A DNA stretch of 36,119 nucleotides. It comes from a virus. Below, piece after piece: positions 1-36,119 of the stretch. The notes beneath the pieces were generated by a model, which did no database searches, was not told the DNA's origin, and was given only the letters and a program-made list of their open reading frames with translations. A program made the position numbers and the translations under genes. The stretch lies in IMG/VR virus record IMGVR_UViG_3300025570_000046, positions 1-36,119 of that record; one strand, given 5' to 3'. Positions within the stretch are counted from its first letter, which is position 1. Each line of letters opens with the position of its first letter.

Positions 1-1
1 A

Positions 2-3000
2 ATAACCGCAACATCCGAAAGTGTTAGTTTGGCAAAAACAATGTCAATATCAGAAGCAAGACAGGGTGTAACTGGAGCACAAGGAGATGATAATCAAGAT
101 TTCACTTGGGCTAATGAAAACCTAACCGGAGTTGGCCCGATTGCATCTCCTGGTCTTTTAATGACTTCAAATGTATTTGGATTCCACGATGGTATTTCAG
201 GCTCTAATGGTTCATTAGATGATTTTACATCATACTTAGATTCAGATGGTAACTTCTATTTAGGTAGTGGTTCTTCTGAAGCTCAATTTGTTTGGGATAA
301 CACAACAAAAGAATTATTAGTAAGTGGTTCTAACGCAAACATCACAGTAGATAGATTCTTCTTAGGTGGTGCATCTCAATTTGTTAGTGGTTCAAATGGT
401 AATTTGGAAATTAGTTCATCTAACTTTCATTTACAACCAGGTGGTGATGCAATCTTAAATGGTACTATTTACGCAGAAGCGGGTAGAATAGCATCTTTCA
501 TCATATCATCATCTAATTTCGATGCACTTAGATTAGTAGAAGAATTTACTCCAATTGTAGGAACAACTGCTACATTCATCGCATCAGAATTTGGTGATGG
601 TAGTACCCCAAGTATTCCAACAGAAGTAGACAATAGAGCCACTATAACAATTACAAACGTTACTTCTAGTAGAATTGCAGTTTCTGAAAGAACTAACGCA
701 ACTACCCTTCAACTAGGTACTTCAACATTTTCTGAAAAAGAAGATTATGAAATAGAGTATAGTGGGTCGTTTACCTTTAATAGTGGTAAGGTGACATTTG
801 TTAGTGAATCTATACTTACTAAATTTGCAACTGGCTCTTACGGAGCAGTTTCGGGTGGATTTTACTCTTTAGGAAAGCCAGAGGGAGAGTTTACTACATA
901 CTCATCAGATGACTTTTTAAGTGGTGTAGAAGGACTATATGCATTTGCAATAGAAGCATTTCACCCAACCAAGTTTAATAGTGCTCCAAATGATTTAACA
1001 GCATTAAACCCATTTTTCGGAAGTCTCGCAACATCCAATGCACTTTCTTTAGACGAACGAGTTGAATTTTTTCCCGCTAATAATTCTGATTTGGAATTTT
1101 TTATAAAACCAGATTTAAGAATGATTTCATCTTTAACTGGTTCTTCAACATCAATTGTAGTATCATCATCAGATTCAAAAGATTATATAAGTGGCTGGCA
1201 TGTTGAAAGCGGGCCTCCTGAATTTATATTACAAGATGTATGGAACGCTGGTTCATTTGTGGAAGGTTTTAGTTCTTTAACTAATTCAACAAACCCAACT
1301 GAAGATTTTATAAACGCATATTGGGAAGCGTCTGCAGGTGCATACGACCCACCCACACAATTTATTTGGATTTATAGTGCTTCAGTTGATGACCAAAGAA
1401 GTGGAGAACCACTAACCGGTAATATTTTCTATAATTTCTTTTTAACCGCATCATTTGGAGCAGTTGCAGACCAACCAGATAGCGAATTATTACCACCCCT
1501 CGCAACCGCAACAGTTTACTCAGGTCAATCAATAACACCATCCGAATATAACACAATTTCATCATCGTTTTTTCTATTTGACCCAGGCGCTGAAGGTACA
1601 TTAGGATATGGCAGTCAGCTGGAAATGCAAAATGCAAGACTAGCAGGTGGTGGGGAAGAAGCTGCAAGTTTCGTAACACAATCATATGCACCACTTAGGG
1701 GGGTTACTTCAACTCCAGTAGATTGGCAAACCCACGTCAATAGTGGCGCTGGCCCTAGTGCTAACTTAAATTATGGTGTACCTGGTGAAACCGCAGTAAG
1801 TAATTACTATGCTGCATATTTAGAACCAGGTTGGACACTACACCCTACTGTAGAGGCAATAATAAATGGTATAGATACTAATACTGAAGCTTATCCTAAC
1901 TCCTATCCAAACAGCTGGGCTGAAATAGGAATAAGTGGTAGTGCTCATCATAGTACATTTGTACCAGATGACAACGATACAACCCCAAGTCATGGAGTTC
2001 CACTAACCTTATATAATAACTTTGTTAGAGAAAAATACACTATATCAAAGGAAGTAAAATTATATGATGCAATTTGGCCATTGGATATTGCAGAAAGTGG
2101 TTCATTTCAACCAATCGGAACTTCTTTCTCGACTGAGATTATCAATGCACTAACATCTTCTGGCGCATCCACCGCAATAAATATTACTTCAAGATTAGAT
2201 TCGACTAGAGTTCAAACAGATTTAACAAATGCAGAGTTAGCTGAATTACAAATATTATATGCAACAACCGCCGCAAATGATGAAGTTGCTGGTACTAGAC
2301 GTTCATACTCCGTAACACACGAATCTACAAAACAATTTTCTGAAGGTAGAGTATCAACTGGTACTCAATCTGGCTCATTTGTAGAAAAAGTAACATTTAC
2401 AATTAGTGGTAGTGGTGAGTTATCATCATCAAATTTCTTTTTAGATGATAAAGGGGATATCACAGGTTCTCAAGTAAATTTCTCAGGTGGAACAATTTCT
2501 GGTTCTGCATTAAATATTAGTGCAAATAGATTTGAATTTAAAAATCGAAATGGTAGAATATTTGGGAATCCTAATAATTTTATTATATCATCATCTCTTT
2601 TATCATTAGATAATAATAACTTAGAAGTTAAAGGTGATATAAGAGCAAGTACTGGTTTTATACAAGAAACGTTCTTAGGTGGTAAAATAGTAGAAACTGG
2701 TGTAAGACACCCATCCGTTGCAAATCTAACATATCAATTACCATTTATTGAAGCATGGACAACATCATCGACAGATAAAAGATTAGATATTACAGGTTCA
2801 GATTCATCAGATAAATTTGCAGGGTCACATGGTAATTGGAGGCTTGGTGGGTTTATAAAATCCCAAACTCAGTATTTAGTAACGGGTTCAACATTCGATG
2901 GTGTAGGTTATCCAGATGAGTTTAAGAGTTGGTATGGGATAAGTGACTTAACAACTGATTATAAATTTATTGATGACACTAATGTATTTAATGTATCAGA

Positions 3001-4009
3001 CGCGTCTGCGTCATTATCACCTACTTTAGTGGGAACTCAATTAGTTTTCAATAGTGCGTCATTTACAAGAACTGGCTCCGCAGTACTAGAAACAATAACT
3101 TCTGAATTTATTAATATATCTGAATCTTTAAATAACAATTACAGAAACACTCATTTACAGTTTGCAGCAAGAGGAACTACACATCCATATACAGATGGAT
3201 TTACTGGTTTCTTCCCACAATATCAAGTTGACATCATATCTGGTTCTACGACATACTTTTCAAAAAAGTATAAAGATGAGAATGCAACACATAGAACTTG
3301 GAAAGTATTTGATATTCCAATCACAGATATTTTAACAACAGGCGCAACTAATAACACCGACACATCAGTCGCCAAAGAGTTTAAAGTTAAATTAAGTATG
3401 AACTATAGTGGTTCATCTTCAACTGGTACATTAGGAACTGATGTTAATGGTATTGGATGGGCACTTACTGAAATGAGAATGGTTGAACCCGTTAGAGCGA
3501 TATCAATCGATACTCAAACATTACACTTTAAAGATACATACTTAACATGGGATGGTAAATTATCAACAGCACATAAAGGTAACTTTGTACCGATATCAAC
3601 ATCATCCAATAGTGCACTTTCAGAATCAATCTATACACTAGGAACTGCTGATAAGAGATGGAAGACTGCATATTTAAAAGACGCAGTATCAACACTTTCT
3701 GATAGACGATTAAAATCAAATATTGAAATATCAGATTTAGGATTGAGTTTTATAGATTCACTTAAACCTGTAAAATACAATATGAATGATGATACAACAC
3801 ATTATGGGTTAATCGCTCAAGAAGTATCACAATCACTCTCTGAGTTTAGTGTTCATAGTTTTGGTGGATATGATGATGATGGGAGCTATCTATCGTTGAG
3901 GTATAGTGAATTTATATCACCAATGATTAAAGCAATTCAAGACCAACAACAAATAATAAAAACTCTACAGAATCGCATAGAAATTTTAGAGAGTGGTTCT
4001 AATAATTAA
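2..4009 (+). CDS. Giant tail fibre with C-terminal S74 chaperone, 5' end outside the window
   Basis: The frame is open from base 2, so the gene begins upstream. The TTG at 29 has no ribosome binding site and is not taken as the start. At least 1335 codons are present. The protein is rich in Ser, Gly, Asn and Thr. It repeats short modules of the type SGSNGNLEISSSNF followed by a GTI-AEAG segment near its start and again around residues 800-880 (counted from base 29), which suggests a trimeric beta-structured shaft. The last 110 residues match the intramolecular chaperone/auto-peptidase S74 of phage fibres and tailspikes. The motif SDRRLK at 3698-3715 supplies the Ser and Lys, five residues apart, of the self-cleavage dyad, and YGLIAQEV follows. 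The domain is expected to trimerise the fibre and then release itself. A terminal coiled coil (IKTLQNRIEILES) fits this. The fibre role is confident; the receptor is unknown. Confidence 0.85.
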   Translation: MTATSESVSLAKTMSISEARQGVTGAQGDDNQDFTWANENLTGVGPIASPGLLMTSNVFGFHDGISGSNGSLDDFTSYLDSDGNFYLGSGSSEAQFVWDNTTKELLVSGSNANITVDRFFLGGASQFVSGSNGNLEISSSNFHLQPGGDAILNGTIYAEAGRIASFIISSSNFDALRLVEEFTPIVGTTATFIASEFGDGSTPSIPTEVDNRATITITNVTSSRIAVSERTNATTLQLGTSTFSEKEDYEIEYSGSFTFNSGKVTFVSESILTKFATGSYGAVSGGFYSLGKPEGEFTTYSSDDFLSGVEGLYAFAIEAFHPTKFNSAPNDLTALNPFFGSLATSNALSLDERVEFFPANNSDLEFFIKPDLRMISSLTGSSTSIVVSSSDSKDYISGWHVESGPPEFILQDVWNAGSFVEGFSSLTNSTNPTEDFINAYWEASAGAYDPPTQFIWIYSASVDDQRSGEPLTGNIFYNFFLTASFGAVADQPDSELLPPLATATVYSGQSITPSEYNTISSSFFLFDPGAEGTLGYGSQLEMQNARLAGGGEEAASFVTQSYAPLRGVTSTPVDWQTHVNSGAGPSANLNYGVPGETAVSNYYAAYLEPGWTLHPTVEAIINGIDTNTEAYPNSYPNSWAEIGISGSAHHSTFVPDDNDTTPSHGVPLTLYNNFVREKYTISKEVKLYDAIWPLDIAESGSFQPIGTSFSTEIINALTSSGASTAINITSRLDSTRVQTDLTNAELAELQILYATTAANDEVAGTRRSYSVTHESTKQFSEGRVSTGTQSGSFVEKVTFTISGSGELSSSNFFLDDKGDITGSQVNFSGGTISGSALNISANRFEFKNRNGRIFGNPNNFIISSSLLSLDNNNLEVKGDIRASTGFIQETFLGGKIVETGVRHPSVANLTYQLPFIEAWTTSSTDKRLDITGSDSSDKFAGSHGNWRLGGFIKSQTQYLVTGSTFDGVGYPDEFKSWYGISDLTTDYKFIDDTNVFNVSDASASLSPTLVGTQLVFNSASFTRTGSAVLETITSEFINISESLNNNYRNTHLQFAARGTTHPYTDGFTGFFPQYQVDIISGSTTYFSKKYKDENATHRTWKVFDIPITDILTTGATNNTDTSVAKEFKVKLSMNYSGSSSTGTLGTDVNGIGWALTEMRMVEPVRAISIDTQTLHFKDTYLTWDGKLSTAHKGNFVPISTSSNSALSESIYTLGTADKRWKTAYLKDAVSTLSDRRLKSNIEISDLGLSFIDSLKPVKYNMNDDTTHYGLIAQEVSQSLSEFSVHSFGGYDDDGSYLSLRYSEFISPMIKAIQDQQQIIKTLQNRIEILESGSNN

Positions 4010-4011
4010 AC

Positions 4012-4021
4012 TATATTTATT
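4012..4021 (+). promoter_or_regulatory. Late-promoter-like motif ATATTTAT before the ligase fusion gene
   Basis: ATATTTAT lies at 4013-4020, only four bases before the ATG at 4025. If transcription starts about six bases downstream, as in T4 late promoters, the message would be nearly leaderless. This fits the absence of any Shine-Dalgarno sequence. Confidence 0.45.
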
Positions 4022-4024
4022 GCT

Positions 4025-6334
4025 ATGGGAAAACTTATAAAAGAATGGGTTAAGGGAATCTTAACTGAGGGTATAGAGAAAAAGGTAGTAGTTTACGCTG
4101 GTAGATTTCAACCATTTCACAAAGGTCACAATGCAACTTACGAGCATTTGGTAAAACAATTTGGCAGAGATAATGTTTATATTGGTACATCCAATAAAAC
4201 TGATAACATCAAATCACCATTTAAGTTTAACGAAAAGAAAATGATTATGACAAAAATGTTTGGCATCTCATCAAACAAAATTGTTCAAATCAAAAACCCA
4301 TACGCTCCAACCGAAATCATTGGTAAGTTCAACAAAGAAACTACAGCATTCATAACTGTAGTTGGTGAAAAAGATAGATACAGATTAAAAGGTAAATATT
4401 TTGAACCATACCATCCTGATAGAATTGAAAAAGGATACGAAGATAAGGGATATGTGTATGTAGCACCTGCTCAATCAAATCCAATTAGTGGAACTGATGT
4501 TAGAAATTGGTTATCCAAAGGTTCAGAAGAACAAAGAAAGAGTGGATTCAAAAAAGCATACGGAAAGTTTGACCCAAAAATATTTAAATTGGTTAGTGAT
4601 AAGTTGTTTAAGATTGAATCTAAGATGGAAAGATTCATTAACTCATTTGATATAGAACCACTTTTAGAAGCATCTCAAAATTCATCAATTGGAAAATCAT
4701 TAGTAGATGATGGGCCTGGATTTACATATGGTAACTCAAAAACATACAAAAAAGTTGGTGAAGATGTTGCTCAAATGTTGGGTTGGCAAGTAGTTGATTA
4801 TATCTTAGGTAGTGATGAAGATTCAATTTATGCAGATGATGAAAGAATATTGGGTGATAAATACCCAGTATCATACTTCCCATCAGGTAAACCAGGATTG
4901 GATGGACAAATCAGATATACAGATTTAAAAGGTAATCCTGCATATAAGACATGGGCAAAACATATTACAAAAGTAGCAACAATGGTTGGATATACTTTAG
5001 TAGATTTCTTAGATGCTGAAAAAGCAGCTGATAGTTCTAAAAACGAACCAAAGAAAGTATCAGACCCTAATAATACATCAGATGTAGAAACGGAAAAGTT
5101 TAAAGAACTAAAAGAATCTTTAATAACTGAAGGTGGGGCATATGGACATATGAATCATCCATTTGATATTGAAATGAATTTAACATTTGGTGATTTAAAA
5201 CAAATCATTAGAGGTGCATTAAACGGTAAGTTAGAATTAGCTAGAGAAAAAACAGATGGACAAGCATTAGCAGTTAGTTGGAGAGATGATAAAGGTTTAA
5301 TCGCAGCACGAAACAAAGGACACTTAAAGAACAAAGGTGAAAACGCATTAGATATAAGTGCAATGGCATCTAAATTTGGTGGACGTGGTGGATTAACCGA
5401 TGCATACAATTACGCAATGAGGGATTTAAATGATGCAATAAAATCGCTATCATCAGCTCAACGAGATAAGATATTTAAACAAGGTTCATCATTTATGAAC
5501 TTAGAGGTTATATGGCCTACATCAGTAAACGTAGTTCCTTACGGACAAGCTCTATTAGTATTCCACAACACAGGTGAGTTTAATGATGACGGTATTCAAA
5601 TTGGAGCAAATACCGATGCAGCTAAGATATTAGCCGGGATGATTAAACAAATAAATAAAAACGTTACTGATAAGTACACAATACAAGGCCCACCAGTAAC
5701 ACAACTACCTAAAAATCAAGAACTATCCAAAATGCAATCTAGGTTTAATTCACAACTTAAAAAAGTTCAATCTGAATTTAAATTAAAAGATTCTGATGGT
5801 GTAGCAGATTATCATCAAGCATGGTGGGAACAATGGGTTGATTCAAACTCACCATCTACATTAGATAACAAAACCAAAATGGGATTGGTAAAACGTTGGG
5901 CGTTTGATGATAAATCATTTAGATTAGATAAGAAAAACATTACTGATTCCGATACATTAGAGTGGTCTAAGAAAATCGATAAAAAAGACCATACTAAGTT
6001 AGCAAAAGAAAACACTAGAAAATTCGAAGATATCTTTTTAGGTGTTGGAGCAGAAGTTCTATCATTTATGAGTTCAGTACTTACAGTTAATCCTGATAAG
6101 GCAGTTAGAGATATGAAGAAGAGATTAGACCAAACGATTAAAGATGTTAGTAAATCGGGTAGTCCTGAAAAGATTACTAAACTTAAAATGGAGTTAGAAA
6201 GATTAGCAGCAATAGGTGGTAAGGATAAGATTGTACCAAATGAAGGTTTAGTATTTGTTTACAAAGGAGATACTTACAAACTTACAGGTGCTTTTGCAAG
6301 TTTAAACCAGATATTAGGTTTAATGTACTTTTAA
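4025..6334 (+). CDS. NMN-adenylyltransferase-like / polynucleotide-ligase-like fusion protein
   Basis: 769 residues. Residues 19-165 form an HxGH nucleotidyltransferase: GRFQPFHKGH at 26-35 and ISGTDVR at 154-160, as in NMN or phosphopantetheine adenylyltransferases. The C-terminal half carries covalent nucleotidyltransferase (ligase/capping) motifs: motif I KTDG with candidate nucleotide-accepting Lys409, a motif-III-like LEVIWP around Glu494, motif IV EGLVF at 740 and a motif-V-like Lys752 in YKLTG. The gap between motifs III and IV (about 245 residues) is far longer than in T4 RNA ligases, so an extra domain is inserted. The N-terminus (KGILTE/G, cut predicted after Glu15) resembles a capsid-targeting leader. 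LLE/A at 213-216 and LITE/G at 366-370 lie at domain boundaries. Substrate is unknown: RNA or DNA end repair or NAD chemistry are possible. The two enzymatic folds are fairly certain from motifs; packaging into the head is inference. Confidence 0.75.
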   Translation: MGKLIKEWVKGILTEGIEKKVVVYAGRFQPFHKGHNATYEHLVKQFGRDNVYIGTSNKTDNIKSPFKFNEKKMIMTKMFGISSNKIVQIKNPYAPTEIIGKFNKETTAFITVVGEKDRYRLKGKYFEPYHPDRIEKGYEDKGYVYVAPAQSNPISGTDVRNWLSKGSEEQRKSGFKKAYGKFDPKIFKLVSDKLFKIESKMERFINSFDIEPLLEASQNSSIGKSLVDDGPGFTYGNSKTYKKVGEDVAQMLGWQVVDYILGSDEDSIYADDERILGDKYPVSYFPSGKPGLDGQIRYTDLKGNPAYKTWAKHITKVATMVGYTLVDFLDAEKAADSSKNEPKKVSDPNNTSDVETEKFKELKESLITEGGAYGHMNHPFDIEMNLTFGDLKQIIRGALNGKLELAREKTDGQALAVSWRDDKGLIAARNKGHLKNKGENALDISAMASKFGGRGGLTDAYNYAMRDLNDAIKSLSSAQRDKIFKQGSSFMNLEVIWPTSVNVVPYGQALLVFHNTGEFNDDGIQIGANTDAAKILAGMIKQINKNVTDKYTIQGPPVTQLPKNQELSKMQSRFNSQLKKVQSEFKLKDSDGVADYHQAWWEQWVDSNSPSTLDNKTKMGLVKRWAFDDKSFRLDKKNITDSDTLEWSKKIDKKDHTKLAKENTRKFEDIFLGVGAEVLSFMSSVLTVNPDKAVRDMKKRLDQTIKDVSKSGSPEKITKLKMELERLAAIGGKDKIVPNEGLVFVYKGDTYKLTGAFASLNQILGLMYF

Positions 6335-6347
6335 TTAAATAATACAA

Positions 6348-6355
6348 TATTTATA
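6348..6355 (+). promoter_or_regulatory. Late-promoter-like motif ATATTTAT
   Basis: An exact ATATTTAT copy 17 bases before the ATG at 6373. It would drive the close-packed block 6373-9569. The leader is A-rich with no Shine-Dalgarno sequence. Confidence 0.5.
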
Positions 6356-6372
6356 TAAAACAAAAATAAGTT

Positions 6373-6978
6373 ATGAGTAAGAAATTAAAAAACATAAAAG
6401 CAGTTAGTGAAATGTTGGAGGGTAAACACAAAACCCAAACCAAAAAAACTATCGCATTTGATGGTAAAGAAGTTGTAAGAAGAGAAGTTGGGGAACTTTG
6501 GACAGATACCAAAGGTCAAGAGTGGGAGCAGAGAAAAGGTTACAAAGTAAAGGTAGGGAAACTCGCCAAACTTAGAGAAGAGTTGAAAGGGTTTCCAAAT
6601 TGTAGAAAAGATGTTTGTACTTGTACAGATGCAGGTCAAGCTGATTTAAAGATGAAGGCATATCATGGTATGTGTTTAGATTGTGTTACTGATATGGAGC
6701 ATGATTTAAAATTAAAAGGAGAGTACGATGAATATGAACGTAAAAAACTTTTAAATAATGCTGAGTCTTGGTTGAAAGAAGCAGAAATAGAAAAAGAAGT
6801 TTTAAAATCAACAATTAAAGCATCATTTATAAATGAGGATGGTTCTATTGAAGAGTGGGATGGTTTATCAGAAGAAGAAGTGATGAAACAAATTGAAGAG
6901 GGTTTCGAAAAGTTTAAAGAAAACTTTATAGGAAAACTCAAAGGAGAACTTAATGAAAAGATTATTCAAAAAGATTGA
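6373..6978 (+). CDS. Cys-rich, possibly zinc-binding protein of unknown function
   Basis: 201 residues, highly charged. Five cysteines and a histidine cluster as C77-x4-C82-x-C84 then H98-x2-C101-x2-C104, a spacing compatible with one zinc site. The rest of the C-terminal half (residues 110-200) is predicted helical and Lys/Glu-rich. The N-terminus reads SEMLE/G at residues 12-17, which fits the hydrophobic-x-Glu processing rule of T4-type prohead proteases. The protein may therefore be a packaged head protein, but this is inference. The ATG at 6373 is the only start after the promoter motif, and it has no Shine-Dalgarno sequence. The 3' end overlaps the next gene by 26 bases, so the two are probably translationally coupled. 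I do not recognise a named family. Confidence 0.7.
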   Translation: MSKKLKNIKAVSEMLEGKHKTQTKKTIAFDGKEVVRREVGELWTDTKGQEWEQRKGYKVKVGKLAKLREELKGFPNCRKDVCTCTDAGQADLKMKAYHGMCLDCVTDMEHDLKLKGEYDEYERKKLLNNAESWLKEAEIEKEVLKSTIKASFINEDGSIEEWDGLSEEEVMKQIEEGFEKFKENFIGKLKGELNEKIIQKD

Positions 6979-7219
6979 AAATGGATTAACTGAAATGTTT
7001 AAAGATGATAATTCAATAAATGAAAAGGCCGTAATCGGTTTTTTAGCTTTCTTAATGATGGTATTAACATTACTTATTGATTTATATACAGGAATCAAAG
7101 GTGATGAAATGCCAATACATGAATTTGTATTTGATGGATTCTTATACATCACATTAGGAGCATTAGGAATTGCATCTGTAGATAAGATTTGGGGAAACAA
7201 AGGAAAAAAAGAAGAATAA
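6953..7219 (+). CDS. Small two-span membrane protein, possible holin
   Basis: 88 residues. Two hydrophobic segments are visible, about residues 26-46 (IGFLAFLMMVLTLLIDLY) and 62-77 (FDGFLYITLGALGIAS). They are separated by a short acidic loop, with a basic Lys-rich C-terminal tail (GNKGKKEE). Size, topology and charged tail resemble class II holins, which would open the inner membrane for lysis. No endolysin is visible in this window, and many phage membrane proteins share this layout, so the role is only a candidate. It starts inside the previous gene with GGAGAAC as ribosome binding site, and its stop overlaps the next start (TAATG). Confidence 0.65.
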   Translation: MKRLFKKIENGLTEMFKDDNSINEKAVIGFLAFLMMVLTLLIDLYTGIKGDEMPIHEFVFDGFLYITLGALGIASVDKIWGNKGKKEE

Positions 7220-7635
7220 TGGATATTAAAGGTTATTTAAGAGAAAGATTTAATGAGTATTACACTCAAAAAGTAGATGAAGTTCTATGTGTTGAATACG
7301 CATTATCAGACTTGTATGAAACCTTATGTTCAGAAAACCTAATGACCGAAGACCTTCGCAAATGGTTTGGAAAAGGAAAGACTGGTACTACATCAGGTGG
7401 TGGATGGGATAGATACGGAAGTGATGGTCAGAAGTTAGGTAAGTGTGGTGATGGTAAGAAGGGTGGAGCATACGCAGCTTGTTTATCAAAAGAGAAAGCT
7501 GCTAAACTTGGGCCAGCTGGACGTAAAACTTTTGTAGGTCGAAAACGAAGAGCACAAAAGAAAGCTGGTGATTCCAAAAAAGGTGGTAACCGTACTAAGG
7601 GTAAAGCCCCTACAAATAGCAAAACAGGAGCATAA
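7219..7635 (+). CDS. Basic Gly/Lys-rich protein, likely DNA-associated virion protein
   Basis: 138 residues from the ATG at 7219, which overlaps the preceding stop as TAATG. An in-frame TTG at 7189 would extend it but overlaps the previous gene by 31 bases and is not preferred. Residues 1-45 are helical. From about residue 46 (MTEDLRKWF) it becomes strongly basic and Gly-rich, with conserved-looking segments WDRYGSDGQKLGKCGDG, YAACLSKEKAAKLGP and FVGRKRRAQKKA. I associate this short module with many marine phage genomes; its function is unknown. MTE/D just before the basic part is a possible prohead-protease site, which would leave a basic peptide suited to packaged DNA. That is inference. 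An AGGAG near the end serves the next gene. Confidence 0.65.
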   Translation: MDIKGYLRERFNEYYTQKVDEVLCVEYALSDLYETLCSENLMTEDLRKWFGKGKTGTTSGGGWDRYGSDGQKLGKCGDGKKGGAYAACLSKEKAAKLGPAGRKTFVGRKRRAQKKAGDSKKGGNRTKGKAPTNSKTGA

Positions 7636-7932
7636 ATGATAAAATTAAAAGAATTACTAGAAGGTAATAATGATTACTTTAAAACAGCAGGCGAAGCCGT
7701 TGATTTTGCTAAAACCGCAGCTGAGAAAAAAGGATTTACTATTGATGAAGATGATTGGAATAATCAAATCACACATGGTGGTAAGTACAATCGTTTAAGA
7801 CCTGGTGTTGGTAAAACACATTCATTCCAAATTGGATTACTTAAAAACGGCAAACCTCAGAGAAAAGGATTATCTATATCATTGTATGGTATGGATAGTG
7901 GTAAATTTGAATTGACACATTACATAAACTAA
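7636..7932 (+). CDS. Small protein with capsid-targeting-like N-terminus
   Basis: 98 residues. It starts MIKLKELLE/G, nearly the same opening as the proteins at 16405, 19156 and the major capsid protein at 20826. A hydrophobic-x-Glu site ends the leader at Glu9. The body (residues 12-98) is a small mixed alpha/beta domain of no family I recognise. It includes ITHGGKYNRLRPGVGKT and ends in FELTHYIN. The ATG directly abuts the previous stop and has AGGAG six bases upstream (7626-7630). Inferred role: a packaged internal head protein. Confidence 0.65.
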   Translation: MIKLKELLEGNNDYFKTAGEAVDFAKTAAEKKGFTIDEDDWNNQITHGGKYNRLRPGVGKTHSFQIGLLKNGKPQRKGLSISLYGMDSGKFELTHYIN

Positions 7933-7940
7933 GGAATACT

Positions 7941-9569
7941 ATGAATAATAAATGGATATCAAACTACATCAATGAAATATCAGAAGATGAAACCGACCCA
8001 CAAGAAATTAAAGTAGGTAACTATCAAACAAAATATTTCCATGTTTGCCCAGGTGCATCAAAACTATATGGTGATATAGAATCCAAAGGTGTTGATATGG
8101 ATATGGCAGAAAGAAGTGTAAGATTACAAGACGCACTTTTCTTTGTAGAAGAACACATCCAACGAGATGGTTATAATCCAGAAAAAGATTATGTAATGGT
8201 TGCTAATAATATAGCAAAGAACATTATGAAGATGGCATCTATGATGGGGTTAGAAAAAGAACATTCATATATACAAGGTCACGTTGATGTGATTGAAAAA
8301 GTAGTAAACCAAAAAGGGTTAGAAGAAAGAGTAATGGAACTTACAGAAAAGAATGTTCCAACTGATTCATCCAAATGGTCTTACTATAAAGCTCAAGCAA
8401 AGAAGAAATTCGATGTATATCCATCAGCATACGCAAATGGATGGGCTGCTAAAAAATACAAAGCAGCAGGTGGTGGTTGGAAGACTGAAAATAAAGAATC
8501 AGTAAACGAAGCCAAATCAATGGACATGAAAAAACGACTAAAGGTTTACGATAAACTCAAAAAAGGTGATGAGATTACAATTAAGTATGGCTCATCGATG
8601 AGTAGTGGTAATGAAGCCAAATTCAAAGTGACTAAGGGTAAAACTTTAGTAGGTAAGCAGAAGGTAGAGAGAATCATTCTACAAAATGTAGCAAATCCAA
8701 AAGGTGTTAAGTATTATCTATATCAGAGAGATGGAAACGTATCTCTGGCAATTGGCAATATGGGTGCTACTATTGAAGATATGTATGAATCAGTAGTTAC
8801 TGAAGCTCGTTCAAAAAAAGTAACTAAGCAAATGTGGGCAAAGATGGATGATGATAAAAAAATCGATGCACTTCTATCCGTAGTTAAAGACCCAGACGAT
8901 GCTGAGAAATATTTTGATAAAAAGTGGAATGAATTACCATCTGGATTTGAAAGAGATATGGTCATTTACGAATCAGTAAAAGAAGCAACTCCAGAAGAAG
9001 AGGATGAATTCCACAGAAATTTAGATAAGTTAGTTCATAAAACATTCGGACACAGTTCTGATGAAGAAAAAATGAATGAAGCTAATGAACCAGATATAAT
9101 TTCACAATTAAGAGATATCGTTTCAAAAAAACAAAATCAAAAATTAAAAGACCCAAAAAGTGGTAAAACGATGAGAGTTGATTTATACTCAGCATCAGTA
9201 GTTACTCAAGTGTATGATGCACTAAAACAACAATCAAATAAAGATAAATTTGTTGGTATGGGTTTAGTTGGTATGGTTAATACGGCATTCAAACTTATGA
9301 AGAAAGAAAATACTTCTGAAGTAATTGAAGAAGCTGAGTACCAAGGTAGAAAAGTAGAACTTAACAAGCCAATGCAAGGTGATGTTAAGAAATTTAAAGT
9401 TTATGTTAAGAACGATAAAGGTAATGTTGTTAAAGTAAACTTTGGTCAAAAGGGAATGGTAATCAAAAAAGATAATCCTGCAGCCCGTAAATCATTTAGA
9501 GCAAGAATGAATTGTGATAACCCTGGCCCAAAATGGAAAGCAAACTACTGGTCTTGTAAAAAATGGTAA
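7941..9569 (+). CDS. Multi-module protein with repeated V-x-E-A junctions, candidate internal-head polyprotein
   Basis: 542 residues. Compact modules are separated by short Glu-rich junctions that all read hydrophobic-x-(x)-Glu-Ala: ESVNE/A at 190, SVVTE/A at 288, ESVKE/A at 348, KMNE/A at 380 and VIEE/A at 464. Modules: 28-125 (helical, from HVCPGASKLYGD); 139-180 (VYPSAYANGWAAKKYKAAGGGW, a short module common in phages); 195-280 (beta-rich); 291-343; 383-455 (helical); and a C-terminal 512-542 module with RMNCDNPGPKW and YWSCKKW. T4 gp21 cuts after [LI]-x-E, so I read the junctions as likely prohead-protease sites. The N-terminus YINE also fits. The ribosome binding site is AAGGA, five bases before the ATG. 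Individual module functions are unknown to me. The gene is certain; polyprotein processing is a hypothesis. Confidence 0.75.
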   Translation: MNNKWISNYINEISEDETDPQEIKVGNYQTKYFHVCPGASKLYGDIESKGVDMDMAERSVRLQDALFFVEEHIQRDGYNPEKDYVMVANNIAKNIMKMASMMGLEKEHSYIQGHVDVIEKVVNQKGLEERVMELTEKNVPTDSSKWSYYKAQAKKKFDVYPSAYANGWAAKKYKAAGGGWKTENKESVNEAKSMDMKKRLKVYDKLKKGDEITIKYGSSMSSGNEAKFKVTKGKTLVGKQKVERIILQNVANPKGVKYYLYQRDGNVSLAIGNMGATIEDMYESVVTEARSKKVTKQMWAKMDDDKKIDALLSVVKDPDDAEKYFDKKWNELPSGFERDMVIYESVKEATPEEEDEFHRNLDKLVHKTFGHSSDEEKMNEANEPDIISQLRDIVSKKQNQKLKDPKSGKTMRVDLYSASVVTQVYDALKQQSNKDKFVGMGLVGMVNTAFKLMKKENTSEVIEEAEYQGRKVELNKPMQGDVKKFKVYVKNDKGNVVKVNFGQKGMVIKKDNPAARKSFRARMNCDNPGPKWKANYWSCKKW

Positions 9570-9592
9570 TTGGGTTTATTAAAAATAATTTA

Positions 9593-9600
9593 ATATTTAT
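9593..9600 (+). promoter_or_regulatory. Late-promoter-like motif ATATTTAT
   Basis: An exact copy 30 bases before the ATG at 9631, in the 61-base gap after the polyprotein gene. It would drive 9631-12271, ending with the terminase. Confidence 0.5.
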
Positions 9601-9630
9601 TACTATAAACAAATTTAAAAACATTAAATT

Positions 9631-10074
9631 ATGAACATAGCATTAATTATCATAGGAATCGTAGTAATCGCAGTGGGAATATACTCAGTACTACTATATA
9701 TGGGTAAAATAAAAGATACAGATGGGGATTTTATTCCAGATGTAGTAGAGGACAAAATAGATGACATCAAAGAAGATGTCTCAGCCGTAAAATCAGAAGT
9801 TAAGCGTAGAGTCAAACGAGTTAAAGAAGAAATTAACGATGTTAAAAAATCTACATCTGAAGTTATCAACCAAATAGATGATGTGGCTAAAGCAGCAGGT
9901 GGTTCAAAACGAAAAGGTAAAAAACCTACAAAAGTAACAAAGAGTTCTCTTCGAACAATGAAAAAAGTTGAACTAATATTTCAAGCAAAAAAAGACTTTG
10001 GTATTAAATTAGATTCTAATCTTTCAAAGACTGCATTGATTAATAAGGTGTATGAGTTACATCATAAAAAGTAA
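9631..10074 (+). CDS. Membrane-anchored coiled-coil protein with a calcium-loop motif
   Basis: 147 residues. A single N-terminal membrane span (about residues 3-24) is followed directly by DTDGDFIPD (29-37). This D-x-D-G-D-x-x-P-D loop is typical of thrombospondin type 3 and other calcium-binding repeats. Residues 38-85 form a charged coiled coil. Residues 90-106 are Lys-rich. The C-terminal 35 residues (LRTMKKVELIFQAKKDFGI onward) look like a small helical SAP-like domain. The predicted product is held in the inner membrane, but which side the rest lies on cannot be told. It has no Shine-Dalgarno sequence. The stop overlaps the next start as TAATG, so it is paired with another membrane protein and directly precedes the terminase. 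A lysis or spanin-like role is possible but unproven. Confidence 0.6.
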   Translation: MNIALIIIGIVVIAVGIYSVLLYMGKIKDTDGDFIPDVVEDKIDDIKEDVSAVKSEVKRRVKRVKEEINDVKKSTSEVINQIDDVAKAAGGSKRKGKKPTKVTKSSLRTMKKVELIFQAKKDFGIKLDSNLSKTALINKVYELHHKK

Positions 10075-10694
10075 TGAATGAATTTCTAAGTAATATAAAG
10101 AACATTATCATATTGGTATTGATTGTAATAATAATACTAATGCAACAATGTTCTGGCCCATCTATGGGGTTTAGTTTGTTTCCTAAAAAAGACAAACAAC
10201 CGATTATGACAGAAGGTTCGGTTATTACTAAAATAGAAACAAAATGGGATACTTTAAAAATAGATAGTTTAGTATATGTACCAAAATGGAGAACTCGTAT
10301 AGTCACAGAGCACGATACGATACCCACCGACATCGATACATTATCAATTCTAAAAGATTATTACTCAAAGTATTTTTACACAGACACATTAGATTTAGAT
10401 TCATTGGGTAATATAGTAATTAATGACACTATATCAAAAAACCAAATAATATTCAGAGAAATCAATCCAAACATTTATATTCCAACTACAACCATAGAAC
10501 GTGATTCATTAATTTCTAAACATGAGTTCTATTATGGATTCGGATTAGCAGGTAACCAAAATCAATTCAGTTATATTGGGGGTGAATTACTTTGGAGAAG
10601 CAAACAGAAAAAAGTCATTGGAGCTGGGTTAGGTATTAACCAAAATCTACAACCCATTATTTCATTTAGAATGATGTGGAAAATTGGTAAATAA
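10074..10694 (+). CDS. Membrane-anchored periplasmic protein, spanin-like candidate
   Basis: 206 residues. The N-terminus carries a strong hydrophobic span (residues 9-24) ending QQCSG. The cysteine is suggestive of a lipoprotein, but the residues before it do not fit a good lipobox. Residues 45-150 are polar and rich in D-T, D-S and I-V pairs (KWDTLKIDSLVYVP, TEHDTIPTDIDTL). I associate this pattern with membrane-anchored proteins of Bacteroidetes phages, and it is one of the host clues. Residues 168-206 are Gly-rich alternating strands (YYGFGLAGNQNQF, GGELLW, GAGLGINQNLQP), which might pair as a beta structure at the envelope. The gene overlaps the previous one by a single base. A role in outer-membrane disruption is a guess from topology. 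Confidence 0.6.
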   Translation: MNEFLSNIKNIIILVLIVIIILMQQCSGPSMGFSLFPKKDKQPIMTEGSVITKIETKWDTLKIDSLVYVPKWRTRIVTEHDTIPTDIDTLSILKDYYSKYFYTDTLDLDSLGNIVINDTISKNQIIFREINPNIYIPTTTIERDSLISKHEFYYGFGLAGNQNQFSYIGGELLWRSKQKKVIGAGLGINQNLQPIISFRMMWKIGK

Positions 10695-10699
10695 GTTTT

Positions 10700-12271
10700 A
10701 TGTCACAATCTATAAAAGAACTCATTAGAGAAGAGTATATTAAATGTGCTAAAGACCCAGTTTACTTCTTTAAGAAATATTGTTATATACAACACCCAAA
10801 GAGAGGTAAAATTCTTTTTGATTTGTATCCGTTTCAAGAAGATGTTATGGGTGAGTTTAACAACCACCGATACAATGTAATTCTTAAATCACGTCAGTTA
10901 GGTATCTCAACATTATCCGCAGGTTATTCTTTATGGATGATGTTATTTCACGAAGATAAAAACATATTGGTAATTGCAACTAAACAAGAGGTAGCTAAAA
11001 ACTTAGTTACTAAAGTTAGGTATATGCATGAGAACTTACCGAGTTGGTTAAGGGGTGATACCGAAGAAGATAACAAACTATCCTTACGATTACGAAATGG
11101 TTCAACAATTAAAGCAACATCAGCTAGTGGTGATGCAGGTCGTTCTGAAGCATTATCAATGTTGATTATAGACGAGGGTGCATTCATTAAAGGTATTGAC
11201 GATATATGGGCATCATCCCAATCCACACTATCTACTGGTGGTAAGGCAATTGTATTATCAACTCCGAATGGTGTTGGTAACTTCTTTCATAAGACATGGT
11301 TAAAGGGTGAGCAAGGTGATGGGTGGAATCCAATTAAATTACATTGGACTGTACATCCAGAACGAACTGAAAAGTGGAGAAAAGAACAAACTCAACTATT
11401 AGGTGAAAAGATGGCAGCACAAGAATGTGATTGTGATTTCATTTCATCTGGTTATACAGTTGTTGATGGTGAATTACTACGATGGTATGAAGAAACTCAC
11501 GTACAAGAACCAGTTGAAAAGCGTGGTTTTGATGGAAACTATTGGTTATGGCAGCAACCAAACTACAGTAGAGATTATATTGTAGTAGCAGATGTCGCTA
11601 GAGGTGATGGTGTTGATTACTCAGCGTTCCACGTTATAGATGTAGAATCTATGGAACAGGTCGCAGAGTATAAGGGTAAAATAGATACCAAAGATTACGG
11701 TAGAATGTTAGTTAACGTTGCAACTGAATGGAATGATGCATTATTAGTAATTGAAAACGCAAACATTGGGTGGGCAGTAATTCAAGAAGCAATTGATAGA
11801 AACTATACAAACTTATATTATTCATACAAAGAATTTGGGTATGTCGATGATGATGTTCATTTACAAAAGGGATATGATTTAAAAGATAAATCTCAGATGG
11901 TGCCAGGATTTTCAATGACAAGTAGAACTCGTCCATTGGTTATCTCAAAATTAGATACTTATATGAGGGAGAGAGTTCCAATCATCCGTTCTAAACGATT
12001 AATTGATGAACTTTTTACTTTCATATGGAATGGTAGTAGAGCAGAAGCACAGCGTGGTTATAATGATGATTTAACAATATCATTCTCAACTGCATTATGG
12101 GTTAGAGATACTGCATTAAAATTGAGACAACAAGGAATTGAATTAAGTAAAAGAGCACTATCGGCAACAGCAAAACAATCGGGTGTTTTTAAAACAGGAC
12201 AAAGTACTGCTAAGAATTCTTGGAAACTAAATACAGGTAGAGGTGACGAAGACATCAGTTGGTTATTGTAA
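10700..12271 (+). CDS. gp17: Large terminase subunit, T4 gp17 family
   Basis: 523 residues (T4 gp17 has 610). This is the motor that cuts concatemeric DNA and pumps it through the portal. ATPase: deviant Walker A KSRQLGIST at 63-71, and Walker B LIIDEGAF with Asp158 and Glu159. The coupling-motif region STPNG follows. Nuclease: first metal Asp298 in VVADVARGDGVD, LVIEN in the middle, and a late Asp pair NDD at 455-457. All essential residues of the RNase-H-like nuclease seem present. The portal gene follows after a separate promoter. I found no convincing small terminase (gp16) in the window. The start ATG at 10700 sits five bases after the previous stop, with a weak ribosome binding site. 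Confidence 0.95.
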   Translation: MSQSIKELIREEYIKCAKDPVYFFKKYCYIQHPKRGKILFDLYPFQEDVMGEFNNHRYNVILKSRQLGISTLSAGYSLWMMLFHEDKNILVIATKQEVAKNLVTKVRYMHENLPSWLRGDTEEDNKLSLRLRNGSTIKATSASGDAGRSEALSMLIIDEGAFIKGIDDIWASSQSTLSTGGKAIVLSTPNGVGNFFHKTWLKGEQGDGWNPIKLHWTVHPERTEKWRKEQTQLLGEKMAAQECDCDFISSGYTVVDGELLRWYEETHVQEPVEKRGFDGNYWLWQQPNYSRDYIVVADVARGDGVDYSAFHVIDVESMEQVAEYKGKIDTKDYGRMLVNVATEWNDALLVIENANIGWAVIQEAIDRNYTNLYYSYKEFGYVDDDVHLQKGYDLKDKSQMVPGFSMTSRTRPLVISKLDTYMRERVPIIRSKRLIDELFTFIWNGSRAEAQRGYNDDLTISFSTALWVRDTALKLRQQGIELSKRALSATAKQSGVFKTGQSTAKNSWKLNTGRGDEDISWLL

Positions 12272-12316
12272 CGAATTCAGATGAAACAAAATTAGGATAT
12301 TAAAAATATTTTTTGT

Positions 12317-12324
12317 ATATTTAT
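12317..12324 (+). promoter_or_regulatory. Late-promoter-like motif ATATTTAT
   Basis: An exact copy 30 bases before the portal ATG at 12355, in an 83-base gap that holds nothing else I can identify. Confidence 0.5.
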
Positions 12325-12354
12325 AGATTGTAGACAATAAGTAAAACGTAAATT

Positions 12355-14262
12355 ATGGCAGATACATCATTATTCAAACGACTTTCTAAGTTATTTTCAA
12401 CACAAGTCGTTGTGCGACGTGTTGGTAAGGATAAGATAAAAGTAATCGATTCAGCAAGAATGCAGTCTGATGGTAATCGCAGAGGTTCTGCGTATTATGA
12501 TAGATATGGTAGACTACATGGTTCTAATTCAAGAAAGAACTGGCAAACATACAACGAACGATTTAACTACCATTCAAACAAATTAGAACTATATACTGAT
12601 TATGAAGCAATGGATAAAGATTCCATTATTTCATCTATATTGGATATATACTCAGATGAGACTACCCTAAAAAATGATATGGGTGATGTACTTCGTATCA
12701 AATCATCTGATGAGAAATTAAAGAAAACACTACACAACCTATTTTACGATGTATTGAATATTGAGTTCAATTTATGGTCATGGGTAAGGGGTATGAACAA
12801 ATATGGCGATTACTATCTTTACTTAGATATTGATGATGAGTTAGGTGTTGTAAACGCACAACCATTATCTGCATATGAAACTAGAAGAGAAGAAGGTTAT
12901 GATTTAGATAACCCTTATTCAGTAAGATTTGAAATAGAAGAACAAAACACAAACGCAATTTCACAAAGAAACAATACTAAGTTTTTAGAATCATTTCAAG
13001 TAGCACATTTCAGATTATTAACTGATACAAACTTTTTACCATATGGTCGGTCACTATTAGAAGGTGCACGTAAGGTTTGGAAACAGTTAACACTTATGGA
13101 AGATGCAATGCTTATTCATAGAATTATGAGAGCACCTGAAAAAAGAGTTTTTAAAATTGATATTGGAAACATTCCACCAGCAGAAGTTGATTCGTACATG
13201 GCAAATATCATTGACCAAATGAAGAAAGTCCCATATGTAGATGAAGCGACTGGTGAGTACAACTTAAAATTCAATATGCAGAATATGCTAGAGGATTATT
13301 ACTTACCTGTAAGAGGTGGGCAAAGTGGTACTGAGATAGACACATTAAGTGGTATGGAGTTTACCGGTATTGATGATATTGAATATCTAAAGAATAAAAT
13401 GTTGGCTGCATTTAAAGTTCCAAAAGCATTTATTGGATTTGAAGATGGTGTTGAGGGTAAGTCTACATTGGCACAAGAAGATATTAGATTTGCAAGGTCG
13501 GTAGAGAGAATCCAAAAGATTGTTCTTTCAGAACTAACTAAAATTGCAGTAGTACATTTATATTCACAAGGATATACAGATGAGGAATTAGTAAACTTTG
13601 AATTAGAGTTAACAACACCATCTATTATATATGAGCAAGAGAAGGCGAACCTTTGGTCTGAAAAAGTATCTTTAGTTTCTGATATGAAAGACCTTAAAAT
13701 GATATCACAAGAATGGATGTATAAAAACATTTTCAATATGTCAGATGATGAGTGGAAAGAAGAGCAGTTTAAAGTTATTAATGATATTAAATTGGGATTC
13801 AGACATGAGCAAATCGAATCAGAAGGTAATGACCCAGTCAAAACTGGAGAATCATTCGGAACTCCACATGATTTAGCAACACTACAACAAAGTGGTGATG
13901 GAGTTGATGATAATAGCGGAGCAAATGCAGGATTTCCAACTGTTGAAGACACAGGTGGCGCACCTGAAGGTGGATTTGAAGGAGCAGGTAGACCTAAAGA
14001 AAGTGGTAACTATGGAACGGACGAAAATCCATTTGGTAGAGACCCATTAGGAAATAAATCTATTTCAGTAAAAGCGGATAGACCTGGTCATTCGTATAAT
14101 GCGAACGAAGTTTTAAATAAAGAAGTCACCAATTCAATGTTATCTAAAATGAAATATAAGACAAAAACTAAGAAGATAATTACTGAATCACTCAAATCTG
14201 ATGATAATAATAAAGAATCAGGACTATTAGATGAGAAAAACATATTGAATTTTGATAAATAG
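12355..14262 (+). CDS. gp20: Portal protein, T4 gp20 family
   Basis: 635 residues (T4 gp20 has 524). It forms the dodecameric ring at the head vertex through which DNA passes. It also docks the terminase and starts prohead assembly. Recognisable segments are the N-terminal YYDRYGRLHGSNSRKNW, the YGDYYLYLDID strand region, MEDAMLIHRIMRAPEKRVFKID (residues about 243-264) and the stem/crown segment AAFKVPKAFIGFEDGVEGKSTLAQED. The last 150 residues are low-complexity, rich in Gly, Asp and Asn, and extend beyond the T4 protein. They contain KKIITE/S with Glu611, a hydrophobic-x-Glu site that could let the prohead protease trim about 24 residues. No Shine-Dalgarno sequence; the leader is A-rich. 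Confidence 0.93.
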   Translation: MADTSLFKRLSKLFSTQVVVRRVGKDKIKVIDSARMQSDGNRRGSAYYDRYGRLHGSNSRKNWQTYNERFNYHSNKLELYTDYEAMDKDSIISSILDIYSDETTLKNDMGDVLRIKSSDEKLKKTLHNLFYDVLNIEFNLWSWVRGMNKYGDYYLYLDIDDELGVVNAQPLSAYETRREEGYDLDNPYSVRFEIEEQNTNAISQRNNTKFLESFQVAHFRLLTDTNFLPYGRSLLEGARKVWKQLTLMEDAMLIHRIMRAPEKRVFKIDIGNIPPAEVDSYMANIIDQMKKVPYVDEATGEYNLKFNMQNMLEDYYLPVRGGQSGTEIDTLSGMEFTGIDDIEYLKNKMLAAFKVPKAFIGFEDGVEGKSTLAQEDIRFARSVERIQKIVLSELTKIAVVHLYSQGYTDEELVNFELELTTPSIIYEQEKANLWSEKVSLVSDMKDLKMISQEWMYKNIFNMSDDEWKEEQFKVINDIKLGFRHEQIESEGNDPVKTGESFGTPHDLATLQQSGDGVDDNSGANAGFPTVEDTGGAPEGGFEGAGRPKESGNYGTDENPFGRDPLGNKSISVKADRPGHSYNANEVLNKEVTNSMLSKMKYKTKTKKIITESLKSDDNNKESGLLDEKNILNFDK

Positions 14263-14263
14263 G

Positions 14264-14271
14264 ATATTTAT
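14264..14271 (+). promoter_or_regulatory. Late-promoter-like motif ATATTTAT
   Basis: An exact copy immediately after the portal stop and 42 bases before the ATG at 14314. It would drive the head-assembly block 14314-19353. Confidence 0.5.
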
Positions 14272-14313
14272 AACCAAATATATAGGTTACTTTGTCAAAA
14301 ATAGAAGGAACTA

Positions 14314-15162
14314 ATGAAGAATATTAAACATAGTAAGTACAAAAATACAGGCATTCTATTTGAATTGTTAGTACGTCAAATTGCGACAGATACTTTGAAC
14401 AACAAAGATTCAAAAGCAACTGCTATTATCAAAGAACATTTTGGAAAACAAACTGATTTGGCAAAGGAATTAAAGTTATACCAATCTGCTATCAAAGAAT
14501 CTTTCAATTCTGATTATAAAGCAGGTGAGTTCCTTAACATTATACTTAATGAAAGACGTAAACTTACAGAGTCTACACTAAATAAACAAAAGTACAACTT
14601 AATAAAAGATATTAAGAGTAATTTTGTATTAGAGGATTTCTTTAAGTATAGAATTTCAAACTACAAAGAGACCGCATCGGTGTATAAGTTATTTGAATAC
14701 AAAAACTCAGATAACCCAAAACAATATGTAGAATGTAAATCAACATTGTTGGAACATTTAACTGGAAAATCACAAAATTCGGATAAAGTTGTAACTACAA
14801 TCAATGAAGATTACGCCAAACAACCAAAAGAAGTTAGATTGTTGGCGTGGAAGATGTTAGTTGAGAATTTTAACAACAAATATACAAATTTATCAGACAA
14901 ACAACGTAGTATTCTTAAAGAATACATAAATTCAGTTGACAACTCTGAAAAATTAAAGAAGTTTGTTATAAGAGAGACAACAGAATTACAAAAATCACTA
15001 AAATTAGTAAATATTACCGACAAGGTGACTAAAATAAAAATTAATGAAGTGATTTCATTGGCGTCTAAACTTAAATCATCAAAAGTAATAACTGAATCAC
15101 AAGTTTTATCACTACTCAGATACTATGAATTATACGATGAGTTAAATAAGGCATTTAAATGA
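14314..15162 (+). CDS. Conserved-looking head-region protein of unknown function
   Basis: 282 residues, mostly helical and basic, starting MKNIKHSKYKNTGILFELLVRQI. The position between portal and prohead protease corresponds to T4 genes 67 and 68 (prohead core), but I cannot see homology to either and this protein is larger. KVITE/S near residue 261 fits the prohead-protease rule, which is compatible with a core protein. The ribosome binding site is GAAGGA, six bases before the ATG. It overlaps the next gene by four bases (ATGA). From memory, similar proteins occur next to the portal in other marine T4-like phages. Confidence 0.7.
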   Translation: MKNIKHSKYKNTGILFELLVRQIATDTLNNKDSKATAIIKEHFGKQTDLAKELKLYQSAIKESFNSDYKAGEFLNIILNERRKLTESTLNKQKYNLIKDIKSNFVLEDFFKYRISNYKETASVYKLFEYKNSDNPKQYVECKSTLLEHLTGKSQNSDKVVTTINEDYAKQPKEVRLLAWKMLVENFNNKYTNLSDKQRSILKEYINSVDNSEKLKKFVIRETTELQKSLKLVNITDKVTKIKINEVISLASKLKSSKVITESQVLSLLRYYELYDELNKAFK

Positions 15163-15647
15163 AAAGTTTCATAAAAGAAATCGAAGATAAGTTTGATGAG
15201 ATTGAAGAAGCCAATGTAACTGGTAACTTAGATGGTGGTGAAGGGCCCGTTAAGACCCCATATGCGTTTTCAAAGAGTAAAGATGAAGATGAGTTAGATG
15301 ATGACCACATTGAAGTGTTAGGTATGAAGAAGTCAAAGGAAACTAAAATGAATACAAAAAAATTAGAATCTTTAGAACGTAAGTTAGAAAATAAAATTAA
15401 CGAAATTTCTTATAAGGAATATAAGAAAGATGAAAACCTAAAACAACATCAGAAAATCAATCATTCTATCAAAGAAATTAATAGTATGATGTTTAAATTA
15501 GAAAGAATTGTTAATCAAAATACTAAATTAAAGACAGAAGCAGGAGTTCACAATGGTCAGTATTGGGAATCAACGCAGAGACGATTCAGTAAGATTTCAG
15601 AACGTATGCTAAAAGTGGCTAGAAACCTAAAAGAGTTATCCGCATGA
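15159..15647 (+). CDS. Small prohead-core-like helical protein
   Basis: 162 residues. Residues 1-20 are acidic and helical (MKSFIKEIEDKFDEIEE), with IEE/A as a possible protease site. A short signature TGNLDGGEGPVKTPYAFSK spans 21-39. An acidic stretch DEDELDDDH follows, then a long Lys/Glu coiled coil (60-160). Size, charge and place between portal and protease resemble the T4 prohead core proteins gp67/gp68, but sequence identity is not evident. Start and stop both overlap neighbours by four bases (ATGA), so translation is coupled through the cluster. Confidence 0.65.
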   Translation: MKSFIKEIEDKFDEIEEANVTGNLDGGEGPVKTPYAFSKSKDEDELDDDHIEVLGMKKSKETKMNTKKLESLERKLENKINEISYKEYKKDENLKQHQKINHSIKEINSMMFKLERIVNQNTKLKTEAGVHNGQYWESTQRRFSKISERMLKVARNLKELSA

Positions 15648-15778
15648 TTTCTAAAAAGAAAATATTAAAAGAAGAACTTTCAAATAAAGATTTGGAAAAT
15701 ATTCGTCTACTTATTAGATATGAGGTAGCACAGATTATGTTTGATTTATATAGAAAACGAAAAGTTTGGGATAAGTAA
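15644..15778 (+). CDS. 44-residue protein between core gene and prohead protease
   Basis: A short but well-placed gene. Its ATG overlaps the upstream stop as ATGA and its TAA overlaps the protease start as TAATG, so it fills the gap exactly. The peptide begins MISKKKILKEELSNKD, continues through NIRLLIRYEVAQIMFDLYRK and ends KVWDK. It is basic, probably a helical pair. The tight coupling and codon use like its neighbours argue for a real gene. Function unknown; a small head-assembly factor is a guess. Confidence 0.6.
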   Translation: MISKKKILKEELSNKDLENIRLLIRYEVAQIMFDLYRKRKVWDK

Positions 15779-16395
15779 TGAGTAGACTATTAGTAGATAT
15801 TATTCCGTTTAAAATGAGTAAGACTCAAATCAATGAATCATTGGAAGATAACAATGGTAGATTGATTGTTAATGGTGTTTTACAGAGAGCGGAAGCAGAA
15901 AACCAAAATGGTAGAGTTTATCCACGTTCAATCTTAGAAAGAGAAGTGGATAAGTACAAAGGTAGAGAAATCAAAGAAAATAGAGCATTTGGTGAATTAG
16001 ACCATCCAGAATCATCAGTAGTTGAACTAAAAAACACTTCACATATCATCAGAGACGTATATTGGAAGGGTGACGATGTAATGGGTAAAGTAGAAGTACT
16101 TAAAACACCAGCAGGTAATATCCTCAAAGAGCTTTTAGAAGCAGGGTGTACGGTTGGTATCTCTTCAAGAGGTATGGGTTCTGTAAAAGAAGCAAGTAAT
16201 GGTAAATCTGTTACTGTGGAAGATGACTTTGATTTGATATGCTGGGACTTTGTTTCAAATCCATCAACACATGGTGCATTTATGAGACCAATGAACGAAT
16301 CAGTAGTAGGTAAAGGCAAAACACCATCATATAAAAAAATTAATACATTAGTAAGAGATATCATCTGTGAAATAGATGGTGTTTGTTCAATTTAA
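15778..16395 (+). CDS. gp21: Prohead protease, T4 gp21 family (peptidase S80)
   Basis: 205 residues (T4 gp21 has 212). This serine protease with a herpesvirus-assemblin-like fold digests the scaffold and trims capsid proteins before DNA packaging. The expected catalytic elements are visible: His76 in GELDHPESS, the serine in VGISSRGMGS (Ser129 or Ser130), and acidic residues in VEDDFDLICWDFV around 148-158. The substrate-cleft lead-in NQNGRVYPRSIL at 43-53 is also typical. INE/S at 18-21 and MNE/S near 172-175 are candidate self-cleavage sites, matching the autoproteolysis known for the family. This enzyme would cut the many [LIVM]-x-E sites in neighbouring proteins. Confidence 0.93.
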   Translation: MSRLLVDIIPFKMSKTQINESLEDNNGRLIVNGVLQRAEAENQNGRVYPRSILEREVDKYKGREIKENRAFGELDHPESSVVELKNTSHIIRDVYWKGDDVMGKVEVLKTPAGNILKELLEAGCTVGISSRGMGSVKEASNGKSVTVEDDFDLICWDFVSNPSTHGAFMRPMNESVVGKGKTPSYKKINTLVRDIICEIDGVCSI

Positions 16396-16404
16396 GGATA
16401 TCAC

Positions 16405-18645
16405 ATGAAAAAACTAAAAGATTTACTGAATGAAACTATCAACCCACAGTTAGGTAAAGTTTATTCTGACCCATACGCTAAATCATTCGTTAAAGAAAAC
16501 GAAGATGAAGAATCCTCAGAGATGACTACAGAACAAAAACATGCATTCTTAGAAGCAGTTAAAGCATACAAATCATTTGGTGAAACTGTATATAGAAACG
16601 AAGGGTTATCTGAAGTATACGAATCAATCAGAGGGTTGGTAGAAGTTGCTGGTAAAAATATGGTTAAAGAAACTGAAGGTTCATTTGATGGTATTACTGT
16701 TAGTAGACACGTAAAGAGAATGAATGAATCATTCAAAATATTTGAAAAAACTTTAAGAGAAGTTGCAACACTACAACAACGATTAGAATCATCTTATGAT
16801 GAAATCGGTGAAACATTAGGAAAGTATTACGAAATCAATGAAACTGATGATAGTGAAATTGAAGAAGGTAACGAATTTGGTGCAGCAAGAGCAAAAGCAA
16901 TCGCAAATGGTGATAGTGAATTTGAAGTGGATGGGAAAACTTACAAAGTTACTAATGTTGATAAAGAAGATAAAGAGAATGCTGAAAAGTTCGCAAGTGA
17001 ATCATTAAAAGAATTTAACTATCCACAATCAAAGATGAGTAATGTGTTCAATCTTCACTTTGCTCAATTGACTGACAAACTTCCTGGTATGTTTTATATT
17101 GTTGGTAGGGATGTGTATCACAATGATAAGAAAATCGTTTCGTTGACTGGTATGGATTCAGTTAAATCAGCTGTAGCAAAAGTTAAAAAGAAACTTGGTA
17201 TTAAAGAATCAATGAAACTTACTGATATGTTAAAAGAAGGTAAGGATGTTGGACACTACGAAAGAGTTGGAAACCAAACAATCGTAGATAGTAACTTTGT
17301 AAACTATAGTAAAGGTGTATTACCAAATTCAGAACTCGTACATTTAGGTATGGGTGACTTTGCAATTAAATCAAAATCAGGAACTATTAAATTTCAACGT
17401 TCAGGTAAGATGGATGGTATCGGACAAGATTTTGTTGGTAGACCACATCGTATGACTGATGATAAGAATGGTAAATTGGTAGACTTATTTCTTAAATTAA
17501 TGCTTAAAAAGAAAAAAGCAATAATAAGCATGAGTGAATCAACAGTAAACGAAGGTATGGCTGGATGGATTGCAATTGACCATAAAGGTAATAAATTAGA
17601 AATCAAAAAATCTGAAGCTAAAGACCTTTACAACGCAAAACTATTAGCAATCAAAAAACTAAAAGTACCTAAATCAAAAGTTGGTATGTTGGCAATCAAA
17701 CCAGCAGTTGATGAATCAGTAGTTAACGAAGCAAAGTACGATATCGGAATGGCTCGTAAAGGAAACGGATTAACTATTTATAACAAAGCCGAAGAAGAAA
17801 ATGGTGATTACAAAAACGTAGCCCACATTGATAACAAAGGTAAAGTAAAATACTTAGATAAAAAAGTACCATCCAACATCAAAAAAGAAATCGAAGCCGA
17901 AGCTAAGAAAATGATAGAAATCACAAACGAAGGAAACACAATGATAAAATTAAAAGACTTAATGAACGAATCATTTGGATTTGGTGAACTACCATCATCA
18001 AAGTTAATGAAGATGAAAGTATCAGCTAAAGATATGTTAGCATCAGTTGGTAGTAATAATATAAATGAATCTGAAGAAGATGAATCTGCAAACGAAGATG
18101 TTTATGTTAAAAATAAAAAGACCGGAAATACTTACGCAGTAAAAAACGCTGACCCATCTAAGCATGAACCACCATCTGAAAAAGAGATATCAAAAGCAAA
18201 AGCAGATGCAAAAGACGAACCACAACGGGGTTCGGTATCGAAACCAAAATCATTTGATGATGGCGACCCAACCTATTCTGGTCAGACAACAAAAGCGAGA
18301 GATAACGCAGAGAGAGGAACATCAGATGCAGAAGATGAGCCTGTGAGAGATGACAATACAGATATGCAGATTGCAGACATGAAAGATGAACTCAAACGAA
18401 TGAACCCAAAAGACGTATCAGACTATGCAGAATCTGATATATTCCCTTATTTAAAAGGAAAGGATTTAAAGACAGCAGAGACTTTAGTTTCAGATATAGC
18501 AAAGTTGCACCATATTCGCGACATTGAGGAAATAACACCTTTGAAAAAGAAACTGTCCAAATTATTTGATGATAGAATGACTTTAGAATCAGTTAATGAA
18601 ACTAAAAAAAGATTTAAGAAATTGGCTAATATTATAAAAGGATAA
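16405..18645 (+). CDS. Multi-module head protein with internal copies of the leader motif, candidate polyprotein
   Basis: 746 residues. Starts MKKLKDLLNE/T. Related leader-like segments recur inside: MKLTDMLKE/G at 270-279 and MIKLKDLMNE/S at 513-523, as if three genes had fused. Other predicted protease junctions are STVNE/G at 383, SVVNE/A at 442, ITNE/G at 509, INE/S near 555 and ESVNE/T near the end. Modules: helical 40-150; 160-260 with a KTYKV strand; 280-375 beta-rich; 384-435 (GMAGWIAIDHKGNKLEI to KVGMLAIKPAVDE), a compact module; 445-505; and 565-746, a charged helical tail. The ribosome binding site is AAGGA, six bases before the ATG. The gene lies right after the protease, where T4 encodes scaffold gp22. 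The true gp22-like protein is at 19848, so this one is more likely packaged cargo than scaffold. That is inference. Confidence 0.75.
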   Translation: MKKLKDLLNETINPQLGKVYSDPYAKSFVKENEDEESSEMTTEQKHAFLEAVKAYKSFGETVYRNEGLSEVYESIRGLVEVAGKNMVKETEGSFDGITVSRHVKRMNESFKIFEKTLREVATLQQRLESSYDEIGETLGKYYEINETDDSEIEEGNEFGAARAKAIANGDSEFEVDGKTYKVTNVDKEDKENAEKFASESLKEFNYPQSKMSNVFNLHFAQLTDKLPGMFYIVGRDVYHNDKKIVSLTGMDSVKSAVAKVKKKLGIKESMKLTDMLKEGKDVGHYERVGNQTIVDSNFVNYSKGVLPNSELVHLGMGDFAIKSKSGTIKFQRSGKMDGIGQDFVGRPHRMTDDKNGKLVDLFLKLMLKKKKAIISMSESTVNEGMAGWIAIDHKGNKLEIKKSEAKDLYNAKLLAIKKLKVPKSKVGMLAIKPAVDESVVNEAKYDIGMARKGNGLTIYNKAEEENGDYKNVAHIDNKGKVKYLDKKVPSNIKKEIEAEAKKMIEITNEGNTMIKLKDLMNESFGFGELPSSKLMKMKVSAKDMLASVGSNNINESEEDESANEDVYVKNKKTGNTYAVKNADPSKHEPPSEKEISKAKADAKDEPQRGSVSKPKSFDDGDPTYSGQTTKARDNAERGTSDAEDEPVRDDNTDMQIADMKDELKRMNPKDVSDYAESDIFPYLKGKDLKTAETLVSDIAKLHHIRDIEEITPLKKKLSKLFDDRMTLESVNETKKRFKKLANIIKG
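17941..18645 (+). CDS. Possible nested in-frame product from an internal start
   Basis: An in-frame ATG at 17941 is preceded by AAGGA with a six-base gap, the same layout as the start at 16405. It opens with MIKLKDLMNE/S, the leader shared by the other short genes. A 234-residue protein (FGFGELPSSKLMKMKVSAKD early, helical tail late) could be made separately. Either a real second start exists or this is the scar of a gene fusion. The sequence cannot decide. Confidence 0.4.
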   Translation: MIKLKDLMNESFGFGELPSSKLMKMKVSAKDMLASVGSNNINESEEDESANEDVYVKNKKTGNTYAVKNADPSKHEPPSEKEISKAKADAKDEPQRGSVSKPKSFDDGDPTYSGQTTKARDNAERGTSDAEDEPVRDDNTDMQIADMKDELKRMNPKDVSDYAESDIFPYLKGKDLKTAETLVSDIAKLHHIRDIEEITPLKKKLSKLFDDRMTLESVNETKKRFKKLANIIKG

Positions 18646-18650
18646 CCACA

Positions 18651-19154
18651 ATGGATTACTCAGATATATTACAAGACATTTCAGTTGACTTATCTTCTAT
18701 GGTAAAGAAACATCTAAAGAATATTAAAAAATTAGATTCCAAACAACAAAAACAATTTGGAAACCTATTTGGAGATATGAAGCAAGGCATAGATGATTTA
18801 TCAGAAGGAACATACGAATCAGTAGTTACTGAAGCTGTTAAAGAGGTAGTTATTAGTAATAGGATATTAAATTTTTTAGAAGAACGTGGTGTAATAAAGG
18901 CATCAGATTCACAAAAAATTCATAAAGACTTAACAGCATTCTTAAAGAAAAACTTAAATGAATCAGTAAACGAAGCAAAGATTGCATTTGTGAATGATAA
19001 GTTAGTAGGTGATAGAATCCAAAAATCAGGACTCTTACCACTATTAGGTGATAACAACGTATCTTTAAATCCTAACAAAGTGAAATTTACAAGAGAGTTA
19101 AGAGATACATTAGTAAAACTTTATAAAAAATACAGTTCATTAACTGTTAAATAA
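18651..19154 (+). CDS. Three-module head protein with two V-x-E-A junctions
   Basis: 167 residues. Residues 1-55 are a helical module (MDYSDILQDISVDLSSMVKK). ESVVTE/A follows at 57-62, then a helical module 63-102 (ISNRILNFLEERGVIKASD), then ESVNE/A at 104-108. The last is a C-terminal module 109-167 with SGLLPLLGDNNVSLNP and RELRDTLVKLYKKY. The first junction is encoded by the same 21 bases (18816-18836) that occur at 8787-8807 in the 7941 polyprotein. The ribosome binding site is AAGGA, eight bases before the ATG. Candidate substrate of the prohead protease; module functions unknown. Confidence 0.7.
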   Translation: MDYSDILQDISVDLSSMVKKHLKNIKKLDSKQQKQFGNLFGDMKQGIDDLSEGTYESVVTEAVKEVVISNRILNFLEERGVIKASDSQKIHKDLTAFLKKNLNESVNEAKIAFVNDKLVGDRIQKSGLLPLLGDNNVSLNPNKVKFTRELRDTLVKLYKKYSSLTVK

Positions 19155-19155
19155 A

Positions 19156-19353
19156 ATGATAAAACTTAAAGATATACTTAACGAATCTGTAGAGTCAGAT
19201 AAATTATCGAAGGATATTAATAAATCAATTTTAAAGATTGATGATAGTATGTCCTATGTTGATTTTGCTCACGCAGTAGCTAAAGTTTTAAAAGATGAGT
19301 ATGGTAAGCACAACTATATACCATTCATTAACGAATTAAAAAAGAAACTTTAA
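19156..19353 (+). CDS. Small protein with capsid-targeting-like leader
   Basis: 65 residues, starting MIKLKDILNE/S and so sharing the leader of the genes at 7636 and 16405. The remaining 55 residues form a helical domain (DDSMSYVDFAHAVAKVLKDE, ending FINELKKKL). The ATG lies one base after the previous stop. It is the last gene of the head block before a hairpin terminator. Proposed to be packaged and trimmed after Glu10; this is inference from the leader. Confidence 0.65.
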   Translation: MIKLKDILNESVESDKLSKDINKSILKIDDSMSYVDFAHAVAKVLKDEYGKHNYIPFINELKKKL

Positions 19354-19381
19354 TAAAGTCTTATCTATCAAATTTATTTTA

Positions 19382-19389
19382 ATATTTAT
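19382..19389 (+). promoter_or_regulatory. Late-promoter-like motif ATATTTAT abutting a terminator hairpin
   Basis: An exact copy two bases before the hairpin at 19391. A start site about six bases downstream would fall inside the 5' arm. Transcripts begun here could not form the full hairpin, while read-through from upstream would. Confidence 0.45.
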
Positions 19390-19390
19390 A

Positions 19391-19426
19391 TACACCTATC
19401 ATTAGTTTGGTAGGTGTATTTTTTTT
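19391..19426 (+). terminator. Intrinsic terminator between the head block and the bS21 gene
   Basis: TACACCTATCA (19391-19401) pairs with TGGTAGGTGTA (19408-19418) with one G-T pair, loop TTAGTT, followed by eight T. It lies 37 bases after the stop at 19353 and ends 14 bases before the bS21 start. It could alternatively act as a control element for bS21. Confidence 0.8.
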
Positions 19427-19440
19427 AATAAAACAATTAT

Positions 19441-19698
19441 ATGCAAGAGCAAAACAAAAAACCTTACAAACGAATAAATAGAGACGATATGGAAATACCT
19501 GGTAATCCATTAGCAGTAAAAGTTGTGAATGGTAACATAGAGTTAGCACTCAAAGCTTTCAAAAGAAAAATCAAAGATAGTGGTAAGATGGAAGAAGTCA
19601 GAGACCGAAAAGAATTCCGCAAACCATCTGTGATTAACAGAGAGAAAATGAAAAACGCTAAATACTCTGAATGGATGCGTAGACAGACTGAAATTTAG
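19441..19698 (+). CDS. rpsU: Ribosomal protein bS21 homologue
   Basis: 85 residues. Residues 24-75 match bS21: VKVVNGNIELALKAFKRKIKDSG, then EVRDRKEFRKPSV, then a basic helix to about 75. The family hallmarks ALKxFKRK and the KPS that follows the basic turn are intact. It has about 20 extra N-terminal residues (MQEQNKKPYKRINRDDMEIP). bS21 binds the 30S platform near the anti-Shine-Dalgarno end of 16S rRNA, and in Bacteroidetes it is implicated in masking that end. Marine phages encoding bS21 have been reported. The phage copy may replace or compete with the host protein to alter initiation on late messages; that is inference. It has no Shine-Dalgarno sequence of its own and sits alone between a terminator and the scaffold promoter. 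Confidence 0.85.
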   Translation: MQEQNKKPYKRINRDDMEIPGNPLAVKVVNGNIELALKAFKRKIKDSGKMEEVRDRKEFRKPSVINREKMKNAKYSEWMRRQTEI

Positions 19699-19732
19699 TA
19701 AACACTATTATATCGTTTTCAATTTTAGTATA

Positions 19733-19740
19733 CTATTTAT
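19733..19740 (+). promoter_or_regulatory. Late-promoter-like motif, variant CTATTTAT
   Basis: A one-base variant of ATATTTAT, 107 bases before the scaffold start. It gives the longest leader in the window. It would drive scaffold and major capsid protein. Confidence 0.4.
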
Positions 19741-19847
19741 TAGAAATCAAAATACTATCTTTCCAATAGGTAGTCACGATTATTTTTATAAAATTCTATT
19801 AAGATTTTAATAATCTTATTTCCAAAACAAATTTAAGGAGAAAAATT
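19741..19847 (+). promoter_or_regulatory. Structured leader of the scaffold/capsid unit
   Basis: Two hairpins can be drawn: ACTATC (19754-19759) with GGTAGT (19769-19774), followed by a T-rich stretch, and TAAGATT (19800-19806) with AATCTTA (19812-19818). A strong AAGGAG follows just before the ATG. The hairpins may stabilise the abundant capsid message or be a weak attenuator. In AT-rich DNA such short hairpins also arise by chance. Confidence 0.3.
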
Positions 19848-20798
19848 ATGGCAAGAAAAGACTTGTTATCAGAAGCAATTGCTGATGCTAAAGCCGTTAA
19901 AGAAACTGCAATGGCAAACGCTAAATTGGCTTTAGAAGAGGCATTCACTCCAAAGTTGCAATCTATGATTTCTGCAAAGTTAGCTGAAGAAGCTGATGAT
20001 GAAGAGGTAGACGAAACTTACGAAGGTGAAGAGACTGAAGAAAGCTATCACGAAGAAGAAGAAGTATCTGAAGAAGAAGACATGGACGAAGAAGACGAAA
20101 TGGAAATGGATTCTGAAGAAGAAGAAATGGAAATGGACTTAGATTCTGATGATTCTGAAGAAGAAGATATGGAAGTATCTGAAGAAGAAGACATGGACGC
20201 GGATGAGGATGATTTAGATTTAGAATCTATAATCGCTGAATTGGAAGCTGAAATGGACGAAGAAGAAGATATGGATTCTGAAGAAGAAGATATGGAAGTA
20301 TCTGAAGAAGAAGATATGGAAGTATCTGAAGAAGAAGAAGAAATCGATTTGGATGAAGTTATCAGAACATTGAAAGAAATGGAACATGACGAAGAAGAAG
20401 CGATGACTGAAGCTGAAGAAGACATGGACGAAGAAGAAGATTCAACTGAAGAATTAGAAGAAGCTTACAGAACAATTGAATCTCTAAGAGGTACAATTAA
20501 TGAAGTAAATCTTTTAAACGCTAAGTTACTTTACACTAACAAATTATTCAGAACATTTGACCTTAATGAAGGACAAAAAGTAAAAGTTCTTGAAAACTTT
20601 GATAGAACATCTTCAGTACGTGAAGTTAAGTTAGTATTTTCAACATTAGCTGAAAATCTTAACGTAGCTAAGAAAACAAAAGTTGTTGTTAAAGAAGGTT
20701 ATGCTTCTAAAGCAACAAAAAGTTCTGCACCAAAGAAAATAATTTCTGAAGGTAACGAAATGGCAGCAAGATGGAAAAAACTTGCTGGTTTAAAATAA
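19848..20798 (+). CDS. gp22: Prohead scaffold protein, T4 gp22-like
   Basis: 316 residues (T4 gp22 has 269). It lies directly before the major capsid gene, as in T4. It starts MARKDLLSE/A, closely resembling the T4 gp22 start with its protease site. Residues 48-207 are an extremely acidic repeat built from SEEEDME-type units with almost no basic residues. The C-terminal third (EAYRTIESLRGTINEVNLLN, LFRTFDLNEGQKVKVLENFD, LVFSTLAENLNV) looks like the coiled gp22 core of marine T4-like phages. IISE/G near residue 301 is another cut site. The scaffold shapes the prohead and is digested by gp21 before packaging. Strong ribosome binding site AAGGAG. The acidic repeat is much longer than in T4. Confidence 0.85.
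   Translation: MARKDLLSEAIADAKAVKETAMANAKLALEEAFTPKLQSMISAKLAEEADDEEVDETYEGEETEESYHEEEEVSEEEDMDEEDEMEMDSEEEEMEMDLDSDDSEEEDMEVSEEEDMDADEDDLDLESIIAELEAEMDEEEDMDSEEEDMEVSEEEDMEVSEEEEEIDLDEVIRTLKEMEHDEEEAMTEAEEDMDEEEDSTEELEEAYRTIESLRGTINEVNLLNAKLLYTNKLFRTFDLNEGQKVKVLENFDRTSSVREVKLVFSTLAENLNVAKKTKVVVKEGYASKATKSSAPKKIISEGNEMAARWKKLAGLK
19989..20468 (+). repeat. Acidic low-complexity repeat inside the scaffold gene
   Basis: Imperfect repeats of a GAAGAAGAAGA-ATGGA pattern encode SEEEDME units; the longer phrase DMEVSEEEDM occurs at least twice. This looks like slippage-driven expansion. It also produces a long artefactual Ser-rich reading frame on the minus strand. Confidence 0.85.
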
Positions 20799-20825
20799 AT
20801 TAATAAACTTAATAGGAGAAAAAAA

Positions 20826-22460
20826 ATGGATTTAAAAAACATCCTTAATGAAGGTTCTTCTCATACCGCTAGATTGTCTGAAGCTACAAGAGCTTTGGCA
20901 GGGAAATGGGAAAAAACTGGTCTTTTAGAAGGAATTGACAACGAAGTTGAAAAAGCTGGTGTTGCAACACTTTTAGAAAACCAAGCACGACAATTAGTAA
21001 AAGAAGCTTCTGCTACTGGTACTTCTGCAAATTCAGAAGAGTGGGCTGGTGTAGCTCTACCATTAGTAAGACGTATCTTTTCTGAAATCGTAGCAAAAGA
21101 TTTCGTATCTGTACAACCAATGAACTTACCATCGGGTCTAGTATTTTATCTAGATTTCAAATATGGAACAGGTCAAACTGGATTTGCAACAGGTAGTGGT
21201 AAAGATTCACAAACTGATTCTGTATTCGGTGTAACTGATACTACTTCAGACCCATCAGGTGGTTTGTACGGTGCAGGTAGATTTGGATACTCAATCAACG
21301 ATGCAACATCTGCAACTCAAACATTGGGTACTGCTGGAGCAAACAAATTCGTAACTTCATCTGTATCACTTGCAGACGTAAATTATGATACTCAGTTTAC
21401 TTCATCTAATGGTGCTGATATCGTTAGTGGACTTATTTACAAAATCGCTGTACCAACAGCATCTATCTCTGGATATGATGATAAAGGAATCAGAGGATTT
21501 AGAGTAGAAGGTGCTGAAATTACAGACCAATATCCACAGTTTACTGTAGCAAATGGCGGAGATATCGTATTTGTTGCAAAAGGTGCTTTAGATGCTAGTA
21601 CACTTGTAGTTAAGTATCACAAACAACCAACTGATACATCAAGAGGTGATTTCGAAGCAACTGGAACTTCATTAACTGCTAATCCTGAAGTTGATATCGA
21701 TATTCCAGAATTGAATGTTGAAATGAAGAGTTTACCAATTGTTGCTAAGACACGTAAGTTGAAAGCACAATGGACTCCGGAATTCGCACAAGATTTGAAC
21801 GCTTATCATTCAATCGATGCTGAAGCTGAATTAACTTCTATGTTGTCAGAATATATCTCACAAGAGATTGATTTTGAAATCTTAGATATGTTGATTCAAG
21901 ATGCTAAGAGTACTGGTTACTGGTCTACACAAGTAGGTAGAGAATGGAATGGAAACGCATTTGCTGACTATTCTACAACTGGAGCAGCTGCTTCTGCATT
22001 TACACAAGGTGCATGGTTTCAAACACTTGGTACTGTAGTTGCTGGTGTATCTAACAAGATTCACCAAAAAACATTAAGAGGTGGAGCTAACTTTATGGTA
22101 GTATCTCCTGATGTTGCAACAATTATTGAATCTATCCCAGGATATGCTTCAACAGCAGATAACGGTGATGCTCAATTTGCATTCGGTGTAACTAAAATTG
22201 GTTCATTGAACAGTAGATTCCAAGTATATAAGAATCCTTATATGAAAGAGAACGTAATCCTAATGGGATATAGAGGAACACAATTCCTTGAAACTGGTGC
22301 TGTTTACAGTCCATACATTCCATTGATTATGACTCCATTGGTATATGACCCTAAAAACTTCACTCCTCGTAAGGGCGTTATGACACGTTACGCGAAGAAA
22401 ATGTTGAGAGGGGAATTCTACGGTAAGGTTTATGTAGATGGATTACACAAAATTCAGTAA
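20826..22460 (+). CDS. gp23: Major capsid protein, T4 gp23 family
   Basis: 544 residues (T4 gp23 has 521). It forms the hexamers of the head. The N-terminal propeptide starts MDLKNILNE/G and contains several hydrophobic-x-Glu sites. By analogy with T4 cleavage after Glu65, I predict maturation at LVKE/A after Glu60, just before SATGTSANSEEWAGVALPLVRR. The conserved core VRRIFSEIVAKDFVSVQPMN spans 81-100, and GLVFYLDFKYGTG follows. The C-terminal RKGVMTRYAKKMLRGEFYG is also gp23-like. The strong AGGAG upstream fits the most abundant virion protein. The unit ends with a perfect terminator at 22496. Confidence 0.95.
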   Translation: MDLKNILNEGSSHTARLSEATRALAGKWEKTGLLEGIDNEVEKAGVATLLENQARQLVKEASATGTSANSEEWAGVALPLVRRIFSEIVAKDFVSVQPMNLPSGLVFYLDFKYGTGQTGFATGSGKDSQTDSVFGVTDTTSDPSGGLYGAGRFGYSINDATSATQTLGTAGANKFVTSSVSLADVNYDTQFTSSNGADIVSGLIYKIAVPTASISGYDDKGIRGFRVEGAEITDQYPQFTVANGGDIVFVAKGALDASTLVVKYHKQPTDTSRGDFEATGTSLTANPEVDIDIPELNVEMKSLPIVAKTRKLKAQWTPEFAQDLNAYHSIDAEAELTSMLSEYISQEIDFEILDMLIQDAKSTGYWSTQVGREWNGNAFADYSTTGAAASAFTQGAWFQTLGTVVAGVSNKIHQKTLRGGANFMVVSPDVATIIESIPGYASTADNGDAQFAFGVTKIGSLNSRFQVYKNPYMKENVILMGYRGTQFLETGAVYSPYIPLIMTPLVYDPKNFTPRKGVMTRYAKKMLRGEFYGKVYVDGLHKIQ

Positions 22461-22495
22461 TCATTAGATTATAGAATTTATACTTAATTTAAAGA

Positions 22496-22522
22496 GGGGA
22501 ACAGAAATGTTCCCCTTTTTTT
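22496..22522 (+). terminator. Strong intrinsic terminator after the major capsid gene
   Basis: GGGGAACA (22496-22503) and TGTTCCCC (22508-22515) form a perfect 8-bp stem capped by a GAAA tetraloop and followed by seven T. It lies 36 bases after the capsid stop. Confidence 0.92.
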
Positions 22523-22554
22523 ATGCCTTAAATGTTGTAATAAAAAATGACTTG

Positions 22555-22562
22555 ATATTTAT
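22555..22562 (+). promoter_or_regulatory. Late-promoter-like motif ATATTTAT
   Basis: An exact copy between the capsid terminator and the PhoH-like gene, 29 bases before its ATG. Confidence 0.5.
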
Positions 22563-22591
22563 ACTAAAGGTTATTTAATATAGGATTACAT

Positions 22592-23251
22592 ATGCCAGAG
22601 AACGTAGAAAGAAAACCACCTAAAGGAAACATTAAATTTACAATTTCACTATCAGATGAACAAAAAACATCAAAAGGAGAAATACTCAATCATCCGTTTA
22701 ATTTTATCATAGGCCAGGCGGGTAGTGGTAAAACTTTATTAGCATGTCAAGTTGGATTGGATATGTTTTTTAAAAGACAAGTTAATAAAATAGTTATAAC
22801 AAGACCAACTGTATCAAATGAGGACAATGGGTTTCTACCTGGCTCATTAGATGAAAAGATGGAGCCTTGGTTAGTACCAATCAAATCTAATATGAGAAAA
22901 GTTTATAACAAACCAGCTATTTTAGATAAAATGATGGTAGATGAGCAAATAGAATTAGTATCATTAACACACTTTAGAGGAAGAACATTTGATAACTCCA
23001 TAGTTATAGTAGATGAGTTTCAAAATCTAACTAAACAACAACTTCTTATGGTGTTGGGTCGTGTCGGTAAAGGCTCTACTATGATATTATGTGGTGACCC
23101 ACAACAAATTGATTTAAAATTTAGGAATGATTCAGCAATACATGAAGTTCCTAAATTAAAAGGTTCAAAATGGGTTTACGATGTTGTATTAAAAGATAAT
23201 CATAGACATGAATCTTTAAATGATATTTTAAGATTATTAACAGAATATTAA
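22592..23251 (+). CDS. phoH: PhoH-like P-loop ATPase
   Basis: 219 residues. Walker A GQAGSGKT at 41-48 and Walker B IVIVDEFQN with Asp141 and Glu142. The PhoH signatures TRPTVSNEDNGFLPG and GDPQQIDL are present, and it ends with a NHRHESLNDI helix. It covers essentially only the ATPase core. PhoH-like genes are widespread in marine phages; proposed roles include RNA metabolism and phosphate stress, but the phage function is not established. It is its own transcription unit between structural genes, with a weak AGGA ribosome binding site. Confidence 0.9.
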   Translation: MPENVERKPPKGNIKFTISLSDEQKTSKGEILNHPFNFIIGQAGSGKTLLACQVGLDMFFKRQVNKIVITRPTVSNEDNGFLPGSLDEKMEPWLVPIKSNMRKVYNKPAILDKMMVDEQIELVSLTHFRGRTFDNSIVIVDEFQNLTKQQLLMVLGRVGKGSTMILCGDPQQIDLKFRNDSAIHEVPKLKGSKWVYDVVLKDNHRHESLNDILRLLTEY

Positions 23252-23258
23252 ATTGTAT

Positions 23259-23266
23259 ATATTTAT
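23259..23266 (+). promoter_or_regulatory. Late-promoter-like motif ATATTTAT
   Basis: An exact copy eight bases after the PhoH stop and 24 bases before the ATG at 23291. It opens the fibre cassette. Confidence 0.5.
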
Positions 23267-23290
23267 TATAAACACTAATCAAAGGTAACT

Positions 23291-23683
23291 ATGTCAGCAG
23301 GAAAATATTCATTTACAATAGAACAAGGGTCAACATTAGAATTTGAAATACAATACAAAGATTCTAATGACACTCCTATTGATTTAACGTCATATAATGG
23401 AAGAATGCAAGTAAGACCAACGATTGAGTCATCTGATGTGTATTTAACGTTATCAAGTACCTTACAATCAGATAATACAGGCTTAAACTTTAGTGGTTCA
23501 AACGGAAGTACACCGCTATCATCTGGTTCAATCGGAATATATGTTTCAGCAGTAACTTCATCCGCATTAGATTTTACAACTGCTCATTATGATTTGGAAA
23601 TCTACTCTGGTAGTGGTAATTCTGAATATGTGGTTAGATTGCTAGAAGGTAAGGTAAACTTATCTAAAGAGGTAACACGATAA
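23291..23683 (+). CDS. Small virion beta-domain protein, tail-associated
   Basis: 130 residues, predicted all-beta. It opens with YSFTIEQGSTLEFEIQYKDS, then PIDLTSYNGRMQVRPTI, and ends YDLEIYSGSGNSEYVVRLLEGKVNLS. I recognise this pattern from small structural proteins in the fibre regions of marine phages, where it probably forms an Ig-like domain at the baseplate or fibre base. It lacks a shaft and a chaperone, so it is more likely an adaptor than a receptor binder. It is followed at one base by the collagen-like fibre gene. Ribosome binding site AAAGGT. Confidence 0.7.
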   Translation: MSAGKYSFTIEQGSTLEFEIQYKDSNDTPIDLTSYNGRMQVRPTIESSDVYLTLSSTLQSDNTGLNFSGSNGSTPLSSGSIGIYVSAVTSSALDFTTAHYDLEIYSGSGNSEYVVRLLEGKVNLSKEVTR

Positions 23684-23684
23684 A

Positions 23685-24527
23685 ATGGCATCTAAGAAAG
23701 TAAATATAACAAATGCCGATAATAAAGTAACTGTAACCAACTCCAATAATAAAATTGAGGTTATAGATACTAATGTAGCATCTAATGTTGAAGTTACTCA
23801 ACCAGTAACATCTATAGTTGAAGTAAAAACTCTGGGCCCAAAGGGTGACAGAGGAGTTCAAGGTGAAACTGGTGCTCAAGGAATACAAGGGCCAGCAGGT
23901 GCTGATGGTGGTGGGGTATTTACACTAATTGAAGGTGGGGTAATATATGCAACTACATCATCCCTACAACTATCAGGTTCATTAAACATTAGTGGTTCAA
24001 TAACTGGAAATGGTGGTGGTTTAACAAATTTAGCAGCAGATTCCGCTACAAATGCAACTAATGTTTATATTGATTGGGACGCATCTAATAGTTTATTAAG
24101 TATTCCAATGTTTGGTGGAGCGGGTGATGGTAATTATCAATTAAAATCTTCAGCATCTCCACTTTCATATTATTATCGTGGGTATAATCCAATCACACTC
24201 CAGGCCGATGCTAATGATTATTTGCTGATTGGTGGTGGTTCAAACACAGCAGGTGGTATATATTTAAATTCAACTGTAACTCGGAATAATTTTATATATT
24301 CAGATTTTGGTACATTTTACATAAAAGCAGATGACCAATTCGGTACAGAAAATTCTTTATTTCCACCAAAACTTCATTTATCAACTTATAGTGGTTCTGG
24401 TGGTGTAATTGTTTTAGATACACCAAAAGTCGAAATTAGTAGTTCGGTACAAATATCAGGCTCACTAAATGTAAGTGGTTCTATATCATTTGATTCATTT
24501 GATTCACTAGATGGTGGTAGTTTTTAA
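23685..24527 (+). CDS. Collagen-like tail fibre protein
   Basis: 280 residues. Residues 1-50 form short beta repeats rich in Asn and Val (KVNITNADNKVTVTNSNNK). Residues 51-74 are eight uninterrupted collagen-type G-x-y triplets starting GPKGDRGVQGETG, expected to form a short triple helix. A beta shaft with SGSLNISGSITGNGGGLTNL and a similar C-terminal SLNVSGSISFDSFD follows. There is no S74 chaperone, so the collagen segment may itself drive trimer formation. It is a likely receptor-contacting or linking fibre. Confidence 0.75.
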   Translation: MASKKVNITNADNKVTVTNSNNKIEVIDTNVASNVEVTQPVTSIVEVKTLGPKGDRGVQGETGAQGIQGPAGADGGGVFTLIEGGVIYATTSSLQLSGSLNISGSITGNGGGLTNLAADSATNATNVYIDWDASNSLLSIPMFGGAGDGNYQLKSSASPLSYYYRGYNPITLQADANDYLLIGGGSNTAGGIYLNSTVTRNNFIYSDFGTFYIKADDQFGTENSLFPPKLHLSTYSGSGGVIVLDTPKVEISSSVQISGSLNVSGSISFDSFDSLDGGSF

Positions 24528-24547
24528 TTAATAATTGAGGGATAATA

Positions 24548-24940
24548 GTGGCATCTAATGAAATAAAATTAAAAAGAAGTAGTGTTCAATCTAAAGTACC
24601 AAGTATTAGTGACTTAACATTGGGTGAATTGTCTGTAAACACATTTGATGGTAAGTTGTTTTTTAAAAAAAATAATGGTTCTGATTCTATTGAATCAATT
24701 GTAACTACCAACGCACAAATCACAGGTTCGGTTGAATTAACTGGCGCATTAACATCATCTCTTTCATTAATTGAAAACGATACACCATCAACCGATATGT
24801 TTTTGGTAAAAATTAATGGAAGTGATAAGGTAAAGGTAAATTCAGAGGGAACGTTCATAATAAAAGAATCTACTACACTACCAACTGGAGAAGATGGTGC
24901 AATATCAATAAGTGGAAGTAATTTTTTCGTTTATTTATAA
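24548..24940 (+). CDS. Small fibre adaptor protein with GTG start
   Basis: 130 residues from GTG at 24548, with GAGGGA eight bases upstream. The N-terminus EIKLKRSSVQSKVPSISDLTLGELSVNTFDGKLFFKK matches a widespread phage fibre-attachment domain related to those ahead of variable receptor binders. The rest repeats SG-rich beta strands (ITGSVELTGALTSS; SISGSNFFVYL). It has no C-terminal chaperone. It follows the collagen-like fibre in the same transcription unit and may form its distal or adaptor part. Confidence 0.7.
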   Translation: MASNEIKLKRSSVQSKVPSISDLTLGELSVNTFDGKLFFKKNNGSDSIESIVTTNAQITGSVELTGALTSSLSLIENDTPSTDMFLVKINGSDKVKVNSEGTFIIKESTTLPTGEDGAISISGSNFFVYL

Positions 24941-24946
24941 AAGTTA

Positions 24947-24954
24947 ATATTTAT
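24947..24954 (+). promoter_or_regulatory. Late-promoter-like motif ATATTTAT
   Basis: An exact copy in the extended form ATATTTATTAGTATA, also seen at 36077. It lies 40 bases before the fibre ATG at 24995. Confidence 0.5.
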
Positions 24955-24994
24955 TAGTATAATATAGAACAAAAGAATTTAAAGAGGTAAAAAA

Positions 24995-26350
24995 ATGGCA
25001 GGATGGAAAAAAGTAATAGTATCAGGCTCATCAGCAGAGTTATCTGCGTTAGCACTAAGTAGTGTTTCTAACGCAGGTACAGATACAGATAAGTTTTTGG
25101 TATTAGATACTAGTGGAAACGTAGATTTTAGAACCGGTGCAGAAGTTCTTTCCGATATCGGTGCCGGAGCAGGTTCTGGTGATATTTCAAGTGTTGTTGC
25201 TGGTGATGGTTTAACTGGTGGTGCAACTACTGGCGATGCAACTCTAAATGTTGTTGGTGGTACTGGTATAACTGCCAACGCTAACGACATTCAGATTACT
25301 GATGGTGGTGTTGGTACAACCCAACTAGCAGATGATGCAGTAACCGAAGACAAACTATCAAATACTTTGTTGGCTGAAATAGACGCCAATACAGCAAAAG
25401 TAACAAACGTAAGTACTAACCTATCCAAAACAACAGCTGCAGCTCAAATAACAATTAATTCATCTGATGGTGATAATGTAATTATTGGAGAAGCAACCGA
25501 TACAATCGCCGGTTTAATGAGTACTACTCATCATGATAAATTAGATGGAATTGAGGCATCCGCAGATGTAACAAATACCGCAAATGTAACTTCTGCTGGA
25601 GCACTAATGGATACTGAATTAGCCACAATTGCGCTGGTAAAGGCATTAACCCCAACAATGATATCAGGCTCATCAACTGCATTAAGTTCATCTATAGCAT
25701 CCGATGTTGCAACCAATACGGCAAAGGTAACAAATGTTTCTACAAACTTAACCAAAACCACATCAGAAACAGATGTTACGATAAACTCATCTGATGGTGA
25801 TAATGTTGCAATAGGAGCAGCATCAACATCTGTTGCAGGTGTAATGACAAAAGCAATGTTTGATAAATTAGATGCAATTGAAGCATCTGCTGATGTAACA
25901 GATACTGCAAATGTTAAAACAGCATTAAACGCTTCATTAGGAGGAGCAGCAACTATCGGTGATGCTAGTGATACGATTACTATACCAGGTAACTTAACAA
26001 TTACAGGCACAACAACTGAATTACAAGTAACTAACTTAAATGTAGAAGACCAATTTATTCTATTAAACTCAGGTTCAACCTCTGGTGATAGCGGAATTAT
26101 ATTCGGTGGTACTGGAAACGGAACTGCTCAAGCAGGTCACTCTATTTTCTGTGATGATTCTGATGGTAATGGTGCAACATTTGGATATAAATCACAATTA
26201 GCACATAATGTAACTACAGGTGGTACACCAACTTCTAAATTAGGTAATATTGAATCATCCACATCTGCACCATCGACTGCACCAACATTTCAAGGTGTGG
26301 GTACTATTCATATTAAAACAGATTCTGAAGAAATTTACATCTATGCATAA
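24995..26350 (+). CDS. Tail fibre with duplicated 69-residue module
   Basis: 451 residues. The N-terminal MAGWKKVIVSGSSAELSAL matches that of the fibre at 26694, pointing to a shared attachment domain. Residues 60-125 are Gly/Thr-rich (AGDGLTGGATTGDATLNVVG). Residues 130-198 and 239-307 are a gap-free duplication, about two thirds identical by my count. Each copy starts near NTAKVTNVSTNL, contains TINSSDGDNV and ends IEASADVT-TANV. Residues 335-451 (NLNVEDQFILLNSGS, GIIFGGTGNGT) resemble the distal domain of marine T4-like fibres. No S74 chaperone is present. Ribosome binding site AGAGGT. Confidence 0.8.
   Translation: MAGWKKVIVSGSSAELSALALSSVSNAGTDTDKFLVLDTSGNVDFRTGAEVLSDIGAGAGSGDISSVVAGDGLTGGATTGDATLNVVGGTGITANANDIQITDGGVGTTQLADDAVTEDKLSNTLLAEIDANTAKVTNVSTNLSKTTAAAQITINSSDGDNVIIGEATDTIAGLMSTTHHDKLDGIEASADVTNTANVTSAGALMDTELATIALVKALTPTMISGSSTALSSSIASDVATNTAKVTNVSTNLTKTTSETDVTINSSDGDNVAIGAASTSVAGVMTKAMFDKLDAIEASADVTDTANVKTALNASLGGAATIGDASDTITIPGNLTITGTTTELQVTNLNVEDQFILLNSGSTSGDSGIIFGGTGNGTAQAGHSIFCDDSDGNGATFGYKSQLAHNVTTGGTPTSKLGNIESSTSAPSTAPTFQGVGTIHIKTDSEEIYIYA
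25382..25588 (+). repeat. Fibre module repeat, copy 1
   Basis: First copy of the 69-codon module. Its partner is 25709-25915, separated by 120 bases. The two copies differ at many third-codon positions, so the duplication is not very recent. Confidence 0.8.
25709..25915 (+). repeat. Fibre module repeat, copy 2
   Basis: Second copy of the 69-codon module of the fibre at 24995. It aligns to 25382-25588 without gaps, with most divergence in the middle (residues around TIAGLMSTTH against SVAGVMTKAM). Confidence 0.8.
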
Positions 26351-26355
26351 TCAAA

Positions 26356-26553
26356 ATGTTAAAAAAATTAAAAACCGTTATGGCATCATTACAACAACTT
26401 AAAGAAAATAAAAAAAGTGACAATGAGGTATTTTCAAAAGAAGAACTAGAGTTCTTATTACAGTTAATATCAGAATCAACTTTTAAAGGCAATGATGTTC
26501 AATTAGTATTTGAAACTGCAGTTAAAATTCAAAAAAATATAACTAACGCATAG
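26356..26553 (+). CDS. Small helical protein in the fibre cassette
   Basis: 65 residues, all-helical: MLKKLKTVMASLQQLKENKK, then FSKEELEFLLQLISESTFKGNDVQLVFETAVKIQ. It starts five bases after the fibre stop and ends just before a terminator, so it is co-transcribed with the fibre at 24995. Small helical genes in this position are sometimes fibre-assembly chaperones (as T4 gp57A is), but I see no sequence evidence for that here. Confidence 0.6.
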   Translation: MLKKLKTVMASLQQLKENKKSDNEVFSKEELEFLLQLISESTFKGNDVQLVFETAVKIQKNITNA

Positions 26554-26565
26554 TGTGTTATAATT

Positions 26566-26590
26566 AAAAGTCCTCTTATGGGGATTTTTT
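26566..26590 (+). terminator. Intrinsic terminator after the fibre gene pair
   Basis: AGTCCTC (26569-26575) pairs with GGGGATT (26580-26586) with two wobble pairs, loop TTAT. Flanking A and T extend the stem into the T tract. It lies 13 bases after the stop at 26553. Confidence 0.75.
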
Positions 26591-26610
26591 ACTTTAATAA
26601 TAAAATTCTT

Positions 26611-26618
26611 ATATTTAT
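26611..26618 (+). promoter_or_regulatory. Late-promoter-like motif ATATTTAT and 75-base leader
   Basis: An exact copy 21 bases after the terminator. The leader to 26693 contains an unusually G-rich stretch (ACGGAAGTGGGTGACGATGT) that can fold GGTGAC against GTCATTACC with a bulge, then AGGAGA before the ATG. It serves the fibre at 26694 and the genes after it. Confidence 0.45.
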
Positions 26619-26693
26619 ATTAAATAGCTATTATAGGCCAACAAACGGAAGTGGGTGACGATGTGTCATTACCAACCATAATAGGAGAGATAT

Positions 26694-28088
26694 ATGCCAA
26701 ATTGGAAAAAAGTCATCACATCTGGTAGTGATGCAATTTTAAATTCGCTAAGTGTAGGGGATTTAGGAGTTACTGGTTCATTGAATGTTACAGGTAGTAT
26801 ATCAGGAAATACTCAAGATGTTAGCGATTATTTTATAGACTATACAGGATTAGGAGCAACCAAGTTTCAGGTTGGTAATGTTAATAACGGTACATTTATT
26901 TTTGCAAACCGTTTCACAGGAGATATCTTATCATATAACGGCTTAAGCGGTACATTATCAATTAATGCATCAACAAGATTATTGACTGGAGATTTGTATG
27001 TAGGTGCAGGCACCGCAGCAATCCCCACTATTCGTTTTAACGGCCGTACGGAACATAGAATATATACACCATATAACTCTTCCGCTGCATCGTTGATATT
27101 ATCATCTACTAGTGGAAATATAGAATTAGATACACCACTAACATATTTAAGTGGAAGCTTGGATGTATCAGGCTCATTAACCGCTAATACATTTTCAGGC
27201 GATGGTTCTGGAATCACAGGCGTGATAAGTAGTTCATATGCTACTACTGCCAGTTATGCTCTAGGTGGAGAAGGTAATTATTCAGGTTCATTTGTAGGAA
27301 ACTTTAGTGGTTCAATTGATGCAACTGATTTTAATATGAGCTTAGCCGAAGGTTCTGGAAGTATGATTGTTTCGAGTTCATTGTTAGAAATTGACTTTGA
27401 CACTTTGGAAGTAGATGGTAATTTTATTGTATCTGGAAGCGCATTGATTACTGGCTCAATGGGTATAACAGGAGGAATAACAGCTACAATTGGAACAGGT
27501 ACTGATAATTCTGTAGTAGTAAAAAATTCTTCTAATCAATTAGTAACAGATGAAATTGATTCTAAAGTTTGGGACGGAAATTTAGTTGATAAACAAGGAA
27601 CACCCGTTCAATATCAAGTAGCTATATTTAATGATGCTGATACATTAGTAGCATCTTCAAATCTAACATTTGATGGCTCAGAGTTAGGATTGACAGGCGA
27701 CCTTAATGTTGCAGGAGGTTCATTAGGTGTGGGTGTACCTGCAAACGCAACAGATGGTAGAATTGATGCATCAAATGATATTGTAGCATATTCATCATCA
27801 GATAAAAGATGGAAGAAGAATATAAAACAAATTGAATCGCCATTAGAAAAACTACAAAAATTAAGTGGTGTAGAATTTGATTGGATTGAAGATACAGAAC
27901 TACATGGTAATAGTGGAAATGATGTTGGGGTTATTGCACAAGAAGTAGAATTAGTTCTACCACAAGCAGTTCAAACAAGAGATAGTGGGATGAAAGCGGT
28001 TAGATATGAAAAATTGATACCACTTCTTATTGAAACTGTCAAAGAACAACAAAAACAAATTGATGAACTTAAAAATAAGATTGGGTAA
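26694..28088 (+). CDS. Tail fibre with C-terminal S74 chaperone
   Basis: 464 residues. The attachment-like start MPNWKKVITSGSDAILNSL is shared with the fibre at 24995. The shaft consists of SGS-rich beta repeats (GSLNVTGSISGN; SGSLDVSGSLTANTFSGDGSG). From about residue 360 it carries an intramolecular chaperone/auto-peptidase S74 domain. SDKRWK at 369-374 supplies the Ser and Lys five residues apart, then GVIAQEVELVLPQAV follows and the chain ends in a coiled coil (ETVKEQQKQIDELKNKI). The domain folds the trimer and then cuts itself off. AGGAG in the leader; the stop overlaps the next start (TAATG). Confidence 0.88.
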   Translation: MPNWKKVITSGSDAILNSLSVGDLGVTGSLNVTGSISGNTQDVSDYFIDYTGLGATKFQVGNVNNGTFIFANRFTGDILSYNGLSGTLSINASTRLLTGDLYVGAGTAAIPTIRFNGRTEHRIYTPYNSSAASLILSSTSGNIELDTPLTYLSGSLDVSGSLTANTFSGDGSGITGVISSSYATTASYALGGEGNYSGSFVGNFSGSIDATDFNMSLAEGSGSMIVSSSLLEIDFDTLEVDGNFIVSGSALITGSMGITGGITATIGTGTDNSVVVKNSSNQLVTDEIDSKVWDGNLVDKQGTPVQYQVAIFNDADTLVASSNLTFDGSELGLTGDLNVAGGSLGVGVPANATDGRIDASNDIVAYSSSDKRWKKNIKQIESPLEKLQKLSGVEFDWIEDTELHGNSGNDVGVIAQEVELVLPQAVQTRDSGMKAVRYEKLIPLLIETVKEQQKQIDELKNKIG

Positions 28089-28513
28089 TGGCACTAACAG
28101 CATCAGGACAATTAAGTTTAGGTGATATTGCAACCGAAATGGGTGTAAGTTTGAGCAATGTATCTCTTACAACTCAATCGACTACGGGTATTAATACAAA
28201 CTCAACATCAAAACCAGATGGTTCAACACCACACGCAATTTCAGAATTTTATTCATATGACCATTCAGCATCATCACTTACGGCATTTGCTGTAGATGAG
28301 ACTCCATATGACTTTCCAGAAGTTGCGTGTGAATCTGGTAGAGAAACTGCAGAATGGTATCATGATGGGGGAGGTACATATCCCACAGATGGAGATAATG
28401 TATATACCGATTCAGGTGGAGAAACCATTCCAGAAGATGGATTTTATTGGATGGGTGAACCCGCATCATTTAATGTAAGTGGTGGTGGAGTAGGTGATGT
28501 AACACCGTGTTAA
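28088..28513 (+). CDS. Small fibre-tip-like protein
   Basis: 141 residues. The N-terminal ASGQLSLGDIATEMGVSLSNVSL is a common opening of small phage fibre proteins. Residues 60-141 form a Gly/Asp-rich domain with TDGDNVYTDSGGETIPEDGFYWMG and a C-terminal cysteine (VTPC). I associate such domains with fibre tips of Bacteroidetes phages. Coupled to the preceding fibre by a one-base stop/start overlap, it is probably the adhesin that caps that fibre after S74 release, though direct evidence is lacking. Confidence 0.7.
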   Translation: MALTASGQLSLGDIATEMGVSLSNVSLTTQSTTGINTNSTSKPDGSTPHAISEFYSYDHSASSLTAFAVDETPYDFPEVACESGRETAEWYHDGGGTYPTDGDNVYTDSGGETIPEDGFYWMGEPASFNVSGGGVGDVTPC

Positions 28514-28530
28514 TAAAACAGGAATAAATT

Positions 28531-28584
28531 ATGAGTAGCACAAGAGATTTTATAATATTTAATACATTAAGAAAATGGGAATAA
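28531..28584 (+). CDS. 17-residue mini reading frame ahead of the adhesin
   Basis: ATG at 28531 has AGGA ten bases upstream (28520-28523) and encodes MSSTRDFIIFNTLRKWE. It ends at 28584, overlapping the next start by ten bases. It could be a translated leader peptide or the remnant of a gene cut by recombination. Evidence is only the start context. Confidence 0.25.
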   Translation: MSSTRDFIIFNTLRKWE

Positions 28585-29399
28585 AATTTAGAAATTCAGA
28601 CGGTTCAGTTGGCCCATTTAGATGGTCAACTCCTGTTCCACCACCTACGCCTGACCAAGACGCTCAAGCATACATAGCAGCAGCAAGTATTGTTGACGCT
28701 ACGGAGATAGCAGCGGTCAATCAATTATTCTCCGACTTAAAAGGAACGGGAAGCACTACTAATAACTCTAATATCTACTCTAAGTTTTATGCGCTTTATC
28801 CAATTAGCCCAACAGATTTAGACGCAGCAGCCGTTAACGCTGTTAATCCTAGTACGTTTGATATTACTTGGTTTAATTCACCTACTCACGCAGATAATGG
28901 AGTAACGGGTAATGGTACTAATATGTATGGAAGCACTAATTTTATTCCAGATGCATCTGGAGCGAGCGAAAATAATTTTGGAATAACTTTAGATATTGCC
29001 ACAAATTCGGGCGGCGGGGTTGATTTCGGTTCAAATTCCTACATCCATTTAGCGATGGTAAATGCTACTTATACCTATATATTAGGTTCCTTAGGCGATT
29101 CTGTTAGCGGAACGACTTTGGATTTGGGTGTACGAACGATGGTAAGGCGTTCAGCAAATGACATGGAGGCTTATTTAAACGGGTCAACAGAAGGCAGTGA
29201 CACTAATTTAGGGGCATGGTCTTTTAATTCGGATGCGCTGTATATTTTTTGCAGAAACAACGGTACAAACCCGGCTTTCTTTTCAAATAGAAGGTATAGG
29301 TTTTGTGCAATTCATGAAGGTTTAACATCAAATGAGGCTGAAGATTTTAATGACGCAATTACTACTTATAACGCAAATGTAATTTCAGGAGGAAGATAA
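28575..29399 (+). CDS. Adhesin-like virion protein typical of Bacteroidetes phages
   Basis: 274 residues. A short Pro-rich start (GPFRWSTPVPPPTPD) leads into YIAAASIVDATEIAAVNQLFSDLKGTG and IYSKFYALYPISPTDLDAA. A beta-sandwich-like domain follows, with VNPSTFDITWFNSPTHADNG, NGTNMYGSTNFIP and MEAYLNGSTEGSDTNLG. This layout is one I associate with surface or tail proteins of Bacteroidetes phages and prophages; the strand pattern suggests a lectin-like jelly roll. Codon choice differs from neighbours (more GCG, ACG and CGA, slightly higher GC), consistent with recent acquisition. The ATG has no good Shine-Dalgarno sequence and overlaps the 17-residue frame. Confidence 0.7.
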   Translation: MGIKFRNSDGSVGPFRWSTPVPPPTPDQDAQAYIAAASIVDATEIAAVNQLFSDLKGTGSTTNNSNIYSKFYALYPISPTDLDAAAVNAVNPSTFDITWFNSPTHADNGVTGNGTNMYGSTNFIPDASGASENNFGITLDIATNSGGGVDFGSNSYIHLAMVNATYTYILGSLGDSVSGTTLDLGVRTMVRRSANDMEAYLNGSTEGSDTNLGAWSFNSDALYIFCRNNGTNPAFFSNRRYRFCAIHEGLTSNEAEDFNDAITTYNANVISGGR

Positions 29400-29400
29400 A

Positions 29401-29592
29401 ATGAAGTATTTAATTTATAAAGAAAAGCCAAATGACTTTAGATTGAGGGATGGAAGTATATTAAGTGCATTACCTTGTGTTGAAGGTTTTTTTATAATGA
29501 AATCACAAGAGGCTGATGCTAAATCAGTTGGATGGGTAAGTGGTGTAGAATCCGATTCAATAACTCAAACAGAAACAACAACGGATATTTAA
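29401..29592 (+). CDS. Small protein of unknown function after the adhesin
   Basis: 63 residues, MKYLIYKEKPNDFRLRDGS onward, with CVEGFFIMKSQEADAKSVGW. It starts one base after the adhesin stop, with AGGAGG overlapping the adhesin end (one of the best ribosome binding sites here). No membrane span or known motif. It may be an assembly partner of the adhesin; its acidic Thr-rich tail (TQTETTTDI) looks disordered. Confidence 0.6.
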   Translation: MKYLIYKEKPNDFRLRDGSILSALPCVEGFFIMKSQEADAKSVGWVSGVESDSITQTETTTDI

Positions 29593-29597
29593 AATAA

Positions 29598-29825
29598 ATC
29601 AAGACTATAAATAACTACGGATACATAAAGGAAAACGGAATTACACCTATAGATAATAGGTGGACTTCTGGACGAGAAATAACCTTAAACGATGAGTCTA
29701 TTGTTGTAGGCTATGAGGGAGAACAATCAGCATCAGATGCTCACGTTGAAATAATAGGGGATTCTAAAACGTTTACTAATTGGTTGAAAGAAAATACACC
29801 GCAAGAAGATATAGCAGGTACATAA
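29598..29825 (+). pseudogene. Reading frame without a usual start, probable gene remnant
   Basis: After a TAA at 29595 the frame is open for 75 codons, reading IKTINNYGYIKENGITPIDN, then RWTSGREITLNDESIVVGYE, and ending TFTNWLKENTPQEDIAGT. Composition looks like real protein, but there is no ATG, GTG or TTG near its 5' end. ATC at 29598 stands where an ATG would fit (xxKTINNYG), so one base change may have destroyed the start. I do not recognise the family. It fills part of a 467-base stretch without an intact gene. Confidence 0.4.
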
Positions 29826-30022
29826 ATGATACAGAATATCAAACTGTTAGTTATACATCCCCTATAAATAACCCCGCAGTTAACTTTAAAATAGGTAAAG
29901 CTGATTATGGTACTCAAACATTTACAGGTAAATCATCTTCAGTATTATTATATAACAGTGCCTTATCATCACAAGAAGTTCTTCAAAATTACAACGCATT
30001 AAAAAATAGGTTCGGATTATAA
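29780..30022 (+). pseudogene. C-terminal fragment of a LamG/concanavalin-like adhesin
   Basis: The frame from about 29813 encodes YINDTEYQTVSYTSPINNP, IGKADYGTQTFTGKSSSVLL and YNSALSSQEVLQNYNALKNR. The last two are the standard closing strands of LamG-like domains in phage fibres (GK...VLLYN-ALS..E..QNYNA...RFG). The start of the domain, well over 100 residues, is missing. Only a TTG at 29780 without a ribosome binding site precedes it. It overlaps the previous remnant in another frame. Best read as a recombination leftover of a former adhesin gene; an assembly frameshift is the alternative. Confidence 0.6.
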
Positions 30023-30031
30023 CAATCTACC

Positions 30032-30039
30032 ATATTTAT
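30032..30039 (+). promoter_or_regulatory. Late-promoter-like motif ATATTTAT
   Basis: An exact copy ten bases after the adhesin fragment and 21 bases before the neck gene ATG. It isolates the neck unit from the broken cassette. Confidence 0.5.
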
Positions 30040-30060
30040 AATAAACAATAGGAGATATTA

Positions 30061-31215
30061 ATGGCAGTACAAATTCCAATATGGCCAGGTTCATCATCAT
30101 TCTTTCCAGATATGACACCGTTTGGTTATTATGATAATGATTATGAGTTTCAACAAGATGTTGATAAGGTGTCATCTTGGTGCGCCAAACGATTAGGTTA
30201 TCCAATTGTTGATATTGAATTACAAGACATTAACTTTTATGCGTGTATTGAGGAAGCAGTTACCGAATATTCAACTCAAGTAAACCAATTTAATATTAGA
30301 GAAAACCTTTTAAATATAAAGGGTAGTTCAACCTCTTCAAATTTATCACAAACAGAATTAAATGCAAACTTAGGTGGATTGATATCTTTAGCAAAAGATT
30401 ATGGTACAGAAGCAGGAAGTGGTGGTAGAGTAACATACTATACAGGTTCATTTATTGCAAATGCAGACCAACAAGTTTATGATTTAACCGACCCTACGTT
30501 AGTTTCATTGGAAAGTGGGACTCCTGGTGTGGATACTATTGAAATTAAGAAGATGTTACACAACGCACCACCTGCAATGGTAAGATACTTTGACCCATTT
30601 GTAGGAACTGGATTAGGTTCACAACAAATGATGGATACATTTGGATGGGGTAACTACTCACCAGGTGTTTCATTTATGATGTCACCTTTGTATGATGACC
30701 TTTTAAGATTACAAGCAATTGAATTTAACGATATGGTTCGTAAATCTCAATATGGATTTGATATTCAAAACAACAGAGTAAGATTATTCCCAATACCTGA
30801 GAGTAGTTATAGAGTACACTTCCATTATATATTAGATTTGGAAAGAAGAAACCCAATCATAGACAATTCAGTAGTATCTGATTATTCAAACGCACCATTT
30901 GATAGAATTAAATACACTAGAATAAATCATGTAGGAAAACGTTGGATTCACAAATACGCATTGGCATTAGCTAAAGAAATGTTAGGTGCAGTAAGAGCTA
31001 AGTTTAGTTCAGTACCAATTCCTAACTCAGAAATAACATTAGATGGTGCAGATTTAAGAAGTGAGGCATCTACAGAAAAAGAAATCTTAATTTCAGAATT
31101 AAGAGAAAACTTAGAAGCAACTTCTAGAAAAGCATTGTTACAAGCACAACAAGAAGAATCAGAAGCTATGGAATTAACTCTTAATAGAGTTCCAAAAGCA
31201 ATTTATATTGGCTAA
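30061..31215 (+). CDS. gp13: Neck protein, T4 gp13-like
   Basis: 384 residues (T4 gp13 has 309). The N-terminus PFGYYDNDYEFQQDVDKVSS, WCAKRLGYPIVDIELQDINF and YACIEEAVTEYSTQVNQFNI is the conserved opening I know for this neck protein in marine T4-like phages. FDIQNNRVRLFPIP and the helical tail ENLEATSRKALLQAQQEE follow. It closes the filled head and provides the docking surface for the tail. It is first of three co-transcribed completion genes in the T4 order 13-14-15. Strong AGGAG ribosome binding site. Confidence 0.8.
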   Translation: MAVQIPIWPGSSSFFPDMTPFGYYDNDYEFQQDVDKVSSWCAKRLGYPIVDIELQDINFYACIEEAVTEYSTQVNQFNIRENLLNIKGSSTSSNLSQTELNANLGGLISLAKDYGTEAGSGGRVTYYTGSFIANADQQVYDLTDPTLVSLESGTPGVDTIEIKKMLHNAPPAMVRYFDPFVGTGLGSQQMMDTFGWGNYSPGVSFMMSPLYDDLLRLQAIEFNDMVRKSQYGFDIQNNRVRLFPIPESSYRVHFHYILDLERRNPIIDNSVVSDYSNAPFDRIKYTRINHVGKRWIHKYALALAKEMLGAVRAKFSSVPIPNSEITLDGADLRSEASTEKEILISELRENLEATSRKALLQAQQEESEAMELTLNRVPKAIYIG

Positions 31216-31239
31216 TATTATGAATAAAGGATTGATATA

Positions 31240-31767
31240 ATGGCGTTATTTGGTGGAGAACGAGATGCATCTTTGTTTAGAAAAATAAACAAAGAATTAA
31301 TAACGGATATCATAGATACTGAAGTGTATTACTATAAATTAATTATAGAAGATACTAAATCTAACTTATATGGTGAGGGTAAAAGTAAAATATACCACAA
31401 TCCTATAAAAATACCCACATTGGTTGATAGAACAAATGCTGAGCAGGTATTTGATGATTTTGGTTCATCTTATACTAGAAATGTAAACTTTTATTTTTTA
31501 AGAGACATATTAAAAGATAAAAATGTGTTTCCTGAGATTGGTGATGTAATTGAGTGGAATGATGAGCAGCATATTGTAGATGTAATATTTCAAAATCAAT
31601 TCTTCGCAGGTAAGAATCCAGAAACTTGGGATGGTGGTGATTCACAAGGATATAATCTATCTATTCTATGTGAAACTCATGTAGCAAGAAAAACACAACT
31701 TAATTTAAAAGATGATGTTAGAGTGGGTGTTAATAATAATAACAATGACTTACCAATAGGTATATAA
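31240..31767 (+). CDS. gp14: Neck protein, T4 gp14-like
   Basis: 175 residues (T4 gp14 has 256). SLFRKINKELITDIIDTEVYYYKLIIEDTKSNLYGEGKSK is the characteristic start, followed by FDDFGSSYTRNVNFYFLRDIL and VIEWNDEQHIVDVI. It acts with gp13 to complete the head and connect the tail. Shorter than T4 because the C-terminal extension is missing; it ends in an Asn-rich tail (GVNNNNNDLP). One-base stop/start overlap with the next gene. Confidence 0.78.
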   Translation: MALFGGERDASLFRKINKELITDIIDTEVYYYKLIIEDTKSNLYGEGKSKIYHNPIKIPTLVDRTNAEQVFDDFGSSYTRNVNFYFLRDILKDKNVFPEIGDVIEWNDEQHIVDVIFQNQFFAGKNPETWDGGDSQGYNLSILCETHVARKTQLNLKDDVRVGVNNNNNDLPIGI

Positions 31768-32573
31768 TGGCAATAAAGTATAGACAAAATAGAGATGAGA
31801 AGGTAGATTTGAAAAGAACACAAAGTTCTACTTCAGATGACCCTATATTGAATAAAGCTAAACAAATATCTCGTAAAAACGATGATGTAAAAAATATATC
31901 AGTTGGTATATACGATATTGACTTAGCATTTAAAGATTTTTTAGAGAAAGATGTCAGACCTACTATCGAAGAAGGTGGGAACTTTATTCCTGTACCTGTA
32001 TTATATGCATCACCTGAAAATTGGGTATCTGCACAAAGAGATGGGTTTATAAGAGATGCTAATGGTAAAGCACAGACTCCATTAATCTCATTCAAACGAA
32101 ACTCATTGGATGTAAACACCGAATATTCAAAATTAAAGGTAATGACTGATGATGATACATCACGAACCTTTGTAAAAAAATATACACCTAAGAATAGATA
32201 CGATGCATTCTCGCAACTAATAGATTCAAAACCTATTGATGAGTATCATATTGTAGATAATCCAGATTATGTTAACATTAGTTATGATGTTATAGTGTGG
32301 TGTGATTATATGGAAGATTTAAACAAAGTGGTTGAACAAATCATTTACTTTCAAGGTGGGGTCTTTGGTGAAAGATATAAATTCCAAATCAAAGGTGAAT
32401 CTTACTCGTTCGAAACAACAAATGGGGTAGGTGAAGAGCGAATTGTTAAAAGTAACGTAACTCTTACATCAAAAGCATATATTATACCTGAAGATAGGGG
32501 TAAACGAGTAATGAACTCTCAAAAGGCGTTTGGCACATCTAAGATTGTGTGGAATACTAGACTAGACACTTAG
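31767..32573 (+). CDS. gp15: Tail sheath stabiliser / tail completion protein, T4 gp15-like
   Basis: 268 residues (T4 gp15 has 272). IPVPVLYASPENWVSAQRDG parallels the T4 segment in which a Pro-rich strand leads to the peptide-binding face. YDVIVWCDYMEDLNKVVEQIIYF parallels the conserved helix that caps the tail tube. The C-terminal strand region VKSNVTLTSKAYIIPEDRG also fits. It forms the hexameric ring at the top of the contractile tail that joins the head. Position after gp14 supports the call. It overlaps gp14 by one base. Confidence 0.8.
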   Translation: MAIKYRQNRDEKVDLKRTQSSTSDDPILNKAKQISRKNDDVKNISVGIYDIDLAFKDFLEKDVRPTIEEGGNFIPVPVLYASPENWVSAQRDGFIRDANGKAQTPLISFKRNSLDVNTEYSKLKVMTDDDTSRTFVKKYTPKNRYDAFSQLIDSKPIDEYHIVDNPDYVNISYDVIVWCDYMEDLNKVVEQIIYFQGGVFGERYKFQIKGESYSFETTNGVGEERIVKSNVTLTSKAYIIPEDRGKRVMNSQKAFGTSKIVWNTRLDT

Positions 32574-32592
32574 TGTTTACATTATAATTTTA

Positions 32593-32600
32593 ATATTTAT
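32593..32600 (+). promoter_or_regulatory. Late-promoter-like motif ATATTTAT
   Basis: An exact copy 19 bases after the gp15 stop and 32 bases before the ATG at 32633. Confidence 0.5.
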
Positions 32601-32632
32601 ACCTATAAGTTAGTATAATAAAAATAAATGTT

Positions 32633-32932
32633 ATGGCAGAAGTAAAAAACGTTACTGAAAAACAAAATATTAAGTTTGAAGAAGACGAAATTAAAAAAAT
32701 AGAAAAGTTTAGAAACGATTTTTCAGAAGTTACCGCAAAGTTAGGAGAAGTTGAGATTGAATTAACCTTAATCGAAGCTCAGAAAGATAATGTTGTAAAA
32801 TTCAAAAATCAATTAAAAGACCAATACTTAAAGCTAAGAGAATCTGAAATTAAGTTAGCAGGGGAACTTAAAGAGAAGTATGGTGATGGTGAATTTGATA
32901 TAAACACAGGTATGTTTACACCATCGACATAA
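32633..32932 (+). CDS. Small coiled-coil protein before the sheath gene
   Basis: 99 residues, almost entirely a heptad-like helix: EDEIKKIEKFRNDFSEVTAK, LGEVEIELTLIEAQKDNVV, LKDQYLKLRESEIKLAGELK. It ends with the short tail KYGDGEFDINTGMFTPS. I recall similar short proteins in many marine phages near tail genes, with no assigned role. Alone in its transcription unit, with an A-rich leader and no Shine-Dalgarno sequence. A tail-assembly chaperone or tube-length factor is possible but not shown. Confidence 0.65.
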   Translation: MAEVKNVTEKQNIKFEEDEIKKIEKFRNDFSEVTAKLGEVEIELTLIEAQKDNVVKFKNQLKDQYLKLRESEIKLAGELKEKYGDGEFDINTGMFTPST

Positions 32933-32958
32933 ATATACATCGTTTCCAATTTTTAGAA

Positions 32959-32966
32959 GTATTTAT
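32959..32966 (+). promoter_or_regulatory. Late-promoter-like motif, variant GTATTTAT
   Basis: A one-base variant with the extended form TATTTATTAGTATA, 36 bases before the sheath ATG at 33003. Confidence 0.45.
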
Positions 32967-33002
32967 TAGTATATAAACCAAAAATTATAATAGGAGAATA
33001 AA

Positions 33003-35402
33003 ATGGCAGAAAGAATAGTAAGTCCTGGTGTATTTACCAGAGAAAAGGACTTGTCGTTTCTACCCCAAGGAATTGGTGAAATCGGAGCAGCACTAATAGG
33101 GTCTACAGTTAAGGGCCCTGCATTCGTTCCGTACCCAGTAGACTCATTTCAAAAGTTTCAACAAGTATTTGGTGGATTGACAGAAGATTCATATCTACCA
33201 TATACTGCACAGGCTTATTTAGAGGATGCAGGAACAGCAACAATCGTTAGGGTATTAGGACAAGATGGGTATACCTTAGAAAACCCAATCGGATTAATTA
33301 TATCCTCATCAGCAGGTACTAAATTAGCAGGTGTACTACACCCAACTACAGGTGTAACATCCGATACTGACGTATTTAAAAGTAGTTCGGTATCAGACCA
33401 ATTTGGGTCAACTGATGTGTCAGCATCATTGTTTACACTAACAACAAGTGGTTCTGAGGCTACTGCAGCAGTATTTTCAGCATCTTTAAATCCAACAAAT
33501 AGTAATTACTTTACAAAATCATTTGGATTTTCACCAAGAGGAGCACAAGACGCATATGTCTTCGCAAATTTTAAAACATTCCAATCAGAATCATTTGCAA
33601 CAGGTGAGATTCCAGTTGTAACATTAGATGTTGCTAAAGATATTGATTACTCTAAAGCATATACTGAGGCATCAACACCTTGGATTACATCACAGAAAGT
33701 TGGTGGTAATACTACTAACTTAATTAAGTTCCATACTCTATCACATGGTAATAACACTAACTACGAATTTAAAATTGGTATTCAGGATATTAAACCCGCA
33801 GGTTCAGTACCTGGTTCTGAATATGGTTCATTTACTGTAGTTGTACGAAGAGTAGACCAAGACAAAGTTATTGGTTCACCATTTGTAGGTATAGTTGATA
33901 GCGATATCAGACCTAACTTAGTAGAATCATTTCAAGGTGTTAACTTAGACCCTAATTCTCCAAACTTTATCGTTAGAGTGATTGGTGATAAGTATATTAC
34001 AGTTGATGCTAATGGAAAATTATCAACAAATGGTGATTATCCTAATAACTCGGAAAATATTAGAGTAGAAGTAACTAATGCAGTTAAAGAAGAAGCAATA
34101 GACGCATCTTTAGTACCATTTGGTTTCGCTGCACTGCAAAATCCATTCGGAACTGCATTTACTGTACCGAATCCAGCATATGTATCAGCACAACAAATCA
34201 ATAACTCATACAATCCTAAGAAATTTTATGGATTTGATTTTGATTTAACTACAACTGATAACTTAGCGTTTTTAGCACCAACACCTGATACAGGAACTGC
34301 AACTGTAGGAACTGCATTTTACTTAGGAGATAATAACCAAGATGCCGGAGCTAATTTCCCATCATCTACATCACCTAATTCAGGTTCTATTTCATTATCA
34401 GATGCAACTACATCAATTAACTCTCGTAAGTTTATAGTACCATTTCAAGGTGGTTTTGATGGATTCAAACCAAATAGAATTGTAAGTACTGCTGGTGATA
34501 TTACTGCCGGAAACACACAAGGGTATGATTGTTCATCAAATACAGCGACTGGAACAATTGCATTTAGAAAAGCAATTAACTCAGTATCTAATCCTGATGA
34601 ATTTGATATTAATATGTTAGTAATTCCTGGTCTTATCCACAGATTACATTCTGCAGTAACTACGTTTGCTAAAGATATGTGTGAAGATAGACAAGATACA
34701 TTCTTTATTATGGATGCATCTGCATGGGCTGATTCAATCTCAACTGCAACTAACGCAGTTCAAGCATTTGATTCAAATTATGTAGCATCTTACTATCCTT
34801 GGGTTAAGATACTTAATACAGATAAAAACAAACCAGTATGGGTGCCGCCATCGGCAGTACTTCCTGGTGTTATCGCATTTAACGACCAAGTGGCCGCTGA
34901 ATGGTTTGCACCTGCCGGATTAAATAGAGGTGGATTAACTTCAGCAATTGAAGCTAAGACTCGTTTGACTAGAGCAGAGAGAGATGCACTTTACGAAGGT
35001 AGATTGAATCCTATTGCAACGTTCCCTGGTCAAGGTGTAACTGTATTTGGACAGAAAACCTTACAAGCTAAACCATCGGCATTGGATAGAATCAATGTAA
35101 GAAGATTGTTAATTGCAGTGAAGAAATTCATCGCATCATCTACAAGGTACTTAGTATTCGAAAACAATACTGCAGCTACTAGAAATAGATTCTTATCAAT
35201 CGTTAATCCTTACTTAGAATCAATTCAACAAAGACAAGGTTTATATGCATTTAGAGTTATTATGGATGAAACCAATAATACTCCAGATGTAATTGATAGA
35301 AATATAATGGTAGGAGAGATATTCTTACAACCTGCTAAAACAGCAGAATTTATAGTTCTTGACTTTAACGTACTACCAACTGGAGCAGCATTTCCAGAAT
35401 AG
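33003..35402 (+). CDS. gp18: Tail sheath protein, T4 gp18 family
   Basis: 799 residues (T4 gp18 has 659). This contractile sheath subunit shortens around the tube to drive it through the host envelope. The N-terminal SPGVFTREKDLSFLPQGIGE, AALIGSTVKGPAFVP and FQQVFGGL, and the C-terminal INVRRLLIAVKKFIASSTRY, LVFENNTAATRNRFLSIVNP and ITFGEIFLQPAKTAEF-like region (here MVGEIFLQPAKTAEFIVLDF) are family hallmarks. The extra length lies in the variable outer domains between about residues 100 and 480, which form the sheath surface. Strong AGGAG. A long terminator follows, giving its own high-level message. Confidence 0.94.
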   Translation: MAERIVSPGVFTREKDLSFLPQGIGEIGAALIGSTVKGPAFVPYPVDSFQKFQQVFGGLTEDSYLPYTAQAYLEDAGTATIVRVLGQDGYTLENPIGLIISSSAGTKLAGVLHPTTGVTSDTDVFKSSSVSDQFGSTDVSASLFTLTTSGSEATAAVFSASLNPTNSNYFTKSFGFSPRGAQDAYVFANFKTFQSESFATGEIPVVTLDVAKDIDYSKAYTEASTPWITSQKVGGNTTNLIKFHTLSHGNNTNYEFKIGIQDIKPAGSVPGSEYGSFTVVVRRVDQDKVIGSPFVGIVDSDIRPNLVESFQGVNLDPNSPNFIVRVIGDKYITVDANGKLSTNGDYPNNSENIRVEVTNAVKEEAIDASLVPFGFAALQNPFGTAFTVPNPAYVSAQQINNSYNPKKFYGFDFDLTTTDNLAFLAPTPDTGTATVGTAFYLGDNNQDAGANFPSSTSPNSGSISLSDATTSINSRKFIVPFQGGFDGFKPNRIVSTAGDITAGNTQGYDCSSNTATGTIAFRKAINSVSNPDEFDINMLVIPGLIHRLHSAVTTFAKDMCEDRQDTFFIMDASAWADSISTATNAVQAFDSNYVASYYPWVKILNTDKNKPVWVPPSAVLPGVIAFNDQVAAEWFAPAGLNRGGLTSAIEAKTRLTRAERDALYEGRLNPIATFPGQGVTVFGQKTLQAKPSALDRINVRRLLIAVKKFIASSTRYLVFENNTAATRNRFLSIVNPYLESIQQRQGLYAFRVIMDETNNTPDVIDRNIMVGEIFLQPAKTAEFIVLDFNVLPTGAAFPE

Positions 35403-35413
35403 TATATAGACAA

Positions 35414-35457
35414 TAGTTACGTTCCCCTAATATTTTTGGGGGAACTAACTATTTTTT
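35414..35457 (+). terminator. Strong intrinsic terminator after the sheath gene
   Basis: TAGTTA (35414-35419), a bulged C, then GTTCCCC (35421-35427) pair with GGGGAAC (35439-35445) and TAACTA (35446-35451), followed by six T. Stem of 13 pairs. Confidence 0.9.
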
Positions 35458-35467
35458 AGAATAAACT

Positions 35468-35475
35468 ATATTTAT
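35468..35475 (+). promoter_or_regulatory. Late-promoter-like motif ATATTTAT
   Basis: An exact copy ten bases after the sheath terminator and 31 bases before the tube ATG. Confidence 0.5.
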
Positions 35476-35506
35476 ATAAAAGAATTAGAAACATAGGAAA
35501 ACAAAA

Positions 35507-35995
35507 ATGGCACAACTATTAGACCCAACAGAAGTAATGTTTACATCATTCGAACCGAAGATGTCAAACAGGTTCATTATGTATATAGAGGGAATCCCTG
35601 CATACTTAGTGAAAGCAACTTCAAGACCAGAAATAACAAATGGTAAAGTTACCATCGACCATATTAATGTTAGACGATATGTAAAAGGTAGAAGTGAGTG
35701 GAGTGAGATAACCGTATCTCTTTATGATGCAGTAGTTCCTTCAGCAGCACAAGCAGCGATGGAGTGGGTAAGACTACACCACGAATCTGTAACAGGAAGA
35801 GATGGATACTCTGATTTCTACAAAAAAGATATCACATTTAACAGTTTGGGTCCTGTTGGTGATAAAGTAGAAGAGTGGACACTTAAAGGAGCATTTATTC
35901 AAACAGCAAAGTTCTCAGATATGGACTATACTGGTGAAGATTTAGCAACTGTAGATTTAACACTTTCATACGACTACGCAATACTACAATACTAA
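35507..35995 (+). CDS. gp19: Tail tube protein, T4 gp19 family
   Basis: 162 residues (T4 gp19 has 163). It stacks as hexameric rings to form the inner tube. MFTSFEPKMSNRFIMYIEGI, PAYLVKATSRPEITNGKVTI and DHINVRRYVKGRSEWSEITV, followed by the helix AAMEWVRLHHESVTGRDGYS, are typical. LKGAFIQTAKFSDMDYTGED and the final strand complete the fold. The position right after the sheath and the near-identical length make the call secure. Moderate ribosome binding site TAGGAAA; terminated at 36028. Confidence 0.95.
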   Translation: MAQLLDPTEVMFTSFEPKMSNRFIMYIEGIPAYLVKATSRPEITNGKVTIDHINVRRYVKGRSEWSEITVSLYDAVVPSAAQAAMEWVRLHHESVTGRDGYSDFYKKDITFNSLGPVGDKVEEWTLKGAFIQTAKFSDMDYTGEDLATVDLTLSYDYAILQY

Positions 35996-36027
35996 ATACG
36001 GATTGTAATAAAAATTGAATATTTAGA

Positions 36028-36055
36028 AACCTCAACAGAAATGTTGGGGTTTTTT
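36028..36055 (+). terminator. Intrinsic terminator after the tail tube gene
   Basis: AACCTCAACA (36028-36037) pairs with TGTTGGGGTT (36042-36051) with one wobble pair and a GAAA tetraloop, then more T. The core ACAGAAATGTT is the same as in the capsid terminator at 22496. Confidence 0.92.
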
Positions 36056-36076
36056 CGTTTAATTTAATTTATTTTA

Positions 36077-36084
36077 ATATTTAT
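36077..36084 (+). promoter_or_regulatory. Late-promoter-like motif ATATTTAT near the right edge
   Basis: An exact copy 21 bases after the tube terminator, in the extended form ATATTTATTAGTATA. It should drive a gene beginning beyond the window; the last 35 bases hold no start codon. Confidence 0.45.
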
Positions 36085-36119
36085 TAGTATATTAAAGAAC
36101 CTAAATAAAGTTTTAAAAA

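Follow-up and report, generated by a model that had tools for sequence, protein, structure and literature searches.

The 36,119-nt stretch of viral DNA analyzed here (the window) encodes, at positions 4025-6334 on the + strand, a 769-residue protein (P0001) that is probably a head-cargo polyprotein, processed by the prohead protease and delivering a kit for RNA repair and NAD metabolism into the host cell. Behind a leader, the chain comprises three pieces: an NMNAT-like module (residues 16-215, the N-module), a small middle domain (216-369), and a covalent nucleotidyltransferase (370-769, the C-module). A preliminary description of the window had listed the motifs HxGH, ISGTDVR, KTDG (K409), LEVIWP, EGLVF (740), and a motif-V Lys (K752), all of which are present in the translation, and had read the protein as two fused enzymes. 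Both enzyme modules were recovered, but the two-part scheme was too simple: residues 216-369 form a third piece between them, and relatives carry up to ~10 modules per chain. We infer cleavage, packaging, injection, substrates, and a role against host defenses, and hold these parts with different confidence. The polyprotein architecture is very likely, packaging and injection are likely, and the RNA-repair reading, taken on its own, stands at even chances.

In the model that we propose, the 15-residue leader would target the chain into the prohead core, where a gp21-type protease would cut after Glu at L/I-x-E motifs, removing the leader and separating residues 16-215, 216-369, and 370-769. 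The freed pieces would remain inside the head until they pass into the host together with the DNA. The ligase-like enzyme, joined in relatives by kinase, HD, and CCA-adding modules, would most likely repair RNA (tRNA) cut by host defense nucleases, and the NMNAT-like enzyme would support the NAD pool. Both the repair of RNA and the restoration of NAD by phages are established means of countering host defense (PMC7824862, PMC9503650).

The phage is T4-like, and the gene sits among its head genes, with terminase and portal nearby. The preliminary description named gp21 as the candidate cutter, and a gp21-like prohead protease, the presumed processing enzyme, is indeed encoded in the same window (15778-16395, +; phrog_207 head maturation protease, E 9.8e-53). 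The major capsid protein (20826-22460, +; phrog_138, E 3.9e-73) features the same type of site in its N-terminal region, at residues 9, 19, 35, and 60 (LVKE|ASAT); a PhoH-like gene lies directly behind it (22592-23251, +; phrog_170, E 4.5e-60). Two other products of the window are also rich in such motifs. Immediately after gp21, a 746-residue protein (16405-18645, +) begins with the leader MKKLKDLLNE and contains 11 [ILVM]xE|[AGS] sites relative to 5 reversed; it is without a family match and resembles either a core protein or another polyprotein of the head. A 542-residue protein (7941-9569, +) with the leader MNNKWISNYINE contains 7 sites relative to 1 reversed, matches phrog_7595 in its C-terminal part, and may likewise be head cargo made of several pieces.

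The cleavage motif of T4 gp21 is L/I-X-E, with the cut after the Glu, and the capsid-targeting sequences (CTS) of T4 are propeptides of 10-19 residues that end in this motif and target cargo to the head (PMC9026906). The leader of P0001 (MGKLIKEWVKGILTE, residues 1-15; 4025-4069, +) is of this type, with similar leaders in relatives. A scan for the strict motif [IL]xE|[AGS] returned exactly four positions in P0001, after residues 15, 215, 364, and 369, and none within the catalytic cores. Predicted site 1 (LTE|G; 4061-4072, +) would release the leader; site 2 (LLE|A; 4661-4672, +) lies between the N-module and the middle domain; and a predicted tandem pair, LKE|S (364) and ITE|G (369), lies before the C-module (5108-5134, +). 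The leader type is kept in relatives whose first module is NMNAT, kinase, KOW-like, or KGQ. Likewise, a stand-alone C-module in a jumbo-phage record (L082) carries its own leader, MKFLKSYEEFLNENLILE|GG, ending LILE|GG.

Motifs of this kind could instead reflect the acidic composition of linkers in an ordinary fused metabolic gene, whose uncut product would work in the cytoplasm late in infection. The linkers are Glu-rich, and the boundaries of BLAST high-scoring pairs gave a modest excess, with 141 forward motifs relative to 101 reversed ones within 3 residues. Because those boundaries are too blurred for site placement, we adopted a core-based count, in which [ILVM]xE|[AGS] was tallied inside and outside HMM-defined module cores of 86 non-redundant relatives with the reversed motif as control. 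Forward sites numbered 303 in 29,078 non-core residues but 29 in 55,946 core residues (10.4 and 0.5 per 1,000 residues, respectively), a 20-fold difference in density that locates the sites at module borders, as the preliminary description had suggested. The reversed motif, identical in composition, showed no linker bias (193 in cores and 76 outside). The non-core share was therefore 303/332 for forward and 76/269 for reversed sites (odds ratio 26.5, P 3e-61); this P value overstates independence since the sequences are related, but the reversed control has the same relatedness.

The position of the Glu is also fixed. At the C-module junction, P1 is Glu in 62 of 73 non-redundant sequences, and all 62 have a hydrophobic P3. 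[LIVMF]xE precedes the kinase module in 10/10 distinct contexts and the KGQ module in 6/6. Mere presence of the motif in short upstream windows did not separate forward from reversed for several modules; this test is weak because LxE followed by a hydrophobic residue fits both motifs, and the fixed Glu position is the informative part. No site was found in the last 14 residues upstream of the ParB-like and CCA cores, since the core models begin inside the module. Together with a leader that persists when the first module changes, the linker bias of the forward motif and the fixed P1 and P3 residues make an uncut metabolic fusion highly improbable.

The polyprotein that we propose instead ends in its most constant part, the C-module (5132-6331, +). 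Its motifs follow in the order expected of a covalent nucleotidyltransferase: motif I, KTDG, with the predicted catalytic Lys409 (5249-5260, +); a motif Ia-like Arg429, 20 residues past the Lys (5309-5311, +); Glu494 of motif III, LEVIWP (5504-5506, +); motif IV, EGLVF, at residues 740-744 (6242-6256, +), with E, G, V, and F invariant; and Lys752 of motif V (6278-6280, +), after which the chain ends 17 residues later. K409, D411, G412, R429, E494, E740, G741, and K752 are invariant across an 80-sequence alignment spanning 36-85% identity (window residue = alignment number + 369). Fold prediction was the check proposed for the nucleotidyltransferase assigned to residues 370-769, and the AF2 model (pLDDT 88.7, pTM 0.85) contains the nucleotidyltransferase core. 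A Foldseek search of the model against the PDB placed T4 Rnl1 at the top, followed by the ASFV ligase and archaeal and fungal RNA ligases, each with a modest E-value (2.5e-3 to 1e-2); capping enzymes stood further down. In a structural realignment with VIA, all 50 of the 50 listed rows were covalent nucleotidyltransferases, and the best among the matches listed was the Naegleria RNA ligase (Z 8.7 over 187 residues, moderate by the tool's own scale). Despite the moderate Z, we favor an RNA-ligase-type reading because the uniform list, the motifs, and weak Pfam matches agree. Of the 80 members, 42 weakly match Pfam RNA_ligase (PF09414; best E 1.2e-3). The C-module of the window itself had no match above the curated cut-off to RNA-ligase families, PF09414 included; PHROGs offered no clear family, and searches of the PDB by single sequence or profile returned nothing useful.

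The C-module nevertheless looks like a covalent nucleotidyltransferase of RNA-ligase type that is not classified with Rnl1 or Rnl2, set apart by the helices between motifs III and IV and by the early stop past motif V. The preliminary description estimated an insert of about 245 residues between these motifs; we counted 246 from E494 to E740, mostly helical in the model, with ~160 residues of helices forming an all-helical insert at about residues 567-729 (5723-6211, +; AF2 secondary structure). An OB or C-terminal helical domain after motif V is absent from both the sequence and the AF2 model, and strand end-joining by the C-module is thus not assured.

These departures from canonical ligases, along with the capping enzymes that share the fold and appear lower in the Foldseek list, would also suit an enzyme that modifies proteins or caps RNA by AMPylation or guanylylation and does not ligate. 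We consider this unlikely: the top-ranked structural matches are RNA ligases, more than half of the 80 members have the weak RNA_ligase similarity described above, and the companion modules belong to RNA end healing.

The RNA-ligase-like module shares its chain with a HIGH-superfamily, NMNAT-like nucleotidyltransferase, the N-module (4070-4669, +), which bears out the HxGH adenylyltransferase that had been assigned to the N-terminus. Residues 23-161 match Pfam CTP_transf_like (PF01467) at E 1.8e-7 (31.9 bits, cut-off 21), and the module matches phrog_395, a PHROG of cyanophage cytidyltransferases, at E 1.2e-14. With a 43-sequence profile, the best solved relatives were archaeal NMNATs (E 1e-7), and the 11 best profile matches were all NMNATs (one deposited as MJ0541; E 1e-7 to 2e-3). 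The GRFQPFHKGH motif (residues 26-35; 4100-4129, +) has an invariant G, R, P, and second H, and ISGTDVR (154-160; 4484-4504, +) an invariant S, G, T, and R, in the 43-sequence alignment. NMN is the presumed substrate, judging from family membership. As a point against the model, the annotated genes of the window included no NadV partner, although the record is a 36-kb fragment.

The middle domain (4670-5131, +) belongs to a DDGPxF family present in 87 of 168 related ORFs and occupies the position of a variable cargo slot. It had no match in the Pfam search or the PDB profile search, and its AF2 model (pLDDT 52) was too poor for use.

Relatives of the C-module are numerous among viruses: one viral scan confirmed 470 stretches, and another gave at least 588. 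An isolate, Microcystis phage Mel-JY01 (PP395634), has the gene too, with GGLGGH among the N-termini predicted after its Glu residues. In 84,980 bacterial and archaeal genomes, by comparison, three contigs matched: L165, L166, and L167 (NZWA01000031, SHWS01000026, and PWLM01000196), binned as Flavobacteriales, Pelagibacteraceae, and Bacillus metagenome-assembled genomes (MAGs), respectively. These are probably phage contigs in bacterial bins. A cellular origin of the C-module was weighed and set aside, as just these three genome-collection contigs matched and all are apparently phage sequence in MAGs. From its distribution, the C-module appears to be essentially phage-only.

Among these relatives, which include many aquatic phages, the N- and C-modules are conserved, with as few as 12 or as many as ~1,500 residues ahead of the C-module. 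Close relatives differ by entire inserts with sites at both ends: relative to the window protein, L031 has 102 additional residues bounded by IKE|A and ISE|A, L035 has 295 bounded by IVE|A and IKE|G, and L039 has an extra piece of ~78 residues. Distant relatives feature a CCA-adding-type head, HD, zeta/AAA_33 kinase, zincin, zinc ribbon, basic, and ParB-like segments, and module order is shuffled (KGQ lies ahead of the kinase in L107 and behind it in L128). HExxH-type (zincin) modules occur in L062, L069, and L080; no peptidase family matched P0001 in Pfam. The kinase module was also observed on its own, encoded by a distinct gene upstream of the polyprotein gene (L034:4321-4956 and L118:2394-3047), which indicates that modules shift between a fused and a free-standing form.

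The recurring modules point to a common chemistry. The kinase profile is nearest L-seryl-tRNA kinase and Pnkp (PNK/PSTK-like), the HD profile is nearest the HD domain of an A-adding tRNA enzyme, and a CCA-type nucleotidyltransferase head domain is also found among the relatives' modules. Judged by these similarities, the set (kinase, HD, CCA head, RNA-ligase-like, NMNAT) is chemically coherent.

This coherence bears on whether the protein could be a component of the prohead core or scaffold, in which the sites would be cut, the fragments would mostly leave the head as do those of T4 gp22 and gp67, and the enzyme folds would persist as relics serving assembly. The gene does sit in the head-gene region, and gp21 fragments of the T4 core proteins mostly leave the head (PMC9026906). 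A scaffold, however, would not need the catalytic residues of both enzymes, which are invariant over large divergence, nor does it account for added modules that are enzymes of coherent RNA chemistry. Furthermore, cyanophage relatives of the N-module have been detected in mature virions. T4-GC190 was found in purified virions of S-SM1 (PMC3037559), where its sequence begins MKKFSAFLNE|A, and NMNAT-like or cytidyltransferase proteins are reported from the virion proteomes of S-CBWM1, S-SZBM1, S-SCSM1, and S-CREM2, with the authors' caution that such enzymes could be co-purified contaminants of CsCl-purified virions (PMC10665884, PMC9602691). The similarity of the N-module to T4-GC190 is weak in pairwise profile comparison and clear via phrog_395. 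Overall, we regard a scaffold role as quite unlikely and retained head cargo as the better reading.

The cyanophages also offer a comparison with the whole chain. In S-SM1 (L170:1040-3164), the gene for DUF6267 (T4-GC71) overlaps that of the virion-detected cytidyltransferase T4-GC190, and PHROG 455 spans both proteins. The pair resembles the polyprotein in that a HIGH-domain protein with a CTS-like leader neighbors a protein with KxDG, EGF(V), and a motif-V-like Lys; DUF6267 of S-SM1 has KWDGAP, VGTKSVFNK, EGFV, and KLVDR in ligase order. Unlike here, the two are separate overlapping genes in the reverse order. The likeness of DUF6267 to the C-module is one of motifs and a single Foldseek (BFVD) match, to an S-PM2 protein; hhalign profile comparison of the two gave no significance. 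DUF6267, a family to which Pfam assigns no function, may be an unrecognized nucleotidyltransferase.

The pairing of these two domains, fused here and in many relatives and overlapping as genes in cyanophages (with PHROG 455 holding both), could alternatively denote one pathway: the C-module would take AMP from NAD+ and the NMNAT-like module would remake NAD+ from NMN and ATP. The use of NAD+ by ligases, however, requires an N-terminal Ia domain (PMC9503650), and the C-module has 39 residues before the catalytic Lys, with no Pfam match among them (a comparison of length and family matches rather than of residues with the Ia domain). Its closest folds are ATP-dependent RNA ligases, and the profile comparison lends DUF6267 no significant homology to it. 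An NAD+-fueled cycle is accordingly very unlikely.

Some relatives seem to release the C-module by other means. In 36 loci (L088, L092, L110, L141, and 32 others), Met rather than Glu stands just before GGAYGH at the upstream edge of the C-module, and AAAGGAG-TTATTATTA-ATG is embedded in a frame that stays open further upstream. A maximum-likelihood tree requires at least 4, and probably ~8, switches between Glu and Met. The Shine-Dalgarno sequence of L092 survives a shift in the codons (KRSLLLM), a pattern that points to selection at the RNA level. Thus, protease site and internal start swap at the same residue and either yields a module starting (M)GGAYGH, an interchange that supports the free C-module as the active form. 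Phages with the internal start probably make a leaderless C-module in the cytoplasm, and in these relatives it may act there rather than as head cargo. At the C-module junction of L145 (ILLLC|GG), the residue is neither Glu nor Met; the junction may have a third state here, unless this is a sequencing error.

More tentatively, and with somewhat less than even confidence, we propose a general cargo-cassette: aquatic T4-like phages would gain, lose, and reorder modules together with their protease sites within one gene, so that a tailored kit is matured in the head and injected before phage gene expression. Its last module would represent a new branch of RNA ligases with the specificity domain between motifs III and IV. 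If this is true, phages can counter tRNA-cutting and NAD-depleting defenses at time zero with head-borne enzymes, and one gene per phage provides a readable, site-delimited list of the injected repertoire. The leader and L/I-x-E borders would then constitute a sequence rule by which head cargo could be recognized in phages from metagenomes, and the RNA-ligase-like enzymes would form a new branch awaiting characterization. It would also help to explain the recurrence of cytidyltransferase-like proteins in cyanophage virion proteomes.

Finally, the protein can be compared with known systems. The open literature that was searched contained no description of several enzymes in one leader-bearing chain with prohead-protease sites between them, which is weak evidence of absence. 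Among RNA ligases, the C-module shares the nucleotidyltransferase core and motifs I, Ia, III, IV, and V with T4 Rnl1 and Rnl2, the Naegleria RNA ligase, and REL1, but it places a helical domain between motifs III and IV, has none after motif V, and falls below family cut-offs. The ejection proteins of SPN3US-type giant phages likewise have propeptides that are cut after Glu by the prohead protease before the proteins are ejected (PMC10052503), but each precursor gives one mature product rather than a multi-enzyme chain. The internal head proteins and Alt of T4 (PMC9026906) are similar in their short leader ending in L/I-X-E, head-gene neighborhood, and cargo that varies between related phages; they differ in being encoded as one protein per gene, not as a single chain in which sites separate several enzymes. 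The polyvalent proteins of phages and conjugative elements (Iyer et al. 2017, PMC5512222) are also large, multidomain, mosaic proteins of unrelated activities that are predicted to be injected with the DNA. Their processing is ascribed to embedded zincin-like peptidases, which are common but not universal; here, gp21-type sites mark the borders, a capsid-targeting leader is present, and a zincin module occurs in some relatives only. The same study noted no association of polyvalent 2H domains with RNA ligases, whereas an RNA-ligase-like module is the constant part of the present family. In sum, polyvalent proteins are the nearest concept, and the internal proteins and Alt of T4 are the nearest mechanism.

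Follow-up and report, generated by a model that had tools for sequence, protein, structure and literature searches.

A likely head-cargo polyprotein with exchangeable modules bounded by prohead-protease-type sites in a T4-superfamily virus

In the 36,119-nucleotide stretch of DNA from a marine T4-like virus analysed here (the window; IMG/VR record IMGVR_UViG_3300025570_000046), one 542-residue protein, P0001, is in our judgement likely a head-targeted cargo polyprotein that is cut by a gp21-type prohead protease and whose modules recombine at the junctions between them (Table 1). The cleavage itself, residence in the virion, injection and the functions of the modules are what we infer from sequence. 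A first-pass annotation of the same DNA had proposed a polyprotein cut into five or six small internal proteins. Both the open reading frame and the five junctions lie where it had placed them, and a cut polyprotein is supported by the shuffling of modules among relatives, the residue pattern in front of module F, the starts of free-standing F genes and the motif seen in gp21 and the capsid protein, although more pieces than that are likely. Specifically, about 12 N-terminal residues would form a capsid-targeting tag and direct the P0001 chain to the prohead core, where a gp21-type protease would cut after Glu in [hydrophobic]-x-E↓[AGS] during maturation (the arrow marks the predicted cut), at residues 190, 288, 348, 380 and 464, with probable additional cuts near 12-15 and after 136. 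This would release a set of small domains of about 30-120 aa, most of them basic. Those retained would be packaged alongside the DNA and, as T4 IPI-III are, probably delivered to the host, injection with the DNA being plausible by analogy, while related phages alter their cargo by recombining whole modules at short junction sequences.

Table 1. Features of the window and predicted modules of P0001
Feature	Coordinates	Strand	Residues, predicted sites and remarks
Single-gene cargo (putative)	7636..7932	+	tag MIKLKELLE↓G plus one module
Putative cargo polyprotein P0001	7941..9569	+	542 aa; from the ORF plus the alignment of relatives
Capsid-targeting tag (probable)	7941..7976	+	residues 1-12 (MNNKWISNYINE↓, possibly to ISE15)
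Module A1	7977..8348	+	residues 13-136; acidic, replaceable; ends LTE136↓K
Module A2	8349..8510	+	residues 137-190; basic; YPSAYAN motif; phrog_27331; ends ESVNE190↓A
Module B	8511..8804	+	residues 191-288; basic; predicted mostly beta fold; ends SVVTE288↓A
Module C	8805..8984	+	residues 289-348; 60 aa; ends ESVKE348↓A
Module D	8985..9080	+	residues 349-380; 32 aa; acidic; ends EKMNE380↓A
Module E	9081..9332	+	residues 381-464; basic; predicted alpha/beta fold; ends EVIEE464↓A
Module F	9333..9566	+	residues 465-542; pI 10.2; phrog_7595
Terminase	starts 10700		T4-superfamily head region
Portal	starts 12355		T4-superfamily head region
gp21-type prohead protease (Peptidase_S77)	15778..16395	+	predicted C-terminal self-cleavage MNE174↓S
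Second polyprotein-like ORF	16405..18645	+	746 aa
Small ORF	18651..19154	+	ESVVTE61↓A, ESVNE108↓A
Small ORF	19156..19353	+	tag MIKLKDILNE10↓S
Major capsid protein gp23	20826..22460	+	predicted maturation site LVKE60↓A
Sheath-like protein	starts 33003		assigned from size and context

Profile matches to Pfam and PHROGs identify the window as a T4-superfamily head and tail region. The gp21 homologue that had been placed nearby, at 15778, bears out under the profile search, matching Peptidase_S77 at E=1.7e-34 with catalytic His and Ser regions that align with T4 gp21. The predicted gp21 and capsid-protein sites share their motif type with the P0001 junctions: the capsid-protein site, placed by alignment with T4 gp23 LTE65↓A, is invariant in seven relatives, and gp21 of close relatives carries [MV]NE↓S directly after the catalytic domain. 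Further, neighboring ORFs begin with N-terminal tags (MIKLKDILNE↓S, MKKLKDLLNE↓T, MIKLKELLE↓G and MDLKNILNE↓G) that agree with T4 IPII/IPIII MKTYQEFIAE↓A both in length and in where the site falls, those of the ORFs starting at 7636, 16405 and 19156 having a clear small P1' residue. The putative tag of P0001 itself, read as MNNKWISNYINE↓I or as running on to ISE↓D, stays together as one unit, with relatives retaining MN(N/LN)xWxxxYINEIS at the N-terminus while residues ~19-125 are exchanged, but its P1' residue is not small. These tag-like N-termini, the agreement of the junction motif with the sites predicted in gp21 and the capsid protein, and the S77 association seen among isolates (below) make it most improbable that P0001 is a non-virion multidomain protein that acts in the infected cell and bears a gp21-like motif by descent or coincidence, even though the loci of Pelagibacter phage HTVC008M and Methylophilales phage Melnitz sit among replication and metabolic genes.

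Several other genes of the window are worth recording. A ribosomal protein bS21-like gene (phrog_21469) lies within the head gene block at 19441-19698. At 7189-7635, a very basic small ORF (GKCGDGKKGGAYAACLSKEKAAK...) had no family match and resembles, by eye, the N-terminal module of the polyprotein in contig L143. Upstream, 4025-6334 encodes a 769-aa cytidylyltransferase-like protein whose N-terminus resembles a tag (ILTE15↓G) and in which two candidate sites, LLE215↓A and LITE369↓G, lie close to apparent domain borders; its site count (4 versus 3.0 expected) is not unusual by itself. Tagged enzymes like this product were also seen in L053, L082 and L103.

All five junctions of P0001 fit the tighter motif [VILM]-x-E↓A, so the optional second variable residue in the motif as originally read is unneeded, and five of the six EA dipeptides in the protein sit in this context. 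Against 20,000 composition shuffles, [VILM]xEA occurs 5 times versus 0.59 expected (P=0.0002) and Ex[VIM]xEA 4 times versus 0.037 expected (0/20,000 shuffles). The looser motif first proposed (5 versus 1.40 expected, P=0.011) is weak, and was set aside as evidence by itself. The list of five junctions, each of them confirmed, is nevertheless incomplete: LTE136↓K is also conserved, and both an N-terminal tag and one more cut, behind E136, are likely. Every module starts with a GCN codon and none with ATG, GTG or TTG, so separate products would need proteolysis, and separate translation of the modules was rejected.

A scan of viral contigs recovered about 35 loci with multi-module relatives of P0001, in which motif-bounded segments show insertion, deletion, duplication and reordering or have been transferred to a neighboring gene. 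For example, residues 289-375 are missing in L014, L012 has module B, preceded by a tag, in its upstream ORF, module B likewise follows a tag in L013, three modules are inserted after residue 190 in L018, and module E is reordered and repeated in L019. Module C is missing as a unit from many relatives, and module D recurs in L012, L013 and L032, with a similar stretch recognized by eye in L103. With junction residues masked and the expectation taken from rotated junction positions, 79% of 150 internal alignment ends in P0001 fell no more than 8 aa from one of the five junctions versus 15.5% expected (P=0.01; 0.0034 on unique bins). Across 26 proteins, 56% of alignment ends lay within 5 aa of junctions versus 10%, and many of the leftover ends fall at more sites of the same type, such as LTE136↓K and DINE↓A. 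When 37 polyprotein-like ORFs were split at their junctions, 30 recurring module types emerged, several of them in many neighbor contexts (13 for module E), and some of these types were common to the P0001 family and the family of the second polyprotein-like ORF.

The breakpoints also raise the question of whether the junctions are flexible linkers and recombination points only, within one uncut multidomain protein. Besides coinciding with the breakpoints, junction DNA is over-uniform: in L001-L035 it varies less than would be expected from synonymous codon usage, GAATCAGTAAACGAA being present in 20 of 31 ESVNEA cases, so part of the junction repetition reflects recombination, and these sequence patterns suggest that the junctions serve as recombination homology. 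An uncut protein is nonetheless improbable in the light of module F, which gives the best sequence evidence for cleavage sites. Among 75 non-redundant fusions of F to unrelated sequence, from many divergent phages, P3 was I, L, V or M in 67 (I25, L24, V14, M4), P1 was E in 68 and D in 4, and P1' was A, S or G in 73 (A62, S8, G3), whereas P2, P4 and P5 varied. The 15-base sequences at these fusions comprised 73 distinct versions; that so many conserve only P3, P1 and P1' is the pattern of a protease site, and it is the gp21 rule (L/I-x-E↓; PMC9026906). Further, where F is a free-standing gene, in six isolates, its second residue is exactly the P1' residue (MAKYQGR..., MATYKGK...). The same motif also stands at the end of the N-terminal tags and after the catalytic domain of gp21, which likewise speaks against linkers alone.

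The other modules agree. In 12 of 12 independent upstream contexts, module A2 is preceded by E at P1, with L, F or M at P3; a conforming site precedes B in 13 of 16 and E in 16 of 19 contexts, most of the exceptions being alignment offsets in distant relatives. Five relatives (L062, L063, L065, L066 and L076) carry Asp at P1 before module F (LIIED↓A). Asp at that position in the T4 IPIII tag inhibits processing (PMC9026906), so the site may stay uncut in these relatives, or they may have a different protease. An S77 match was present in all four isolates with fused F and absent from all six with free-standing F, counts that are not independent trials because the isolates are partly related. 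Ten metagenomic contigs of 43-123 kb with fused F also had no S77; gp23 was absent from them as well, the T4 portal was absent in nine, and a search of the fused-F contigs without S77 for S78, XkdF and phrog_3014 proteases found none. They may be fragments without the head region, or may come from other phages.

Structure prediction bears on the same borders. The model of whole P0001 has a mean pLDDT of 52.6, with 54% of residues below 50; that all five junctions lie at pLDDT <50 in it is therefore weak evidence for their falling in linkers. Module B reaches pLDDT 77-88 over most of residues 201-280 and falls at both junctions in this model, and a separate E-F model, built on a deeper alignment, predicts two confident domains (pLDDT 77-93 over its residues 1-70, in module E), the linker immediately ahead of the 464 junction being of low confidence. 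The suggestion that the modules are compact therefore holds by prediction for B, E and F, and lacks predicted-fold support for C and D. Four modules, A2, B, E and F, have a basic pI (9.2-10.2), and A1, C and D are acidic. Fold searches with the whole model and the E-F model gave no PDB match at E<=0.001; the former returned only E>=0.02 matches, from a low-confidence model, and the latter only phage proteins that are uncharacterised or have uninformative names. P0001 passed the curated cut-off of no family, and no recognised protease, effector or peptidase domain was found in it. The Pfam matches to PLAT, Big_8 and DUF5872 were rejected as below their cut-offs, and DUF5754, with weak matches to only 15 of 47 F modules, was not used either.

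The main rival is that P0001 is a core protein degraded in maturation like T4 gp22, gp67 and gp68, gp21 cutting it at many sites chiefly to empty the core, with most pieces leaving the head. The head-gene neighborhood fits this, a tag would serve such a protein equally, and cutting at several sites is also found in T4 core proteins (PMC9026906). We still regard this as unlikely, given that the modules are conserved domains, with E and F confidently folded by prediction, that F is an independent gene in phages without gp21, which points to pieces functional on their own, and that the module set varies between close relatives, unlike a core scaffold.

Other genes of the window bear on the cargo polyprotein reading as well. 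T4 makes its internal proteins as separate genes, which had been set against the polyprotein as a different packaging strategy; the two are no strict alternative, as the module of ORF 7636-7932, a single gene here, forms the final module of a polyprotein in L012 and L013, so both forms interconvert. The ORF at 16405-18645 contains 17 [VILM]xE↓[AGSTN] sites versus 5.0 expected, begins with the tag MKKLKDLLNE↓T, has an internal copy of such a tag (MIKLKDLMNE↓S) at residues 513-522 and trades modules with the P0001 family, as seen in the relative L189. Separately, a small module, CWxGYxxxGxKxKNGKxVPNCVP, recurs in tagged proteins of divergent phages (L143, L104, L103 and L174, the last a 289-kb contig).

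Relative to known systems, P0001 is best read as a variant of the T4 internal-protein system, and apparently a new one. T4 internal proteins are a diverse set with only a removable tag in common (PMC3012670); gp21 cuts after L/I-x-E, and IPIII residues 8 and 10 set processing (PMC9026906). As in T4 IPI, IPII, IPIII and Alt, there is a probable N-terminal tag of ~10 residues ending [hydrophobic]xE↓A (T4 IPII and IPIII MKTYQEFIAE↓A; here, for example, MIKLKDILNE↓S of the ORF at 19156), the cargo is small and variable, and an S77 protease is present in the same genome. The T4 proteins carry one cargo domain per gene, whereas here several domains stand behind one tag with repeated internal sites. 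Pfam, PHROGs and the PDB fold search showed no relation of P0001 to IPI-III or Alt; since the internal proteins themselves are not conserved and there is no family match, P0001 would work like an internal protein and not be a member of their family. T4 gp22, gp67 and gp68 also hold several gp21 sites in one chain (PMC9026906), but these are scaffold and mostly degraded, while the sites here bound conserved, exchangeable domains. Head and ejection proteins of giant phages (phiKZ, 201phi2-1, SPN3US) are likewise cut after Glu by a gp21-related protease, with 29 sites in 19 proteins of 201phi2-1 (PMC9026906) and several sites in the propeptides of SPN3US gp53 and gp54 (PMC10052503); the SPN3US sites trim propeptides off one mature protein, and a recombining cargo chain is not described there. 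Polyvalent proteins (Iyer et al. 2017, PMC5512222), which occur in phages and in conjugative elements, are also multidomain, some being delivered with DNA and some processed, but the processing was proposed to be the work of built-in metallopeptidase domains (PMC5512222), whereas the breaks in P0001 match gp21 sites. Set beside viral polyproteins, P0001 shows putative protease sites and exchangeable modules, E and F being predicted as confident separate folds and B being confident in the whole-protein model. The T4 and giant-phage literature describes tags, propeptides and degraded core proteins, and we found in it no recombining cargo polyproteins; nor did we find cargo polyproteins cut by the head protease described in phages, in a search that covered subscription literature thinly, so that an earlier description is possible.

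Cargo polyproteins would explain how many small proteins enter the prohead with one tag and in a fixed ratio, and how the cargo set changes so fast. The [ILVM]xE↓[AGS] motif after a tag could also predict head cargo in marine phages, for example HTVC008M and Melnitz, most of which is now annotated as "hypothetical protein", and could reveal new counter-defence domains. We give roughly even chances to the wider proposal that a broad group of T4-superfamily phages, jumbo-sized ones included, carries a recombining library of small host-takeover or counter-defence domains as polyproteins, in which protease sites double as recombination joints. If true, new cargo would be loaded, released and delivered merely by arising between two joints behind one tag.
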